From an uncultured Saprospiraceae bacterium (GTDB lineage: Bacteria; Bacteroidota; Bacteroidia; Chitinophagales; Saprospiraceae), in contig CALFWO010000015.1 in NCBI GenBank assembly GCA_937928045.1, positions 1 to 64,000 of the forward strand: a stretch of DNA of 64,000 nucleotides, in the 5' to 3' direction. Below the pieces are notes generated by a model. The model worked only from the letters and a program-made list of their open reading frames with translations. It searched no databases and was not told the origin of the DNA. The translations under genes were made by a program, and so were the position numbers. Within the stretch, counting starts at the first letter, position 1. Each line of letters begins with the position of its first letter. This document shows, piece after piece, positions 1 to 64,000 of this stretch.

Positions 1-123
1 CAAACACGCCTCTACTACACAGCAGCGAAACTCGCTCTAGAAAAAAAAGACCACCAACACGCCAAAGAATACCTCACACTCTCCCAAACAGCCATAGCCA
101 AAGCCCCTGAAGCCTCAGGAAAT
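1..123 (+). other. TPR-like coding fragment, open at the left edge
   Basis: Frame 1 of the + strand is open from the first base to a stop at 229-231. Its first ~40 codons read as an amphipathic helical peptide (LYYTAAKLALEKKDHQHAKE and on) typical of a tetratricopeptide-repeat hairpin. Its codons favour C-ending triplets (CTC, GCC, CAC), unlike the neighbours. After about base 123 the same DNA becomes antisense to the DoxX-like gene, so coding sense is lost. I read this as the tail of a different gene joined to the DoxX locus. An assembly chimera at a contig end is as likely as a real rearrangement. TPR assignment is by eye only. Confidence 0.4.
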
Positions 124-757
124 TCATTGCAACGATATTCGCCATTACTGCCAATGAAAGAAATCCGCCCATCACTTTCGTTCTTCGAAAGAAAAGCAAG
201 AATCCTCCCAACGCTTCACCTAAGCCGGTAAAGAGATTGTAACCTTCCGAAAAACCCATAAATGTCCAAGCCAATCCCATAGGTGACATTTCACCAATTG
301 GTTGAGTAAGTCTATAAGGACCAGGCATTGGAAACTGGGTTTTGAAAATTTTAGCGAAACCATAGCTAATTAAAATGGCAGCTAAGAAATAGCGAACAAA
401 TATTTCCAAATAGAAATAGAGCTTATCGTAATTCGGCCGTTTTCGATCTAAGATTGTCCAAATTAAACAGGCTATTATTGATAAAACTAAAAAGACCAAA
501 CTTTGCATGTAATCAAAAGTGGTGTCTCCACTTCCGGTCATAACATTAGTTATTTCTAAACCGAAAAATTGTTTTCCTGTGAATATTACCAAAGGTTCCC
601 AAATACCTCCAATAGTCTCTTGGATGAATTCTCCGGCAAGTGGAATATAATTTAAAGGAAAGGGGAAGGCGTAAAGAAAAATATATGCAACTAAAAATCG
701 AAAGATCAATTTGCTGGAAAAATTCCAGTTGCTTGATTGCGTTAAGTTGGTTTCCAT
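74..757 (-). CDS. DoxX-like integral membrane protein, C-terminus replaced
   Basis: The 227-residue protein has hydrophobic segments near residues 20-40, 85-105, 120-140 and 180-210, separated by a basic loop (DRKRPNYDK), as in Bacteroidota DoxX-like membrane proteins. The conserved ...GEALGGFLLFFRRT...VMANIVAMNF stretch is present. In relatives this is followed by YDVP and a last membrane helix; here it runs into LRLQGLWLWLFGRV and stops. The last 16 codons are read from the antisense of the TPR-like fragment, so the true C-terminus is missing. Function of the family is poorly defined (membrane redox or quinone-linked roles have been proposed). Start ATG at 757 is the only good one. Family call is moderately sure, truncation is clear. 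Confidence 0.72.
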   Translation of the reverse strand: METNLTQSSNWNFSSKLIFRFLVAYIFLYAFPFPLNYIPLAGEFIQETIGGIWEPLVIFTGKQFFGLEITNVMTGSGDTTFDYMQSLVFLVLSIIACLIWTILDRKRPNYDKLYFYLEIFVRYFLAAILISYGFAKIFKTQFPMPGPYRLTQPIGEMSPMGLAWTFMGFSEGYNLFTGLGEALGGFLLFFRRTKVMGGFLSLAVMANIVAMNFLRLQGLWLWLFGRV

Positions 758-810
758 AAGTAGAGGTATTCCAGATCGAAAATAGTTTTCAAATAGAAGA
801 GCTGAATTAA

Positions 811-831
811 AATGAAAAAGTTGTTTTCATT
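811..831 (-). terminator. Weak AT-rich stem-loop after the giant gene
   Basis: An 8-bp all-AT-rich inverted repeat (AATGAAAA / TTTTCATT, loop AGTTG) lies 35 bp beyond the stop of the 866-11332 gene. On the minus strand only a short TT follows. It could stop transcription weakly, or be chance in AT-rich DNA. Confidence 0.25.
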
Positions 832-865
832 CAAAATTTTAACAGAAGTACATTTGTGAAAAAGT

Positions 866-3800
866 TTACCTCATCAAAGTCACATCACCAGAAAAATCCC
901 GGGTGGTCCCATTCAGCAGTTTGACTCTGAAGTAGTATACAAAAACAGCTGGATTCATATTTTCTCCTTTGAAGGTTCCATTCCAACCTAAGGATAAATC
1001 ATTTGGATCAAAATTTTCATTTCGATAAACTATTTCCCCCCAGCGATCGGCAATAATCATCTCCAAAATTTCTTCAACTTCTTCATTGGCAAAAAGTGTA
1101 AAGCCATCATTGTTTCCATCACTATTCGGAGAAAATGCATTTGGTATATAGATCTCTATATCTGGTCTAACGACAATTCTAAGATTGGCAATTGCAAAAC
1201 ATCCATTCTCATGAACAATTGTCAAGGTGTAATTTTGTCCATCTTCCCCAAATACTTGAGTAGAAATACAACTGTCGCAACTTACTAAATCACTCGGTGT
1301 CCATTGGATAACAGAAAGCTCATTGACATCAACATTTGTAATGCCTTCAATAAAACCAGGTTCATTTTGCATGAGTTCGATTACAGCAGGTAGATTTAAT
1401 TCTAAATCTATTCCTGGTTCCACAGTAAAACTGGTGTCCATTTCGCAGCCATTGGCATCAAAAATATTTAAGGAATAAAAACCTGGCGATAGGTCGTAGA
1501 AATCTGAACTAGTAGAAGTTGATTGACCATTTAAGGTGTAAGAATATGGTGGCTCACCTCCAAATATTTCGCCAATGTTCAAAGATCCGTTTTGGAAATT
1601 AATACAGCTTTCATTTCCAACATCCAACAAGGCTATTTCTGGAACATCAGGATTGTTACTCACTAATACACTGTCAATAATACTGCAGCCACTTTCAATG
1701 TCTTGAATATTTACAAAATAGTATCCAACACCATTTACAGACGGAGTCAAGGAATTAGCACCACTTAGAATAGTACCATCGTCTGTTGACCAAGATACAT
1801 TTGTAGAGGTCGCACCACCTTGAATGTTCAAATTAAGACTTGTAGAAGTTTCATCGCAAGGCAAATCGATATTGTCTCCAGTATCGGCCAATGGTGTATT
1901 TAACAACGTTTCAACGACAACGGTATCAATATTTTCACAACCATTTAAGGTGTCAACTAATTCTAGAAAATAAGTCCCTCCAATATCAACAGTCAAAGTG
2001 TTTCCATTTGCTCCGGGAATCGGCGTCCCAGTACCATCTAGCCAAGTATAAATTATAGATGGGCCGGATTGAGAATCTGAAGCATCCAAAACAATTTGCG
2101 GATCATAACAAGTGATTTCATCAGCAGGATCAATATTAATCAATGGATATTCTTCGAGGTCAGTTATTACGATATCATCGGTGGAAATACATCCTGACAA
2201 AGTGTCGATTGCTAAGAGACCATATGTATTTGCTTGGTTGATGGACACCTGCGGTGCTACAATGGTTTGTCCCATGACGTCCCAGCTGTAGACCACATGA
2301 TCTTGCGGAGGAGAGACTAAATCTATATTGACAATTAAGCAATTTAAAATATCAGTTGGCAATGCAAAAATGATAGCGTCCGGAAAATTAGCAGCATCAG
2401 TAATCACAACTTCATCCAGAGGCGATGTACAACCGTTGATGTCATCTGTAACTTGATAATAATAAGTGCCTGGGTTGTCTACGAAGAGGATGTTTGTCGC
2501 AGAGATTAATTGATTGCTTGAATTGAACCATTGTCCAGATTGTCCATTGTTCAATTGACCAACTAGGATCAGGTCAAGAACAACACATGTTAACGAATCG
2601 TCAGGACCGCCATTCGCTACTGGAAGCATATTATCGATAGTAACTTCTACTGAATCGATTGCTGAACATCCGTCCGAATAGGTTGCTTCGAAATAATAAA
2701 AACCAGGTTGACTAACTTCGGCCGTCAAGCTATTTTGAAGTGTAAAATTGGCAGGGCCATTCCATTGATAGATACCGGGCTCAGAGCTTGACGCAACCAA
2801 AGTAACAGTGGTGTCAGTACAAGTTATTTCACCACCGACTCCGGCCTCGACTGTTTGAACACAATTCGAACAACTTGCAGGTGGATTCACCAATAACTGA
2901 GTCATACAGCTGGAAGTTACATTGTCCTCAAAGCTTAAGGTTTGAAGACCGTCCGTTATTAGAAATGGACCAAACGAAATAGGAGTATTGTAGTTTCCAA
3001 TTGTTCCTCCAGTTGCTGTCCAAGTCGTTGCATTGTTTGTACCAGTAAGCTCAACTTCGAATGTAAAGGTATCATCAAAAGGATCATTTCCTGTGCCATT
3101 GTCATCGCATACAACATTAGAAAATGAAGCATTGATTGTACAAGCAACAGCACAATTGTCTAATGGCCCGATAGTTTGATCAGAACTACAACCCGGGAAA
3201 TCAACGTCATTGACACTGATAACTGGGCTCGTACCATTTGCAGGAATTGTAATGGATCCAATAGTTCCATATGAATAAACTCCAACAGAAATATTATTAA
3301 CCAAAATTTCAAATTGTCCTGAATTTCCTGGGTTGGTTACAGCTGTTGTAACATCAACCAAATAAGAGTCATCCGCAGGGTCAGTTGCTGTTCCATTGTC
3401 ATTACAATTTAATTCAATATTTACAATTTGAATATCACAAGGATCCGAACAAGGAGTAGGAGGAGTGACTGAAAAATTAGTTGTACAACCGGAAGTAACA
3501 TCATCGGTCAGTGTTACATTTTGAATACCGTCTGAAATCAAAAAAGGACCGAAAATTACTGATGTATTGTAAGCTCCAGTTGGTCCTCCATTGGAATTCC
3601 AAGTTGATCCAATATTAGAACCAGTAGCAGTTACTTCAAAAGTGAAGGTGTCATCGGTAGGGTCGTTTCCAGTTCCATTGTCATTGCATTGGATGTTATC
3701 AAAACTTGCATTAATAATACAAGCCGCGGCACAATCGTCTAAAGGTCCAATTTGTTGATTATCTGAACAACCGTTAAAATCTAAATCTTGAATAGAGATA

Positions 3801-6800
3801 ATAGGGCTATTTCCATCGGCAGGAATTGTTATTGTTGCAAGATCTCCATGGTTGAAAATACCAGCAGAAATGGCATCAACAAAAACTTCAAATTGATCAC
3901 TACTTCCAGGATTTGTAACACTAGAAGAAATGGTTGCTGTATAGAAATCATCAGCTGGATTCGTAAGTGTTCCATTGTCATTACAATCCAAATCTATATT
4001 GTCGATTTGAATACTGCAAGGATCAGAGCATGCAGTTGGAGGAGTGACTGAAAAACTGGTTGTACATCCGGCAGTAACATCATCAGCTAACGTAATATTT
4101 TGTATTCCATCAGTAATTAAGAATGGACCGAAAATAACAGGTGTGTTGTATGCTCCGGATGGTCCGCCATTTGTATTCCAACTTGAACCAACATTAGAAC
4201 CAGTAGCGATGACTTCAAAAGTAAAGGTGTCATCGGTTGGATCGTTTGCAGTTCCATTGTCATCACATTGGATGTTATCAAAACTTGCATTAATAATACA
4301 AGCCGCTGCGCAATCGGTCAATGGACCAATTTGTTGATTATCTGAACATCCATTAAAGTCTATATCTTGAACGGTAATATTCGGACTAGTGCCATCGGCC
4401 GGCAGCGTTATCATTGCAATATCTCCATGATTGAAAATTCCATATGAAGTAGCATCGACCAATACTTCATATTGATTACTACTTCCAGGGCTAGTTACGG
4501 AGGAAGTTATATTTACGATATAAAAGTCATCCGATGGATTGGTAACTGTTCCATTGTCGTCACAATTAATTTCTATATTAACAATAGAAAGTGCACAAGG
4601 ATCAGAGCAGCTGACTGGTGGGTTTACGGTCAAAGTTGTAACACAAGATCCATCCGTATCATCATTGATATTGAAAGATTGGATCCCATCTGTTATCAGA
4701 AATGGACCAATAGTAACAGGCGTGTCATACAATCCTCCGAATCCGCCGGTAGCAGTCCATGTGGATCCTGCGGCATTACCTGATACGGTCATATCAAATG
4801 TGAAGGTGTCATCGGAAGGATCATTGCCAGTCCCGTTGTCATCACATTGAATATTTGATGCCACAGCATTGATGATACAGGCATCTGCGCAATCAGTCAA
4901 AGGACCTATTTGCAAGTTGTTATTACAATCTGGAAAGTCAATATCTTGCACTGATACAATTGGGCTTGTTCCATCTGCTGGCCAAGTTGTTACTGCATTT
5001 TCTCCATGATTAAAAATCCCTACACTTACTGCATTAATGAATACTTCATATTGGCCTGAACTTCCTGGATTGATGACATTTGTAATGACCGTAAGGTTAT
5101 AGAAATCATCACTTGGATCCGTTAGGGTACCGTTGTCATCACAGGATAGCATAGTACTGCTGATGCTGATGTCACAAGGATCCGAACATTCTGTTGGAGG
5201 ATTTACTGAAAATGTAGTGCTACATGTTCCTGTCACGTCATCTGTGATCGTAATCTGAGCAACCCCATCTGTAATAAGAAAAGGTCCTAAAATCGTAGGT
5301 GTATTGTAGGCGCCACTTTCACCGGAATTAGCTGTCCAATTTGAACCAGTATTTGTTCCTGAAACAGTTACTTCAAAAGTAAAGGTATCATCTGAAGGAT
5401 CATTTCCAGTTTGGCTATCGTCACATTCAATGTTTTCAAAAGAGGCATTTAAAATACACGTACCAGCGCAATCGGTTAATGGATTTAAAGTTTGTACTGC
5501 AAAACAATCTGAATCATCAACATCCTGGACTTGGATAACTGGAGAGCTGCCATCAGCAGGAAGATTGATTGTAGCAGTAGATCCATAACTGAAAGTCCCT
5601 AATGAAACAAGATCTACCAAAACTTCGAATTGGCCAGAGATCCCTGGATTCGACACTGTGGTATTTATATTTATGATATAAAAATCATCATTGGGATCTG
5701 TAATGGTTCCATTGTCGTTACAATTCAGCTCTATATTGCTAATGGCAATCGAACAACCATTAGAACAGTGTGTCAACGGACCAATTGTTGAAGAAGTCGA
5801 GCATTGTTGATCTTCATTATCAACAATTGTGATCAATGGAGAGGCTCCATCAGCTGGTATGGTAAAATTGGATATTGTATTATAAGGAAAGTTATAACTC
5901 ACTGCGTTATTTATCAATAAATTGTAAGTGTTATTTGTCGCACCATTTATTGCGGAAGCATTTATAGTTACTGTATAGAAATCATCTGTTGGATCTAAAT
6001 CAGTTCCATTGTCATTACAAACGATGTCCAGCTGATCCATGGAAATAGTACAATCGGTAGAGCAGCTAATAAGTGGACCGACCAATTGTTCAATTGAACA
6101 GGAATTTGCAACATCAATGATTGATAAAGTAATGGTCGAGCCATCGGCTGGGAATTGCAGTGTATTTGATGTTCCGTAAGCAAATGTATTTAGGAGAGCG
6201 GTTCCGTTATAGACTTCATAGTTTCCAGTAGATCCAAGATTGTTTCCTACGTTTATGGTTATGATGAAAAAATCATCTGTTGCATCGCTTGGCGTACCAT
6301 TGTCTTGACACTCTTGATTAAATTGATCAATTGTTAATATTAGCCCAGGATCAATTGTAAATGGCTGATTGGAAATACATCCATTTGAGTTTTGAATATA
6401 AGCAGTGTAGTTCCCTGCAGCTAATCCTGAAAAAGTATTATTCGTTTGCCAGGTGCTACCATCGAGACTTACAGAATCTCCAGGAACTAAATTTAAAAAC
6501 TCCACTGTACCATCCGCTGCTTCAAAACAAGTTTCATTTTCAGTGGAAATTGAAATCAAAGGCAGCGGTAGAACTTCTAGTAATAAATTTACGATGACTG
6601 AACATCCATCACCATTTTCAACAACGACATATATTGTTTGAGGATTTGAAATATTAGTATAAGGTAAGGTCAATGGATTCGTTTCATTTTCGGCATCTAA
6701 AATGGTAGGGTAGTAAGTGAATCCGACACCAGAAGTGCTGCTTAAATCTCCTTCAGCATCTGATAAAACAAAAGCAGTAAAACCATCATCATTGTCATCA

Positions 6801-9800
6801 CAAGCTGAGAGCGTGGCATTCATTGCCATTGGCAATTCATTAATTTCCAATTGTATTGGTGTCCTAGTTAGACTTACACATCCTGAAGAAATTTCTTCTG
6901 CTTCTACAAAATATTGATAAACACCCGGACCTGAAGTTATAGGTATATAAGTCAAGCTTCCTGTAACTAATGCAATTCCCCCAGTAGGTACATCGTACCA
7001 GTTAGCAGTCTGTCCCGCAGGCACAGTAACGGACAAAGTAGGTATAGTGTCTCCTTCACAGATTGCCATATTCCCATCATTTATTGGCGGATCAATACTT
7101 GGACAATCACAGTCAGGAGCATTTACAGATTGCGTCACAAAGCAATCTAAATTGTTTGGATCCAGTGCGGTCAGGATAATATTTTCTGAAATCGGAATAT
7201 CTGTAATCGTTACTATTCCCGGAGTGCTATTGTCTGTAATACCTGCACTTCCGACGATTACGTAATTCGCTGGATTATTAATCACAATGGTATAGAAATC
7301 GGTACCGGTACATTCTATAGAAGAAATGTCAATGACGATTTCATCTAAAATGTTAATGGTGATCGTTGCTATATCTGGCGGACAGAATTGTATTCCAGGT
7401 ACTAAGTAATTAAATGAAACTGAACCAGGAGCAAAAGCAAAGAGATTTACATTTTGAGGATCATTGAGGTTCACACCATAACCATTGAAGTCATCCCAAG
7501 TTCCATTAGAATCATATGGACCTTGTAGAAAGTCAAATAGATTAACATTAAAAGAAGCATTGAAACAAATATTTCCAACTAAGCCTGTTCCGGCATTAGG
7601 TGGTGTTTCTACGTTAATGGTAAATGGTCCTTCATCAGTACAGCCAAACTGATTGGTTCCTAAAATGTAATAGGTCGTTGTAGTCGTTGGACTTACAAAT
7701 GGGCTTCCAATTTGATTTCCAGGCCCGGCTGGTGTTCCTGAATGATAGCTAATCGTTAATGGCGATCCATTTTGATCAATTACACTAATAGCAGATAAGT
7801 CAAATGACTCTCCGGCGCAAATATTTGTCATGGCCGGATTAATCAATATAATTGGTTCTGGTGTTTGTGTGATGATCTGAGTATGTGTTATCGTTGCACC
7901 AGAACATGGATTGGTAAATGACCAAAAATATGTTGTTTGAAGTCCATTGACAGAAACAGTAGGAGGAACAGCACCTGATATTTCACAGAATCCTGTTTCA
8001 CCATTGCTGTAGTTCAAAGGATCAGGAGGTGGTAAATTCTGTCCACAATTGATCGTTACATTCGAAGGAGGATTTATCCATGTAGGTTCGCTGGCTGGGG
8101 TAATAGTTACATCTTGAGTATGTGTTATTGTGCGATTGCAATTGTCAGTAAAAGTCCAAGTGTAAAAAATGGTTCCACCACATGAATTGTACGATCCCGA
8201 TTGAATGGCTGTAACTGAACCACTGATGTTACAAACTCCAGACTCATTATTGTTGTATGTCAAAGCAGGCGGAGTGGCTGGGACGGCATCACATGCCAGC
8301 GAGATCGGTCCGGGCAAAGCGTCGAATGTTGCAACGGGTGCAGGATCAATTGTTATTACTTGTGTATGAGAAATACTTCGTCCACAATCGTCTGTAAACA
8401 TCCAAAGATTACTAATTGAACCTCCGCATTCGGTATAACTTCCTTGTTGTTGTGCAGCAATGCTTCCCTCAATCAAACACAATCCAGATTCACTATTTGA
8501 ATAATTTAAGGCTGGTGGATTATTAGAAAAACTTGCACAATCGATTGTAAAGTTTTGTGGTAATTGCGAAGTGAATACAGCTGGTGGAGCAGGATCAATT
8601 GTAATCGTTTGAGCATGTGAAAGTGTATTTCCACAATCATCGGTGAAGTCCCAATTGTACATGATCGTTCCACCGCAAGCATTGTAACTGCCACTTTCTA
8701 CGGGTAATATACTTCCCGATATGAGACAACTTCCAGTTTCGTTATTGGAATAATCCAGCGTTGGCGGATTATTCATGAAATTCCCACAGTCTATATTAAA
8801 GTTAGTTGGAAGTGGAGATGTAAATTGTGGTGCTGGAGCTGGATCAACTGTTACAGTTTGAACATGAGACACTGGTGTACCACATGGATCGGTTACTTCC
8901 CAAGTAAAAGTTATAGCTCCTCCACATTCATCAAAACTGCCGCTCATTGTAGGACTTACAGAACCTTCAAACAGACAACTTCCTAATGCACCATTAGAAT
9001 AATTTAAAGGCCCAGCAGAAGTAGGGGCTGCGTTACAAGGAACAGAAATGTTAGTAGGAGGATTTAAAAATGCAGTTGGTGGTGCAGGAGTTACCGTAAT
9101 ATTTTGAGTGTATGAAATCGGATTACCACATTGATCAGTATCCATCCAAGTAAATGTGAAAGATCCACCACATGAATTTGCGCTACCGTTTTGAACTGCT
9201 GAAGTAGTTCCACTAATTTCACAAGCTCCAGTCTGATTGTTAGTATATGTTAAATCAGGTGCAGAAGTTGGTATAGCGTCACATGAAACTGTTATGTCCG
9301 CTGGAGGATTAACATAAGTAGCCAGCGGAGCAGGATTAACCGTGACGTTTTGCGAATGCGTAATTGGATTTCCACAAAAGTCAGTAGCATCCCAAGTAAA
9401 AGTAATTGTTCCACCACAAAGATCAGCACTTCCACTTTGTACTGGACTGGCCATTCCGTCGAGTAAACAAACGCCCGTTTCATTGTTTGAATAAGATAAG
9501 TCCGGTGCCGACGTTGGAATTGCATCGCAATCTACCGTGATATCAGCGGGTGGATTTATAAATGTTGGAATTGGTGCAGGATCAACCGTAATGGTTTGAT
9601 TGGCTGTAATGTTATTTCCGCAAGCGTCAGTAAAATCCCAATTTGCAATTAGTGTGCCTCCACAAGAATTTGGAGCTCCAACTACAGTAGGGGAAACAGT
9701 TCCCTCAATCAAGCAAGCGCCAACACCCCCATTGGTGTACGTAAGATCTGGAAAGCTGGTTGGAATTGCATCGCAAGCAACAGTCATTGAAGCAGGTACA

Positions 9801-11332
9801 TTTTGAAATGTTGGTGCGTCGATTGGGGCTGCAGTAATATTTTGAGAATACGAAACGGTGTTACCACAAGCATCGGTATAATCCCAAGTTCTTGTAATGG
9901 TACCACCAGCACACATATCAATGCTCCCGGATTCAACACCTGCCACCATTCCAGTGCCATCACAATTGTCAGTCCAATTTAGGTCAGTTAAAATGGGTAC
10001 TTGATCATAACAAACAAGGTTTTCATCTGCAGGAGGATTTGGAAAAACAGGATTTTCATTGTCTTCAAAAGAAACAGGAATTGACATCAAATCACAGCAT
10101 TCAATGGTACAATCTATGATGCTTATATTGTCTCCTACAACAGGAACAACCGAAGCTCCACTGGTTAGATAATTGTAACTATAAATTGTATAACCTTCAC
10201 AAATAAGCGAAGTTAATGTTCCAGAAGTTCCATTGATGACTTGAACAATGTTTCCCGAGGCGTCGGCGACCAAAAGCATTTGAGTAAGTGTGGGATCTGT
10301 ATTATGGCCGCTCACTGAGAAGTTGATAATTTCTCCAGGGCAAGCAGTAGGTGGAGTAGCGGTCAACATTCCTGCATCGGCATCACAACAAACTTCGACA
10401 AATACTTCAGTATCTCCTTCAATTAAACAACCTGTTGATCCAGTAACCGTCACTGAATAAATGGTTGTTGCTGTAGGGCAAACAGTGATGCTGGGAGTTG
10501 TTTCATTTGTAGACCAGAGGTAGGAATCGCAGCCTGTGCCTGCATCAAGGGTAGTACATTCACCTTCGCAGATTGTTACAGTTTCGGGAATTTGAACACC
10601 AGCAGAATTTATATTGATATCAAAGGAGAGTGAAAATACACATTGATCAGAATTGACCCAGCCACCAGTTTCTCCATCTTCTGTTAGAATAAAAGAGATA
10701 TTTTCCGTTGCTGTACCTCCATTGATTGGGCAATATGTAAGATTAAAACCAAATGCAGGACAATTTCCTTGGCAGTCATCGCCAAAGTTATCTGAGGGAT
10801 CTCCATCAATTAGCCATGGATCTGCGCCTTCGCTAAAGCCACCCCCACAGTTTGTACCATCATAGCTGGAATTATTTCCACTGTCGCCTCCTGTACCTGG
10901 GGGGTCATAGTAGTAACCTGCTCCATAGGTATTGCCAGAGCAGACACCAGTGATTGTGGGAAAGAAGAGCCATCCCGGTCCAGGTAAAACACCGGTAGCA
11001 GCTGACCATCCTGCTGAATTAATAAAAGATATGCCATGCAGCCAATTGTTATTTTGGCCGTGATCCCAATCAAAGTTTAATTCTACATACAATTCAATTT
11101 CTCCGCAGGTATTTGCAGTTACTTCTAGGGGAGTAGTACCCATACCAGTTTGTCCAGCCTGAACTTGCCCGGGAACTGAAGAATTACCATTATTGATGGT
11201 TCCTCCGTTAATGGAAATAATAGTTGCGGAAACTCCGCAAACTTCGCAGGGACCCCCTCCACAAGGGCCTTGTGCTTGTGCTGAATAGACTAGTAGAAAT
11301 AAACCTGCAATTAATCCAAGATATCTTTTCAA
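866..11332 (-). CDS. Giant secreted repeat protein with gliding-motility-type (type B) T9SS sorting domain
   Basis: A 3488-residue protein. It starts with a clear signal peptide (MKRYLGLIAGLFLLVYSAQAQ) and ends (about residues 3394-3488) with the gliding motility-associated C-terminal domain: IPNAFSPNSDGNNDGF, then ADRWGEIVY and a final GDVTLMR, which marks type IX secretion substrates. Between these are a Cys-rich N-terminal region (22-420), nine HYR/Ig-like units of ~82 residues (about 427-1157), mixed Ig/PKD-like segments (1157-1670), twelve ~95-residue modules starting C(D/N)DNGTxxDPxDD (1674-2820), and further Ig-like units. Most units carry paired cysteines, suggesting disulfide-stabilised beta domains. 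The acidic DNGT..DP.DD motif could bind calcium (inference). Likely role: surface adhesin or matrix/gliding-associated filament. The intact frame over 10.4 kb argues for selection. Confidence 0.93.
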   Translation of the reverse strand: MKRYLGLIAGLFLLVYSAQAQGPCGGGPCEVCGVSATIISINGGTINNGNSSVPGQVQAGQTGMGTTPLEVTANTCGEIELYVELNFDWDHGQNNNWLHGISFINSAGWSAATGVLPGPGWLFFPTITGVCSGNTYGAGYYYDPPGTGGDSGNNSSYDGTNCGGGFSEGADPWLIDGDPSDNFGDDCQGNCPAFGFNLTYCPINGGTATENISFILTEDGETGGWVNSDQCVFSLSFDININSAGVQIPETVTICEGECTTLDAGTGCDSYLWSTNETTPSITVCPTATTIYSVTVTGSTGCLIEGDTEVFVEVCCDADAGMLTATPPTACPGEIINFSVSGHNTDPTLTQMLLVADASGNIVQVINGTSGTLTSLICEGYTIYSYNYLTSGASVVPVVGDNISIIDCTIECCDLMSIPVSFEDNENPVFPNPPADENLVCYDQVPILTDLNWTDNCDGTGMVAGVESGSIDMCAGGTITRTWDYTDACGNTVSYSQNITAAPIDAPTFQNVPASMTVACDAIPTSFPDLTYTNGGVGACLIEGTVSPTVVGAPNSCGGTLIANWDFTDACGNNITANQTITVDPAPIPTFINPPADITVDCDAIPTSAPDLSYSNNETGVCLLDGMASPVQSGSADLCGGTITFTWDATDFCGNPITHSQNVTVNPAPLATYVNPPADITVSCDAIPTSAPDLTYTNNQTGACEISGTTSAVQNGSANSCGGSFTFTWMDTDQCGNPISYTQNITVTPAPPTAFLNPPTNISVPCNAAPTSAGPLNYSNGALGSCLFEGSVSPTMSGSFDECGGAITFTWEVTDPCGTPVSHVQTVTVDPAPAPQFTSPLPTNFNIDCGNFMNNPPTLDYSNNETGSCLISGSILPVESGSYNACGGTIMYNWDFTDDCGNTLSHAQTITIDPAPPAVFTSQLPQNFTIDCASFSNNPPALNYSNSESGLCLIEGSIAAQQQGSYTECGGSISNLWMFTDDCGRSISHTQVITIDPAPVATFDALPGPISLACDAVPATPPALTYNNNESGVCNISGSVTAIQSGSYNSCGGTIFYTWTFTDNCNRTITHTQDVTITPASEPTWINPPSNVTINCGQNLPPPDPLNYSNGETGFCEISGAVPPTVSVNGLQTTYFWSFTNPCSGATITHTQIITQTPEPIILINPAMTNICAGESFDLSAISVIDQNGSPLTISYHSGTPAGPGNQIGSPFVSPTTTTTYYILGTNQFGCTDEGPFTINVETPPNAGTGLVGNICFNASFNVNLFDFLQGPYDSNGTWDDFNGYGVNLNDPQNVNLFAFAPGSVSFNYLVPGIQFCPPDIATITINILDEIVIDISSIECTGTDFYTIVINNPANYVIVGSAGITDNSTPGIVTITDIPISENIILTALDPNNLDCFVTQSVNAPDCDCPSIDPPINDGNMAICEGDTIPTLSVTVPAGQTANWYDVPTGGIALVTGSLTYIPITSGPGVYQYFVEAEEISSGCVSLTRTPIQLEINELPMAMNATLSACDDNDDGFTAFVLSDAEGDLSSTSGVGFTYYPTILDAENETNPLTLPYTNISNPQTIYVVVENGDGCSVIVNLLLEVLPLPLISISTENETCFEAADGTVEFLNLVPGDSVSLDGSTWQTNNTFSGLAAGNYTAYIQNSNGCISNQPFTIDPGLILTIDQFNQECQDNGTPSDATDDFFIITINVGNNLGSTGNYEVYNGTALLNTFAYGTSNTLQFPADGSTITLSIIDVANSCSIEQLVGPLISCSTDCTISMDQLDIVCNDNGTDLDPTDDFYTVTINASAINGATNNTYNLLINNAVSYNFPYNTISNFTIPADGASPLITIVDNEDQQCSTSSTIGPLTHCSNGCSIAISNIELNCNDNGTITDPNDDFYIININTTVSNPGISGQFEVLVDLVSLGTFSYGSTATINLPADGSSPVIQVQDVDDSDCFAVQTLNPLTDCAGTCILNASFENIECDDSQTGNDPSDDTFTFEVTVSGTNTGSNWTANSGESGAYNTPTILGPFLITDGVAQITITDDVTGTCSTTFSVNPPTECSDPCDISISSTMLSCDDNGTLTDPSDDFYNLTVITNVINPGSSGQYEVFINAVSVGIFNHGENAVTTWPADGTSPIVSVQDIDFPDCNNNLQIGPLTDCADACIINAVASNIQCDDNGTGNDPSDDTFTFDMTVSGNAAGSTWTATGGFGGLYDTPVTIGPFLITDGIQSFNINDDTDGSCVTTLTVNPPVSCSDPCALSIVNIEINCDDNGTVTNPSDDFYIVNITSSVTSPGSSNQYEVLVDATSYGIFNHGDIAMITLPADGTSPNITVQDIDFNGCSDNQQIGPLTDCAAACIINASFDNIQCDDNGTANDPTDDTFTFEVIATGSNVGSSWNTNGGPSGAYNTPVIFGPFLITDGIQNITLADDVTAGCTTSFSVTPPTACSDPCSIQIDNIDLDCNDNGTLTNPADDFYTATISSSVTNPGSSDQFEVFVDAISAGIFNHGDLATITIPADGNSPIISIQDLDFNGCSDNQQIGPLDDCAAACIINASFDNIQCNDNGTGNDPTDDTFTFEVTATGSNIGSTWNSNGGPTGAYNTSVIFGPFLISDGIQNVTLTDDVTSGCTTNFSVTPPTPCSDPCDIQIVNIELNCNDNGTATDPADDSYLVDVTTAVTNPGNSGQFEILVNNISVGVYSYGTIGSITIPANGTSPVISVNDVDFPGCSSDQTIGPLDNCAVACTINASFSNVVCDDNGTGNDPFDDTFTFEVELTGTNNATTWTATGGTIGNYNTPISFGPFLITDGLQTLSFEDNVTSSCMTQLLVNPPASCSNCVQTVEAGVGGEITCTDTTVTLVASSSEPGIYQWNGPANFTLQNSLTAEVSQPGFYYFEATYSDGCSAIDSVEVTIDNMLPVANGGPDDSLTCVVLDLILVGQLNNGQSGQWFNSSNQLISATNILFVDNPGTYYYQVTDDINGCTSPLDEVVITDAANFPDAIIFALPTDILNCLIVNIDLVSPPQDHVVYSWDVMGQTIVAPQVSINQANTYGLLAIDTLSGCISTDDIVITDLEEYPLINIDPADEITCYDPQIVLDASDSQSGPSIIYTWLDGTGTPIPGANGNTLTVDIGGTYFLELVDTLNGCENIDTVVVETLLNTPLADTGDNIDLPCDETSTSLNLNIQGGATSTNVSWSTDDGTILSGANSLTPSVNGVGYYFVNIQDIESGCSIIDSVLVSNNPDVPEIALLDVGNESCINFQNGSLNIGEIFGGEPPYSYTLNGQSTSTSSDFYDLSPGFYSLNIFDANGCEMDTSFTVEPGIDLELNLPAVIELMQNEPGFIEGITNVDVNELSVIQWTPSDLVSCDSCISTQVFGEDGQNYTLTIVHENGCFAIANLRIVVRPDIEIYIPNAFSPNSDGNNDGFTLFANEEVEEILEMIIADRWGEIVYRNENFDPNDLSLGWNGTFKGENMNPAVFVYYFRVKLLNGTTRDFSGDVTLMR
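2870..6320 (-). repeat. Twelve-copy coding repeat, ten of the copies arranged as five AB dimers of ~578 bp
   Basis: Inside the giant gene a ~95-codon module recurs twelve times, each opening with C-D/N-D-N-G-T-x-x-D/N-P-x-D-D. From the third copy the modules alternate between type A (...DDFY, ending IGPLTDC) and type B (...DDTFTFEV, containing GPFLITDG, ending PPxxCSDPC). B-type openings fall near 5413, 4833, 4256, 3676 and 3100, and A-type openings near 5712, 5131, 4552, 3971 and 3394, giving a constant 576-581 bp period. DNA identity between dimers is visibly high, so recent duplication or gene conversion is likely. Confidence 0.9.
7855..10060 (-). repeat. Nine HYR-like coding repeats, ~246 bp period
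   Basis: Nine consecutive ~82-codon units share the plan (NPP)(A/S)DITVxCDAIPTSxPxLxYxN, then G-x-C-x-I-x-G, then CGGTIxxxWxFTDxCGN, then HxQxITxxPAP. The block corresponds to residues ~427-1157 of the giant protein. CDAIP positions in DNA (about 9770, 9523, 9277) give a 246-247 bp period. Four cysteines per unit suggest two disulfides. The last unit is divergent and lacks the CGG motif. Confidence 0.88.
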
Positions 11333-12176
11333 TTTATGAAGTTCAGTGTTTGTGAATACTCTTTGGTGAAAATAGTGATATGCTCAGAAATTGGAATGCT
11401 TAAAGTTAGTTAAAATTTATTGATTTTCGCATCATATTGCTCATTGAATATTGAGTAAAACGTCGGGGATTATTGACTCGATTAGGAATAAAATTTAACA
11501 AATCTATTTGGATTTATATTGCAATTATTTTAAAGCCTAGATCCAATCATCGTTATTGAATTTAAGTGTAAATTTTGATTGATTTTTGTCTTTGGATGAT
11601 GAGTACAATTTAATTATACTTGATATGCACCATTCAAAATTTGGTTGATTAGTGAACGAACGGATATCCCAAATTTAACTTTAGAAAAAATGAAGTATAA
11701 ACTAAGAAAGTTGGACCAAAATGAGAGATGAAGTTTTAGTAACAGTGTAATGTTTAAAATAAATATACTAGACAATTATGTGGTTTCAATTGCCTAGCTA
11801 CTGAAACTCGATTAGGAGCTAAAAAAGTATAGATTGTAATTACTCAGGTTTTAATGGTATAAATCGATATTTCAACAAATTAAATTTTTATATCGTATTT
11901 AGACTTAGTTCAAAATTAAATAGCTTATTAAAAATATTTCTTGAAAAAATAACGAGAAAATAATGATGAATGTATGACGGAATATTCAATTAAAAATAGG
12001 AAAAATAGACCAGAACCAATTTATGAAAAAGCGCGTCAAATATTGCTGGAAATGTTTTGACAATTTTCAAGAATTATCAGTTGTTGATTAAAAAAAAATG
12101 GGGTCAAACAATAGGGAAATTAATTGTTCGACCCGCATCATATCCATAGGAATAGAAGGAAGTCTATTAATTGATT
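11333..12176. other. 844-bp AT-rich intergenic region
   Basis: No credible gene is seen. It separates the giant gene's start from the stop of the downstream MORN gene, both on the minus strand, so it should hold the giant gene's promoter. I could not find a clean TAnnTTTG box. A 12-nt direct repeat (ACTCGATTAGGA) occurs at 11476-11487 and 11806-11817. The terminator of the MORN gene lies at 12091-12134. Confidence 0.6.
12091..12134 (-). terminator. Rho-independent terminator of the 327-aa MORN gene
   Basis: On the minus strand a 12-bp stem (GGGTCGAACAAT / ATTGTTTGACCC, one mismatch) with a 10-nt loop is followed after CA by eight T. It sits 43 bp downstream of the stop codon of the 12177-13160 gene, in the right orientation. 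Confidence 0.82.
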
Positions 12177-13160
12177 TTAATTATTTTTTCTGGCGTATAA
12201 TGATTCAGCTTCTTCCATTTTGATAATATCTTCTTGCAAGGCAATCATTTTACTCACTTCTCCACCAAGTTGATATTCGTCTTTGGCTAGATTTAAATAT
12301 TGCATAGCTAAATCATAATTTTCAGTAGCGCGGAATTCCATTGCAAATCCATATGCTGTTAGTTTTATATTTTGATACAGCTGGTCAGGAAACATTCCTT
12401 CTAGGTCTAATAATTTTTCTTGAATGTATTCAAAATCTCCTGCGATCACTTCGCCATTTTCTCTTTCATAACTTAGTGTTTCTTGAAGGGTTCCTTTTTT
12501 CCAATTAGATACCACGCGATCGCCATTAGCAAAATTAAATGTTACTTCTCCTTTTAGTTTATCTTTTTGCCATTTTCCTGCAATTTTATCTCCGGATTTG
12601 AATTGAATACTGCCAGGTCCATGACGCTGACCATACTTTGAAATACCAATGAAAATGCTGCTATCCATTCTTACAAATTCTCCTAAGCCATGGGTCAAAC
12701 CTGCAACCCATTCACCAGTGTAAGCCGAACCGTTGGCGAAAACCATTTGACCATTTCCTTCCATTTGATCTTTTAGAAAATCACCTTTGTATTGATGGCC
12801 ACAAGACCATTTGTAATTTCCCTCACCGGTTCTGTAATCATCTTCCCATTTTCCTTCATATTTATCACCATCCGGGAATGTGAAAATTCCGAAACCGTGT
12901 TTTTTACCGTGTTCGAATGATCCTTTATAAATAGAACCATCTGGCCATTCCATTCTTCCTTTACCATGGGGTTTACCATATCTAAATTCTCCTTGATAGG
13001 TTACCCCGTCGGAGTATAATTTTTCACCAATGCAAAAGGATGAAGTTCTAGGACAATCTGTAGCGTATAATCGACTGAATACTAAAAAACAGAACAAGAA
13101 AAAAGAAACTTGCTTTAATTTTTTTAAAATTGGTTGGTTGGAATGCATCATAACAATCAT
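12177..13160 (-). CDS. Secreted MORN-repeat protein (paralog 1)
   Basis: 327 residues. A hydrophobic signal segment (VSFFLFCFLVFSRLYA, about residues 18-33) is followed by a short Cys pair (DCPRTSSFC) and then seven MORN repeats of ~23 residues (Y-x-G-x-F/W...G-x-G...DG), about residues 50-215. The C-terminal ~110 residues are helical and TPR-like (YDLAMQYLNLAKDEY). MORN repeats form elongated beta-hairpin arrays that bind proteins or lipids; no enzymatic residues are seen. Its neighbour at 13390-14367 is a full-length paralog with the same domain order, 229 bp upstream on the same strand. Start choice among Met1, Met4 and Met5 is uncertain. Function unknown. Confidence 0.85.
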   Translation of the reverse strand: MIVMMHSNQPILKKLKQVSFFLFCFLVFSRLYATDCPRTSSFCIGEKLYSDGVTYQGEFRYGKPHGKGRMEWPDGSIYKGSFEHGKKHGFGIFTFPDGDKYEGKWEDDYRTGEGNYKWSCGHQYKGDFLKDQMEGNGQMVFANGSAYTGEWVAGLTHGLGEFVRMDSSIFIGISKYGQRHGPGSIQFKSGDKIAGKWQKDKLKGEVTFNFANGDRVVSNWKKGTLQETLSYERENGEVIAGDFEYIQEKLLDLEGMFPDQLYQNIKLTAYGFAMEFRATENYDLAMQYLNLAKDEYQLGGEVSKMIALQEDIIKMEEAESLYARKNN

Positions 13161-13349
13161 GGTTTTTATCAGCTTTTAGTAATGGAGGGGATTGGGTGAA
13201 GATTGATGACCACAATATAGTTGACATTCAGGTCGGGAAAAGTACCTCAGAGATTTGTATGTGACGCTAAGAAAAAACATATTAGAAAAAAGTAAAAAGC
13301 CATGATCTTGACGACCACAGCTTTCACAAAATTAAATCTTCATCATAAA

Positions 13350-13375
13350 GACGCCACATGACCTAAAAGGGCGTC
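13350..13375 (-). terminator. Possible terminator or stem-loop between the MORN genes
   Basis: A 6-bp GC-rich stem (GACGCC / GGCGTC, 14-nt loop) lies just after the stop of the upstream MORN gene. On the minus strand it is followed by TTTATG, a poor U-tract. It may be an attenuator between the two genes or a weak terminator. Confidence 0.35.
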
Positions 13376-13389
13376 ATTAAATCAATGTA

Positions 13390-14367
13390 TTACCAGCAAA
13401 TATTTGTTTTTTGGATAGCTCCGATGAATGCTATTTCTTCTTCTATTTGAGTGCTGAATTTAGGTGATTCATCACCTAAATTTTGCTTTGCAACAGTTAA
13501 CCATTCTAATGCTACTTTTTCTTTTTCTTGAGTAACATATTCCTGTGCAATTCCATAGAAAACAGCTGCGGCTGCCAACTTAAATCCCTTTTTGTTGGTG
13601 CCTTTCAGCATGTTTGCTAATTCGTACAATTGTCCATTTTTCTGACTCCCATTCGGAAGAACAATTGTAATGTTTTTCTTAATTTTCCCAGAAGCCCAGT
13701 TCGTTATAACCGTCAATCCACTTTGAAAAGTGAATTGTGCTTCTTTGTTTAAGAAATTATAATCCCAATTACCCGAGAGTTGTAGACCGTTATCCCAGAT
13801 TATCATTCCTTCGCCTAAGCGTTCTCCCATTCTATGAACACCAGCGAATATACTTCCATCTTTTCTTGTAACTTTTCCTTTACCTTCAGATCTTCCATGC
13901 ATCATTCCTCCTTCGTAGACATCTCCGGTAGCATAAACAATCTTTCCAGTTCCAGACATTTCATTTTGTACCCATTGTCCAGTGTAAACATGTCCACATG
14001 CAAAATTGTAAGTTCCGTTACCATGCATTAAACCTTTTTCCCACTGACCTTCATATCTCGAGTCATCAGACAATTTCATTATACCTTCTCCATGTCTCAA
14101 TCCGTCTTTAAAAGATCCTACATAAGAAGAACCATCTTTCCAAGTTAATTCTCCGAATCCGTCTTCTTTTCCATATTTGAATTCTCCCGTATAAACGGCT
14201 CCAGAAATGTATTTTTTTGTACCCTTACAATATGGTTCTGATTTAGCGCATTCGCCTTCAAATGAGTTCGATGCTCCGACTGGAGTAATTAATAAAAAGA
14301 ATAGAATAATAGATAGAACTAGAGCGGCATACATTTGCAGCCCACGGAAGACCTTCGTAGATTTCAT
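13390..14367 (-). CDS. Secreted MORN-repeat protein (paralog 2)
   Basis: 325 residues. Signal peptide around residues 10-32 (MYAALVLSIILFFLLITPVGAS), a Cys pair (CAKSEPYC) at the same place as in paralog 1, seven MORN repeats (YTGEFKYGKEDGFGELTWKD and so on) and a helical C-terminal region (AVFYGIAQEYVTQEKEKVAL). It aligns with the 12177-13160 protein over its whole length, so the pair arose by tandem duplication and has since diverged widely. Two conserved details, CGH(V/Q)Y in the third repeat and the RxDGS/RMDSS...IF(I/A)G segment in the fifth and sixth, suggest a shared partner. A good Bacteroidota promoter lies upstream at 14445-14475. Function unknown. Confidence 0.85.
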   Translation of the reverse strand: MKSTKVFRGLQMYAALVLSIILFFLLITPVGASNSFEGECAKSEPYCKGTKKYISGAVYTGEFKYGKEDGFGELTWKDGSSYVGSFKDGLRHGEGIMKLSDDSRYEGQWEKGLMHGNGTYNFACGHVYTGQWVQNEMSGTGKIVYATGDVYEGGMMHGRSEGKGKVTRKDGSIFAGVHRMGERLGEGMIIWDNGLQLSGNWDYNFLNKEAQFTFQSGLTVITNWASGKIKKNITIVLPNGSQKNGQLYELANMLKGTNKKGFKLAAAAVFYGIAQEYVTQEKEKVALEWLTVAKQNLGDESPKFSTQIEEEIAFIGAIQKTNICW

Positions 14368-14444
14368 CGGTAATGGTTAAAGTTGTAAGATTCGGGGAGA
14401 ACGAAGGATGGAGTGTTGAGTGTGTTTTGGTAGTAATTATATTT

Positions 14445-14475
14445 CAAATGTATACCCTCATTGGACTGAAGTCAA
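14445..14475 (-). promoter_or_regulatory. Bacteroidota-type promoter of the MORN gene pair
   Basis: On the minus strand TACATTTG (14445-14452) matches the -7 consensus TAnnTTTG exactly. A TTG (14473-14475) lies 20 nt upstream, the usual spacing to the -33 element. The predicted transcript would start near 14438, about 70 nt before the ATG at 14367. Confidence 0.65.
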
Positions 14476-14580
14476 TTATTCGAACGACTTTTCTATAAAA
14501 TTACCCTTAAGTAGTTAGCTTAAATAGGGTAAAATTTAAATTTTTAGGTAGGGACTAACCGATTAGCGGTAGAACTTTTC

Positions 14581-14588
14581 TACCTTTG
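14581..14588 (+). promoter_or_regulatory. -7 box (TACCTTTG) of pyrG
   Basis: TACCTTTG matches TAnnTTTG exactly and lies 64 bp before the preferred pyrG ATG at 14653. No clear -33 element is present. A start near 14595 would put an upstream ATG (14602), in frame with pyrG, in the leader. Confidence 0.55.
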
Positions 14589-14652
14589 TATCCCGTAACG
14601 GATGCATCTCTTTTCTCTTAATTTCGAGATGATTCCACAAATTACAGTAAGT

Positions 14653-16293
14653 ATGACAAAGTACATTTTCGTTACGGGGGGAGTAACTTCCTCGTTGGGT
14701 AAAGGAATCATCGCAGCCTCTTTGGCCAAATTGCTCCAAGCAAGATCTTTCAATGTAACTATTCAAAAGTTCGATCCTTATATTAATGTAGATCCTGGAA
14801 CGCTTAATCCATATGAACATGGCGAATGTTATGTAACAGATGATGGAGCCGAGACCGACCTTGACCTTGGACATTATGAGCGTTTTCTCAATATTCCTAC
14901 TTCTCAAGCGAATAATGTAACTACGGGTAGAGTATATCAATCGGTAATCAATAAGGAGCGAGCTGGAGCATATCTTGGAAAAACTGTTCAAGTCGTACCC
15001 CATATTACAGACGAGATAAAGCGTCGTGTAATGGCTATGGGAAAGAATGATGAATACGATATTATTATTACTGAACTTGGAGGGACCGTTGGGGATATAG
15101 AATCTTTACCGTATTTGGAGGCTTTAAGGCAATTGAAATGGGATTTGGGCGAAGACAATTGCTTAGTGGTACATCTAACATTAGTACCATATTTAAATGC
15201 TGCTAAGGAACTCAAAACCAAACCAACTCAGCATTCTGTTAAAGAGTTATCTAGAAATGGAATTCAGCCAGATATATTAGTTTGTAGAACAGAGCATCCG
15301 TTAACAGCTGAAATTAGAAGAAAATTGGCCCAGTTCTGCAATGTTGAATTGAAGTCGGTAATTGAAGCTTTGGATGCAAAGACAATATATGATGTTCCAA
15401 TGCTCATGCTTAAGGAAAAATTAGACACGACGGTATTGGATAAGTTGAGGCTGGACAAAAGAAACGAGCCAGATCTAGCGGCTTGGAAATCTTTTCTTGG
15501 TAAATTAAAGAATCCAGTACATGAGGTGACTATAGGTTTGGTTGGAAAATATATAGAATTAGCCGATGCTTATAAGTCGATACACGAAGCCTTCATACAT
15601 GCAGGAGCAAGTAATGAGTGCAAGGTGAAGATTAAGAATATTCATTCGGAAAGTTTGGATGGAAACTCTAGAGATGTTGCCGAAAAGTTGTCAGGATTAG
15701 ACGGCATATTGGTTGCTCCGGGTTTTGGAGAACGTGGTATTGCTGGAAAAATAAATGCAATCAAGTACATTAGAGAAAATAATATTCCATTCTTTGGTAT
15801 TTGCTTAGGAATGCAATGTGCGGTGGTCGAATTTTCAAAAAACGTATTGAAATTGAAGGGTGCCTCTTCCACTGAAGTAGTTGCGAAGCCAGAATCTCCG
15901 GTCATTGATCTTATGGAAGATCAAAAAGAAATCAAGCAGAAAGGCGGAACAATGCGTCTAGGACAATATCCTTGTGCTATTGAAAAAGGATCTAAGGCAT
16001 ATGATGCCTATGGTGAAGAAAATATCATGGAGCGTCATCGTCATCGTTATGAATTCAACAACTCCTTCAAGGATCAGATTGTATCAGGGGGATTAAAAGC
16101 CACTGGAATCAATCCAGAATCAGGACTTGTAGAAATTGTTGAATTAGAAAATCATCCTTGGTTTGTGGGTGTACAATTTCATCCAGAACTAAAGAGTACT
16201 GTTGAGAATCCGCATCCTTTGTTTGTGGCATTTATTAAAGCTTCACTTGCTAATAAGTATGTCTTAAAAGGAGCTGAAGAATCAGTGGCTTAG
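14653..16293 (+). CDS. pyrG: CTP synthase (glutamine-hydrolysing)
   Basis: Makes CTP from UTP, ATP and glutamine, the last step of pyrimidine nucleotide synthesis in the cytoplasm. The synthetase domain opens with [18 protein letters not shown] (P-loop, residues 1-18), and the class I glutamine amidotransferase domain (from about 290) has the nucleophile Cys384 in GICLGMQC and His510/Glu512 in VQFHPE. The full frame begins at 14602, but family members begin at MTKY, so I place the start at ATG 14653 (546 residues, normal length). The gene is monocistronic and convergent with the PLP enzyme at 16448. Confidence 0.98.
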
Positions 16294-16447
16294 ATTTTTC
16301 TTCTTAGAATAAGAAGACCATTTAGTTTTATTAAATATCAACAATATGATATAATTATAGAGAATGCCTATTTAGAGGTAGAGGGCACTAATATTGACAG
16401 AATATTTAGATGATATTTATTGCATCGAACAACTGGATGTTAAAATA

Positions 16448-17863
16448 TTACTTCAAATATCCGCGGAGAAATCCGATGAAATTGTTGATATCTTTCAGAT
16501 CTGTCACATAGCCCAGAGAAACCCTAATTGCGCCTCTCATTCGACCTAAGAGTACCACTAATTTTTCGTAGTTATATTCATGTTCTTCCATGAACGAGTA
16601 GTACCTTAAAGATTCTTCATTGCTAACACAACTCATGATTTCATCGATTCCAGGATTGCAGAAACAGCCAGTTCTTAGAGAAATATTCGCATTGTTGGCT
16701 GCTTTTTCAATTTCAAAATAGTTGTCAACTTTACCTTCGACAGTGTTGAGATTGAAAATAATAGTGCCACCACGATTTGTATTTTCTTTGGGTCCTAAAA
16801 CGTTTACCAAGCATTGGCCGTTGCTATGTTTCAATGAAGACATTTCTTCAATCATCAATCCTGTTAGTTCAGTTACTCGTTTATTGATTTTATCAATTCC
16901 AATAGAATCAATCCAATCTAAACCAATTTTAACTGCAGGAATATCAAGGTAGTTGATTGTTCCATTTTCAAATTTCTCGTGATTATTATGCAAGAAATGT
17001 TCTCCAGTATTTACTGAGACAAAAGATACTGTTCCTCCGGCAAACCAAGGCTTCTTCAGTTTATGAAAAACGGATTTTTTAACCAAAAGACAACCAATGC
17101 CAGTAGGGTAACCAAATATTTTATAGAATGATACGGAAGCAAATTCCGGGCTCACTTCTTTCAAGTCCAATTTGTTTGTAGGGACATATGCTGCGCAATC
17201 CAAAAGTACATCCCATCCATTATCTTGAGCGCGCTTGATATCGCTTAGTTGATGTTTGACTCCCGATACATTTGACTGTGCTGGAAACGCAAAAAGTTTA
17301 TTTTTCTTATTCGGATACTTTAACAAAGATCTGTATAGTTGATCTTTATCAGCTCGCAAATTTTCCATATACAATTTGCAATATTCATATGAACCTCCTT
17401 TAGATGTACAGTACTCTCTAATGCCATTTACAGAATTGTGATTGTCATAAGTCATTAACATATGACCATCATCATAAAAAGGATAACATTCCCCAACTAT
17501 TTTTAATGCTGCAGAGGCATTCGAAGTGAAGATGCATTCATAGTCTTCAGTGCCATTAAAGTATTCCAATACTTTTGCCCTGGTTTCATCCACTCGATTT
17601 GTGGATAACTGTGAACTTGGATTTGTTGAATGCGGATTTCCTAAAACAGATTGCTGCAATTGTTGAAAATGAGTATTCAATTGAGACTCGGCGTACAATC
17701 CACCTCCGGTAAAATCAAGATAAGTGTGATTCGATTCATCGAGTCTAGAAAATTCTTTTTTTCTGAGATTGAAAAAAAAAGGATCTACTAATAAATCTGG
17801 GTAATTCTCAACCGCAGAAAGATGCGGGAAAGCACCAGATTTGTGCTTCTGCTTAAGTATCAT
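16448..17863 (-). CDS. PLP-dependent sulfurase/aminotransferase class V, MOCOS-like
   Basis: 471 residues of the cysteine desulfurase superfamily. The closest pattern I recognise is the N-terminal (NifS-like) domain of eukaryotic-type molybdenum cofactor sulfurase: GNPHS (75-79), FTSNASAALKIVGE (112-125), YDNHNSVNGIREY with the PLP-stacking His142, LLDCAAY with Asp222, SFYKIFGYPTG with the Schiff-base Lys248, and RTGCFCNPG with candidate persulfide cysteines Cys400/Cys402. The MOSC domain of eukaryotic MOCOS is absent. Known MOCOS-type enzymes turn dioxo-Mo into sulfurated Mo cofactor for xanthine-oxidase family enzymes. A possible client, the Ior-type oxidoreductase, is encoded 37 kb away. 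A role in other sulfur transfer is equally possible. Confidence 0.8.
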   Translation of the reverse strand: MILKQKHKSGAFPHLSAVENYPDLLVDPFFFNLRKKEFSRLDESNHTYLDFTGGGLYAESQLNTHFQQLQQSVLGNPHSTNPSSQLSTNRVDETRAKVLEYFNGTEDYECIFTSNASAALKIVGECYPFYDDGHMLMTYDNHNSVNGIREYCTSKGGSYEYCKLYMENLRADKDQLYRSLLKYPNKKNKLFAFPAQSNVSGVKHQLSDIKRAQDNGWDVLLDCAAYVPTNKLDLKEVSPEFASVSFYKIFGYPTGIGCLLVKKSVFHKLKKPWFAGGTVSFVSVNTGEHFLHNNHEKFENGTINYLDIPAVKIGLDWIDSIGIDKINKRVTELTGLMIEEMSSLKHSNGQCLVNVLGPKENTNRGGTIIFNLNTVEGKVDNYFEIEKAANNANISLRTGCFCNPGIDEIMSCVSNEESLRYYSFMEEHEYNYEKLVVLLGRMRGAIRVSLGYVTDLKDINNFIGFLRGYLK

Positions 17864-18021
17864 TGGAATAGTTGGCTAGGTTCTTTACAAAAATGCACAT
17901 TTTTTCAATCAATACTGTACCCTGAATAGGTGAATTTCACAGGATTTGGTTTAATATTTCCAGTGAAAGTTGAGTTTTGACTTTGACCTGATCACAATCA
18001 GTCGTTTTTTCTTAACTATCC

Positions 18022-18029
18022 TATCTTTG
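18022..18029 (+). promoter_or_regulatory. -7 box (TATCTTTG) of the RNA methylase gene
   Basis: Exact TAnnTTTG match 18 bp before the ATG at 18047, implying a leader of only about 10 nt. No convincing -33 motif. A short dyad (CTGAT/ATCAG, 17988-18001) lies just upstream and might be an operator. Confidence 0.5.
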
Positions 18030-18046
18030 TGTTCAAATAATAAAGC

Positions 18047-18574
18047 ATGCGTAAATTAAAGTTAAACGAGCTGAATAGGATGGATGAGGCGGAATTTAAG
18101 ACCTCGCATAAGGCGCCGATTAAGTTGATTCTTGATAACATTAGGTCGGGTCATAATGTTGGTTCTGCCTTTCGAACGGCAGATGCATTTAGATTGGATG
18201 AAGTCTTGTTGTGTGGAATTACACCGACTCCACCACATCGGGAGATTCTGAAAACTGCTTTGGGAGCAGTTGAATCAATGGCTTGGCGTACAGGTGATGC
18301 AATAGAATTTATAGAAGAATTCAAGCAAGCTGGATACAAGATTTATGCTGTTGAGCAAACAGATTCTTCGATAGCATTACAGAAATACCAGTATGAATCG
18401 GTTGAGAAGATTGTGTTGATTTTTGGCAATGAGGTTAAAGGGGTTGATAGTAAATTGTTGCCTTATGTTGATGGTTGTCTTGAGATTCCGCAGTATGGCA
18501 CCAAGCACTCGTTTAATGTTTCTGTATCGATGGGTATCGTACTTTGGGAGCTTTGTAGAAATAGGTTGTACTAA
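18047..18574 (+). CDS. TrmH/SpoU-family RNA 2'-O-methyltransferase
   Basis: 175 residues of the SPOUT class, which methylates ribose 2'-OH in tRNA or rRNA with S-adenosylmethionine. The three knot motifs are clear: motif 1 NIRSGHNVGSAFRTADAF (residues ~31-48, with the catalytic Arg), motif 2 IFGNEVKGVD (near 125-134) and motif 3 IPQYGTKHSFNVSVSMGIVL (near 147-166). The length fits small TrmH-type enzymes without a substrate-binding extension. The substrate (for example tRNA position 18 or 34) cannot be told from sequence. Confidence 0.93.
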   Translation: MRKLKLNELNRMDEAEFKTSHKAPIKLILDNIRSGHNVGSAFRTADAFRLDEVLLCGITPTPPHREILKTALGAVESMAWRTGDAIEFIEEFKQAGYKIYAVEQTDSSIALQKYQYESVEKIVLIFGNEVKGVDSKLLPYVDGCLEIPQYGTKHSFNVSVSMGIVLWELCRNRLY

Positions 18575-18585
18575 TATTTGTGCGT

Positions 18586-18690
18586 GTCCCTTACAGGGCC
18601 GCTCTCTTCCGAACTCACGGCATATGGCTGTTCGGTTCATTGGACTAAATTCTGCAGACAGCTCACGAGCTCCACGGACTTTTTAATTTC
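18586..18690. repeat. GC-rich hairpin-forming island between the RNA methylase and the RAYT gene
   Basis: About 100 bp are visibly richer in G+C than the AT-rich surroundings and contain several short dyads: CCCT/AGGG (18592-18602), CCGAAC/GTTCGG (18609 to about 18635) and AGCTCACGAGCT (near 18661-18672). No convincing protein is encoded. Its place at the 3' side of the transposase gene suggests a mobile-element edge or a repeat-family member. It shares only fragments (GGACTAAA, CTCAC) with the REP-like elements upstream. Confidence 0.4.
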
Positions 18691-18750
18691 CTATTTTTAT
18701 TATTTCCGAATAAATAAAAATTACATTTCAGCCTTATTCTATTGGATTGA

Positions 18751-19284
18751 TCAAGGGGATGAAAAATTCTTAATAATTGATTTAATATTTTTTGGGTGGT
18801 TGAATATTTCTGAATAGGAAATCTGAAAATCTAAATATTGATCCTTTTCTAACTTTAGAAAATTGAAAAAGGTGTTTACCGTTTTTTTGAAGTTTATCAG
18901 TTTTCCTAACTTGAAATATTTGGTAAATGGCGTAATGAAATTTCGCAGCCTTTTGGGAATATCGGAAAGTTTTCCAAATGCTTTTGTATGTCTGCAGAAC
19001 AAAGAACCAAAGCGATTTCTTTCTTTGTTAATTCCTCTGGTATAAGAGCGCAACAAGATTCCGATATTGTAGTTCAGAAGATTTCCTGTATACTCTTTTT
19101 TTGTTTTAATTAGAATGTGAAATTGGTTGTCGGCTAATTTAATGGAGATCACTTTGGCATAAGGAGTGATGTATTCAGAAATTTTTGAGCGGAAGTACTT
19201 TTTATTTCTTTCTGAGAAAAATATGGATTGATAGTCAATTCCAAAGTTGTGGATGTAGTAATGTTTGTTGGCTTCGAATTTCAT
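18751..19284 (-). CDS. RAYT-like Y1 (REP-associated tyrosine) transposase with degenerate HUH motif
   Basis: 177 residues. The layout matches Y1_Tnp/RAYT proteins: HYYIHNFGIDYQSIFFSERN near the N-terminus, then LADNQFHILIK (50-60), then LLRSYTRGINKERNRFGSLF (78-96) with candidate catalytic Tyr81 and the family-typical GSLF. The usual HUH metal site reads N-H-x-H; here it is N-Gln54-Phe-His56, so the first histidine is lost. The C-terminal half is Lys/Phe-rich and lacks clear motifs. Active members nick single-stranded REP palindromes. This copy may be inactive, decaying or domesticated. REP-like palindromes lie upstream at 19511-19567 and 19655-19710. Confidence 0.78.
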   Translation of the reverse strand: MKFEANKHYYIHNFGIDYQSIFFSERNKKYFRSKISEYITPYAKVISIKLADNQFHILIKTKKEYTGNLLNYNIGILLRSYTRGINKERNRFGSLFCRHTKAFGKLSDIPKRLRNFITPFTKYFKLGKLINFKKTVNTFFNFLKLEKDQYLDFQISYSEIFNHPKNIKSIIKNFSSP

Positions 19285-19459
19285 AATTGTGAAAAGTTGT
19301 TTGATACATAGACGGAGAAAAAGGTAATCTTCAAAATTTTGGTTTTGTGGGAAGTTGAAAATTTGGTGTAAGTTGTTGAATTTCAGGGAGAAGAAATTTT
19401 TAAAAAAGTTGAAGAGTGGTGGAAAATTTTGGGATTGGGGTAGGAGTTTGTGAAATTTT

Positions 19460-19490
19460 GGGTTTTGGGGGATGGGGGATGGTGCTGGGG
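19460..19490 (+). other. G-quadruplex-forming motif
   Basis: Four G runs, GGG-TTTT-GGGGG-AT-GGGGG-ATGGTGCT-GGGG, lie about 175 bp upstream of the RAYT start and 20 bp from REP-like element A. The third loop is 8 nt, slightly beyond the usual 7-nt cutoff. Two more G runs (near 19431-19440) are close by. Confidence 0.5.
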
Positions 19491-19510
19491 TACTTCTGGA
19501 ATTCAGGATC

Positions 19511-19567
19511 TGGCTAAAGTTGGGGACTGACTCGCGCGCGTAAGTGAGAGGCTAGCTTTAGTCCGTC
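19511..19567 (+). repeat. REP-like palindromic element A
   Basis: GC-rich imperfect palindrome. The core ACTCGCGCGCGTAAGT (19529-19544) folds on itself with G opposite G just outside the ACT/AGT pairs. An outer stem pairs GGCTAAAGTTGG (19512-19523) with CTAGCTTTAGTC (19552-19563) with G-T wobbles. It shares the plan T(A/G)GCT..AGTT.G..(C/T)TGACT..(C/T)GCGCG with elements B and C. Confidence 0.65.
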
Positions 19568-19654
19568 ACAAAAGAATTTAGAGTGATTTTTAAATCTAAA
19601 GCAATTTGTTGATGGGATAAATTCAAAATTGGAATTGAAAAAACAAATAGTATC

Positions 19655-19710
19655 TAGCTATAGTTAGACCTTGACTTACGCGCGTGAGTGAAGGACCATC
19701 TTAAGTCAGA
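19655..19710 (+). repeat. REP-like palindromic element B
   Basis: The core ACTTACGCGCGTGAGT (19674-19689) is a near-perfect 16-bp palindrome. It is extended by CCTT-G / G-AAGG to a 26-bp stem with one G-G mismatch. The 5' flank TAGCTATAGTTAGAC (19655-19669) matches element C (TAGCTTTAGTTAGAC) in 14 of 15 positions. A second stem, GACTTA/TAAGTC, overlaps it. Confidence 0.7.
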
Positions 19711-19756
19711 CCCTCAATCATCCCTATCTCATTCCTCGAACTTTCCCAAACCCAAA

Positions 19757-20506
19757 TTACCGATACCCATACTTATTCAACTCATCAAATCTTAACCCAA
19801 GTCGTAACCCAACAAACACTTGTTGCCAACTAAAAATATTCGCTGAAGCCGGCAGTGCAGGATTTTCCAGATATGCATCTCCGTGCTCTGAAACGAAAGT
19901 ATATTGAGCCAAAGGCGTAACAGTAATAAAATCAGAAACTCCGATGTCAATTCCTAACCCAGCTCTTAGATTATAACCAACACCACTGCTTTTATCAGAA
20001 GTTGTGGAAGTGCCTGTTATCGAAACATCAGTATAAGTTTTTCCAAAGTTATTGAAAGTAATCCCCGGTGCCACTCGAATGAAAAATCCTTTTTTCAACA
20101 ACTGCCCATCTTTTGAAAAGGTTGGACAATCACAATCTCCCTCAAAGTCAAAAGGATAAATTTGTGTGTTAAAATTAAATTGTAGACTGTTGATCAAAAT
20201 ATCATGATCATAGGCGAAATCTGGAAGTACTGTCGACGCAAGTTTGGCCTTTGCCTGGCTAAAACTAAGCTCCGGCAAAAATTCCAAACGTTTATTCTTT
20301 AGCCTAAACCAATAGTCAATGGCTACTTGATAGCTTCCACCATCCAGATTTTTCGAATTTTCACTATCCAAATCAGTCCTACTTTCAAAGAAGGTGTTGA
20401 AATCCGCTGCTTGATACTTTAAAAATCCTGACGTAATTCCAATTTGAGCAATAGATTGCGATGAAAAGTAAAATAGAATCGAAACTGTGAATAATAACTT
20501 TTTCAT
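19757..20506 (-). CDS. Outer-membrane beta-barrel protein
   Basis: 249 residues with a signal peptide (MKKLLFTVSILFYFSSQSIAQ). The rest alternates polar and hydrophobic residues in short strands (YQVAIDYWFRL, FFIRVAPGITF, YNLRAGLGIDIG, ITVTPLAQYTF, QVFVGLRLGLRF), typical of 8-stranded OMP_b-brl/porin-like proteins. An acidic loop has GDCDCP with two close cysteines. It ends in YGYR rather than a classical terminal Phe, but the last strand (VGLRLGLRF) is clear. No ligand can be inferred. Alone on the minus strand, divergent from rimO. Confidence 0.75.
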   Translation of the reverse strand: MKKLLFTVSILFYFSSQSIAQIGITSGFLKYQAADFNTFFESRTDLDSENSKNLDGGSYQVAIDYWFRLKNKRLEFLPELSFSQAKAKLASTVLPDFAYDHDILINSLQFNFNTQIYPFDFEGDCDCPTFSKDGQLLKKGFFIRVAPGITFNNFGKTYTDVSITGTSTTSDKSSGVGYNLRAGLGIDIGVSDFITVTPLAQYTFVSEHGDAYLENPALPASANIFSWQQVFVGLRLGLRFDELNKYGYR

Positions 20507-20607
20507 AAGAGGAAAACGTCTATACTAAGGGTCTAGTTGCCCAAAACTAAACAAAATATAACTATAGATCAATAATATATTAGAAAGGATTAGTCAGCAA
20601 GAACCCG

Positions 20608-20615
20608 TACTTTTG
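20608..20615 (+). promoter_or_regulatory. -7 box (TACTTTTG) of rimO
   Basis: Exact TAnnTTTG match ending 19 bp before the TTG start codon at 20635, predicting a leader of only ~12 nt. No clear -33 motif. Confidence 0.55.
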
Positions 20616-20634
20616 CAGACTAAATTTTTATCCA

Positions 20635-21945
20635 TTGAAGACAAAGACATTAGAGAAAGATAAGGTAAACGTGATCACCTTGGGCTGTAGTAAGAATCTT
20701 GTGGATTCTGAAAATCTGATTACGCAACTCAAAGCTAACGATTTTGAGGTGGAGCATGATAAGAATGAGACTGATGCCAATGTCATTGTCGTTAATACTT
20801 GTGGCTTTATTGATCTTGCAAAGGAAGAGTCCGTGAATACCATTTTGCAATATGCAGATGTAAAAAGAAACGGTGGGATTGATAAGTTATACGTGACTGG
20901 ATGTTTATCCCAGCGATATAAAGACGACTTGGAAAAGGAAATCCCTGAGGTCGATGCATACTTTGGAACGCTGGAATTGCCTGGTTTACTTCAGCGATTG
21001 AATGCAGATTATAAGCACGAGCTGATCGGCGAACGCCAAACAACAACTCCACCACATTACGCCTTCTTGAAAATATCTGAAGGTTGTAACCGAACTTGTT
21101 CATTTTGTGCAATACCGTTGATGCGAGGGAAGCACATTTCTCGATCTATTGAAGACCTGGTAGCTGAAGCTAAGAATTTAGCTAAAATGGGAACTAAAGA
21201 ATTGCTTTTAATTGCCCAAGAATCCACCTATTATGGCTTAGATTTATACAAAAAAAGAGCTTTACCAGAACTGATGGAGGCTTTGGCCGCGGTTGAAGGT
21301 ATCGAATGGATTCGTTTGCATTATGCTTACCCAAGTAAATTCCCTCTGGAAATTTTCGATGCCATTGCAAAACACGATAATGTCTGTAACTATATTGATC
21401 TTCCATTGCAGCATGCTTCAGATGCCGTGCTGAAAAGAATGCGCCGTCAAATTACTAGAAAAGAAACAGAGGACTTGATAAAAATAGCTCGTGAGCGAAT
21501 TCCTAATATTGGCTTGAGAACAACCATGCTGGTCGGTTTCCCTGGAGAAACTGAAGAAGAGTTTCAAGAACTTTGTGATTTTATCTCAGAACAGAAGTTT
21601 GAAAGGCTTGGAGTATTTCAATATTCACATGAAGAAGATACAATAGCACATGATATGAAAGATGATGTTCCGGCAGAAGTTAAAGCTGATCGAGCCAATC
21701 GTTTGATGGAAATTCAAAGAGAAATTTCTTTAGAAAAAAATCAAGCTAAAATAGGGCAGACCTTTAAAGTCTTGTTTGATCGAAAAGAAGGCGAATTTTT
21801 TGTTGGAAGAACAGAATTTGACTCTCCCGAAGTTGACAATGAAGTATTATTACCGGCAGATCAGTATGTTAGAATCGGAGACTTTGCAGAAGTCAAAATT
21901 GTTGATGCAGAAGAATTTGATCTTTACGGAGAATTAGTGTCTTAA
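20635..21945 (+). CDS. rimO: Ribosomal protein uS12 methylthiotransferase RimO (TTG start)
   Basis: 436-residue radical-SAM methylthiotransferase that thiomethylates the conserved Asp of ribosomal protein S12. The N-terminal UPF0004 domain has NVITLGCSKNLVDSE and VNTCGFI and VTGCLSQRY, with three cluster cysteines. The radical-SAM motif is Cys151-x3-Cys155-x2-Cys158 in EGCNRTCSFCAIP. The C-terminal TRAM domain follows from about residue 375. The frame starts at TTG (20635); MKTKTL fits the usual N-terminus of Bacteroidota RimO, and no ATG lies between it and NVITLGC. A -7 box sits 20 bp upstream and a strong terminator lies at 21971. Confidence 0.97.
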   Translation: MKTKTLEKDKVNVITLGCSKNLVDSENLITQLKANDFEVEHDKNETDANVIVVNTCGFIDLAKEESVNTILQYADVKRNGGIDKLYVTGCLSQRYKDDLEKEIPEVDAYFGTLELPGLLQRLNADYKHELIGERQTTTPPHYAFLKISEGCNRTCSFCAIPLMRGKHISRSIEDLVAEAKNLAKMGTKELLLIAQESTYYGLDLYKKRALPELMEALAAVEGIEWIRLHYAYPSKFPLEIFDAIAKHDNVCNYIDLPLQHASDAVLKRMRRQITRKETEDLIKIARERIPNIGLRTTMLVGFPGETEEEFQELCDFISEQKFERLGVFQYSHEEDTIAHDMKDDVPAEVKADRANRLMEIQREISLEKNQAKIGQTFKVLFDRKEGEFFVGRTEFDSPEVDNEVLLPADQYVRIGDFAEVKIVDAEEFDLYGELVS

Positions 21946-21970
21946 ATTTTTCAACAATAAAATATATGAA

Positions 21971-22007
21971 AGACCTGGCGGAATTTAAATTCTGTCAGGT
22001 CTTTTTT
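21971..22007 (+). terminator. Rho-independent terminator of rimO
   Basis: A 14-bp stem (AGACCTGGCGGAAT / ATTCTGTCAGGTCT with G-T wobbles), a 4-nt loop (TTAA) and a run of T follow the rimO stop by 25 bp. Confidence 0.9.
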
Positions 22008-22238
22008 ATTCGCCAAATATGATCTTAGTTAAGGTTATTTCTTTTACTTAAACCAACGCTTTTTATATTTTCCAACTCCAGACTAATTGACCAATAACAA
22101 TCAAATTATCATTGCAATTTGAATTTGATTGGAATAATAAATATAGTTCAATTTAAAATATTAGGTTACCAACCTTTTTCTGAATAAAACTCACTTTATA
22201 ACAGTTAGTAAAAACAGTACAATCTTAAAATTCAAATT

Positions 22239-22787
22239 ATGAAAGCCATTTTAACCTTTATTGTATTTCTATGCTCAATGCAATTGTCTGCTCAGTTTGC
22301 ATCATTTCCTGAAACAAAAAAATCCATTGGAAAAAACAGCTTTAATGTGCAATATAGTTCGTTGGAAGGTGTTGGACTTAACTTTGAAAGAAGTTTGTTA
22401 CAGAAAAATAAATTTTCTCTTTTTGGTCAAGTTGGGTTGAGTAGTGTTCTTCCATTAGTTGGGAAAAGCTCAAATAATTCTAGTGTTTCATTTTCACGTT
22501 TAATAGGTTTTTCGGCTAACATAGGTTTAGCGGCAAATTATTCATTCAATGAATCCCATAGTATTAGAATTGGTGCCGGATTGCGAAGATACCAATTTTA
22601 TAAACCTGATACCTACCAAGAGTTATTTTCTGGTATAGGTTATGATCAATTATCAAAATATTTGGATTTAGAATATCGGTTTCAGCCTAAAGATTCGAAA
22701 TTTTATTTTCTCGCAGGTTACCGACATTCTTTTCATGAGAATTTCAATTTGGGAGGTCTAAAGTTAGGAATGGGATTTAAATTCTAA
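22239..22787 (+). CDS. Small secreted outer-membrane barrel-like protein
   Basis: 182 residues. Signal peptide MKAILTFIVFLCSMQLSAQ, then strand-like segments with alternating residues (FNVQYSSLEGVGLNFERSL, FSLFGQVGLSSV, IGLAANYSF, SIRIGAGLRRYQF, YLDLEYRF, FYFLAGYRHSF) and a terminal LKLGMGFKF ending in Phe, as outer-membrane barrels do. I do not recognise a specific family. It lies alone between rimO and a convergent FG-GAP gene, with its own upstream gap of ~290 bp and a shared terminator at 22806. Confidence 0.65.
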   Translation: MKAILTFIVFLCSMQLSAQFASFPETKKSIGKNSFNVQYSSLEGVGLNFERSLLQKNKFSLFGQVGLSSVLPLVGKSSNNSSVSFSRLIGFSANIGLAANYSFNESHSIRIGAGLRRYQFYKPDTYQELFSGIGYDQLSKYLDLEYRFQPKDSKFYFLAGYRHSFHENFNLGGLKLGMGFKF

Positions 22788-22805
22788 GTAACCATTTTTA
22801 ACGAA

Positions 22806-22843
22806 AAAATCCGATTGCCAATTTAACTTGCCAATCGGATTTT
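22806..22843. terminator. Bidirectional terminator
   Basis: A 12-bp perfect stem (AAAATCCGATTG / CAATCGGATTTT) with a 14-nt loop lies between two convergent genes. The minus-strand side ends in six T, so it serves the 22865-26194 gene best. Confidence 0.85.
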
Positions 22844-22864
22844 GTAATTTTTGCAAGTTGTAAA

Positions 22865-25800
22865 TTATTGGTAAACCGTAATCTTATCATCATTGCTTGC
22901 CATTACAACCAATGGATTTTTAGCTTTAGAATTCAATAACAATAATGTTCGAACATCACTTTTAGCTTTAAGTCCGCTGGCAACGCTAGGCATAGCACTA
23001 AAAAGCCCATCAGCATTTCCAAGAAGAATTTGTCCGATACCCGCATCCGATCTCGTTGTTTCTACTTCACGATGAAAGAAGTTACCAGCGAGTAAAATAT
23101 CTTGATGACCATCTCCATTCCAATCCCTTACCGCAAAACCATTCGTTGGGGCAATCTGCGCTTCAATAGGCAGTTTTTCTAAATTGAAAACTCCGTTTTC
23201 TTTTCTCAATATTACAGATTCAAATATTTGAGCTTCGTGTTGAATCGCTCCTTGCTTTCGATCTCCTAGCACTTCCTCTATAGTAGCTTTACCAAAAGCT
23301 TCATATGTTATAAATTCGCTTTTCACAAATGGCAGTTGTTGAGAAGAGCATTCTCGACCTCTCACCGGGTAGCACTGTCCATCAGCATCATAATATCCAA
23401 GGTAAATGTCATTAGATCCATTATTGTCAAAATCTTTGATAAAGACTTTGAATGGTTCTTCTTCTGACGCTTTATATTTAATATTTAAACCCAAATTACC
23501 AGCCAGTAAATCTATGTCGCCATCTCCATCTATATCAGCTTGTTCTAGACAATTCCACCAGCCATTTGTGTTTTGTAATTGGTAATCTTTTGTTACAGAT
23601 ACCAGTTTGTTACCTTCTTTTTTGAAAAAAGTAATTGGCATCCATTCGCCAACCAGCACTAAATCGGAATCTTTATCTTCGTCAATATCCATCCAAAGGG
23701 CATCAGTAACCATTCCGATACTTTGTAACTCAGGTGCAAGATTAGATGTTTGATCTATGAATTTTCCAGTCTCATTTATTAATAAATGACTCTGAGCTGG
23801 ATGACCATATTTCCCAGGGACTTGTCTACCACCAATGAAAAGATCTAAATCTCCATCACTGTCAAAATCCACAGCCGCTACAGCAGAGTTACTTCCAAGC
23901 AGTTTTGGTAGCCAATTAGATTTTGTAAATCCATTTTTTCCATCATTAAGATACAGTCTATCTTGTAAAAGTGGACTTCCAATTTGAAACTCATTTCCTC
24001 CACTAGCAACATACAAATCTAAATCTCCGTCTTGATCTGCATCAAAAAATAGCGAACCAGAATCTTCAGATCCTCTGTCGTGATTGAAAATACTTAAAGC
24101 CATTTTGGTGAAATTTCCATTTTGACTTTGAAGATAGATCATTCCGGCTTGACCAGCTGCGCCACCAATAAATAGATCTTCCAGACCGTCTTTGTTAATA
24201 TCTCCTTTAGCCATGCAGGGTCCAAGTTGAGACATACGATGAGGTAATAAAATTTCTTTGGCAAAATCATCAAATTCATTTTCTTGATGCACAAAATCAA
24301 TTCCTTTCGCTTGCGGCACCTCAGCCAATATTCCAATTTTATTTTTGCGGGTGTTAACCTTTTCAGTGGCTTCTGATTCCTTAAATATCAACTCTTGATT
24401 AACTTTAATTCCCTTTTGACTTTGTATTTTTCCTGAAGACCATTCTATTTCAATCCGATCAATATTAGAGTGAATACCCATGCCAAAATGTATTGCCGAT
24501 TCACTGCATGACATAAAACCTTTTGTAGGTAATAATTCTTGCATTTGCATTTGACCTTCGCCAAAATATATTCTAACTTTTGCTCCAATTCCCTTTTTAT
24601 TTTTTCCATCTCCCTTTAATCGAACCCTTAAATAATTATTTAGGGCTAACTCAGTTGCTTGGTTACGATAGACTGATGCGGGCTCGTCCATATTGTTAAA
24701 TATTAAATCTACATCTCCATCGTTATCTAAGTCAGAAAAGGCCGCACCTTGAGACCATCCGGCTGCTCCTTCAAATCCCCATTTATCCATCATTTTTTTA
24801 AACGTCAAGTTCCCCTGATTTCGATACAAATAATTTTGCAATTTTACAGAGGGCGCTAGATCCAGTAGTTCAATGGGGTGTACACTTTGCTGGCCTTCAG
24901 CTGCTTTTTTCGCTGCATATGCTTCTGCTTTTTTCTTAAAGTCATTGTTTCGCATGTCCCGACGAATACCATTAGTCACCAACAAATCTCGATAACCATC
25001 ATTATCAAAGTCAACTAACAACGGACTCCAACTCCAGTCAGTATTAGATACCCCGGCCATTTGCGCTATATCACTAAAGGTTCCATTTCCATTGTTTAAT
25101 TGTAGGGTATTGAACATATATTGATGATGCAATCCACTTTCAACACTTTGCCAAAAACGAAGTGGATTCATACCACTCATATTCGTCTTTAATCGACTGT
25201 TGTCGGCTGCTACCATATCTGCAACGAATAGATCAGCCCAACCGTCATTATTAATATCAGCAATATCTGCTCCCATACTAAAGTTGGAAATATGTTGGAG
25301 TTGCTCATGAGCCACATTGGTGAAAGTTCCATCCCCATTATTATGAAAAAGATAATCAGGTTCTTCGTAATCACAAGCAACATAAATATCAGGCCATCCG
25401 TCTTGATCCAAATCTGAAATTGTTGCACTCAAAGAATAAGCATAGTTTGCAATTCCAGATTGATCGGTTGCATCCGTAAATGTACCATTACCATTATTTT
25501 TGTAAAGCCGATCAGTATAAACCATATTTTGCTTACCAAGCATTTGTTGCTTCATGGCCTTTGAATTCGGTGGTTGATTACAAATGTATAAATCAAGATC
25601 ACCATCTTTATCATAGTCAAAGAAAGTTGCCGCAATGCCTAAGCCTGGATCATCAATCCCATATTCTTTTCCACGTTCAGTAAATGTTAGATCACCATTG
25701 TTGATGTATAGTTTGTTTCGACGTTGATTGAAATCATCAAATAAGAAATTACAAATGTATATGTCCAGCCAACCATCACCATTTACATCAGCCATAGTAA

Positions 25801-26194
25801 CACCTTTAGACCATTCCTTGTGATTTGCGATTCCAGCGGATGTTGTAATATCTTTGAACTTTAAGTCTCCTTGATTCAAATACAATTTCTCCGGAACCAT
25901 ATTTCCAGAAAAGAATATATCATCAAGCCCATCATTGTTGATATCACCAATAGCCAAGCCGCTTCCTTGATAAACCGCATCGTATACAAAGAAGTTAATG
26001 TTCAAATTTTCGGTGATCTTATTGTTGAAAGTTATTCCGGTATTTTCAGGAGACAATCGTTCGAATAGTTGAAATTGTTCACTGTTTTGACTTTCCGTTA
26101 TCAGGTTTCCACCGCCTTCATTTGCGCAAGAATTGATTAGAAGCATAGAGATTGCAACTGCCGTAAGCCTTAAAAAGATGGACGTTTTACTCAT
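22865..26194 (-). CDS. FG-GAP/VCBS repeat lipoprotein with ASPIC/UnbV domain (CRTAC1-like)
   Basis: About 1109 residues. The signal ends in a lipobox (LLINSC), so it is probably anchored in the outer membrane. Two beta-propeller-like blocks carry at least fourteen calcium-binding D-x-D/N-x-D/N-G-x-x-D loops (for example DINNDGLDDIF, DYDKDGDLDLY, DFDSDGDLDLF, DWNGDGHQDIL). Between them is an ASPIC/UnbV segment (NNYLRVRLKGDGKN...GIGAKVRIY...IHFGMG). This architecture is common in Bacteroidota surface proteins of unknown ligand, often near polysaccharide uptake systems; no SusC/D pair is seen here. ATG at 26194 is preferred over 26212 because it starts directly before the signal peptide. Confidence 0.88.
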   Translation of the reverse strand: MSKTSIFLRLTAVAISMLLINSCANEGGGNLITESQNSEQFQLFERLSPENTGITFNNKITENLNINFFVYDAVYQGSGLAIGDINNDGLDDIFFSGNMVPEKLYLNQGDLKFKDITTSAGIANHKEWSKGVTMADVNGDGWLDIYICNFLFDDFNQRRNKLYINNGDLTFTERGKEYGIDDPGLGIAATFFDYDKDGDLDLYICNQPPNSKAMKQQMLGKQNMVYTDRLYKNNGNGTFTDATDQSGIANYAYSLSATISDLDQDGWPDIYVACDYEEPDYLFHNNGDGTFTNVAHEQLQHISNFSMGADIADINNDGWADLFVADMVAADNSRLKTNMSGMNPLRFWQSVESGLHHQYMFNTLQLNNGNGTFSDIAQMAGVSNTDWSWSPLLVDFDNDGYRDLLVTNGIRRDMRNNDFKKKAEAYAAKKAAEGQQSVHPIELLDLAPSVKLQNYLYRNQGNLTFKKMMDKWGFEGAAGWSQGAAFSDLDNDGDVDLIFNNMDEPASVYRNQATELALNNYLRVRLKGDGKNKKGIGAKVRIYFGEGQMQMQELLPTKGFMSCSESAIHFGMGIHSNIDRIEIEWSSGKIQSQKGIKVNQELIFKESEATEKVNTRKNKIGILAEVPQAKGIDFVHQENEFDDFAKEILLPHRMSQLGPCMAKGDINKDGLEDLFIGGAAGQAGMIYLQSQNGNFTKMALSIFNHDRGSEDSGSLFFDADQDGDLDLYVASGGNEFQIGSPLLQDRLYLNDGKNGFTKSNWLPKLLGSNSAVAAVDFDSDGDLDLFIGGRQVPGKYGHPAQSHLLINETGKFIDQTSNLAPELQSIGMVTDALWMDIDEDKDSDLVLVGEWMPITFFKKEGNKLVSVTKDYQLQNTNGWWNCLEQADIDGDGDIDLLAGNLGLNIKYKASEEEPFKVFIKDFDNNGSNDIYLGYYDADGQCYPVRGRECSSQQLPFVKSEFITYEAFGKATIEEVLGDRKQGAIQHEAQIFESVILRKENGVFNLEKLPIEAQIAPTNGFAVRDWNGDGHQDILLAGNFFHREVETTRSDAGIGQILLGNADGLFSAMPSVASGLKAKSDVRTLLLLNSKAKNPLVVMASNDDKITVYQ

Positions 26195-26212
26195 GAATAG
26201 TTGATTTATCAT

Positions 26213-26629
26213 TTGTTTCGGTATTGATTTGGGTCAAATATTTTACCGATTAAACAGTTCATTCCAGATCAACGAAATATAAATCAACGACTATGCCACT
26301 TATTTTCAGGTAGTTATAGATGTCAGAAAAACTTAAAATTATTCCATTTTTATTTCAGTTTGTTGGAACAACATTGGGAGATGAAATTGGGCGTAATTAA
26401 GATGTGGTAATGCTATAATTATTTGATTTGTAGTCTTATAGCTTCAGGATTTCACCTAAGACAGGGAAGAATTACAATTGATTTTAACTGATTTTGATTA
26501 AGGCACTAGCTTTAGTTAGACACTGACTCGTGCGCGCGAGGCCAAGACCAACACGATTTCAACCCAGCTGTTATCAGATTTGATCAACCCGTTTCAAATT
26601 CGTAACATTACGATACAAATAAGTACCAA
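26213..26629. other. 417-bp divergent intergenic region containing REP-like element C
   Basis: AT-rich DNA between the divergent FG-GAP lipoprotein and nhaC genes. The only structured part is the GC-rich REP-like element at 26507-26550. A near-match -7 box (CAGATTTG) lies near 26574-26581 on the + strand, ahead of nhaC. Confidence 0.55.
26507..26550 (+). repeat. REP-like palindromic element C
   Basis: TAGCTTTAGTTAGAC (26507-26521) followed by the core ACTCGTGCGCGCGAGG (26525-26540). Compared with element B the inner pairs T-G and A-T become C-G and G-C, so base pairing is kept while sequence changes. It is followed by CAAGACCA, against AAGGACCA in B. It lies 7 kb from the RAYT gene. Confidence 0.65.
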
Positions 26630-28120
26630 ATGAGTGACGATAAAAATATCTCCAAAATACAGGCAGATGACCAACAAATTATAGAAAATGCCGAGTTAAG
26701 TCTGTGGGAAGCATTTATTCCGGTATTGTTCCTAGTTACACTTTTGTTTTTCAATGTATTTTTTGTCTATGGTGATGATGCCCTAAGTGGCAGTAATCAA
26801 TTCATCCTCTTACTAGGAGCAGCAGTGGCGGCAATGGTTGGATTTAGAAATAAGGTCAGCTATAAATTGATGATGGAAGAAATTGCAGAAAACGTTCGTT
26901 CCACTTCAAGTGCAATTTTAATATTATTAATGGTTGGTGCTTTAGCCGGGACTTGGTTGATCTCTGGAATTATTCCCACCATGATTTACTACGGGTTGCA
27001 AATTTTACATCCGAATATTTTCTTGGCAGCTTGCGTTGTTATTTGTGCTTTGATTTCCATCGCAACAGGTAGTTCTTGGACGACCTCTGCGACGGTAGGT
27101 ATTGCGTTGATTGGAATCGCGGAAAGTTTAGGAATCTCTCTGGGAATGACGGCTGGAGCGGTACTTTCAGGGGCATACTTTGGCGACAAGATGTCACCTT
27201 TAAGCGATACTACGAACCTAGCACCTGCGATGGCAGGAGCGAATCTATTTGACCACATCAAATACATGGCTTGGACAACAGTGCCGACGATATTAGTGAC
27301 GCTTGTCATTTTCATTATTATCGGATTTACAATTGATGCCAAAGGATCTCCGCAGATCTCGGAAGATTTAGCCGCGATCAAAGGCGCTTTCAATATCTCC
27401 CCTTGGTTGTTTGTCGTTCCGGCTTTGGTGATTTTTATGATTGTGAAAAAAACGCCTCCGCTAATTGCACTTTTAGCTGGGACTTTGTTGGCGGCAATTG
27501 CCGCGCTTATTGCTCAACCAAATTTGGTGATCAAAGCCGCAGGAGCTGAGTCGCTAAACTTTATTTCTGGATACAAAGGAATTATGAATGCGATTACTGT
27601 GGACACGGCAGTAGAAACTTCATCCGCTGAATTAAATGACTTATTTACTTCGGGTGGTATGAAAGGTATGCTTGGAACTATCTGGTTAATTCTTTGCGCT
27701 ATGGTCTTTGGCGGAGTTATGGATGCAATCGGCGCATTAGCGAGAATTACAAATGCCTTGCTTTCAGTTGCAACTTCTGTCTTTGGATTATTTGCAAGCA
27801 CAGTTTTGAGTTGCCTTGGTTTAAATGCAATCGCCAGTGACCAATACTTAGCATTGGTCATTCCCGGTAAGATGTTCAAACAGGCCTATGAAGATAAAGG
27901 TTTGGCTCCGGTAAATTTAAGTAGAACATTAGAAGATTCCGGAACAGTAACCTCCGTCCTTATTCCATGGAATACTTGTGGAGCTTACCAGTCAGGAGTG
28001 CTTGGTGTGAGCGTTGGTGAATACTTTATTTATGCAATTTTTAATTGGTTAAGTCCATTTACCACTTTATTGTTTGCAGCTATTGGCTTCAAGATAAAAA
28101 TGCTAACGAAGAAAAATTAA
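26630..28120 (+). CDS. nhaC: Na+/H+ antiporter, NhaC family
   Basis: 496-residue inner-membrane protein with about twelve hydrophobic segments (first near residues 30-48 and 56-72). Family features: GSSWTTSATVGIALIGIAES (~147-166), GAYFGDKMSPLSDTTNLAPA (~183-202) and EDSGTVTSVLIPWNTCG (~437-453), which are typical of NhaC-type sodium/proton or malate-lactate/Na+ exchangers. It should export Na+ in exchange for protons. Exact substrate is not certain, since the NhaC family includes amino-acid and dicarboxylate exchangers. It stands alone, followed by an AAA ATPase gene 89 bp downstream on the same strand. Confidence 0.9.
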   Translation: MSDDKNISKIQADDQQIIENAELSLWEAFIPVLFLVTLLFFNVFFVYGDDALSGSNQFILLLGAAVAAMVGFRNKVSYKLMMEEIAENVRSTSSAILILLMVGALAGTWLISGIIPTMIYYGLQILHPNIFLAACVVICALISIATGSSWTTSATVGIALIGIAESLGISLGMTAGAVLSGAYFGDKMSPLSDTTNLAPAMAGANLFDHIKYMAWTTVPTILVTLVIFIIIGFTIDAKGSPQISEDLAAIKGAFNISPWLFVVPALVIFMIVKKTPPLIALLAGTLLAAIAALIAQPNLVIKAAGAESLNFISGYKGIMNAITVDTAVETSSAELNDLFTSGGMKGMLGTIWLILCAMVFGGVMDAIGALARITNALLSVATSVFGLFASTVLSCLGLNAIASDQYLALVIPGKMFKQAYEDKGLAPVNLSRTLEDSGTVTSVLIPWNTCGAYQSGVLGVSVGEYFIYAIFNWLSPFTTLLFAAIGFKIKMLTKKN

Positions 28121-28209
28121 ATAAACATATTGATTCAGTTAAAAGAATAAATTCCAAACTGAATTGTTTGAGACAAAATCCCTGACAATCAAATTTAAAA
28201 ATAAAATTA

Positions 28210-30822
28210 ATGGCGCTCTTCGGTGATAAAGATGAAGCAAAAGGCGGCAACTTTAAAGTAAAAAATACGCGTGTTTTTTGTCTGGATGATTCCTTACTGG
28301 ATAATGAAAGGCGCTACAGGAAAGTGTATGATGCGGCAGAGGTGAATTTTATTTTTTGTGAATTTAATTTTTATAACAAACTTTTTGACGAACTGGATTG
28401 GGAAACAGAAATTCAATTTGTTTGTATTAATAAAATTACTGGAGAGCAACTTTGTAAAGTTGGTAAAAAACTTAAAGTTCCACTCAGTCGAAATGAAATC
28501 AAAGTACGAGATGGTTGGGGTGTTAAAAAAGGAAATTGGTGGAAGCCAGGTGTTTATTCTTGGGTCGTCAGTGTGGATGAAAAACCTGTAGGAGAGACAA
28601 CGTTTTATATTACGAATAAGGGTAAGCCAACGATTGATCACAATCCAATTTTTTCTATAAATCAAATAAAATTATTCGAGTCGGATAAAATTCCTGAGCC
28701 ACTTGGATCAAGGACTTACTTAAAACAATTTGCCAAAGATTCCCGATTTGTTAATGTTGAATTAAAACTAGATTTTGAATTTGAGTTAACAGATTACCCA
28801 TTAGAATTATTGATCAATATTGAGCATGTAGCCGGGCATCAAAAAGGTCGAATTAACTACTTTAAGTACTTAAATTCTGGAAAGAAAACGTTGACCCTAG
28901 ATGGTGGATATGGCTCTTCTAAAGGAGAATTTTGGAAACCTGATAAATATGTCCTTGACGTTATTTTTATGGATAATTTGGTGGCCAGAGTTCCGTTTGA
29001 AATTGGAGAAACAGCAATAGCGCAGGATGGACCAATTGGCTTTTTCAGTGGAATCGACGAAGCGGGTGCTATCAAACAAGGCAATGAGAAATCCTTAACT
29101 TTTGACGAGGCAAAAGAAGATCTTGAGCAGCTCATTGGACTGAACTCAGTTAAAAAAGATATCAATGATTTAGCCAGTTATCTCCAGTTTATTCAAGTGC
29201 GAAAAGATAAAGGCTTGGAACTTGAAAAGGAGCTAAATCTTCACTCTGTATTTGTAGGAAATCCCGGTACTGGTAAAACCACTGTGGCAAAGATGTTGGG
29301 ACAGATTTATTACAGCCTAGGATTACTCAAGAAGCCCAATGTTTACGAATATGGCCGAGCAGATTTGGTCGGTGAATATATCGGGCAAACAGCGCCCAAG
29401 GTTAAAAAGGCGTTGGAAAAAGCGAAAGGTGCCGTGTTGTTTATTGATGAAGCGTATAGCCTAACAGATCGTGGAGATAAAAAAGATTTTGGGCACGAAG
29501 TCATAGAAGTTTTATTGAAAGAATTGTCCGAAGGAACACATGGTTGTGCAATTATTTTTGCCGGCTATCCAAAAGAAATGACTACTTTTTTGGATTCCAA
29601 TACTGGCCTTTCTTCCCGCCTAAGAAACATCATTCAGTTTCCGGATTACTCTCCAGAAGAATTATTGGACATTGGTAAATTCGCAGCGGAGAAAAAGGGA
29701 ATCAAATTAACGGAAGAAGTCGAAAAACAGATCTATAAAAAATTGGTTGAAGTTTATCGGAACCGCGATTCTAAATTCGGAAATGCCAGATTCATTAACG
29801 GAATAATTGATGAAGCAAAAGAGAATCTTGCATTGCGGTTGATGCAGGGTAATGAATCTTTAGAAAAGTTAAGTGAAGATAAACTTTCAGAAATTCAATT
29901 AGAGGATATTAAGACGATTTTCCAATCTGCTGCGGAAGGTCAATTTAGTTTGCCATTGGACATTGCTTTATTAGAAGATGCATTTAATCAATTGAATGAA
30001 TTAATCGGATTGGATCATGTAAAAGCTCAAGTTCAAGAATTGGTGAAGTTGGTGAAATACTACCGAGAAATAGGAAAAGATATTTCGAAGTCTTTTAGTC
30101 TGCATACCGTTTTCGTCGGAAATCCAGGCACTGGAAAAACGACTGTAGCCAGGTTAATGGTACAGTTTTTTAAAGCGCTAGGAATATTAGAACGGGGGCA
30201 ACTCATCGAAGTCGATCGAAAGGATTTAGTCGCTGGATTCGTTGGACAGACCGCAATCAAAACTAGCGAGATTCTAGATAAATCGATAGGCGGCGGATTA
30301 TTCATAGATGAAGCTTATAGTCTAACAGAGAGTACAGGAAGTGATTTTGGTCGCGAAGCCATTGAAACTATTCTGAAAAGAATGGAAGATGATCGAGGGA
30401 AATTTATGTTAATCGCTGCAGGATATCCCGAAGAAATGAAAAGATTTTTAGAAGCTAATCCTGGTTTGATGTCAAGGTTCGATCGACAAATAACTTTTGA
30501 AGATTATGAGGCGGAAGAATTATTAGCAATCGCTAAAATGATGTTCGCAAAAGAAGAAATGTTTTTAGATAGTGAAGCCGAACATTTTCTAATCGCTTAT
30601 CTAGAAAGAATATTGGCAAACAAACACAAATACTTCGGAAACGCAAGGACGGTAAGAAAAATTACAGAACAAACGATTAGAAAACAGCATCTAAGAATGG
30701 CTGATTTAGATCCAAAGAAAAGAACTGAAGACACCATTAAAACAATCCTCTTGAGTGATATTCAATCTATTGACATATCAGAAAATGATCAAAAACCAAG
30801 AGGAATTGGCTTCAATAGATAA
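28210..30822 (+). CDS. Tandem-AAA ATPase of the CbbX/SpoVK type with duplicated N-terminal module
   Basis: 870 residues. Two AAA+ domains of the CbxX/CfxQ (CbbX, SpoVK, EccA) family: Walker A GNPGTGKTT at 350-358 and again at 637-645, Walker B LFIDEAYSLT in both, and likely arginine-finger segments LSSRLRN and LMSRFDR. Family members remodel protein assemblies (Rubisco activase CbbX, ESX chaperone EccA). The first ~272 residues hold two similar ~130-residue beta-rich modules, each ending with W/Y-G-x-x-K-G-x-(W/F)-W-K-P-x-x-Y (WGVKKGNWWKPGVY and YGSSKGEFWKPDKY). I recognise no named domain there. No signal peptide, so cytoplasmic. Neither Rubisco nor ESX genes are nearby; the client is unknown. 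Confidence 0.85.
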   Translation: MALFGDKDEAKGGNFKVKNTRVFCLDDSLLDNERRYRKVYDAAEVNFIFCEFNFYNKLFDELDWETEIQFVCINKITGEQLCKVGKKLKVPLSRNEIKVRDGWGVKKGNWWKPGVYSWVVSVDEKPVGETTFYITNKGKPTIDHNPIFSINQIKLFESDKIPEPLGSRTYLKQFAKDSRFVNVELKLDFEFELTDYPLELLINIEHVAGHQKGRINYFKYLNSGKKTLTLDGGYGSSKGEFWKPDKYVLDVIFMDNLVARVPFEIGETAIAQDGPIGFFSGIDEAGAIKQGNEKSLTFDEAKEDLEQLIGLNSVKKDINDLASYLQFIQVRKDKGLELEKELNLHSVFVGNPGTGKTTVAKMLGQIYYSLGLLKKPNVYEYGRADLVGEYIGQTAPKVKKALEKAKGAVLFIDEAYSLTDRGDKKDFGHEVIEVLLKELSEGTHGCAIIFAGYPKEMTTFLDSNTGLSSRLRNIIQFPDYSPEELLDIGKFAAEKKGIKLTEEVEKQIYKKLVEVYRNRDSKFGNARFINGIIDEAKENLALRLMQGNESLEKLSEDKLSEIQLEDIKTIFQSAAEGQFSLPLDIALLEDAFNQLNELIGLDHVKAQVQELVKLVKYYREIGKDISKSFSLHTVFVGNPGTGKTTVARLMVQFFKALGILERGQLIEVDRKDLVAGFVGQTAIKTSEILDKSIGGGLFIDEAYSLTESTGSDFGREAIETILKRMEDDRGKFMLIAAGYPEEMKRFLEANPGLMSRFDRQITFEDYEAEELLAIAKMMFAKEEMFLDSEAEHFLIAYLERILANKHKYFGNARTVRKITEQTIRKQHLRMADLDPKKRTEDTIKTILLSDIQSIDISENDQKPRGIGFNR

Positions 30823-30840
30823 CTTCTTATAGGATCTAGT

Positions 30841-31389
30841 TTAATTTGACTTCGGACTGAAATCCAAACTATAACTATTGATACAATATCTTAAGCCAGT
30901 TGGTTTTGGCCCATCTGGAAATACATGTCCCAAATGGCCATCGCATCTGGCACAAACTACTTCGACTCGATTCCATCCATATTTGTTGTCCTCAACTTCG
31001 CCAACATAATCTTTTTTAATGGGCTCATAAAAACTTGGCCATCCCGTACCAGACTTGAATTTTGTATTAGATTCAAACAAAGGTAATTGACAAGCTGCAC
31101 AAGTGTAAATACCCTTACCTTTATGATCCCAAAGATCACCAGAAAATGCGCGCTCTGTTCCTGCTTCCCGCAGAATATTGTACTCTTGATCATTTAACTC
31201 AGCCTTCCATTCAGCAGCAGTTTTTTCAACTTTTACCAATTTTCCATCAATATATTCACCTTGAATTTGAACAGTATTATTGTTTTCCAATTCAACTGCA
31301 TTGGCTTCTCCGGATCCCACAGATTTCTGAGTTTGAGCTTGACAGCTTGCGAGCAATAAAATTATTAAGAATCCTAGGTACTTAATCAT
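30841..31389 (-). CDS. msrB: Peptide-methionine (R)-S-oxide reductase MsrB, lipoprotein form
   Basis: Reduces methionine-R-sulfoxide in oxidised proteins. The MsrB core has the zinc cysteines in CAAC and CARC, the SGTGWPSFY motif, GHLGHVF and the catalytic Cys in [11 protein letters not shown]. The N-terminus is a lipoprotein signal ([16 protein letters not shown]), so the enzyme probably works in the periplasm, anchored to a membrane. I use ATG 31389 (182 residues); the frame extends nine codons further to 31416, which would put charged residues before the signal. Convergent with the AAA gene, 18 bp apart. Confidence 0.95.
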
Positions 31390-31466
31390 ATTTGAGTTGA
31401 TTTTCTTCAAAGTCATTTTCCTAACGCCTTAATAGTGGTTAATGTTTTGATCAATAGATTAGTTAC

Positions 31467-31495
31467 AAAAGTCAGATGTCATCTATTTGACTTTT
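31467..31495 (-). terminator. Possible terminator of the 148-aa membrane protein gene
   Basis: Stem AAAAGTCA / TGACTTTT (8 bp) immediately after the stop codon, with an inner GATG/CATC dyad. On the minus strand it ends ...CTTTTGTAAC, a short U-tract. Confidence 0.4.
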
Positions 31496-31496
31496 A

Positions 31497-31943
31497 CTAT
31501 AATTTTCTAGGTCTCTGCCAATCTTCTTTTTCTGCAAATTCTACAATTCTTTTCATAAAACCCATCATAGATAAAAAGACCAAATATCCAAAGGTTACTA
31601 CAATGTAGATCCAGCTATAAGATCCGGCATCGTAAATGTGGATTTTGGAAAATCCCCAAGCACAGAGCCCGGAAACCAATGCCAATCCAGCGAAAGCTAA
31701 CATGGATCGTGTCCAATATTGATTGATGTCTTTTGCAGAAAGACTAAAAATACTGTTGAAAATAGCGAAAAACAAAAGAAAACTAGCTGCAGAGAGCCAA
31801 GGAAATCTTTCTCCAACAATCATAATACCACTAGAATCTACTACTTTTGAGCCAAGCGTAACGATAATTCCAGCAATCAATACAATAAAGGCTTGAAGTG
31901 CAGGATTATATGCTTTGTAAAAAAAGGAACTTTTTTCTTCCAT
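31497..31943 (-). CDS. Four-helix integral membrane protein, unknown function
   Basis: 148 residues with four hydrophobic segments (about 16-34, 48-68, 82-100, 108-128) and short charged ends (MEEKSSFFYKAYNP at the N-terminus and KEDWQRPRKL at the C-terminus). No catalytic motif or recognised family. It is divergent from the secreted nuclease-like gene and separated from msrB by 107 bp, with a possible terminator between, so it is probably its own unit. Confidence 0.65.
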   Translation of the reverse strand: MEEKSSFFYKAYNPALQAFIVLIAGIIVTLGSKVVDSSGIMIVGERFPWLSAASFLLFFAIFNSIFSLSAKDINQYWTRSMLAFAGLALVSGLCAWGFSKIHIYDAGSYSWIYIVVTFGYLVFLSMMGFMKRIVEFAEKEDWQRPRKL

Positions 31944-32023
31944 CTTACATAGATAAATACTTTAAATTGAAAATTGTTTGTTCCACTTTGATTTCTTATC
32001 AAATTCTTTCCATTTATTTTTTA

Positions 32024-33943
32024 ATGGCGAGTATTTGCTTGATATCTTCTACCAGTCATGCTCAAGAAATCCTTAGCATTGGTGAAGTTCAAGGTACTGG
32101 TCTATTCAGTCCTTATGAGGATGATGAAGTCATTATTAAGGATGCAGTAATTACAGTTAAGGGAAATGGAGAAATGCTAGTTCAATCAGCGAAAGGATTT
32201 GAAGATGGCAATGAGTTGACTTCTGATGCCATATTTGTCGAAGGGGATATTGATTTGCCAATTGGAACCAGCCTAGAAATCAAAGGGACTATTAACGAAT
32301 CTTTTGGAAGAACATTTTTGTTGTCAGCAGTCGTCGAAAACATAGATCAAACGAACAAACCTTTTCCAGAAAACATTGTATTGACAGATTACTTCAAGAC
32401 CAAGGATCAATGGGAGAAAATTGACATCGAAAGATATGAGTGGATGTTGGTGGAATTTGAAAATGGAGTAGTAACCGATCCTTCAGAATCAAATGGAGAG
32501 GTATGGATTTATCTTACGAATAATCGCCCGCAAAGAGAACCGGGGTTGGATGGCTCAACGGCATGGGGAATTCCTTCTTTTGATGAGAATTTTGAAAGTA
32601 TTGAGTTGGATAATGTTTCTGAAAATGATTTGGCTGCCGGATCGACAATTACTGGAGAAGGATATTTGATAGAATCTTTTGGACGGTATGTTATCGGCAT
32701 GGAAAACTACTCAGTAGAGAAAATAGATCCTGTTCGAAAAGTTGTTATCTCTGATACCGATGATTTCACAATCGCAAGTTGTAACCTTTTATTCTTCAAT
32801 GTGGCACTTGGGGACTTTAATTTTAGAATTGAAAAAACAGTTAATTATATTACCCATGGACTGAGTTTGCCAGATATCGTTGCGGTGCAAGAGGTTGGAA
32901 ATTTGATAACCTTGGAGCGCTTGGCAACAGAGGTGAATGATGCACAAGACCTAAAAGAATATTCGGCATATTTAGAACAAGGAAATAACGGATCATCGAT
33001 CAATACGGGTTACTTAGTTTCGGACAGAGTAAAAATCGAAAGTATCAACCAGGTTGGTGACAATCAATCATTATCACTAGGAGGGTCTTTGCATGATCGT
33101 CCACCATATTTGCTAGAAGGAACACTTGCTACAAATCCAATGATTCCTTTCAAAATTTTAAACTTACACATGCGTTCGCTTAGCGGCATCACAGGCTCTA
33201 ACTCAAACTTTGTAAGAACAAAAAGAAAAGAACAGGCAGAATCAGTGGCGGCAATCATAGATAATTTATGGGATGATAACCTATTTGTCCTTGGAGATTA
33301 CAATGCATATCAATTTTCAGATGGATATGTTGATGTGTTTCGGCAAATAGCTGGAGGAGTTTCTGAAGGAGCATTGTTACCAATTGATAATCCGGCAGTA
33401 CATACTTTGCAAGATGCTACCGAAAGTTTGCCAGCAGAAGAACGATTTTCTTTTGTCTTTCGAGGAAACACCCAGCAATTAGATCACCTCATTTTTTCTC
33501 CCTTAAAAGACTTAGAGATGAATGAAGTGGCTTTCTATCGAGGGAACGCAGATGCTCCTGAAATCTGGCTTTCAAATGACCAACAGCAAGGAAGGGTATC
33601 AGACCATGATGGTTTAGTAGCCAGCTTTAAGGTTGACCGACCTTGGACTACACATACAAATGAACCAACAAATGAACCAGAAAGACCTTTCTTAAATTAT
33701 ACAAATCCATTTAGCAGCGGTGAGTTGATAAGATTCTTTCCAGCATCGAATGATATTTTTACGTTGAAAATATATGATGTAACAGGCCGCCTGATAGAAA
33801 TTCAGAAATCTGATTTTATTAACGCAGATGAAAGTTGGGATTTTATACCAACAAAGATATCCTATGAAGGCATATTCATTTTTGAAATAAAAGGCGCCGA
33901 TTTCTCTTGGACCAAGCCAATTTTTTACTTCGGATCGAATTAA
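32024..33943 (+). CDS. Secreted endonuclease/exonuclease/phosphatase-family protein with T9SS-like tail
   Basis: About 639 residues. Signal peptide MASICLISSTSHAQ, an OB-fold-like N-terminal region (residues ~15-230; GTSLEIKGTINESFGRTFL), then an EEP-fold domain: FTIASCNLLFFN, DIVAVQEV (metal-binding Glu), LNLHMRS, LGDYNAYQ, QLDHLIFS and the terminal SDHDGLV. These match metal-dependent DNase I-like hydrolases. The last ~75 residues (FTLKIYDVTGRLIEIQ...GIFIFEIKG) resemble a type A T9SS sorting domain. Likely an extracellular nuclease; a phosphodiesterase role is possible. The frame is open from 31898, but that start would overlap the divergent gene and hide the signal peptide, so ATG 32024 is chosen. 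Confidence 0.85.
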   Translation: MASICLISSTSHAQEILSIGEVQGTGLFSPYEDDEVIIKDAVITVKGNGEMLVQSAKGFEDGNELTSDAIFVEGDIDLPIGTSLEIKGTINESFGRTFLLSAVVENIDQTNKPFPENIVLTDYFKTKDQWEKIDIERYEWMLVEFENGVVTDPSESNGEVWIYLTNNRPQREPGLDGSTAWGIPSFDENFESIELDNVSENDLAAGSTITGEGYLIESFGRYVIGMENYSVEKIDPVRKVVISDTDDFTIASCNLLFFNVALGDFNFRIEKTVNYITHGLSLPDIVAVQEVGNLITLERLATEVNDAQDLKEYSAYLEQGNNGSSINTGYLVSDRVKIESINQVGDNQSLSLGGSLHDRPPYLLEGTLATNPMIPFKILNLHMRSLSGITGSNSNFVRTKRKEQAESVAAIIDNLWDDNLFVLGDYNAYQFSDGYVDVFRQIAGGVSEGALLPIDNPAVHTLQDATESLPAEERFSFVFRGNTQQLDHLIFSPLKDLEMNEVAFYRGNADAPEIWLSNDQQQGRVSDHDGLVASFKVDRPWTTHTNEPTNEPERPFLNYTNPFSSGELIRFFPASNDIFTLKIYDVTGRLIEIQKSDFINADESWDFIPTKISYEGIFIFEIKGADFSWTKPIFYFGSN

Positions 33944-33962
33944 GTAATCAATCTCAGTTGCA

Positions 33963-34499
33963 ATGAAATATAATTTTCCAATTTTGGAATCAGAACGAGT
34001 GATCTTGAGAAGATTCGAAGATTCAGATCTTGAGAACGTATTTAAAGGTCTTTCTCATCCGGAGATAATCAAACACTACGGAATTAGTTTTGAAACTTTA
34101 GAGGCGACCAAAATGCAAATGAAATGGTTTGAAGATTTAGAAAAAAACGAAAAGGGACTTTGGTGGGCAGTATGTGATCAGGTCGATGGAACTTTTCTTG
34201 GAGGTGGTGGACTGAACGATTTAAGCAAAAAACACCGAAAGGCTGAAATAGGATTCTGGTTGCTCAAGGAACATTGGGGGAAAGGATATATGACGGAAAC
34301 TATGCCGTTAATAGTTAATTATGCTTTCAATAGTATGGGACTCCATAGAATAGAGGGTTTTGTCGAAACTGAAAATACCAATTGTAAGAATGCTCTGGCC
34401 AAGTTGAACTTTAACCATGAAGGAACAATGCAAGATTGCGAATTCAAGTATGGAAAATTTGTTTCGGTGGATATTTATTCGAAACTATCAGAAGTCTAG
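33963..34499 (+). CDS. GNAT-family N-acetyltransferase (RimJ/RimL-like)
   Basis: 178 residues. N-terminal ESERVILRRFEDSDLENVF, then AEIGFWLLKEHWGKGYMTE (acetyl-CoA pyrophosphate-binding loop, near residues 93-111), then GLHRIEGFVETENTNCKNAL and LNFNHEGT, the usual order of the RimJ/RimL type that acetylates protein N-termini or small amines. Substrate unknown. It follows the nuclease gene by 19 bp and probably shares its transcript, ended by the stem-loop at 34536. Confidence 0.9.
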   Translation: MKYNFPILESERVILRRFEDSDLENVFKGLSHPEIIKHYGISFETLEATKMQMKWFEDLEKNEKGLWWAVCDQVDGTFLGGGGLNDLSKKHRKAEIGFWLLKEHWGKGYMTETMPLIVNYAFNSMGLHRIEGFVETENTNCKNALAKLNFNHEGTMQDCEFKYGKFVSVDIYSKLSEV

Positions 34500-34535
34500 C
34501 TCCTTGCGGTGATAAACAGAATGTGCTAAAGGATT

Positions 34536-34568
34536 AAAATAGAAAGTAGATTACATTTTCTATTTTTT
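34536..34568 (+). terminator. AT-rich terminator after the GNAT gene
   Basis: A 10-bp perfect stem (AAAATAGAAA / TTTCTATTTT) with an 11-nt loop and a T run, 36 bp after the stop codon. Low GC weakens the call. Confidence 0.55.
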
Positions 34569-34656
34569 CACCTCCTAAATTAACGCAGAAAGCCCGCTAG
34601 TTTACATTCCAACTGTCATTATAACTTTACTTTGCGACTAATTAATAGGAAACATC

Positions 34657-37206
34657 ATGAAATTTAATCAACTACTCTTACTAGCTTTTTCATTTTGCAT
34701 TTTCACCAATCTTAATGGACAGATTGTTATCAACGAATACTCCGCTTCTAATTTGAATCAATTCATTGAAGAAAATGGAGGTTTTGAAGATTGGATAGAA
34801 TTGTACAATACTTCATCATCTTCCGTAGATCTCTCAGGTTGGCATCTATCAGATAAAGAAAATAAGCCTGATAAATGGCAATTCCCTAGTGGCACTACTA
34901 TCGCAGGAAATGGATTTGTAACCGTTTGGTGTTCTGGAAGAGAAAACTATTCAGGACCAAGTTTACATGCTTCATTTAAGTTGAGTCAAACGCCCGGAAA
35001 AGATGTATTGACGCTTTCAGATCCGAATCTTGAAATTCAAGAGGTCATCCCAATGGAGATAACATTACTGGGGCATTCTCAAGCTAGAACTACAAATGGT
35101 TCTAGTGATTGGAAAGTTTGTACGGCACCAAGTCTAAATGCAAGTAATGACAATAGTACACAAGTAAAAGGATATACCAAGGCACCGCTTATTAATTTAG
35201 TTGGTGGATTTTACGACCAAACATTAGAAGTGGGAATAATTGGTGCTGAACCAAATGCAACAATTCATTACACGATAGACGGAACGCATCCAGATGCAAC
35301 TGATCCTGTTTATAATAGTCCCATAAGCATAACGCAAACTACTATTCTAAAAGCGGTAGCCATAAGTAATGATCCAGAAGTACTTACAGGACTTATTGAC
35401 TTTGAGACCTATTTTATCAATGAAACATTTACAATTCCGGTGCTTTCTGTTGCTGGAGATCAAGTTCAAGACCTAGCCAATGGAAATAGAGATTTAAGAC
35501 CTTTAGCTACCATGGAATATTTTGAAGACAATGTAAAGGTTTCTGATTCGTATGGAGAAATGAACAGCCATGGTCAGGATTCTTGGGTTAATCCGCATAG
35601 AAGCTTGGATTGGATTGGGCGAGATGAAATGGGATATAGCAAAGCATTGAACGGAAAGATGTTTGAATATACAGATAGAGATGAATATCAACGTGTAATG
35701 ATGCGGGCCTCTGGTGATGATAATTATCCTGCAATTAATGATCAAGCGCACGAGGGAAGTACACATATTAGAGATGAGTATGTTCATACCTTAGTTCAAG
35801 AAGGAGGCATGAAATGTGACGTTCGGAGTGTGCGAAGAATGATTGTTTTCCTAGATGGACTTTATTGGGGCGTTTATGGAGTAAGAGAAAAATTGGTTGA
35901 TCATGATTATACTTCTTACCACTATGATCAAGGAAAATATGATTTGCAGTATTTGTCCACTTGGGGATTTACCGAGATAGAGTATGGAGGAAACCAGGCA
36001 CTGGAAGATTGGGAGGAACTTCGAGACTTTATTTTAAATAACGATATGTCCGATTCTACCAGATATGCTAGAGTGAAAAAAGAATTGAATGTAGTTTCAT
36101 TAATGGATTACATGATCGCAAATTTAAATACTGTTGCTTCTGATTGGTTGAATTATAATACTGGTTGGTGGCGAGGAACCAACCCGGATGGAGATCATAA
36201 AAAATGGGGTTACATCATGTGGGATTTAGATGCGACCTTTGATTACTACATCAACTATTCAGGAGTGCCAAATACAAATCCAGATGCTGTTCCTTGTGAT
36301 ATAGATGAAATTGCCGAATTTTTGGACGGCTGGTTTTTTGGAGAAGATGTTGGAAAACACGAAAAAATCTTCTTGAAATTACAACAGGAGAATGATGAGT
36401 TCAGACAGCTATATTATTCGCGCCAAGCAGATCTAATGAATACTGTTTTTTCCTGCGAAAATATGCTTAGTACCTTAGATAGAATGCTAGGAGTAATTGA
36501 ACCTGAAATGCCTAGGCAAATAGCTCGTTGGGGTGGAACCATGCAAGAGTGGGGAGAGAATGTTGATGACCTTAAAGCATTTATCGAGGAACGTTGCGAA
36601 TTATTTGATGATGGAATGACTGAGTGCTTTGATCTTACAGGGCCTTATGAAATAACTTTGATGACTGTTCCAGAAGATGTCGGAGAGATTGATTTCAATA
36701 CCTTAGATATCGAAGAATTCCCTTTCACAGCGAGCTACTTTGGGGGAATGGATAATTTGATTAAAGCCAAACCATTTGATGATGATGAGTGGATGTTTTC
36801 ACACTGGGAAACTAAAAACGGCTCAGTAATTTTTCCAGATTCTTTGAGTAGAAAGGCGGCTATTCAATTAGCGGGCGCCGATACTTTGATCGCACATTTC
36901 ACAGAATTTATGGTCTCCAGTAATACGGAAATTGAGGATCCTTTGGACTTTAATGTATATCCTACATTACTAGAAAACGAATTGAATATTGACTTCAATT
37001 TAGAGCAGTCTGCTGAAGTGAAAATCGAATTGATTAATATCACTGGACAACCAGTAGCCGAATTAACCAATGGATTCGAACGATTTGCAAATGGACCTCA
37101 AAATTTGAACTATTTCATCGAGAATAATGTAGCTCCGGGTATCTATTTCGTAAGATTGTATACAGCTGACCAAAGTAGAACTGCCAAAGTGATGAAAATA
37201 GAGTAG
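34657..37206 (+). CDS. Secreted CotH-like protein with lamin-tail and chitobiase-like domains and T9SS tail
   Basis: 849 residues. Signal peptide MKFNQLLLLAFSFCIFTNLNGQ; a lamin-tail domain (residues ~22-125: IVINEYSASN, DWIELYNTSSSSVDLSGWHL); a chitobiase C-terminal-like Ig domain (~190-245: ATIHYTIDGTHPDATDPVYN); a CotH kinase-like domain (~255-600: FLDGLYWGVYGVREKLVDHD, then WGYIMWDLDATFDY with the metal-binding Asp); and a C-terminal T9SS type A domain (FNVYPTLLENELNIDF ... GIYFVRLYT ... KVMKIE). Spore-coat CotH proteins are atypical protein kinases; in Bacteroidota such secreted forms have unknown substrates. Own promoter region upstream (near-match TTACTTTG at ~34626) and a strong terminator downstream. 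Confidence 0.88.
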   Translation: MKFNQLLLLAFSFCIFTNLNGQIVINEYSASNLNQFIEENGGFEDWIELYNTSSSSVDLSGWHLSDKENKPDKWQFPSGTTIAGNGFVTVWCSGRENYSGPSLHASFKLSQTPGKDVLTLSDPNLEIQEVIPMEITLLGHSQARTTNGSSDWKVCTAPSLNASNDNSTQVKGYTKAPLINLVGGFYDQTLEVGIIGAEPNATIHYTIDGTHPDATDPVYNSPISITQTTILKAVAISNDPEVLTGLIDFETYFINETFTIPVLSVAGDQVQDLANGNRDLRPLATMEYFEDNVKVSDSYGEMNSHGQDSWVNPHRSLDWIGRDEMGYSKALNGKMFEYTDRDEYQRVMMRASGDDNYPAINDQAHEGSTHIRDEYVHTLVQEGGMKCDVRSVRRMIVFLDGLYWGVYGVREKLVDHDYTSYHYDQGKYDLQYLSTWGFTEIEYGGNQALEDWEELRDFILNNDMSDSTRYARVKKELNVVSLMDYMIANLNTVASDWLNYNTGWWRGTNPDGDHKKWGYIMWDLDATFDYYINYSGVPNTNPDAVPCDIDEIAEFLDGWFFGEDVGKHEKIFLKLQQENDEFRQLYYSRQADLMNTVFSCENMLSTLDRMLGVIEPEMPRQIARWGGTMQEWGENVDDLKAFIEERCELFDDGMTECFDLTGPYEITLMTVPEDVGEIDFNTLDIEEFPFTASYFGGMDNLIKAKPFDDDEWMFSHWETKNGSVIFPDSLSRKAAIQLAGADTLIAHFTEFMVSSNTEIEDPLDFNVYPTLLENELNIDFNLEQSAEVKIELINITGQPVAELTNGFERFANGPQNLNYFIENNVAPGIYFVRLYTADQSRTAKVMKIE

Positions 37207-37227
37207 TACTTTTTAAAAAGAACTCAT

Positions 37228-37267
37228 AAGCCTAGTTATCAAGAAGTTGGTGACTAGGCTTTTTTTT
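37228..37267 (+). terminator. Rho-independent terminator of the CotH-like gene
   Basis: A 15-bp stem (AAGCCTAGTTATCAA / TTGGTGACTAGGCTT with wobbles), a GAAG loop and a run of T, 21 bp after the stop. Confidence 0.92.
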
Positions 37268-37489
37268 GCTCCATATTCATTTTTGAGACTTTCGGCATTC
37301 AGTTAGCTTCAACTCAACTGTTAAATTTTCTCTAGGTACTCTAAACTTTAACATTTGAAGTCAAAACATATTAAAATTTTCCTAAAACATGTTCCGTTTA
37401 AGCATCATTCTGTACGGAAATGACGTATAAATCGTTATACCCCAGTAGGAGATTTTCTCTACAACCATTAAAAACTAAAGCATACTCCA

Positions 37490-38470
37490 ATGAAATTTTC
37501 CCCTTTGTATCTACTCTTTGCGGTGTTATTTCTAATCACAGCCTGTGGAAAAGATGATGATGCTTCTCTTCGGCCAAATACTGACAATTATTTGAGATTG
37601 AAAGCATTAGATGTTGATGTTTTACCTCCTTTTAGACAGGTTAGAGTCCTTTTTCAAGCTACTGACTTTGATCGCAAAGGGGTATCAGGATTAGTTGCAG
37701 AAGATTTCAATGTATTTGAAAATGAGCATTTAGTAGACCTTGAAGGTGAGGTACGCCTTGCCCCAGATAGTATTCCTTATCAGCTTCAAACCGTCCTAGT
37801 ATTGGATATTTCTAAATCCGTGGAAGGGTTTGTTGATCAAATTAAGGAAGCTTGTCGTGCACTGATCGACCAAAAGTTAGAGAATCAAGAAATAGCGATA
37901 TATACATTTGATTCGAAAGTAAATCGAATTTTGCCTTTCACAAAAAATAAAACTGCGCTTTACAATGCACTCGATTTAATTCCAAATGACGGATTGGTTG
38001 GATCAACAAATTTATACGAAGCGATAATTGAAGCCTCTGAAGAATGGACTGATATCTATACTATCAATACATTAATCGATGGCGCTATGGTGGTCTTCAC
38101 TGATGGAAGGCACAATGCAAATCCAAGTATTGATTTACAATCAGCTTTGAATGCCACGGAAGGCAAAAAAGTTTTTGTCGCGGCATTAAACGGAGGGGAT
38201 TTAGATGAGGTAGCTTTAAAGCAAATTGCCAGAACAGGAGATAGATATTTTCAAGCTGAGGATGTCGCTTCATTGGAGAAATTATTTACCGATATTCAAA
38301 ATGAAATTTTAAGTATTTCTCAATCGGTTTACTACTTATATTATACGAGTCCTATTTCTGACCCTAGTCCTTATGAAAATTCATTAAGATTGAATTTTGA
38401 TGGAAATGAAAATACGGGCCAAGATGCATTTATTGAGACATCGTTTAATAGTGAAGGCTTCGGCTTGTAG
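37490..38470 (+). CDS. VWA-domain lipoprotein
   Basis: 326 residues. Lipoprotein signal MKFSPLYLLFAVLFLITAC with Cys19, then GKDDD, an acidic start after the lipid anchor often seen in exported Bacteroidota lipoproteins. A short beta domain (residues ~35-95) precedes a von Willebrand A domain with an intact MIDAS: DISKS (~106-110), the Thr in LVGSTNLYEAI, and FTDGRH. VWA domains bind protein ligands through the bound metal. Partner unknown. It lies between two strong terminators, hence monocistronic. Confidence 0.88.
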   Translation: MKFSPLYLLFAVLFLITACGKDDDASLRPNTDNYLRLKALDVDVLPPFRQVRVLFQATDFDRKGVSGLVAEDFNVFENEHLVDLEGEVRLAPDSIPYQLQTVLVLDISKSVEGFVDQIKEACRALIDQKLENQEIAIYTFDSKVNRILPFTKNKTALYNALDLIPNDGLVGSTNLYEAIIEASEEWTDIYTINTLIDGAMVVFTDGRHNANPSIDLQSALNATEGKKVFVAALNGGDLDEVALKQIARTGDRYFQAEDVASLEKLFTDIQNEILSISQSVYYLYYTSPISDPSPYENSLRLNFDGNENTGQDAFIETSFNSEGFGL

Positions 38471-38496
38471 TTAAGAATTATACCAATACAGAAAGG

Positions 38497-38531
38497 TACC
38501 TTGGGACGTCTGTGTCTCAGGGTATTTTTTT
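38497..38531 (+). terminator. Rho-independent terminator of the VWA lipoprotein gene
   Basis: An 11-bp stem (TACCTTGGGAC / GTCTCAGGGTA with G-T wobbles), a 6-nt loop and seven T. The T-tract touches the stop codon of the convergent pip gene. Confidence 0.85.
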
Positions 38532-39435
38532 ACCATTCCGCCATTACCTTCAACAAGGTTTCTTTGACTCCAGTACAGTTTTGTGAATGACCACCTTCAA
38601 CTAAATATAAAATTGATTGAGGTAACAATGAATGAAGTTCTTGAGCAAATTTAGGTGGACAAATCGAATCCTGCTTTCCATGAACAATATGTACAACTGT
38701 GCTGGCTGGAATATTAACAATGTTTTTTATAATGTAATCCTGTTCTAAGAAAAAATCATGTTTAGAATAATATGCAAAGATTCTTGACTTATTGATGCCA
38801 TCAAAGTTTTCTAAACTGGCTGTTACTTTTTCTGGCGTAATGGTTACCGAAGAATGCGACATCCCGTAGCGTTCTAATTCATAGGCGTATATTTGCTGCT
38901 CCGTAGCATCTCCATCCAATATTTTATCTAAGTAGTAATTAAAAATTTCATCTTGATGTTCTACCGGAACGAGACTTTTCAAGCGATTCCAAACATTGGG
39001 AAACTGTGCTGCATTGCCACCGTACTCAAAATGTTTTCTATTGGCCAAAGTTCCTAAGAAAAGTCCACGAATCACAAGCCCCAAAATCTTCTCAGGGAAG
39101 TGAATGGCGAAAACTAAAGAGAGACAGGAACCCCATGAGCCACCAAATAATATCACTTTTTTTATCCCTAAAAAGTCCAACAACAAATTGATATCTGCCA
39201 CAAGAAAATTAGTATTATTTTCAGTCAGCTCTCCAGCTGGCAGACTTTTTCCTGCTCCTCGTTGATCATATAAAATTGTAAAGTACTTTTCTGGATCAAA
39301 GAAATTAAAGTCTTTCTGATTCAAACCAACACCGGGACCACCATGGATTACGAGCACAGGAATACCCTGCGGATTTCCATTAGTCTCAAAGTAGATTTGA
39401 TGTTTTTTACTTACTTGTAAGTATCCACTTTTCAT
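38530..39435 (-). CDS. pip: Proline iminopeptidase (alpha/beta hydrolase, S33)
   Basis: 301 residues, cytoplasmic, no signal peptide. Removes N-terminal proline from peptides. Family marks: oxyanion HGGPG (31-35), DQRGAGKS (57-64), nucleophile elbow GGSWGS with Ser100, Asp256 in HGKQDSICPP and His283 in EGGHS. The length is normal for the single-domain enzyme. It lies 9 bp downstream of the trans-sulfuration gene on the same strand and probably shares its transcript. Substrate could be broader than proline peptides. Confidence 0.93.
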   Translation of the reverse strand: MKSGYLQVSKKHQIYFETNGNPQGIPVLVIHGGPGVGLNQKDFNFFDPEKYFTILYDQRGAGKSLPAGELTENNTNFLVADINLLLDFLGIKKVILFGGSWGSCLSLVFAIHFPEKILGLVIRGLFLGTLANRKHFEYGGNAAQFPNVWNRLKSLVPVEHQDEIFNYYLDKILDGDATEQQIYAYELERYGMSHSSVTITPEKVTASLENFDGINKSRIFAYYSKHDFFLEQDYIIKNIVNIPASTVVHIVHGKQDSICPPKFAQELHSLLPQSILYLVEGGHSQNCTGVKETLLKVMAEW

Positions 39436-39444
39436 TAATCCAAT

Positions 39445-40602
39445 TTAAAGTATTGACAAAGCCTGATCCAAATCATCAATTAAATATTGAGGTGATTCAA
39501 GACCAATTGAAAGTCTAACTAGATTCCAAGGTACATGGGTGTCTTCTTTTCCTGGCATATTATGAAATATACAAAAGGGCATAGCCAAGGATTCATAGCC
39601 ACCCCAAGATACCGCAAGGTAAAAGTTGTTTAGTCCGGAGATAAATTGTTCCACTTTTTCTATACTGTCCGCTTTGAGAAGAATTGAAAATAATCCACTT
39701 GCGCCTTTCATTTGTTTTCTAGCCAATATTTTTTCTGGAAAGTCATCCAACCAAGGATAAATTACTTTTTCAATTTTTGGATGTTGTTGTAAAAAATGAG
39801 TTATCACTTTTGTGCTTGATTGAATCCGTTCCATTCGGATAGGCAAAGTTCTCAATCCTCTAATTACTAATGCAGCATCATGTGGAGAAATGATTGCTCC
39901 AAGTGTCATGAATTCTGAAAGGAAAATCTGTTGGATAATTTTTTTTGAACTACAACACACTCCGATGACTACATCCGAGTGCCCATTAATATATTTAGTG
40001 CCGGAATGCAATACAATATCAATTCCATATTCAGCTGGATTTTGAAAGTGTGGAGAACTATAGGAATTATCAATCGCAGTTACAATATTCCGAGCTTTTG
40101 CGAATTTCGATAGGGCTTCTAAATCTTGTAGCTCAAAAGTGATCGAGTTTGGAGATTCCAACATAATCAACTTTGTATTCGTTCTGACCGCAGCGGTAAT
40201 AGCCGCAGTGGTTGAAGCTGCAAAAGTAGTTTCGACTCCGAATCGCTTTAATAATTTTTCAAGAACGCTCTTTGTCCAGCCGTACGGATTTTCCACACAT
40301 ACTACATGATCACCGGCTTGCACCTGTGAAATTATTGATGCAGATATTGCCGCAGAACCGGAACCAAAAACTAAGGCGTCTTCCGTTTTTTCCAGGGCCG
40401 CCAATTTTTTTCTCAAAATCGCAACGGTGGGATTATTACCTCGAGTGTAAATATGATTTACCAACTCATGCTCAAATGCTTTTTTAAAACTCTTTATATC
40501 TGGGAAGCAAAAATTACTGGTTTGAATAATCGGTGGGGCAGTGGCGTTATAATAATTAGCTCGATCTTCTCCCAGTTGACTCAAAATGTAATCCTGATCC
40601 AT
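39445..40602 (-). CDS. Cys/Met-metabolism PLP enzyme (cystathionine synthase/lyase or Met gamma-lyase type)
   Basis: 385 residues of the trans-sulfuration family. PLP Lys203 in HSGTKYINGHSD, Asp178 in AIDNSYSS, phosphate-binding FGSGSAAIS (79-87) and YTRGNNPTV (52-60) are intact. The family includes cystathionine gamma-synthase, cystathionine beta- and gamma-lyases and methionine gamma-lyase; sequence by eye does not separate them. Pairing with a peptidase gene suggests amino-acid salvage, but that is inference. It is divergent from the 40972 gene. Confidence 0.9.
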   Translation of the reverse strand: MDQDYILSQLGEDRANYYNATAPPIIQTSNFCFPDIKSFKKAFEHELVNHIYTRGNNPTVAILRKKLAALEKTEDALVFGSGSAAISASIISQVQAGDHVVCVENPYGWTKSVLEKLLKRFGVETTFAASTTAAITAAVRTNTKLIMLESPNSITFELQDLEALSKFAKARNIVTAIDNSYSSPHFQNPAEYGIDIVLHSGTKYINGHSDVVIGVCCSSKKIIQQIFLSEFMTLGAIISPHDAALVIRGLRTLPIRMERIQSSTKVITHFLQQHPKIEKVIYPWLDDFPEKILARKQMKGASGLFSILLKADSIEKVEQFISGLNNFYLAVSWGGYESLAMPFCIFHNMPGKEDTHVPWNLVRLSIGLESPQYLIDDLDQALSIL

Positions 40603-40971
40603 TTTACTAAAGTTTGGTTGTCAAATTATAAATTCTTTAGGAATTTGTATTTATCAAGGTCGATTATAGTCTTTCTTCTTTTTTGAAAATGACTGTAGAA
40701 CAGTCATTTATATTTATAAAAAAGATCATTAACATTATTTTCATGTTTTAAGGTATATAAAATCCGAATTTATTCGTTATATTAACGACGAAAACTAATA
40801 CGCCGAAATAATCTCCACCGTTTAACTCCATTTGATAGTTGTCTGTTTTCTATTCAGACAAGTAAAAGAATAACATTCTTAAAGACCAAAGCTTACAACT
40901 TCAATGAAAATGTCTTCATTGAACTAGTATTCCTACGCCGTTAAATTTGAAACTAGAGAAAAACACAGGAA
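40603..40971. other. 369-bp divergent promoter region
   Basis: AT-rich DNA between divergent PLP-enzyme genes. A small stem-loop TGACTG/CAGTCA (40690-40706, 5-nt loop) is the only dyad noticed. No gene or exact TAnnTTTG box seen. AGGA (40966-40969) lies right before the ATG at 40972, too close for a normal ribosome-binding site. Confidence 0.5.
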
Positions 40972-42246
40972 ATGAACAAAATTTCGCACGGACTTACATT
41001 AGTCAATCAACAAATTGAAGCTTTTAAAACACTGGGGATTCTGCAATTGAGTACTGAAGATGAACGATTGAAAGGTAGAACATTCAAAGCTAAAGGCAAA
41101 GAATTAATCAATTTTGGCAGCTGCTCTTATATGGGACTAGAAACCGATGAAAGACTTAAAGCTGCGGCAATTGAAGCCGTTGAAAAATTTGGAGCTCAAT
41201 ATTCAAGCTCTAGATCTTATGTTTCATTAGGACTTTACAATGAGTTAGAATCAACTTTTGAAAAGTTATTTGATAAGCCTACCATTTTGGCGCCATCGAC
41301 AAGTATGGGACATTTCTCAGCAATACCGGCGATTGTTTCAGAGCGAGATGCAGTAATTTTGGATCAACAAGTTCATGCAAGTGTGCGTACCGGTGTAAAA
41401 TTGGTACAAGCAACTGGCACATATGTTGAGAAAATTATACACAATGATATGGCTCGTTTGGAGAAAAGAATTGTAGAGTTAGGCAAAGAATATGAGGCTG
41501 TATGGTATATGGCTGATGGAATTTATAGTATGTACGGTGATGTTGCTCCAATCAAAGAATTGGAAGCACTGTTGAACAAATATGAACATTTCCATCTATA
41601 CATTGATGATGCACATGGAGTAGGATGGTTTGGAGAAAATGGGAAAGGCTTTGTATTAGAAAATATGGAATTTCATGATCGCATGGTGTTGACTGCTTCG
41701 GCAGCAAAATCCTTTGGAGCTTGTGGAGGTCTAATAGTTTTTCCGAATCAAGAAGTAAAAGATTTAGTAAGAAATGTAGGCGGAACATTAATGTTTTCCG
41801 GACCACTTCAGCCAGCAACACTAGCAGCCTTGCTCAGATCTGTACAACTGCATTTTACCGAAGAGATCAAAGGAATGCAAAATGAGCTTTCAGAAAACAT
41901 CTCGCACTTTGTTACAATAGCTACTGAACTCGGATTACCAGTGGCTAGCAATGCCCATACTCCGGTTTTCTTTATTGGAGCAGGAACTTTACAAACTGGA
42001 GCATTGTTATGTCGGAAAATGATTGATCAAGGATTTTATACAAACTTTGCAGGGTTTCCAGCAGTAGCTCAAGCAAATACAGGGTTGAGAATTACGATTA
42101 CACGACATCAGAAAAAAGAAGATATCACTAGATTGTTAGAAACATTTGAAGTTGAACTAGTGAAAACTTTAAAAGAGAATAATTATCCTATTAAGAAAGT
42201 TTTTGAAGCTTTCGATCTTCCAATACCGAAAAGAAGAGTGGCTTAA
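40972..42246 (+). CDS. Alpha-oxoamine synthase-like PLP enzyme (AONS/KBL/SPT type)
   Basis: 424 residues. Fold-type I, alpha-oxoamine synthase family, which condenses an amino acid with an acyl-CoA. Seen: INFGSCSYMGL (46-56), the PLP-stacking His135 in DQQVHASV, IDDAHGVG (211-218) with Asp213/His215, and Lys246 in TASAAKSFGACGG. The usual (S/T)KA(F/L)G around lysine is here AAKSFG, and YSSSRSYVSLG replaces the usual GTR glycine-rich motif, so it is not a typical biotin (BioF) or glycine acetyltransferase (Kbl). A lipid-type synthase (serine palmitoyltransferase or cysteate acyltransferase) is possible. It is not next to biotin or threonine genes. Confidence 0.82.
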   Translation: MNKISHGLTLVNQQIEAFKTLGILQLSTEDERLKGRTFKAKGKELINFGSCSYMGLETDERLKAAAIEAVEKFGAQYSSSRSYVSLGLYNELESTFEKLFDKPTILAPSTSMGHFSAIPAIVSERDAVILDQQVHASVRTGVKLVQATGTYVEKIIHNDMARLEKRIVELGKEYEAVWYMADGIYSMYGDVAPIKELEALLNKYEHFHLYIDDAHGVGWFGENGKGFVLENMEFHDRMVLTASAAKSFGACGGLIVFPNQEVKDLVRNVGGTLMFSGPLQPATLAALLRSVQLHFTEEIKGMQNELSENISHFVTIATELGLPVASNAHTPVFFIGAGTLQTGALLCRKMIDQGFYTNFAGFPAVAQANTGLRITITRHQKKEDITRLLETFEVELVKTLKENNYPIKKVFEAFDLPIPKRRVA

Positions 42247-42262
42247 AAAAACCAAATAAATT

Positions 42263-42299
42263 AAAGGAGTTTTTGTCTTAAGATGAAAGCTCCTTTTTT
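42263..42299 (+). terminator. Rho-independent terminator of the oxoamine synthase-like gene
   Basis: Stem AAAGGAG / CTCCTTT extended by TTT/AAA pairs, followed by a run of T, 16 bp after the stop. Confidence 0.85.
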
Positions 42300-42318
42300 C
42301 ATTGGTAGCCAATTTAAG

Positions 42319-43092
42319 CTATAGATGATAAGTACTGATCTCGTTATAGAAGTTTTCAATTCTTTCGATAGATAAATAAATGCCTTTGCCTCGACGCTGT
42401 TCATGCGCACAAATAATTCCGACTACTTCTGCTCTTCTGCTCAATATTGGACTGCCTGAGGCGCCCTTTATAATCTCATCTTTAGTTGTATGTATGGCAT
42501 CATATTCACGAAAATGAGTACGATCTTCCGATGCTGTTAAATAAAAGTAGCCTTCCCTTGTAATTTCAGAAATGCTCATCTTTTCGGTAAGTAATCTTCC
42601 TTCAAAAAGCCGAAAGTATCGAAATTGATCATTATTTTGAAAATAAAATACTTGACGTCCTGGAAATCGCCTTCTACATTTTACTGAAGCTTGATTGAGC
42701 AATTGAAAATTATAAAATTCTGGTTTTGTGATTTCGATAAAAAGTAAATCTACTAAATCATCCTTGTGAACTTTGATGTCTACATCTTCCATCATCAGGT
42801 CCACAAATTTTTTATTCACACCTTTGAATCGAATAAAAACTTCTAAATTTTTTAATATTGTCGATTTCGATGGTATACGATTGTTTGCATTGATAATAAG
42901 ATGTCTACAAGTTGTAATTCTATAGGTATGTTCATAGGGCTTTGAAACATAACCCATGCATATTGATTTTCCAAAGTTTCTTTTTCTGTTAACCAAATTA
43001 GAAAGCCTCTTTACTGGAGTATATTCGAGATAAACCAATGGATTCAATTCCATTTTCATCATCTCCTCAATACGTTGTCGAGTTTCGGGCAT
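42319..43092 (-). CDS. Divergent trypsin-like serine protease, no signal peptide
   Basis: 257 residues with no signal peptide or membrane segment. A chymotrypsin-like triad can be placed: His64 in ITTCRHLI (compare TAAHC), Asp115 in DLVDLLFIEI (compare DIALL) and Ser212 in GASGSPIL (compare GDSGGP), followed by a VVGIICAHE strand. Spacing (51 and 97 residues) fits chymotrypsin (45 and 93). The N-terminal ~40 residues are basic and carry no known domain. It may be an intracellular protease or an inactive homologue, and its substrate is unknown. No PDZ domain, so not HtrA/DegP. It stands alone between a terminator and the gluconate genes. Confidence 0.7.
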   Translation of the reverse strand: MPETRQRIEEMMKMELNPLVYLEYTPVKRLSNLVNRKRNFGKSICMGYVSKPYEHTYRITTCRHLIINANNRIPSKSTILKNLEVFIRFKGVNKKFVDLMMEDVDIKVHKDDLVDLLFIEITKPEFYNFQLLNQASVKCRRRFPGRQVFYFQNNDQFRYFRLFEGRLLTEKMSISEITREGYFYLTASEDRTHFREYDAIHTTKDEIIKGASGSPILSRRAEVVGIICAHEQRRGKGIYLSIERIENFYNEISTYHL

Positions 43093-43226
43093 AGTCGTTT
43101 TGGTAATTACTATAGATCAAGATAAGATTATTATTGGAGGTAATAAAAGAGCTTTTGAATAGAAGAGTAGAATTTTGATAATTTATTTCCAGGTTTCATT
43201 TTAAAAATATGAAGTGCTTGGTTAGG

Positions 43227-43255
43227 TAAAAATTTGCTGATTTATCCGAGCAAAT
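43227..43255 (-). terminator. Terminator overlapping the gluconate permease stop codon
   Basis: On the minus strand, ATTTGCT / AGCAAAT (7 bp, 10-nt loop containing the TAA stop) is followed by TTTT. It closes the gntK-permease operon. Confidence 0.5.
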
Positions 43256-44600
43256 AAAAAAATAAAACAGCCATCGTAAAACCAGTCAATGCCAGCAGAG
43301 TTGTCATGACTGTCCAAGATCTAAAAGTTTGTTTTTCATTCAAACTTAAATATTGGCCTACCAACCAAAAGCCACTATCATTTACATGCGAAAATATAGA
43401 AGCTCCGGAAGCTATGGCGATAACTATGGCGGCCAATCCTGGAGCACTGATTGAAGAATTGATAATAAGTGGAGCTACTAATCCAGCTCCCGTAATCATT
43501 GCAACTGTGGCTGAACCTTGCAAAACTCGAATCAAAGCAGCAGCTATGAATGCAAAGAAAATAATTCCAACTCCAGCCGCAGTGAGTTGAGAAGCCAACA
43601 TTTTACCAGCACCGGTTTCAATCAACATTTGTTTGAAAACACCTCCAGCACCAGTTAATAGAATAATAGTACCTGCAGTATTCAAAGACTTAGAACTGAT
43701 ATTCATCAAGTCTTTTGCTTCGTAACCCTTTAATCTGCCAAGTAAGTACCAAACTAAAATATTAGCGATGAGCAAGGCCGAAATTGGATGCCCAACAAGT
43801 GCAATCCATTTCACAAAAGTTGGTTGAGCAATAAATCCAGATTTTGAAAACGTATTAAGTAATATTAAAACGATTGGCACAGCAATAATTGTGAAGATCA
43901 ATCCGATGTTTGGCAGATCGGCTTTCTTTTGAACATTTGTATTGTTCGATAACTCAGGAGCTGCTACATGGATTTTTTTACTGATGTATTTTCCAAAAAT
44001 TATTCCTGATACCAGTAGGGTAGGAATCCCTGCCAGGAAACCCAATAAAATTACCCAACCTAAGTCCGCTCCGAGAATATCTGCCACGGCTATTGGACCA
44101 GGTGTTGGAGGGATGAAAGCATGTGTAATGGCTAAACCACTGAGTAATGGAATGGCATAAAGCAAAAGCGATTTTCCTGATGCTCTTTGCAAAGCATAAA
44201 TTATTGGGACTAGAATAATGAACGCGACATCGAAAAATACTGGTATTGCAATAAAGAATCCTGTAATGGACATGGCTATTGGAGAATTTTTTTCGCCAAA
44301 CAATCGGAGCAAATAATTAGCCATTGCTTGGGCGCCTCCTGAAGCTTCTAATATAGCTCCTATCATTGCTCCAAGTCCAACAACGGTGGCCACGAATCCA
44401 AGCGTGCCTCCCATACCTTTGATTACATTATCTACAATGACTGTCGGATCCATTCCTGCAAATATTCCAACAGCGATACTCGAAATCAACAAAGCAATGA
44501 ATGCAGGAATTTTTAAATGTAAAATCAACTCCAGCAAAATTGCAATTCCAACAACTACCGCTATCAAAAGCTGAGTATCCAATTGTATTATATCGTTCAT
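43242..44600 (-). CDS. Gluconate:H+ symporter, GntP family
   Basis: 452-residue inner-membrane protein with about 12-14 hydrophobic segments. Characteristic GntP pieces: LEASGGAQAMANYLL (~82-96), HAFIPPTPGPIAVADILGAD (~156-175), GGVFKQMLIETGAG (~316-329) and NDSGFWLVGQYL (~408-419). It imports gluconate or a related sugar acid with protons. Its ATG starts one base after the gntK stop codon, so the two are translationally coupled in one operon: uptake then phosphorylation. Confidence 0.94.
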   Translation of the reverse strand: MNDIIQLDTQLLIAVVVGIAILLELILHLKIPAFIALLISSIAVGIFAGMDPTVIVDNVIKGMGGTLGFVATVVGLGAMIGAILEASGGAQAMANYLLRLFGEKNSPIAMSITGFFIAIPVFFDVAFIILVPIIYALQRASGKSLLLYAIPLLSGLAITHAFIPPTPGPIAVADILGADLGWVILLGFLAGIPTLLVSGIIFGKYISKKIHVAAPELSNNTNVQKKADLPNIGLIFTIIAVPIVLILLNTFSKSGFIAQPTFVKWIALVGHPISALLIANILVWYLLGRLKGYEAKDLMNISSKSLNTAGTIILLTGAGGVFKQMLIETGAGKMLASQLTAAGVGIIFFAFIAAALIRVLQGSATVAMITGAGLVAPLIINSSISAPGLAAIVIAIASGASIFSHVNDSGFWLVGQYLSLNEKQTFRSWTVMTTLLALTGFTMAVLFFYLLG

Positions 44601-44601
44601 C

Positions 44602-45093
44602 TTAAATTTTTGCTAATGCTTGAGTAATGCGTTCGATAATCTCAGGAGTATCGGCATCATTTGTAATTAATATACCACGCTCCGGATCTTCGTAAGTTTC
44701 AAATTGAGAATCTAATAATTCAACGGGCATAAAGTGATCAACTCTTTTACTCATTCTATCAGCAATCACTTTTTTATCCAACAATAAATGAATCCAAATT
44801 ACAGCTGGTATTTCGGTTTCAAGGATCAGTCTATATTTTTCTTTTAAAGCGCTGCAGGAAATAACTGCACCATTTTGTTCCTTAGCTTTTCGCGCCGCTT
44901 GGTTGATAGCAAATAGCCAAGGCGCTCGATCATCATCATTCAATGCGTTGCCCGATGACATTTTTAGAATATTACTTTCAGGATGGAAATCATCGCCTTC
45001 CAAGTAAGGAAGTTTAAGTTTGTCGGCTAACGCGCTACCAATGGTAGATTTTCCAACGCCCGATACTCCAGTAATGTAGATGATTTTTGACAT
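44602..45093 (-). CDS. gntK: Gluconokinase
   Basis: 163 residues from ATG 45093. Phosphorylates gluconate to 6-phosphogluconate, entering the pentose phosphate or Entner-Doudoroff path. P-loop GVSGVGKST (9-17), substrate motif EGDDFHP (32-38), DDDRAPWL (53-60) and CSALKEKYR (78-86) are all intact. The frame extends upstream to 45147, but MSKIIYITGVSG is the usual N-terminus. Operon with the GntP-family permease (1-nt gap). No GntR-type regulator or edd/eda genes are in the window. Confidence 0.95.
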   Translation of the reverse strand: MSKIIYITGVSGVGKSTIGSALADKLKLPYLEGDDFHPESNILKMSSGNALNDDDRAPWLFAINQAARKAKEQNGAVISCSALKEKYRLILETEIPAVIWIHLLLDKKVIADRMSKRVDHFMPVELLDSQFETYEDPERGILITNDADTPEIIERITQALAKI

Positions 45094-45223
45094 GGTTAGT
45101 AGCAATCTGATAATGACAAGATACAACGCCCAATGGATACCACTCAATGATCAAAATTGGAAATTCAAAAGTATGTTATGATTTATCAATTCAATTTATG
45201 ATTGTAAGATGAATTTGATTGAA

Positions 45224-45595
45224 CTAGTCACTGATTACCAACTTGTACACTGGAATATCTTCTTCTAGATCATCTTCCTCTAAGCCTTGAAAATAGGAGA
45301 AGTCGGCATCTTGAAAAAAATCATGTGTTTGAGTATTAAGCGCATAGAGTATTTCTCCCATTTTTAGCGGTTCGTCGTATTGTGATTTTATTTCGATTTG
45401 CAATTCATTGTTTTCTTCCTTCCAGTCTGCGGTATATTCGACTAAAATGGCAGGAAATTTTGTTGCAATGGTGTTAGGATCTAGGTTTATTTCGGGAGCT
45501 AACATCGAAGTATATTCCTTCCAGGCTTTGTTAAATGCTTGCGTAGTTTTGTATTTCGTTACGCCGAACTTCCAGTATAAATTATTTAAAATCAT
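45224..45595 (-). CDS. Small acidic protein, unknown function
   Basis: About 123 residues from ATG 45595 (the frame begins at TTG 45634). N-terminal ILNNLYWKFGVTKYKTTQ, a middle EEKNNELQIE-like strand region and an acidic stretch GLEEDDLEEDIP near the C-terminus. No signal peptide. I recognise no family. It lies 130 bp upstream of gntK on the same strand, so co-transcription is possible but not shown, and 69 bp from the hairpin at 45664. Confidence 0.5.
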   Translation of the reverse strand: MILNNLYWKFGVTKYKTTQAFNKAWKEYTSMLAPEINLDPNTIATKFPAILVEYTADWKEENNELQIEIKSQYDEPLKMGEILYALNTQTHDFFQDADFSYFQGLEEDDLEEDIPVYKLVISD

Positions 45596-45663
45596 AGTGT
45601 TTCTATTTTGCGCGAAAATAGAATAATATTTCAATTCTAAATTTCAATTCCTCGCATCTTATA

Positions 45664-45703
45664 AAGATAAGTGTAGAAAAGAAAACTTTTCTGCACTTAT
45701 CTT
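45664..45703 (-). terminator. Long 18-bp hairpin after the BNR-repeat gene
   Basis: Arms AAGATAAGTGTAGAAAAG and CTTTTCTGCACTTATCTT pair over 18 bp with one T-G wobble and an AAAA loop, five bases past the stop of the 45708-48857 gene. On the minus strand the loop is TTTT and the 3' side ends CTTTAT, a weak U-tract. Probable terminator; it also shields the mRNA 3' end. Confidence 0.65.
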
Positions 45704-45707
45704 AAAA

Positions 45708-48700
45708 TCAATTTATTACTGGTTGCTCTTCTTTCATTTTTCGCCGCAACACATCTATCTTTTGTTCCCGAATCATCTGATTCAACTTCGGCAATTCTGA
45801 GTCCATTACCTCATTGAATTGTCCTAACCATTCATCAATTTCTTTGGTCAATTCTTCCTTCAATTCTACCGCTTGGTCAGTTGGTGGGTAATCTCCCATG
45901 CCAGTCAATGAATTTAAATGTCCTAACTTATTGTTCAATCGAATTGGGAAATTCAATGGATCTTGACCAGATCTATTCTTGGTTTGATACAACGCTTCTT
46001 CCACCATCGTAATGATTGAATCCATTTCCGACATCGATTCTTTCACTTCTTGATAAGTAGAATCGGCTGGAAGTCTTTCTTCAAAATCATTCATTTGACC
46101 ACGAACATCTTTGATGTCTTGAATCGCTCGGTGCATTTCTGTAAGCTTATCTCTGATCTCACTAATAAATACATATTGCTCTTGGTAATCCGCCAGGGTA
46201 GAAGGAGAACGAGGATCTTTTAATACTTCGAAGGGTTGTTCTTGACAATTATCTCCTTGACAAAGTTCAACCAAATATTCTCCCGGGATGGCTTTAGGTC
46301 CATCCAAGGAAGCCCACCAAAGAATGATTCCATCAAACTTTTCCGCAGGTTCATACTTCAAATCCCAAATATATCGATTTGACCCAGCTTTTATTTTTAA
46401 CTTGTCTTTTTTCTCTTTTGCATCGGTGGCAACTGTTTTAATAATATTCCCTTCGCTATCCTTAATATTAATCTTTACAGTTTCATCTTCATTGATTTGA
46501 TCAATATAAAAATGTACCATTGCGCCAGCTGGGTGATTCATTCCAGCTTTTTTAGGTGCTTCTTTTCCAGCTCCTCCAGGCATTCTATACGTAGGCTTTG
46601 GTTTAAAAAGATGCATAGATTTTTTGCCCACAAATTTCGTGGATTCTCTAAGTGGTCCCAAGTCGTCAATCATCCAGAGAGAACGTCCCTGGGTAGCAAC
46701 GATAAGATCATCGTTTTTCAAAGCCATATCAGTAATCGGAACTATTGGTAAATTCAACTGCAGAGGTTGCCAACTCTGTCCATCATTACTGGAGTAATAT
46801 GCTCCATTTTCAGTTCCTGCATACAATAAACCTGGCTGCTTTAAATCTGTTCTTAATACTCTTGTGAAGTGTTCATTTGGAATTCCATTGGTAATTTTGT
46901 TCCAAGTCTTTCCGTAATCGGAAGTCTTATAGAGATAAGGAGAAAAATCTCCGGTTTTGTATTTAGTGCCTGCGATGTAACAAGTGCCATCATCAAATGG
47001 ACTTGGCTCAATAGAATTGACCATCATCCACTCTGGCCAATTAGGAGTGACATTGTCCCAATTTTTTCCGCCATCCTTACTTACGTGAACGAGGCCATCA
47101 TCAGATCCCACCCATAATAAATCTTTGACTCTGGGAGATTCCGCGGCTGCAAAAATTGTACAATAATATTCAACGGAAGTATTGTCTTGCGTGATTGGAC
47201 CACCAGAAGATTTTAGTTTAGAAGCATCATTTCTAGTAAGATCCGGACTTATGGTTTCCCAGCTTTGTCCTTCATTCGTTGTAACATGAAGATGATTCGA
47301 AGCCGTGTATAATTTATTTGAATTATGAGGAGAAAAGAAAATCGGAAAGTTCCATTGGAAGCGATATTTCATATCCTCAGCACCATGCCCCATTGGATTA
47401 TCTGGCCAAACATTGATACCTCTAGTCAAGCCAGTTTTATGATCTTTTCTTGTCAAGAAGCCATCGTAAGAACCACCATAGACAATATTGCTATCATCAG
47501 GATCTGGAGCGATATGCGCAGATTCGCCACCTGCAGTTGGTTCCCAATCACGTTCCTGAATAGACCAGCCATTTGTCCTATGAGGAATTCTAATTGTTGA
47601 ATTGTCTTGTTGCGCAGCGTAGATTCGATAAGGGAAATGATTGTCCGTGGTCACTCGGTAAAACTGCGCAGTTGGTTGATTCATATAAGTAGACCAATTT
47701 TCACAACCATCAAAAGATATTTGACCACCGCCATCATCACCAACAATCATTCGATCAGAATCTTCCGGGGCAATCCATAAGTCGTGATGATCTCCATGGG
47801 GAGTCGCATAACGTTTAAAAGATTTTCCACCATCTTTAGATTTATGAAAATTTACATTTAAAACATATACAACTTCCTCATCGTTTGGATCGGCATAAAC
47901 TCTTGTATAGTACCAAGCTCTTTGTCTCAGTTTTCTTTCAGAATTGATTTTTTTCCAAGTCGTTCCAGCATCTTCAGATCGGTAAAGTCCACCTTCTGGT
48001 GCTTCTACTTGCGCCCATACACGATTGCTATTTACAGGCGAAACGGCAACTCCAATAATGCCTAATGGCCCTTTTGGAAATCCTTCCATTTCTGAATAAT
48101 TGGTCCAAGTCTCGCCAGCGTCTACTGATTTCCAAATGCCAGAACCTTCGCCACCGCTACTCATATCATAGGGTGTTCTTTTTACTCGCCAAGTGGTGGC
48201 ATACAGGATGTCTGTATTGTTTGGATCAAAACAAAGATCAACCGCTCCAGCATCGTTATTGACAAATAATTTCTTGCTCCAGTTTTTTCCACCATCATTA
48301 CTCATGTAAACACCTCGTGCCGAACTGCTTTTGTAAATATTACCAATGACAGCTGCATAAACGATATTAGGATTTGTAGGATGAATTCTAATTCTACCAA
48401 CATGCCTCGAATCGGTAAGCCCAATTTGTTTCCAACTATGACCAGCATCTGTTGACTTCCACATGCCGGATCCAGAAGACACATTTCCACGCAGCGTTTG
48501 TTCTCCTCCTCCTACATAAATAATGTTAGGATTAGAAGTACTTACTGCTATTGCTCCGATTGAGCCACCGAAATAACCATCAGAAATGTTTTCCCAAGTT
48601 TGACCTCCATTTTTTGTTTTCCAAATTCCACCACCAGCAGCTCCAAAATAATATAGATTAGGTTTGCCAGGAACTCCGGAGACCGCGCAGGATCTTCCAC

Positions 48701-48857
48701 CTCTGAAAGGTCCCAATGGTCTGTACTGAACTGCATCATAGAATTTTTCAACGGCTTGCGTTTGAAGCGTTGCTGTAGTTTTTTTATTTTTCTTCTGAGC
48801 AAAAACAGATAGGCTGAGAATAGGCAATAAAAATAGAAGTAGAATTCCTTTTTTCAT
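45708..48857 (-). CDS. Secreted VPS10/sortilin-like BNR-repeat protein (glycosyl hydrolase-like)
   Basis: 1049 residues. Signal peptide MKKGILLLFLLPILSLSVFA. Residues ~40-740 form BNR/VPS10-type propellers with repeated S/T-x-D-x-G-x-(S/T)-W boxes (KTKNGGQTWENI, KSTDAGHSWKQI, MSNDGGKNWSKK, KSVDAGETWTNY, RSEDAGTTWKKI, KSKDGGKSFKRY, VSKDGGKNWDNV, KTSDYGKTWNKI, SSNDGQSWQPL). The C-terminal part (~800-1049) has a beta segment (ETVKINIKDSEGNIIKTV) and a long helical, Glu-rich tail. Bacteroidota proteins of this plan are often named glycosyl hydrolase or sialidase-like, but I see no sialidase catalytic set. Extracytoplasmic; ligand unknown. Confidence 0.88.
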   Translation of the reverse strand: MKKGILLLFLLPILSLSVFAQKKNKKTTATLQTQAVEKFYDAVQYRPLGPFRGGRSCAVSGVPGKPNLYYFGAAGGGIWKTKNGGQTWENISDGYFGGSIGAIAVSTSNPNIIYVGGGEQTLRGNVSSGSGMWKSTDAGHSWKQIGLTDSRHVGRIRIHPTNPNIVYAAVIGNIYKSSSARGVYMSNDGGKNWSKKLFVNNDAGAVDLCFDPNNTDILYATTWRVKRTPYDMSSGGEGSGIWKSVDAGETWTNYSEMEGFPKGPLGIIGVAVSPVNSNRVWAQVEAPEGGLYRSEDAGTTWKKINSERKLRQRAWYYTRVYADPNDEEVVYVLNVNFHKSKDGGKSFKRYATPHGDHHDLWIAPEDSDRMIVGDDGGGQISFDGCENWSTYMNQPTAQFYRVTTDNHFPYRIYAAQQDNSTIRIPHRTNGWSIQERDWEPTAGGESAHIAPDPDDSNIVYGGSYDGFLTRKDHKTGLTRGINVWPDNPMGHGAEDMKYRFQWNFPIFFSPHNSNKLYTASNHLHVTTNEGQSWETISPDLTRNDASKLKSSGGPITQDNTSVEYYCTIFAAAESPRVKDLLWVGSDDGLVHVSKDGGKNWDNVTPNWPEWMMVNSIEPSPFDDGTCYIAGTKYKTGDFSPYLYKTSDYGKTWNKITNGIPNEHFTRVLRTDLKQPGLLYAGTENGAYYSSNDGQSWQPLQLNLPIVPITDMALKNDDLIVATQGRSLWMIDDLGPLRESTKFVGKKSMHLFKPKPTYRMPGGAGKEAPKKAGMNHPAGAMVHFYIDQINEDETVKINIKDSEGNIIKTVATDAKEKKDKLKIKAGSNRYIWDLKYEPAEKFDGIILWWASLDGPKAIPGEYLVELCQGDNCQEQPFEVLKDPRSPSTLADYQEQYVFISEIRDKLTEMHRAIQDIKDVRGQMNDFEERLPADSTYQEVKESMSEMDSIITMVEEALYQTKNRSGQDPLNFPIRLNNKLGHLNSLTGMGDYPPTDQAVELKEELTKEIDEWLGQFNEVMDSELPKLNQMIREQKIDVLRRKMKEEQPVIN

Positions 48858-49030
48858 GTGGGTGAGATTGTTATAAATTTCTATCGGTAAGATACAGAAA
48901 GGTTTTCTATTTTCGACTTATGTCTAGTTTAAAATTTAGATTTAAACGTATTGAACGAGTGTGGTGAATAAGCAATCTATAGTAATGATCAAATATTGTT
49001 TTAAAGTGATTATACTTTTTTTTAATAACT

Positions 49031-49066
49031 AAAAAAGCGCCATTTGTATCAAACAAATAGCGCTTT
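49031..49066 (-). terminator. Rho-independent terminator of the T9SS surface-protein gene
   Basis: Minus-strand stem AAAGCGC-(T)-ATTTGT / ACAAAT-(G)-GCGCTTT with a 5-nt loop and one C-A mismatch, followed by a T run, 21 bp after the stop of the 49087 gene. Confidence 0.87.
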
Positions 49067-49086
49067 ATATGAAATCTTAAAGTAGT

Positions 49087-51237
49087 CTAATCTATGATAA
49101 GTTTTATATTTTTAGAATTGTTTACTAAGATAAAATAAATTCCTTTTGAATAGTTTTCTGTTTTGATTGATACCTCATTGGTTGGGGCATAATTGTTATT
49201 CAACAATAATTCGCCCATCGTGGTATACACTTTTAGGGAATAAATTTTTGATCCTGAAAGTATAACTTCGTTTGTTTGAGTAACGGGGTTTGGATAGACT
49301 ACAAAATTTGTTTCATTTCTTTCTAAGTCAATAACCTCAACATTACTATAAGTTATAGAACCGTTGGTATCAATTTTTCTCAATCTATAATACAATCTGT
49401 TTTGGTGCGGCGCAGCTACATCTTTGTGTTTAAAAATATAATTACTGACATCTTCATTTATTCCTTTTCCTTCTATTTCGCCTATATTGTTGAATGATAT
49501 ACCATCAAAAGAAACTTGAATTTCAAATTTCTTAAAGTTATTTTCATTAATTGTTTGCCAATTTAAAATGACATCCTTTTGAACTTGAGCTGCTCGAAAA
49601 TAAATTAAACTAAGCGGAAGTGCGCTACAAGCAGAATTGTCACCGCTGTCTGTTACAGATAAGCTTGTTCCTTGGTATCCAGCTGCGCTTGTAACCACTC
49701 CTGTGGAATCTTCAATGGTGATTGGAGATGTACCTAGTTGTCCGTCTCCATCTTCATCAGTATGACCTGCTTCAATTGCATCCGCACATCCATCACCGTC
49801 GCTATCTGTGTTTAAAAAATTAGGAATACCAGGAGTAGTGGCTATCGGATTTAGTTCACTGCCCGAACAGTTAGTTGTGTCTTGAATAGAAACGGAAAAT
49901 GCAACACCATAAAATTGAATGTGTGGATTCCAGGATCTGACTCTTATATATTGAACATTAGAAGGCGCGGAATAAGTAATTGCAATTGGTCCTGCTCCAA
50001 CATCTTGTCCTCCAAAGTATCCATATTCATTTGTTCCATATTCATCAGTGACATGAAATTGTACATATTGAGAATTATTGTTTGAACCTACATAAAAGTC
50101 AAAAGATGAACCAGATGGAACTACTTGACCTAAATCATAAATAACAGTTGTTTGTCCGCTGCCAGAAGTAGCGAAGTCAGTGTCAGAGATACCTGTTACA
50201 CCAAGTCCATTATCCGGATTTGAATAGCCACCATTCGTAGCTGTATTTACTGCGTTTACGGTAGTGGTTGTAGAAGTAATTACACTGCAAACTGGATCGT
50301 AATTATCATGAAGTCCGTCGCCGTCAGAATCGCTATAATTGTCTGCCAAGCCGTCGTTGTTGGCATCTATTCCGCCAGCTTCAAGTATATCGAAAATTCC
50401 GTCATTGTCAGAGTCTAAATCTTGACTATTTGGAATTCCATCTCCATCAGAATCACAAGTAGTAATGGATGGTTCTTGATATAAAGTGATATCATCCAAT
50501 GCCAAATCATTACCACATCCACCTGGCCCATTATTAATAAAGATGATCTCGATACTGGAAAAACTACCACTATTGAAATCTAGCAAATAATTCTGCCAAG
50601 TACTGTTTACCGTGGATATTGGAATCGTCCCCGTATCATATGAGGCGATGACCGTTCCACTAACTTTGTCTCGAATTTCTATCGTAACATCTGGAAGAAC
50701 AAAAGTTCCGCAACAGGAATTACAACCATTTTGATTGTTGATGTCATTGGCATTTGTTATCCAAGAACTGAGCGTATGATTTGTATTGGGATCTACCAAA
50801 ACTTCGTTTCTATAAAATTCACTTGGAGTCAAATCAGCATTTACAACGTAAGCGTAGCCAGTACCGTTTTCTGTTGTATGATCATATATTACTGGCCAAT
50901 CTCCATTAGCCTCATTTGTGCTGGTTGCAATTACGTATTCTCCATCTTGCAATCCATTGGGATATACACTTCCTGCTGGATCTGCATTGTAGGTAAAATC
51001 AGTACCCGAAGTACCAGAAAGAGGTGGGCCAGGATAATTTCCAAACTCAAAATTTTCTATGAAAATAATGCAATCGACATCTTCCTCGCTATCTGGAATC
51101 CCATCATTATCGTCGTCTAGATCATCCTTGTTGATGATTGAGTCATTATCCAAATCTTCATTAGGTCCAAATTGGCAGAATCCAATATTTACAGAAAAAG
51201 ACAATAGACTGAAAACTAAAAACCAAAACTTATTCAT
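49087..51237 (-). CDS. Secreted surface protein with thrombospondin type 3-like calcium loops and T9SS type A tail
   Basis: 716 residues. Signal peptide MNKFWFLVFSLLSFSVNIGFCQ. Acidic D-x-D-x-D-G loops occur in three clusters: DLDNDSIINKDDLDDDNDGI (~29-48), CDSDGDGIPNSQDLDSDNDG (~260-279, continuing to NYSDSDGDGLHDNYDP) and NTDSDGDGCADAIEAG with EDGDGQ (~475-500). They resemble thrombospondin type 3/calcium repeats. Between them are two jelly-roll-like beta domains. The end has SLIYFRAAQVQKDVILNWQT, a fibronectin-like strand, and a T9SS type A sorting domain (FVVYPNPVTQTNEVIL ... LKVYTTMGELL ... GIYFILVNNSK). Likely displayed on the cell surface; function unknown. Confidence 0.9.
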   Translation of the reverse strand: MNKFWFLVFSLLSFSVNIGFCQFGPNEDLDNDSIINKDDLDDDNDGIPDSEEDVDCIIFIENFEFGNYPGPPLSGTSGTDFTYNADPAGSVYPNGLQDGEYVIATSTNEANGDWPVIYDHTTENGTGYAYVVNADLTPSEFYRNEVLVDPNTNHTLSSWITNANDINNQNGCNSCCGTFVLPDVTIEIRDKVSGTVIASYDTGTIPISTVNSTWQNYLLDFNSGSFSSIEIIFINNGPGGCGNDLALDDITLYQEPSITTCDSDGDGIPNSQDLDSDNDGIFDILEAGGIDANNDGLADNYSDSDGDGLHDNYDPVCSVITSTTTTVNAVNTATNGGYSNPDNGLGVTGISDTDFATSGSGQTTVIYDLGQVVPSGSSFDFYVGSNNNSQYVQFHVTDEYGTNEYGYFGGQDVGAGPIAITYSAPSNVQYIRVRSWNPHIQFYGVAFSVSIQDTTNCSGSELNPIATTPGIPNFLNTDSDGDGCADAIEAGHTDEDGDGQLGTSPITIEDSTGVVTSAAGYQGTSLSVTDSGDNSACSALPLSLIYFRAAQVQKDVILNWQTINENNFKKFEIQVSFDGISFNNIGEIEGKGINEDVSNYIFKHKDVAAPHQNRLYYRLRKIDTNGSITYSNVEVIDLERNETNFVVYPNPVTQTNEVILSGSKIYSLKVYTTMGELLLNNNYAPTNEVSIKTENYSKGIYFILVNNSKNIKLIID

Positions 51238-51427
51238 GTAAGCTAATTGTGTTCATAAATCCTAATAGTTAAAATTTATATTTAACTATGTCACAATTAT
51301 CGAGCCAGTACTCATAAGTATACACGTAAAGTAAATGTTTTATACACTTTTCGCGAAATATAAGATGTAAATACTTTACTTTAGACTAATTTACTTTATT
51401 ACTTAAATATATAATATGTCACATTTA

Positions 51428-52735
51428 TTAAGTGTGCATGTTGATCAACTGTTCAAAATACTCTTGCTTTCCTGATAATATCTCAGGTTCTCCAGTTTCC
51501 AATGCGATATTTCTCAAGTCATTTAGGTTCAATTGTTTTTTGCTAAATGCCAATCCTTTGCCGGTATCAAAAGAGGCATACCTTCCATTTTTCCATTCCA
51601 AATATGGCGAATCATTTAGCACCTTGTCGGCGGTAATTAGTGCTCGTGCAAAGGCATCCATCCCAGAGATATGCGCGACAAAAAGGTCACTTAGATCAGT
51701 GGAGTTTCTACGAATTTTAGCGTCAAAATTTATCCCACCCGTTTTGAATCCACCACTTTGTAAAAAGACCAACATCATTTGACTGAGTTCAAATAGATCC
51801 ACTGGAAACTGATCTGTATCCCAGCCATTTTGGTAATCTCCACGATTGGCATCCATGCTTCCGAGTAATCCTGCGTTGGAAGCAATTTGCATCTCATGTT
51901 CCATCGTATGGCCTGCTAGCGTCGCATGATTCACTTCCAAATTCAAGGCAAAGTCATCCATTAAATCGTATTCCCTCAAAAATCCTATTACCGTTGCAGC
52001 ATCAAAATCATATTGATGCTTTGAGGGCTCCATAGGTTTTGGTTCTATCAAAAAAGTTCCTTTGAATCCTTGAGCTCTGCCATAATCTTTAGCCATGTGC
52101 AAGAAAGTAGCTAAGTGATCCAATTCCTTTTTTACATCTGTATTTAGAAGTGATAAATAACCTTCCCTTCCTCCCCAAAAAACATAATTTTCCCCACCTA
52201 GTTTTATTGTTGCATCGATAGCATTTTTCACTTGAACTCCAGCTCTGGCAACCACATTAAAATCCGGATTGGTGGCTGCGCCGTTCATATATCTTGGATG
52301 AGAAAAAAGATTGGCAGTACCCCAAAGCAACTTTATCCCGGTTTCCTCTTGTTTAATTTTTGCATAGTCGGTAATCTTTTGTAACCGACTTTCGTATTCA
52401 GATATTGAATTCCCTTCATCTACTAGGTCAACATCATGAAAACAATAATAGGGAACGCCAAGCTTACTGATAAATTCAAAAGCTGCATCCATTTTATGAT
52501 GAGCGCGATCTAATGGATTTCCTGATTCATTCCACGGCATTGGACGCGTAGGATGACCGAATGGATCCGCTCCGTTTCCACAGAAGCTATGCCAGTAAGC
52601 CACAGCAAATCTAAAATGATCCTTTAGTTTTTTTCCCGCAACTTTGAGGTGCTCATCATACCATCTAAATGCTAAAGGATTACGACTTTCTCTTCCTTCG
52701 AATTTGATATTTTGTATGTTTTTGAAGTATGCCAT
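51428..52735 (-). CDS. xylA: Xylose isomerase
   Basis: 435 residues. Interconverts D-xylose and D-xylulose with divalent metals. Family marks: [12 protein letters not shown] with the catalytic His near residue 100, VFWGGREGY (~188-196), [16 protein letters not shown] (~230-245) and [18 protein letters not shown] (~298-315) containing metal-binding Asp residues. The length matches class II bacterial enzymes. It sits 7 bp downstream of xylB on the same strand, forming a two-gene operon, followed by an AT-rich gap without an obvious terminator. No xylose transporter or XylR is seen. Confidence 0.97.
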
Positions 52736-52742
52736 TTTATAT

Positions 52743-54227
52743 TTAGTTAATCAGTTTATTTAAATCTTTCTTCCAATCTTCATATGCATCATAGTACGCT
52801 TTGTGATTATTTTGGGCCTTATATGTTTTTATGATTTGATTATGGGAAAAAGCTTCCAGCAAATCACTAAATGCTCCAATAGCTTTTCCACTGGCAAGCG
52901 CAGCGCCAATAGCCCCAGTAGTGTCTTGCATTTGAATTTCACAATTTAACAAATTGACAATTGTAGATGAAAATATTTCTGATTGAAATAAATTGTCATT
53001 GCCAACCTTAATATTTTTTAAATTTATCCCTAAGTCTGAAAGCAATTGAATTCCATAAACAAATGAAAATGCAATCCCTTCCAATGCTGACCTTATCATA
53101 TGATTTTTAGAATGAATATTGAATTGCAAATTGTTAATTTGTGCACCGGTTTGTTGGTTGTTTATCATTCTTTCTGCTCCATTGCCAAAAGGTATTATCC
53201 GCAAGCCTTCCGATCCAATTGGAATCGGTGAAATCAGCTTTTCCATATCAGCATAAGTGGTATTCAAACCTAAAAGCTGGTTGCGAATCCAAGCATATTG
53301 ACTTCCTGCTCCGTTGATACAGAGCAGTTGTCCAATGCGCGGATGTTCTTTTGAATGATTGACATGGGCAAAGCTATTTATTCCAGAATTGGGTCCATTC
53401 AAAAGTAGATCCGTAACGCCATAAACAACTCCAGATGTCCCGCCCGTAGCGGCAATATCTCCTGGCTCGAAAACTCCTAATGACAAAGCGTTGTTCGGTT
53501 GGTCTCCTGCCCGATAAGTAATCGGAGTATTTACTGGAAGCCCAGTTTCTTTGGATGCTTTTCGGCTAATTTTTCCATGCTCTGAAAAAGTATCAAGAAC
53601 CTCCGGAATGACGTCAGTATCGGCATTGATGGCATTCATCAACTGTTCTGCAACTTTATGATTTTTAAAATCCCAGAAGGTTCCCTCAGACAAACCGGAC
53701 ACCGTTGTATTAACTGCTCCTGATAATTTCATCGCAATGAAGTCTCCTGGTAATAATACCTTTTGTGTTTTTTTAAATACTTCCGGTTCATTTTCAATAA
53801 CCCATTTTAATTTTGAGGCAGTGAAATTTCCTGGTTGATTGAGCAAGTTTTCAAAACAATATTTTTCTCCTAATGATTTCGATAAATCTTTCCCAATTTG
53901 ATTTGTTCTGCTATCGCACCAAATGATTGCAGGACGAAGAACTTTCAAATTTTTATCCACAAGTACTAAACCATGCATTTGATAAGAAATGCCAATAGAC
54001 TTGATTTCATTTCTTACGCCTGGATTTTTATCAATAAGTTCATGACTTGTTTTGCAAACAGCATCCCACCAAAGCTTTGGATCTTGTTCTGCCCAATTTG
54101 GAAAGGGTGCAGTAATCGCCATTTCAACTTTTGGATATTGCACGACATCCACTGTTTTTCCATTGCTCAAATTAACGAGCGCAGCTTTTACCGAAGAACT
54201 GCCAATGTCATATCCTATTGCGTACAT
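52743..54227 (-). CDS. xylB: Xylulokinase (FGGY family)
   Basis: 494 residues. Phosphorylates D-xylulose to xylulose-5-phosphate. The FGGY carbohydrate kinase fold is evident: [13 protein letters not shown] (5-17, ATP site), [11 protein letters not shown] (substrate site), [22 protein letters not shown], and the second ATP motif [11 protein letters not shown] (~260-270). Together with xylA it feeds xylose into the pentose phosphate pathway. A near-match -7 box TACCTTGG on the minus strand (54282-54289) may be its promoter. Context with xylA fixes the substrate better than sequence alone. Confidence 0.94.
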
Positions 54228-54418
54228 TATTCTGCTTTTCTAATGATATGGATAAAAAAATAAGCTTGATATTAATTGATCCAAGGTACACAATTTTTAA
54301 AGTGGCCATGCTTTCAAATTTAATTTTTTAGCTCTTTTCTGTTGTTTTTTGTTGAACGTTAAAAATTAGAAAAACACTATTTTTTGATTAAATTTGGAAA
54401 ATTCTTAAAATCTGAATT

Positions 54419-54871
54419 ATGGCTAATTTTTCTTTGAAAGTAAACGGTGAACAAAGAACTGTAGATGTTGATCCGGACACTCCTTTATTGTGGGTGCTGA
54501 GAGATTCAATTGGATTGGTTGGGACTAAATATGGCTGCGGTATTGGACAATGCGGAGCATGCACAGTGCATGTAAATGGTACTGCTTTGAAATCTTGCAG
54601 TATGACAATTGATGCAGCCGATGGAAAAGATATTACGACCATAGAAGGATTAGATCCTAACGGACAACATCCTTTGCAAAAATCTTGGCGCGAAAATGAT
54701 GTTCCGCAGTGCGGATATTGTCAAGCAGGTCAGATTATGAAAGCTGCTGCACTACTTAAGGAAAATCCTAGTCCATCTGAAGCTGAGGTTGAAGCTTCGA
54801 TGTCTTCTAACATTTGTCGATGTGGAACTTATGTAAGAATTAAGAAGGCGATTTTGGATGCCGCCAAATAG
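54419..54871 (+). CDS. iorA: [2Fe-2S] subunit of isoquinoline 1-oxidoreductase-type hydroxylase
   Basis: 150 residues. Small iron-sulfur subunit of the xanthine-oxidase family. Plant-type cluster cysteines 40, 45, 48 and 60 (GCGIGQCGACTVH ... KSC) and the second cluster's cysteines 98, 101, 133 and 135 (CGYC ... CRCGTY) are all present. It passes electrons from the molybdenum subunit encoded next (69-bp gap) to an acceptor, in known systems a cytochrome c or the membrane chain; none is encoded here. The substrate, probably an N-heterocycle or aldehyde, is not known. Confidence 0.92.
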   Translation: MANFSLKVNGEQRTVDVDPDTPLLWVLRDSIGLVGTKYGCGIGQCGACTVHVNGTALKSCSMTIDAADGKDITTIEGLDPNGQHPLQKSWRENDVPQCGYCQAGQIMKAAALLKENPSPSEAEVEASMSSNICRCGTYVRIKKAILDAAK

Positions 54872-54939
54872 TCTTATTAATAACTATAAGATTGATACCA
54901 CATTTAGATGAAGATTTAAAGAAAAGAAAAAGCGAAATC

Positions 54940-57078
54940 ATGACACACAATAACGATATAAAAAGAAGATCATTTTTAAAGTTGACGGCGGCAGCTTCTG
55001 GTGGATTAGTTCTCGGTTTTAACTTAATGGCGGGTTGTAATGCGCCAGTTGAAAAAATTGTACAAAAAGCACTTCCTGAGAATTGGTTCAATATTAATAC
55101 CTTTTTAAAAATTGGCGAGAATGGTTTGGTCTCTATTTTTTCCCCAAATCCTGAAATCGGTCAGAACATCAAGACTTCAATGCCAATGATAGTCGCTGAA
55201 GAATTAGATACGGCCTGGGAAGATGTCATTGTCGAACAAGCCCCATTAACTGCTGATTTTGATCGCCAGGTAGCAGGAGGTTCTCAGTCTATTCGTCATG
55301 GTTGGGATAGCCTCCGTCAGGCAGGAGCAAGCGCCAGAAATATGTTGATGAAAGCCGCTGGTAAACAATGGAATTTACCCATTGAAAAACTAAAAACAGA
55401 AGCAGGGTTTGTAATCAATGAAAAAGGAGAAAAGTTGAGTTACGGCGAATTGGCTGAAGCTGCGGGTGGAGTATCAGTCCCAGAAAAAGTTGAATTTAAG
55501 GACCCTGAAAATTACAAGATCATTGGACATTCAAAGCCGAATGTGGATATGAATGTCATCGTTGAAGGGAAGTCTTCTTATGGTTTAGATACCAAGAGGG
55601 AGGGGATGGTTTATGCGGTTGCGGTAAGGGCACCGGCTTTCGGAATGACATTGACAAGTTATGACGATTCAAAAGCAAAAACGGTCGCCGGCGTAATAGA
55701 TGTTGTGAAATTTGATGAGCACAAAGTAGCTGTGGTTGCAAATAGCACTTGGGCGGCCATGAAAGGAGCAAAAGCGATCAATGCCGAGTGGAAAGGTGGA
55801 TCAGGATTGGAAGATTCTAAAGACCATGAACGTAAATTGTTAGATTTATTAAATAAGCGAAGTAAAGAACCCGCTCGGAATGATGGTAATTTTGATAAGG
55901 CATTTGCAAGCGCAGATCAAACTTTAGAGCGTACCTATAGTGCACCGTTTTTACCTCATAATTGTTTGGAACCCATGAACTTCTTTGCAGATGTAAAAGG
56001 AGATCGAGCAGAATGCCATGGTCCAATCCAAACACCGCAATGGACGCAAAGCAGAATAGCTGATAAAATTGGTATTCCAAAAGAGAATGTTTCTATTGGC
56101 ATGACGAGAATGGGAGGCGGTTTTGGTCGCAGGCTTTACGGTGATTTTGCGGAAGAGGCCGCTCAAATTTCTCAGAAAGTAGAAAAGCCAGTTCAGCTGG
56201 TTTTTAGCAGAGAAGATGATATGACCGCTGGAACCTATCGCCCAGCTTCGAAATATAAAATGAAAGCTGGAATTAAGGATGGAAAAATAGTCGCCTATCA
56301 TCTGACCGAGGCTTGTATTAATGGCAACATGTATGGACTGATTCCTAATTTCTTTCCGGCTGGAGCTATTCCGAATCTAAGAATTGATCTGAACAATTTC
56401 GAAAGTAATATAACCACAGGAGCGTGGAGAGCTCCTTACACCAATTTCTTAGCATTTGCCGAGCAGTCATTCTTTGATGAGCTAGGAGAAATGCTTGGGA
56501 AAGATCCAGTTGATCTTCGTTTGGAATTATTTGAGATTGCAAAGAATAATCCAGAGGAGGGAAGAGAGTATTCTCCCGAAAGATCAATCGCGGTGACCAA
56601 GTTAGTTGCTGAAAAATCAAACTGGGGAAAAGCTGGTGACGGTGTTTATCAAGGACTATCAGTTTATTATTCGCACAATACTCATGTTGCCGAAGTTGCT
56701 GATGTGGTATTGGTAGATGGATTACCTGTGGTTAAAAAAGTAACTTGCGCGGTTCATTGCGGAATCGTTGTCAATCCTTTGGCTGCACAAAACCAAGTAG
56801 AAGGTGGAATCATCGATGGAATTGGTCATGCGATGTACGGAGATTTGACTTTTGAGAATGGTGTACCAAGCGTCAAGAATTTTGATAACTATAAATTGAT
56901 TCGAATGAATCAAGCGCCAGAGGTTGATGTTCATTTTGTCAAGAGTGCTGAAAGTCCAACTGGGCTTGGGGAGCCGAGTTTACCACCGGCTGGAGGAGCT
57001 GTGGCCAATGCTATTTTCAAAGCTACTGGCGTGAGGTTGTACAAGCAGCCATTTAGGTTGGAGGAGGAGTTGGGATAA
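54940..57078 (+). CDS. iorB: Molybdopterin-binding large subunit of isoquinoline 1-oxidoreductase-type hydroxylase, Tat-exported
   Basis: 712 residues from ATG 54940 (the frame begins at a TTG 48 bp earlier). The N-terminus is a twin-arginine signal (RRSFLKLTAAASGG) ending in LMAGC, so it may also be a lipoprotein. The body is the IorB-type Mo subunit: RMGGGFGRRLYGDFAEEAA (~388-406), TGAWRAPYTN (~494-503), and the C-terminal GLGEPSLPPAGGAVANA, in which the Glu is the expected catalytic base of the xanthine-oxidase family. It needs a Mo-pterin cofactor, often the dicytosine form. Partner is IorA upstream. Maturation factors (XdhC-type) are absent, although a MOCOS-like sulfurase gene lies at 16448. 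Physiological substrate unknown. Confidence 0.9.
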   Translation: MTHNNDIKRRSFLKLTAAASGGLVLGFNLMAGCNAPVEKIVQKALPENWFNINTFLKIGENGLVSIFSPNPEIGQNIKTSMPMIVAEELDTAWEDVIVEQAPLTADFDRQVAGGSQSIRHGWDSLRQAGASARNMLMKAAGKQWNLPIEKLKTEAGFVINEKGEKLSYGELAEAAGGVSVPEKVEFKDPENYKIIGHSKPNVDMNVIVEGKSSYGLDTKREGMVYAVAVRAPAFGMTLTSYDDSKAKTVAGVIDVVKFDEHKVAVVANSTWAAMKGAKAINAEWKGGSGLEDSKDHERKLLDLLNKRSKEPARNDGNFDKAFASADQTLERTYSAPFLPHNCLEPMNFFADVKGDRAECHGPIQTPQWTQSRIADKIGIPKENVSIGMTRMGGGFGRRLYGDFAEEAAQISQKVEKPVQLVFSREDDMTAGTYRPASKYKMKAGIKDGKIVAYHLTEACINGNMYGLIPNFFPAGAIPNLRIDLNNFESNITTGAWRAPYTNFLAFAEQSFFDELGEMLGKDPVDLRLELFEIAKNNPEEGREYSPERSIAVTKLVAEKSNWGKAGDGVYQGLSVYYSHNTHVAEVADVVLVDGLPVVKKVTCAVHCGIVVNPLAAQNQVEGGIIDGIGHAMYGDLTFENGVPSVKNFDNYKLIRMNQAPEVDVHFVKSAESPTGLGEPSLPPAGGAVANAIFKATGVRLYKQPFRLEEELG

Positions 57079-57098
57079 GTAAATTTAATGCTGTATTC

Positions 57099-57551
57099 AT
57101 GAAATTAGTAAAACTGTTTTTCTTTTTATCTCTTCTTATTGTTACTTCCTGTGCTCAGCCGGAAGATGATTTGGCTGATGAGTCCTCTGGATTTATTAAG
57201 CTTTGTCTGGTAGAAATTGATGGAGAATTTGTTGATGTTGATCTAACAATAGAGCCGGAGTATTTGGATGGTGGCGAAGAAGGTTTTGTGGAGAATTTGA
57301 GTAAAGTACATTATCCACCTGAGGCAAGGGAGCAATCTGTTGAAGGCCTTGTAAGATTGACTTATGTCATCACAAAAGAAGGAACCGTGAAAGATATAGT
57401 ACTTATAGAAAATCCTGGAACTGGTTTGGGAGCGGCTACCTTGGAGCAGTTTACATTAATAACGCAAGGCGTTTCTTTTTCTCCAGGAGTTTTAAATAAA
57501 GAAAAGGTAAATGTAATGAAGGACGCTGCAGTAAGATTTAGATTGGAATAA
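57099..57551 (+). CDS. TonB C-terminal-domain lipoprotein
   Basis: 150 residues. Lipoprotein signal MKLVKLFFFLSLLIVTSC, an acidic linker (QPEDDLADESS), then a TonB-type C-terminal domain (YPPEAREQSVEGLVRLTYVI ... GTVKDIVLIENPGTGLGAATLEQF). True TonB proteins have an N-terminal transmembrane helix and a proline-rich spanner; here the domain follows a lipid anchor directly, so energy transduction is doubtful. It may bind outer-membrane receptors or peptidoglycan. It lies 20 bp after iorB and 16 bp before the OmpA-family gene, so it may be in the same operon. Confidence 0.75.
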   Translation: MKLVKLFFFLSLLIVTSCAQPEDDLADESSGFIKLCLVEIDGEFVDVDLTIEPEYLDGGEEGFVENLSKVHYPPEAREQSVEGLVRLTYVITKEGTVKDIVLIENPGTGLGAATLEQFTLITQGVSFSPGVLNKEKVNVMKDAAVRFRLE

Positions 57552-57567
57552 TTCCAAAATATATATC

Positions 57568-58635
57568 ATGCGATTAGTGCCTCTCATTTTTTTCCACCTC
57601 CTCTTCACAACCCTCTGCTTCACTCAAAACCTAGTCCCCAATCCATCCTTCGAGTCAATAAAAAAATCTAGTAAACGTTGGTCGCGCGATGCTGCTCAAT
57701 TCGATACCCATATTAAGCTTTGGAATTCTCCAACTCAAGGAAGTCCTGACTTGTTAAATGTGAAATTGTTGGGCCAAATGTTTCCTGTAAGACCCAAAGT
57801 AGATTTGACTCCGTATCAGCCGAGGACTGGTGATTTTATGGTTGGTATTAAAACCTATGGTTGCCACGGTCGATCAAGAACGCTGCATTGTAAAGAATAT
57901 TTACAAATTGAATTGACGGAATCACTTGTAGCTGGAAAACGGTATTATTTTGAATATTGGGTGTTGCCCATAGAAAGGTCTGTAAAAGTGAATTCATTTG
58001 GATTGGTAGCCGATGAGTATGAACTTAAGGATGATTCTATTTACATGGAGTTGGATGTTTATCCTGTTGTTGATCAGTCAGAAATTATAGCTGGAGCTAA
58101 TGGCCAATGGCAGAAAATTTCTGGCGAATTTGAAGCAGCCTTTGACGCCAAATATATCATCATTGGAATTTTCAAAGCTGATGCTAAGATGAAAGTAAAG
58201 GAGGAATCAGGAGGATTGAAGTACGGATATTATTTGCTAGATGATGTTTTTTTGGAGGCTTTAAATGTGAATAAAGATGTGACCTTCGAAATAAACAAAG
58301 CGTTGATTTTGGAAAATATTTTATTTGAGTTTGATAAAGCAATTATTTTAAATGAGGCAGTTGAAGTTTTGGATCAGTTGGTAATTTATTTGAATAAATA
58401 TCCGGCATTGAATATTGAAATATCAGGACACACCGATGATCAAGGTGAAGAAGGTCACAATAAAAAGTTGTCCAAGGCGCGGGCTGATGCGGTTGGTAAT
58501 TATTTGGAGGAACGAGCTATTGGTGCAGATCGAATTAAAACTTTTGGTTGGGGAAGTGAGTTTCCTATAGTTGAGAATTCCTCTGAAGAAAATCGAGCCG
58601 AGAATCGAAGGGTAGCGCTTAAATTGTTAGAATAA
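57568..58635 (+). CDS. OmpA-family protein with N-terminal carbohydrate-binding-like domain
   Basis: 355 residues. Signal peptide (MRLVPLIFFHLLFTTLCFTQ), then a jelly-roll-like domain (NLVPNPSFE to LDDVFLEAL, ~21-235), a pattern common in Bacteroidota OmpA proteins (NPSFE ... YLQIELTE ... YYLLDDV). The C-terminal OmpA peptidoglycan-binding domain (~245-355) has LFEFDKAIILNEAVEVLDQL, IEISGHTDD, LSKARADAVGNYL and the NRAENRRVAL end with the conserved Asp/Arg. Likely links the outer membrane or surface glycans to peptidoglycan. The first ~30 codons are unusually rich in C-ending triplets compared with the rest. Confidence 0.88.
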   Translation: MRLVPLIFFHLLFTTLCFTQNLVPNPSFESIKKSSKRWSRDAAQFDTHIKLWNSPTQGSPDLLNVKLLGQMFPVRPKVDLTPYQPRTGDFMVGIKTYGCHGRSRTLHCKEYLQIELTESLVAGKRYYFEYWVLPIERSVKVNSFGLVADEYELKDDSIYMELDVYPVVDQSEIIAGANGQWQKISGEFEAAFDAKYIIIGIFKADAKMKVKEESGGLKYGYYLLDDVFLEALNVNKDVTFEINKALILENILFEFDKAIILNEAVEVLDQLVIYLNKYPALNIEISGHTDDQGEEGHNKKLSKARADAVGNYLEERAIGADRIKTFGWGSEFPIVENSSEENRAENRRVALKLLE

Positions 58636-58763
58636 TAAGAAGTGATTTTTATAATCTAATTTTTTACCTACTACATAAACATAGCATTTACTTAAAATCT
58701 AAGTTTTACAGAATGTGAGTCTAAACAATTCACTACCTTGTTCAAAATATATTGAGATAACTA

Positions 58764-60032
58764 ATGCGACTTAATAAACCACTACAACATTTAGCTCTAA
58801 TACTAGTATTGTTTTACTTGTTTGTCTTCGCCTTTCTTCCTCAATCTGCCTTTGAAGGAGACATGGTATTTTGGAAGCGTTGGATCGGTTACATCAAGGA
58901 TTTTGGATTTACACATATTTATTTGCGTGGAGATGTGGAGTACCATCCATTTTTTCTCTACTGCCTATATATTTTTTATAAGATTCAAGGGACTTTTGAT
59001 TTGGTTTTAAAGAATATTTATTACATCAAGTTGTTTCCATTAATCTTTGATATACTCGGGGCATTATTGATCTATGCCTTTGTGAAAGTCAAATGGGAAA
59101 ATATCTTTTTTCCATTCTTCGCGCTTTTGAATGTTGCCTATATGTACAACACTGTACATTGGGGACAGGTCGATTCAATACATACTTGCTTCGCTGTAGC
59201 TTCCATAGCGTTTCTTTTAAAAGGAAGATTAGAGTGGGGATTGATGGCATTCATTCTTGCACTCAATATGAAATTGCAAGCAATCATTTTCTTTCCAATT
59301 ATTGGAATAATATGGCTCCTTCAAGTATTCAAAATGCCTAAAAAAGCTATTACCTCAATTGGATTTGCCTTGTTGTTGCAATTGGTAATTATAGCGCCTT
59401 TCATTTATGGAAAATCTTTTGGAGGTTTGATAGATACTGTTACCGGTGCTTCCAGTGTACATCCATATTTGAGTATGAATGCCTATAATTTTTGGTTTTT
59501 AATATCTCCAGATGCACTTTTTGGGGTACCTAATTTTGAACCTTCTAATCCGGCAAAGATATTTGACAGTTCTAAAGTATTGTTTGGATGGTCATGCAAA
59601 AAAGCAGGATTAGTAATGTTTTTTATTGTAAGTTTTATAGCGCTGCTTCCGCTGCTAAGAGCTTCCCTTGACTTATGGAAAAACAAAAGGGATATCAATC
59701 TAAATTTTATGCAATTGTGTTTTCTGTCCTGTGGTCTAGTTAGTATTATTTTCTTTTGGTTTCCCACTCAAATGCATGAGCGTTATTTGCATCCCGCATT
59801 GCTGTGCTTTTTCATGTATGCCTTTTTGTCCAAAAGATGGTGGCTTTATATTCTAATTTCGTTCTCTTATTTAATGAATATGGAAGCTGTTCTAATGATA
59901 TTTAAAATTCATAGATGTACAACATTGGTTTTTGATCCTCGGTTTTTGGCTCTGTTAATTTTGTTCGTTTTAATCCTCGGAATTATAAAGGCTTATAAGT
60001 TATCATTTCTGAAAGAGATTAAACTTGAGTGA
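58764..60032 (+). CDS. Multi-pass GT-C-like glycosyltransferase
   Basis: 422 residues with about ten hydrophobic segments. The first periplasmic loop has EGDMVFWKRWIGYIKDFG; later HWGQVDSI (~130-137), a LNMKLQAIIFFP motif (~166-177) and MHERYLHPAL (~330-339) recall dolichol/polyprenol-phosphate mannosyltransferases of the GT-C fold (acidic residue in the first loop, GQ-D, K-Q, ERY). It probably moves a sugar from a lipid carrier to a membrane glycan or protein. Donor and acceptor unknown. A promoter-like CTACCTTG lies at ~58733. Followed by a strong terminator. Confidence 0.72.
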   Translation: MRLNKPLQHLALILVLFYLFVFAFLPQSAFEGDMVFWKRWIGYIKDFGFTHIYLRGDVEYHPFFLYCLYIFYKIQGTFDLVLKNIYYIKLFPLIFDILGALLIYAFVKVKWENIFFPFFALLNVAYMYNTVHWGQVDSIHTCFAVASIAFLLKGRLEWGLMAFILALNMKLQAIIFFPIIGIIWLLQVFKMPKKAITSIGFALLLQLVIIAPFIYGKSFGGLIDTVTGASSVHPYLSMNAYNFWFLISPDALFGVPNFEPSNPAKIFDSSKVLFGWSCKKAGLVMFFIVSFIALLPLLRASLDLWKNKRDINLNFMQLCFLSCGLVSIIFFWFPTQMHERYLHPALLCFFMYAFLSKRWWLYILISFSYLMNMEAVLMIFKIHRCTTLVFDPRFLALLILFVLILGIIKAYKLSFLKEIKLE

Positions 60033-60060
60033 CTGATTTCCTGACCCTTCCACCAATCAA

Positions 60061-60095
60061 AAAGGAGACGCTATCAAAAATAGCATCTCCTTTTT
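60061..60095 (+). terminator. Rho-independent terminator of the GT-C-like gene
   Basis: Stem AAAGGAGACGCTAT / ATAGCATCTCCTTT (one mismatch) with a CAAAA loop and a T run, about 28 bp after the stop. Confidence 0.9.
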
Positions 60096-60159
60096 ATATA
60101 ACTTTTCGGTTTATCCTGAGAGACCGGTCTCCAGACCGCTTCACGAATAGTCCTAGTGA

Positions 60160-62481
60160 TTAAGCTCTCCCTTTCTTTTGAGCTCGACGATCTCTTTGCA
60201 TAGGATTCTCGCGAGGTCCTTGCTCTTTCTTTTTCTTAAACATCTCAAAACGATTAGGCTCCTCTCGTTTCGGGAAATAATTATTACTGCGATCAACATC
60301 CGCTGTTTCCAAATATGGATCCAATACGATTTCTTTGACCGCTTTATCTGTAGGGAATACTTTAGTTACTTTGGATTTATTTCCTTTCCAAGCTTCCGCG
60401 GGAATACGAACCGTTTCTTTTGTGCCGTCTTCAAAAACGAAATCAAAAACGATAGGGGTCAATAATCCACCTTTCATTTCGAAAGTCAATTCGTAGAAAT
60501 TTTTACCAGACTTGATCATCTCCTTTTCTTTTTCGCTCAAACCATCCATCAATGTTTTCTGATCTTCGATATCGATGGCATCAACCTTTAATGGGTCATA
60601 AGTGGAGTAAAAATCTATGATAGAAGGATCACGATCTGCTCTGGTTTCTGGAATATCTTTTTCATTCCGAATCTTAGTGATTGACTTTGGTCCCGCGTCT
60701 CTTTTCGCAGCATCTTCTTGCTTTTGTTTTACTGCATCAAATGAGGATGCATTAATTGATTTAACATCAGTCAAGGCAATATCAACGTGGTCAGTTGTAT
60801 AGAACCAGCCTCTCCAGAACCAATCCAAATCGGTTCCAGAAGCATCTTCCATGGTTCTGAAAAAGTCTGCAGGGTAGGGATCCTTGAATGCCCAACGTTC
60901 GCAATACTCTTTAAAGGCAAAGTCAAATAATTCCCGACCCATTACTGTTTCTCTTAAAACATTCAAGGCTACAGAAGGCTTTTGATAGGCGTTTCTACCA
61001 AACTGTTTGATGGATTCCGAGTTAGTCATGATCGGAGAAATATTCGCTTTATCACCGCCCATATAATTGGTAATCAAATCAGGGTAGCCATAACGTGAAG
61101 GGAAATCTTTTTCCCAATGTTGCTCCACCAAAAATTGCGTAAAACTATTTAATCCTTCATCCATCCAAGTCCACTGGCGCTCATCAGAATTGATTATCAT
61201 TGGAAACCAATTGTGGCCAACTTCATGAATAATCACACCAATGTGTCCATACTTCATCCGCTGAGTATAAGTACTGTCGTCTTCACAACGTCCAAAGTTG
61301 AAGCAAATCATAGGATACTCCATTCCCATAGAACCGTCGATGGACCAAGCTACAGGGTATGGATAATCAATCGTGTAATGTGAAAACCATTTTACAGTAT
61401 GTGCTACAGCCTTAGTTGAATATTGACTCCATAGGCAATCACCTTCTTTAACATACATGGATTGAGCCATGACTGTTCTTCCGTCTTTCATTGGAACGCC
61501 CATCGCATCCCAGATGAATCTTCTTGAAGAAGAAAAAGCGTAATCTCTAACATTTTTCGCAGAATATTTCCAAGTCTTTTTCTTCGTAGACTTTGCTTTC
61601 ATTCTTTCCTCAGCTTCGTCATAAGTTGCAATCATAACTGTTTGCTCATGAGACTTTTTAGCTTCGTTATAACGCTTCTTTTGAGTTGAAGTCAAGACTT
61701 TATCTGCATTGAGTAGATCTCCCGTAGCGGCTACCAAGTGGTCATCTGGAACAGTGATTTCTACATCGTAATCTCCGAATACTAATGCAAACTCTCCTCT
61801 GCCTAAAAACTGTTTGTTCTGCCATCCTTCGATGTCATTGTAAGCACACATCCGCGGAAAGAATTGAGCGATACAGTAAACGTTGTTGCCATCTTCTTCA
61901 AATGGTTCGTAACCTGAACGTCCACCCATTTCATTGGTGTTATTAATGTTGTACCACCATTTGATTTTAAATTCAAATTGCTGCCCCGTTGCCAATGGTT
62001 TTGGCAAGTCGATGCGCATCATTGTTTTATTGATCGTATGCGCAAGGTCTTTTCCATTGGTATCTTTTACGTAGTCAATTTTGAATCCGCCATCAAAATC
62101 ATTCTCCAATCTTCCCAGTCGATTGATGTTAGTTCTTTCATTCAATTCCGAACCTCTGATTTTGTAAGTATCTGAATCTTTGGCCCTCATATTTTGATCA
62201 AGCTGTAACCACAGATATTTTAAGCGATCAGGTGAATTATTGGTGTATGTGATAGTCTCCTCGCCATAAAGCTTTTGAGTTTCATCATCGATCTCCAATT
62301 TCATTTTATAATCGGCTCTTTGCTGCCAGTAGTCGACTCCTGGAGCTCCAGATGCATTTCTATAATTGTTTGGAGTAGGTAAGTCAGTGCCTAATTGGGC
62401 AAATTTGTCTTCAAATGGAACTTCCTGAGCGAAAACTAGGGTAGTAGATAAGAAGAGAAATGACAGAAGCAAAATTCTCAT
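60160..62481 (-). CDS. M1-family zinc metallopeptidase, exported
   Basis: 773 residues with signal peptide MRILLLSFLFLSTTLVFAQ. The gluzincin site is HEVGHNWFP: His419, Glu420, His423, with third zinc ligand Glu442 in WMDEGLNSF (H-E-x2-H-x18-E). The exopeptidase-type GxMEN motif reads GSMGMEYPM (~384), where Tyr replaces Asn, so aminopeptidase activity is not assured. Upstream are the M1 beta-sandwich strands (LKYLWLQLDQN, GEETITYTNNS). The last ~35 residues are very basic (FKKKKEQGPRENPMQRDRRA). It probably degrades peptides in the periplasm or outside the cell. Confidence 0.9.
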   Translation of the reverse strand: MRILLLSFLFLSTTLVFAQEVPFEDKFAQLGTDLPTPNNYRNASGAPGVDYWQQRADYKMKLEIDDETQKLYGEETITYTNNSPDRLKYLWLQLDQNMRAKDSDTYKIRGSELNERTNINRLGRLENDFDGGFKIDYVKDTNGKDLAHTINKTMMRIDLPKPLATGQQFEFKIKWWYNINNTNEMGGRSGYEPFEEDGNNVYCIAQFFPRMCAYNDIEGWQNKQFLGRGEFALVFGDYDVEITVPDDHLVAATGDLLNADKVLTSTQKKRYNEAKKSHEQTVMIATYDEAEERMKAKSTKKKTWKYSAKNVRDYAFSSSRRFIWDAMGVPMKDGRTVMAQSMYVKEGDCLWSQYSTKAVAHTVKWFSHYTIDYPYPVAWSIDGSMGMEYPMICFNFGRCEDDSTYTQRMKYGHIGVIIHEVGHNWFPMIINSDERQWTWMDEGLNSFTQFLVEQHWEKDFPSRYGYPDLITNYMGGDKANISPIMTNSESIKQFGRNAYQKPSVALNVLRETVMGRELFDFAFKEYCERWAFKDPYPADFFRTMEDASGTDLDWFWRGWFYTTDHVDIALTDVKSINASSFDAVKQKQEDAAKRDAGPKSITKIRNEKDIPETRADRDPSIIDFYSTYDPLKVDAIDIEDQKTLMDGLSEKEKEMIKSGKNFYELTFEMKGGLLTPIVFDFVFEDGTKETVRIPAEAWKGNKSKVTKVFPTDKAVKEIVLDPYLETADVDRSNNYFPKREEPNRFEMFKKKKEQGPRENPMQRDRRAQKKGRA

Positions 62482-62660
62482 AAGATAGAATGTAGTTATT
62501 CAGTTAAGTATTTCTACGGAAAAACTCCGCGAATTCAGCTTGCTAAGGTATTGAAATTAAAATAATGGATGGTTTAAGGAACTGTTAAAATGGGCTGTGT
62601 ACCCAAATAAACAAGGACTTGTAGAGGGAAGTAAACTTATATAAACGACCAAAAAAGAGA

Positions 62661-62688
62661 GAGTCGCGACAGAAACTGCACGCGACTC
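62661..62688 (+). other. Hairpin I of tandem element, copy 1
   Basis: Perfect 8-bp stem GAGTCGCG / CGCGACTC with a 12-nt loop, ending 5 nt before the first copy of the 27-nt repeat. Confidence 0.7.
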
Positions 62689-62693
62689 ACTAC

Positions 62694-62720
62694 AACAAAT
62701 TATAATCCCATGAACATATC
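62694..62720 (+). repeat. 27-nt direct repeat, copy 1
   Basis: Begins AACAAATTATAATCCC and ends ATGAACATATC. Identical over 27 nt to 62870-62896. Each copy is preceded by a GC-richer hairpin and followed by another. Confidence 0.85.
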
Positions 62721-62781
62721 CAAATTAAGTGGCCCCTTTTACGGGGCCCTTCTACTCATTTCTTATAGATCAGTTGAGTAG
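62710..62781 (+). CDS. Possible 23-residue peptide (MNIS...)
   Basis: An ATG inside the 27-nt repeat opens a 23-codon frame (MNISKLSGPFYGALLLISYR, then SVE) ending at TAG 62779-62781. The second repeat copy opens an 11-codon frame also beginning MNIS. The shared upstream sequence could be a conserved initiation region, but the frame also runs through the GGCCCC/GGGGCC hairpin, so it may be non-coding. No homologue recognised. Confidence 0.25.
   Translation: MNISKLSGPFYGALLLISYRSVE
62731..62748 (+). other. Strong GC hairpin after 27-nt repeat copy 1
   Basis: GGCCCC-TTTTAC-GGGGCC, a 6-bp all-GC stem. It is followed by CTTCTACTCATTTCTT, not a pure U-tract, so a terminator role is uncertain. 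Confidence 0.6.
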
Positions 62782-62822
62782 GCGCCTTTCGGCTTTTATC
62801 TTTAGCAGGGAAAACATCGAAG

Positions 62823-62860
62823 CGAATGGCATCTTTATGCCTGGCAAAAGGTGCCATTCG
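62823..62860 (+). other. Hairpin I of tandem element, copy 2
   Basis: Perfect 9-bp stem CGAATGGCA / TGCCATTCG with a 20-nt loop, ending 9 nt before the second 27-nt repeat. Its sequence differs fully from hairpin I of copy 1, but position relative to the repeat is alike. TATCTTTA (62797-62804), one base off the -7 consensus, lies upstream. Confidence 0.65.
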
Positions 62861-62869
62861 ACTTTCAAT

Positions 62870-62896
62870 AACAAATTATAATCCCATGAACATATC
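62870..62896 (+). repeat. 27-nt direct repeat, copy 2
   Basis: Identical to 62694-62720, 176 bp apart. Followed by a stem AAGCTT / AAGCTT (62908-62925, 6-nt loop, extendable by two pairs) and TT. Confidence 0.85.
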
Positions 62897-63164
62897 ATTG
62901 TTGGAAGAAGCTTTCTTTTAAGCTTTTAATCTTCACATTACAATAATGCAACATCTATTCGCTTAAAAAAATTACAAAATCAGTTCATTGTGAGAAAATA
63001 ACTGCAAATAAAAAATGTAAGTGCATGAAAAAGAGTTGATTATTGATTTTTTTGTGAAAACATTGATTGTGATCAGTTCGTTGTCGTAATCATTTTATTC
63101 GTCAATTTCGGTATTAATAGCACAGATAGCATTTCAATTCCAATAAATCCATTATGTTCGTCAC

Positions 63165-64000
63165 ATGGATTCTTTGGTAGAAATTTCCCCACCTGTTGCA
63201 TTAAAATTGAAGCTTTCTGAAGAATGGTTTGAGCAAGTAATCAAGTCGTTTTTACCTTTCGATATCCAACAAGACAACATTCAAGTACAGCTCTTAGCAC
63301 CTTTTGACATTAAAATATTGCCTTCTGGTTTGAAATTAGAGTTCCTTATCAAATTGAACTACCCATTCAAACTAATGGGTGCAGTAAATGGTAAGGCCAA
63401 AGTGATATTAGAATTTAAGGAACTGGCGGATATTGATTTGATTGATGTCAGACTCTTACATTTGGATTGGATCGAAGGACCAAGATTGACTCTAAATAAA
63501 TATATGGGATTTTCCATCCGGCGACTTGTTTCCGATCAAATGGAAAAAGCGAAAAAAAAGGTGGAAACTTCCTTGCAAGAAGGCATTCCTGAAGGCTTCA
63601 AGGCATTTACTGAGACAAGTCCTTTTTATCATGATTATTTGAATCAAGTAATTCCAGATTTAAATGTACAAGTAAAGACAAAAGTTAAAACTTTGTTTTA
63701 CCAATTTGCGCCCGGAAACAAATGGCTTGATTTGCAATTATTCCCTGAACTAGAACTAAATATATCTGATACTGACAATCAATTTATCGGAGCACCAGGA
63801 CCATTTAAGCCCGGTGTGGGAGGTGGACAAATTACATTTCAGATGTTGCTCTCCATGAAATATGTGAATGAATTTATAGCGGAAAAAGTCAAAGGTCAAG
63901 AATTAAAAGCCGGAAACAAAGTTGTCAAAATTGATGAAGTTATTTTAGGGGCAGGAACTGATGGATTTGTTGTGAATGTTTCATTTGATCAAGATGATCC
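63165..64000 (+). CDS. Partial gene, possible TULIP-like lipid-binding protein (DUF4403-like)
   Basis: The frame is open from ATG 63165 to the window end (278 residues seen, C-terminus missing). It begins MDSLVEISPPVALKLKLSEE with no signal peptide, then long amphipathic strands (IQVQLLAPFDIKILPSGLKL, AKVILEFKELADIDLIDVRL) and a Lys-rich helix (SDQMEKAKKKVETSLQEGI). The second half repeats the pattern (NVQVKTKVKTLFYQFAPGNK, LDLQLFPELELNISDTDNQF). Alternating strands around helices recall duplicated TULIP/DUF4403 folds, but this is by eye and unsure. Confidence 0.6.
   Translation, partial: MDSLVEISPPVALKLKLSEEWFEQVIKSFLPFDIQQDNIQVQLLAPFDIKILPSGLKLEFLIKLNYPFKLMGAVNGKAKVILEFKELADIDLIDVRLLHLDWIEGPRLTLNKYMGFSIRRLVSDQMEKAKKKVETSLQEGIPEGFKAFTETSPFYHDYLNQVIPDLNVQVKTKVKTLFYQFAPGNKWLDLQLFPELELNISDTDNQFIGAPGPFKPGVGGGQITFQMLLSMKYVNEFIAEKVKGQELKAGNKVVKIDEVILGAGTDGFVVNVSFDQDD

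Follow-up and report, generated by a model that had tools for sequence, protein, structure and literature searches.

Do the three palindromic repeats near a RAYT-like gene in this Saprospiraceae genome form, together with that gene, an ordinary REPtron, or something derived from one? The window, that is, the whole 64-kb stretch analysed here, comes from a genome of 5.18 Mb (G000; features in Table 1). We compared it with two genomes of the same genus: G001, a fragmented Saprospiraceae MAG (73% complete), and G002 (81% complete), which does not carry the RAYT-derived gene. Nine gene copies were available, three in G000 and six in G001. A canonical RAYT profile run against the three genomes found only these nine and nothing in G002, and thus no active canonical RAYT that might act in trans within the genus.

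Table 1. Features of the locus, in window coordinates
Feature	Position	Strand	Description and basis
RAYT-derived gene	18751..19284	-	177 aa; ORF, homologs, profile alignment with canonical RAYTs, AF2 model and Foldseek (last two moderate)
Leader block TTGAAGATT..CTCCGTCTATGTATC	19303..19334	-	Sequence comparison and motif searches
Element A	19510..19565	.	Decayed inverted dimer of 23-nt head, alternating GC centre; 15/23 arm matches
Element B	19654..19709	.	Decayed inverted dimer; 15/23 arm matches
Element C	26506..26541	+	Half-unit (head and centre), right arm unrecognisable

The elements and their relatives

All three repeats described in the earlier note exist, each starting one base away from the position given there. 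They share a 45-nt core: nothing else in the window matches A, B and C as well as they match one another, with 30–34 of the 45 core nucleotides identical on the + strand against 24–25 at the next-best site outside them. The core base pairs are also as described (T-G/A-T in B, C-G/G-C in C, and a C-A mismatch and G-T in A), as is the G-G that flanks the core of A and B. Beyond this, a single half-unit underlies both A and B, each of which is a decayed inverted dimer of it, and the inverted-repeat arms 19501–19561 and 19658–19718 are 72% complementary. The distance from the gene start, going upstream, is 225 bp to the beginning of A and 369 bp to that of B; C lies 7 kb off, between two divergently transcribed genes. 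The conclusion that covariation implies folding is not borne out by these three copies. As single strands (+ strand) they fold no better than shuffled sequences, with z values of +0.97, +0.03 and +0.21, and A and B were not among the eight window palindromes that reached score 11 in a generic scan. We therefore rejected the window copies as proof of folding.

The best relatives of these elements are near-perfect inverted dimers of 54–64 bp; at its best an element consists of a 23-nt head repeated in inverted orientation round an alternating purine–pyrimidine centre. Thirteen inverted dimers were listed, in three of which (C30) the arms match at just 9–11 of 23 positions. Eight of the 13, taken without the three C30 hybrids and with A and B folded separately, gave strong hairpins (z from -3.9 to -14.8). 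Across all 13 dimers an arm matches its own partner better than the arms of other elements (17.6 versus 14.6 of 23; 18.6 versus 14.7 for the 10 dimers left without a483, C30b and C30c), with p = 5e-5, the lowest value that 20,000 permutations can give. This symmetry could stem from quasi-palindrome correction instead of selection.

Further copies do occur genome-wide, as a family of 14 clear elements in G000 and about 20 in G001. At E ≤ 0.01, model R1 gave 19 half-hits in G000, none in the gene-less G002 and one marginal match across 98 other genomes of the family. Thirteen of the 14 clear G000 elements lie wholly outside ORFs of at least 90 aa, and the fourteenth overlaps the earliest start of an ORF by 4 nt. 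The REP-type GT[AG]G head was missing, on both strands, from 23 of 24 half-units. Rfam at gathering thresholds returned nothing from six sources totalling 101,053 bases. An integron attC identity was considered and rejected: GTTAGAC fits the attC core GTTRRRY, yet inspection by eye found neither a RYYYAAC partner nor a cassette layout.

A RAYT-derived protein clade without the catalytic motifs

Residues 1–106 of the clade proteins align to canonical RAYTs (hhalign, 99.8%), with Q54 facing H54; their C-terminal part does not align. At the HUH position the sequence is Q-F-H in eight of nine copies and Q-F-F in the other (a122). Thus glutamine replaces the first catalytic histidine in all nine, and the second is retained in eight. 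None of the nine copies contains YIxxNP, the motif (Y-x-x-x-N-P) that bears the catalytic tyrosine, and the eight aligned clade members have no invariant tyrosine beyond residue 81. What they conserve is the N-terminal core and the region around residues 71–102. Among 11 canonical sisters, H54, H56 and Y131 of YIHxNP are invariant, and all 32 readable relatives from other genera (the best-scoring loci, a subset of all matches, with the broken frame L066 left out) retain both H-F-H and Y-x-x-x-N. In the tree the clade has a single origin (support 100/100) and nests in a 25-row group that includes 17 canonical rows (support 100/99; midpoint root).

Domain and structure searches add little. Pfam Y1_Tnp matched one of eight clade proteins at E 0.036 and none below 0.001; since even among the 11 canonical sisters a single one reached 0.001, its absence is not diagnostic. 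The window protein had no Pfam match at E ≤ 1 and a single weak, unrelated match in NCBIfam, and a PDB sequence search with the family profile yielded nothing better than E 0.24 (eS17, lysozyme/endolysin). The AF2 model is of moderate confidence (pLDDT 63, pTM 0.47), and its top ten Foldseek matches are IS200/IS605-type transposases at weak E values of about 0.01–0.03, none passing 0.001.

The frame is open in eight of the nine copies, the C70 copy having a stop at codon 24. For a551/a483, the sole usable recent pair, dN/dS was 0.063 (NG86) or 0.096 (YN00), which indicates constraint in that pair; most pairs were saturated or failed.

Pairing of gene and palindrome

Elements stand upstream of all nine gene copies, and upstream only, the nearest about 0.16–0.32 kb from the gene start. 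The seven genes that contributed no seed all have them (best score per gene 18.3–36.8, whereas five mononucleotide-shuffled versions of the window reached 9.6 at most). A generic finder detected a near-perfect palindrome at four of the nine genes; the remainder have half or decayed elements. The palindrome heads diverge along with the protein. With mean head distances the Mantel r was 0.81 (p = 0.0009), falling to 0.77 without a483 (p = 0.004) and to 0.49 without a483 and a122 (p = 0.023); with minimum distances it was weaker, at 0.75 (p = 0.002), 0.72 (p = 0.010) and 0.38 (p = 0.064) for the same three sets. Between palindrome and gene, CGTCNATGTA lies 13–20 nt ahead of the start codon in every copy and CCGTCNATGTA is present in eight, a122 deviating. 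This leader block is promoter-like and may act as a promoter.

Interpretation and relation to known systems

Part of the earlier note's reading as a RAYT/REP system stands: the palindromes form a multi-copy, extragenic family associated with a gene of RAYT descent. With the first catalytic histidine and the catalytic-tyrosine motif lost, the system does not qualify as a normal REPtron. The explanation we favour, at a probability of roughly one half, is a domesticated RAYT: a genus-restricted clade that lost both of these features, kept the N-terminal core, and was likely retained for binding the palindrome upstream of its own gene. Judged from motif loss, the protein is probably unable to cleave. 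It would bind its cognate palindrome as duplex, cruciform or single-strand hairpin, at a site upstream of the promoter-like block, and binding might then regulate its own gene or shape the local DNA. The dispersed elements would be extra binding sites, or leftovers of spread by a once-active RAYT. Each copy still has its own palindromes upstream but no longer the residues known to cut, and what selection retained may therefore be binding rather than cutting.

An ordinary REPtron, whose protein still cleaves single-stranded palindromes with the glutamine and another nucleophile and so mobilises the elements, appears very unlikely. Some HUH enzymes do have glutamine at one histidine of the motif, and the pairing and extragenic dispersal resemble REPtrons; against this, all nine copies have lost the first histidine and a122 both, no conserved tyrosine is available beyond residue 81, and the elements are few. 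Moreover, the only recent duplicate is about 1 kb long and ends beyond both palindrome and gene, unlike a palindrome-bounded unit, and a precise mobile unit was rejected for it. Rather unlikely, too, is a decaying remnant, in which dead RAYT copies persist beside palindromes without present function. The decayed window elements, the early stop in C70, the low copy number and the internal stops in the IS200-type (PF01797) matches of G000 and G001 (four in G002 have none) fit such decay, but the mostly open frames, the low dN/dS of the recent pair, the long near-perfect palindromes and the invariant CGTCNATGTA leader do not. Alternatively, the elements might serve as terminators or insulators, or as binding sites for a different host factor, with the gene nearby by descent alone. 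Some dispersed elements do lie between convergent genes, one of them (C70:112520) starting 5 nt past a gene end, and one element is located about 360 bp ahead of a DUF3276/PurA-like gene with the same leader motif. We nevertheless consider this unlikely, given that element type tracks the protein (less closely with minimum distances) and that G002 has neither gene nor element at E ≤ 0.01.

A more specific form of the domesticated-RAYT reading, possible though doubtful, is that a RAYT/REPIN pair turned into a protein–operator system: cleavage-dead paralogs whose operators would be their respective inverted-dimer palindromes, together with dispersed and hybrid elements joining half-sites of two paralogs. 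REPINs (Bertels and Rainey 2011, PMC3116915) are among the systems most like this one. Like REPINs as outlined in PMC8049555, the elements are inverted half-unit pairs, extragenic and partnered with a RAYT-type gene; unlike them, they are few, the pair forms one continuous palindrome, and the partner protein is without known catalytic residues. PMC8049555 also treats the RAYT as a single-copy gene, in contrast to the three and six copies here, and REPs usually number more than 100 according to PMC2817692. The label 'REPtron-type' thus fits poorly, with a multi-copy gene and only 14 clear elements in G000. The elements share an extragenic location with REPs and differ from them in the missing GT[AG]G head.

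The earlier note took such a system to be little described in Bacteroidota, but Quentin et al. 2018 (PMC6006769) already report RAYTs with palindromes there, namely TnpA-REP subclass 2.6 and its 'atypical secondary structures'. The clade resembles that subclass in its N-terminal core and motifs, its host phylum, gene-associated atypical palindromes and copies elsewhere, and differs from it in lacking the HUH and Y motifs, in its unalignable C-terminal part, in its copy number and in the long alternating centre. Ten of the 11 canonical sisters have palindromes within about 110 bp upstream, and five also at the 3' end, whereas those of the clade are upstream only. Within the literature searched we found no earlier report of a RAYT clade missing both catalytic motifs. 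TldR proteins arose from TnpB with loss of nuclease activity. By analogy with these RNA-guided transcription factors (PMC13418256), the clade may be another IS200/IS605-associated family repurposed for gene regulation; the protein family is a different one, TldR is RNA-guided, and regulation is reported for TldR and inferred here.

A transcription-factor role was once speculated for RAYTs (PMC8049555), and if the protein–operator reading is true, the clade would be that role with catalysis removed by evolution. The finding bears on the open question of why bacteria retain RAYTs over the long term. Catalytic motifs dropped while the gene–palindrome pairing was kept suggest that binding alone is selectable, and the clade offers a natural separation-of-function mutant in which binding-only selection may be tested.

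Palindromic elements in the window and across genomes

The earlier note described three related palindromes (A, B and C), with A and B lying upstream of the start of a RAYT-like gene. All three exist as claimed, and are mutual best matches in the window over a 45-nt core. The common unit is a 23-nt head (roughly CTRGCTWWAGTTRGGGACTGACT) with a GC-alternating centre after it; in A and B a second, decayed head lies in mirror image on the opposite side. Because the elements as single strands folded no better than shuffled sequences (z about 0 to +1), and a generic scan for palindromes in the window scored both A and B below 11, the argument from covariation to selection on folding fails on these three copies alone.

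When the window's own genome (G000) was searched with the element pattern at ≤3 mismatches, eight matches were obtained, compared with none for the reversed pattern. Five fall on A, B and C (A and B on both strands). The other three are at new sites, including one upstream of a second copy of the gene. R1, a sequence-only model of 24 half-units, was seeded from G000 and the same-genus genome G001, and its hits in these two genomes are therefore partly by construction. At E≤0.01 it gave 19 half-hits in G000, which we merged into 14 clear elements: ten of the main form, three with tail CGCGCGAACAAAA and one of a second class (C11). G001 gave 37 half-hits at E≤10, and about 20 elements at E≤0.01 after our merging. 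Further copies occur beyond the window. They are also extragenic: 13 of the 14 lie wholly outside ORFs of at least 90 aa (p about 1e-12 for at least 13, with the window coding fraction of 0.87, from ATG ORFs of at least 100 aa, as a guide), and in the other, C51b, the final 4 nt run into a long ORF when its earliest possible start is taken. The proposed comparison of genomes with and without the gene agreed: G002, of the same genus, has no gene copy and no R1 hit at E≤0.01 (best E 0.56). With stricter filters, a sample of 100 family genomes from which G001 was absent gave hits only in G000 and, marginally, in G082 (E 0.009).

The centre alternates purines and pyrimidines. The median longest run was 12, compared with 5 in background, and runs reached 11 in 17 of 27 elements, compared with 1.8% of background (element windows 47-108 nt, background windows 60 nt; the C49 run is a microsatellite). 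Such a pattern may be Z-DNA-prone. The C49 element continues into a long alternating CA/GT microsatellite.

Other forms were also seen. Second-class elements have the same 23-nt head and a tail resembling TTACGGGGCCGGGCGTTTCAG. Four of those in G000, together with a fifth, weaker hit, form an array with a period of about 177 bp (C43), and the array lies about 250 bp away from a gene whose product has sigma-70 region 2 and region 4 domains. A third form, with the head followed by CGCGCGAACAAAAAAT, has three copies in G000. In hybrid dimers the two arms resemble heads of different types; judged by eye, one is similar to the site of gene copy a122 and the other to that of a278.

Positions of elements, gene and leader motif, in the window or in the loci read (L numbers)
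Feature	Position
Element A	window 19510-19565
Element B	window 19654-19709
Element C	window, from 26506
RAYT-derived gene (177 aa)	window 18751-19284 (-)
Leader motif CCGTCNATGTA	window 19303-19334; L137, L139, L143
Second-class elements	L109, L112:11834-11909, L113:2092-2700, L118, L122-L126, L030:511-586
Hybrid dimers	L117:793-1365 (three dimers), L121:140-199
Third element form	L108:2803, L108:5841, L111:2251
C49 element	L115:2780-2887
Palindromes in or overlapping RAYT genes or frames	L028, L029, L032, L033, L055, L057, L069

The RAYT-derived gene clade

G000 contains three gene copies, of which the C70 copy has TAA at codon 24, and G001 contains six. Two peptide patterns were run against a set of 84,980 species with one genome per species, which may leave out the window's own genome, and all six loci found were from G001 (by its contig numbers, MAG CALGJW01, uncultured Saprospiraceae bacterium). 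A match was present in 112 of 298 family genomes, full-length only in G000 and G001 among the matches listed. Among 396 order genomes, a sample not including G001, 32 had E≤1e-15; matches outside G000 ended by residue 126, save one reaching 155.

PNHFH and YIHxNP are invariant in 11 aligned canonical sisters (RAYTs of other genera with intact catalytic motifs). The genus clade has NQFH in eight of the nine copies read and NQFF in one, and the Y-x-x-x-N-P motif is absent from all nine. Its last invariant tyrosine, Y81, is also invariant in the sisters, and is distinct from their YIHxNP tyrosine. In a profile comparison the alignment of clade and canonical sequences was confined to residues 1-106, and a midpoint-rooted tree of 31 rows, with clade rows cut to these residues, gave the clade a single origin (support 100/100). 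An AF2 model had a mean pLDDT of 63 (58-90 by block over residues 1-80), and its top Foldseek hits were IS200/IS605-type transposases, at weak E near 0.01. dN/dS was 0.06-0.10 in one recent gene pair; for most of the remaining pairs the estimate was saturated or failed.

Pairing of genes with palindromes and leaders

With a PWM built from seven seeds, each of the nine genes, seven of which had not contributed a seed, had elements on its upstream side; the 0.5-1.5 kb of downstream sequence covered contained none. A wider PWM found one weak second-class head about 0.9 kb downstream of gene copy a551. Long near-perfect palindromes were detected by a generic finder at four of the nine genes, all upstream. 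Ten of the 13 dimers, all but the three C30 hybrids, were folded on their own: eight gave z of -3.9 to -14.8, with A and B the exceptions. Dimer arms matched their own partner more closely than other elements' arms. Head distances track protein distances, a relation that weakens when minimum distances are used (without a483 and a122, r 0.38, p 0.064).

CGTCNATGTA is common to all nine genes, 13-20 nt before the start, and CCGTCNATGTA to eight. At the leader position the three G000 copies have a TTGAA box, and the G001 copies have ATGGAAT instead. TCCGTCNATGTA occurs seven times in G000 (reversed control 4), at three gene copies, two DUF3276/PurA-like genes and one DUF2851 gene and within a 657-codon open frame, and seven times in G001 (reversed control 2), at four gene copies and inside three long open frames. 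Chance matches are therefore expected among these sites. CTCCGTCNATGTATC was found in three of 60 relatives (G000, G001 and G046). Most RAYT-derived genes share CCGTCNATGTA with the two DUF3276/PurA-like genes and the DUF2851 gene, and it is possible that the leader is a promoter common to these three kinds of gene. One PurA-like gene has a main-form element (C49) about 360 bp upstream.

Origin and role of the palindromes

In ten of the 11 canonical sisters a palindrome lies no more than about 110 bp upstream, five have a further palindrome at the gene 3′ end, and four contain, by eye, the clade-head core GGGTGACT or GGTTTCACT. The clade elements therefore plausibly derive from ordinary RAYT palindromes. 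In other genera, palindromes also lie inside RAYT genes or frames or overlap their ends; for subclass 2.4, in-gene palindrome insertion is described in PMC6006769.

That study also reports RAYT-associated palindromes in Bacteroidetes, so the suggestion that such systems are little described in this phylum does not hold. Sequences without core motifs were set aside there as probably non-functional. Our searches of an open-access literature collection turned up no description of a clade of paralogs that lacks catalytic motifs and has cognate palindromes. The most economical account is that this RAYT, without its catalytic motifs, has been retained to bind its own palindrome. Binding may then regulate the gene itself; that RAYT/REPIN might act as a regulator was suggested earlier as a speculation (PMC8049555).
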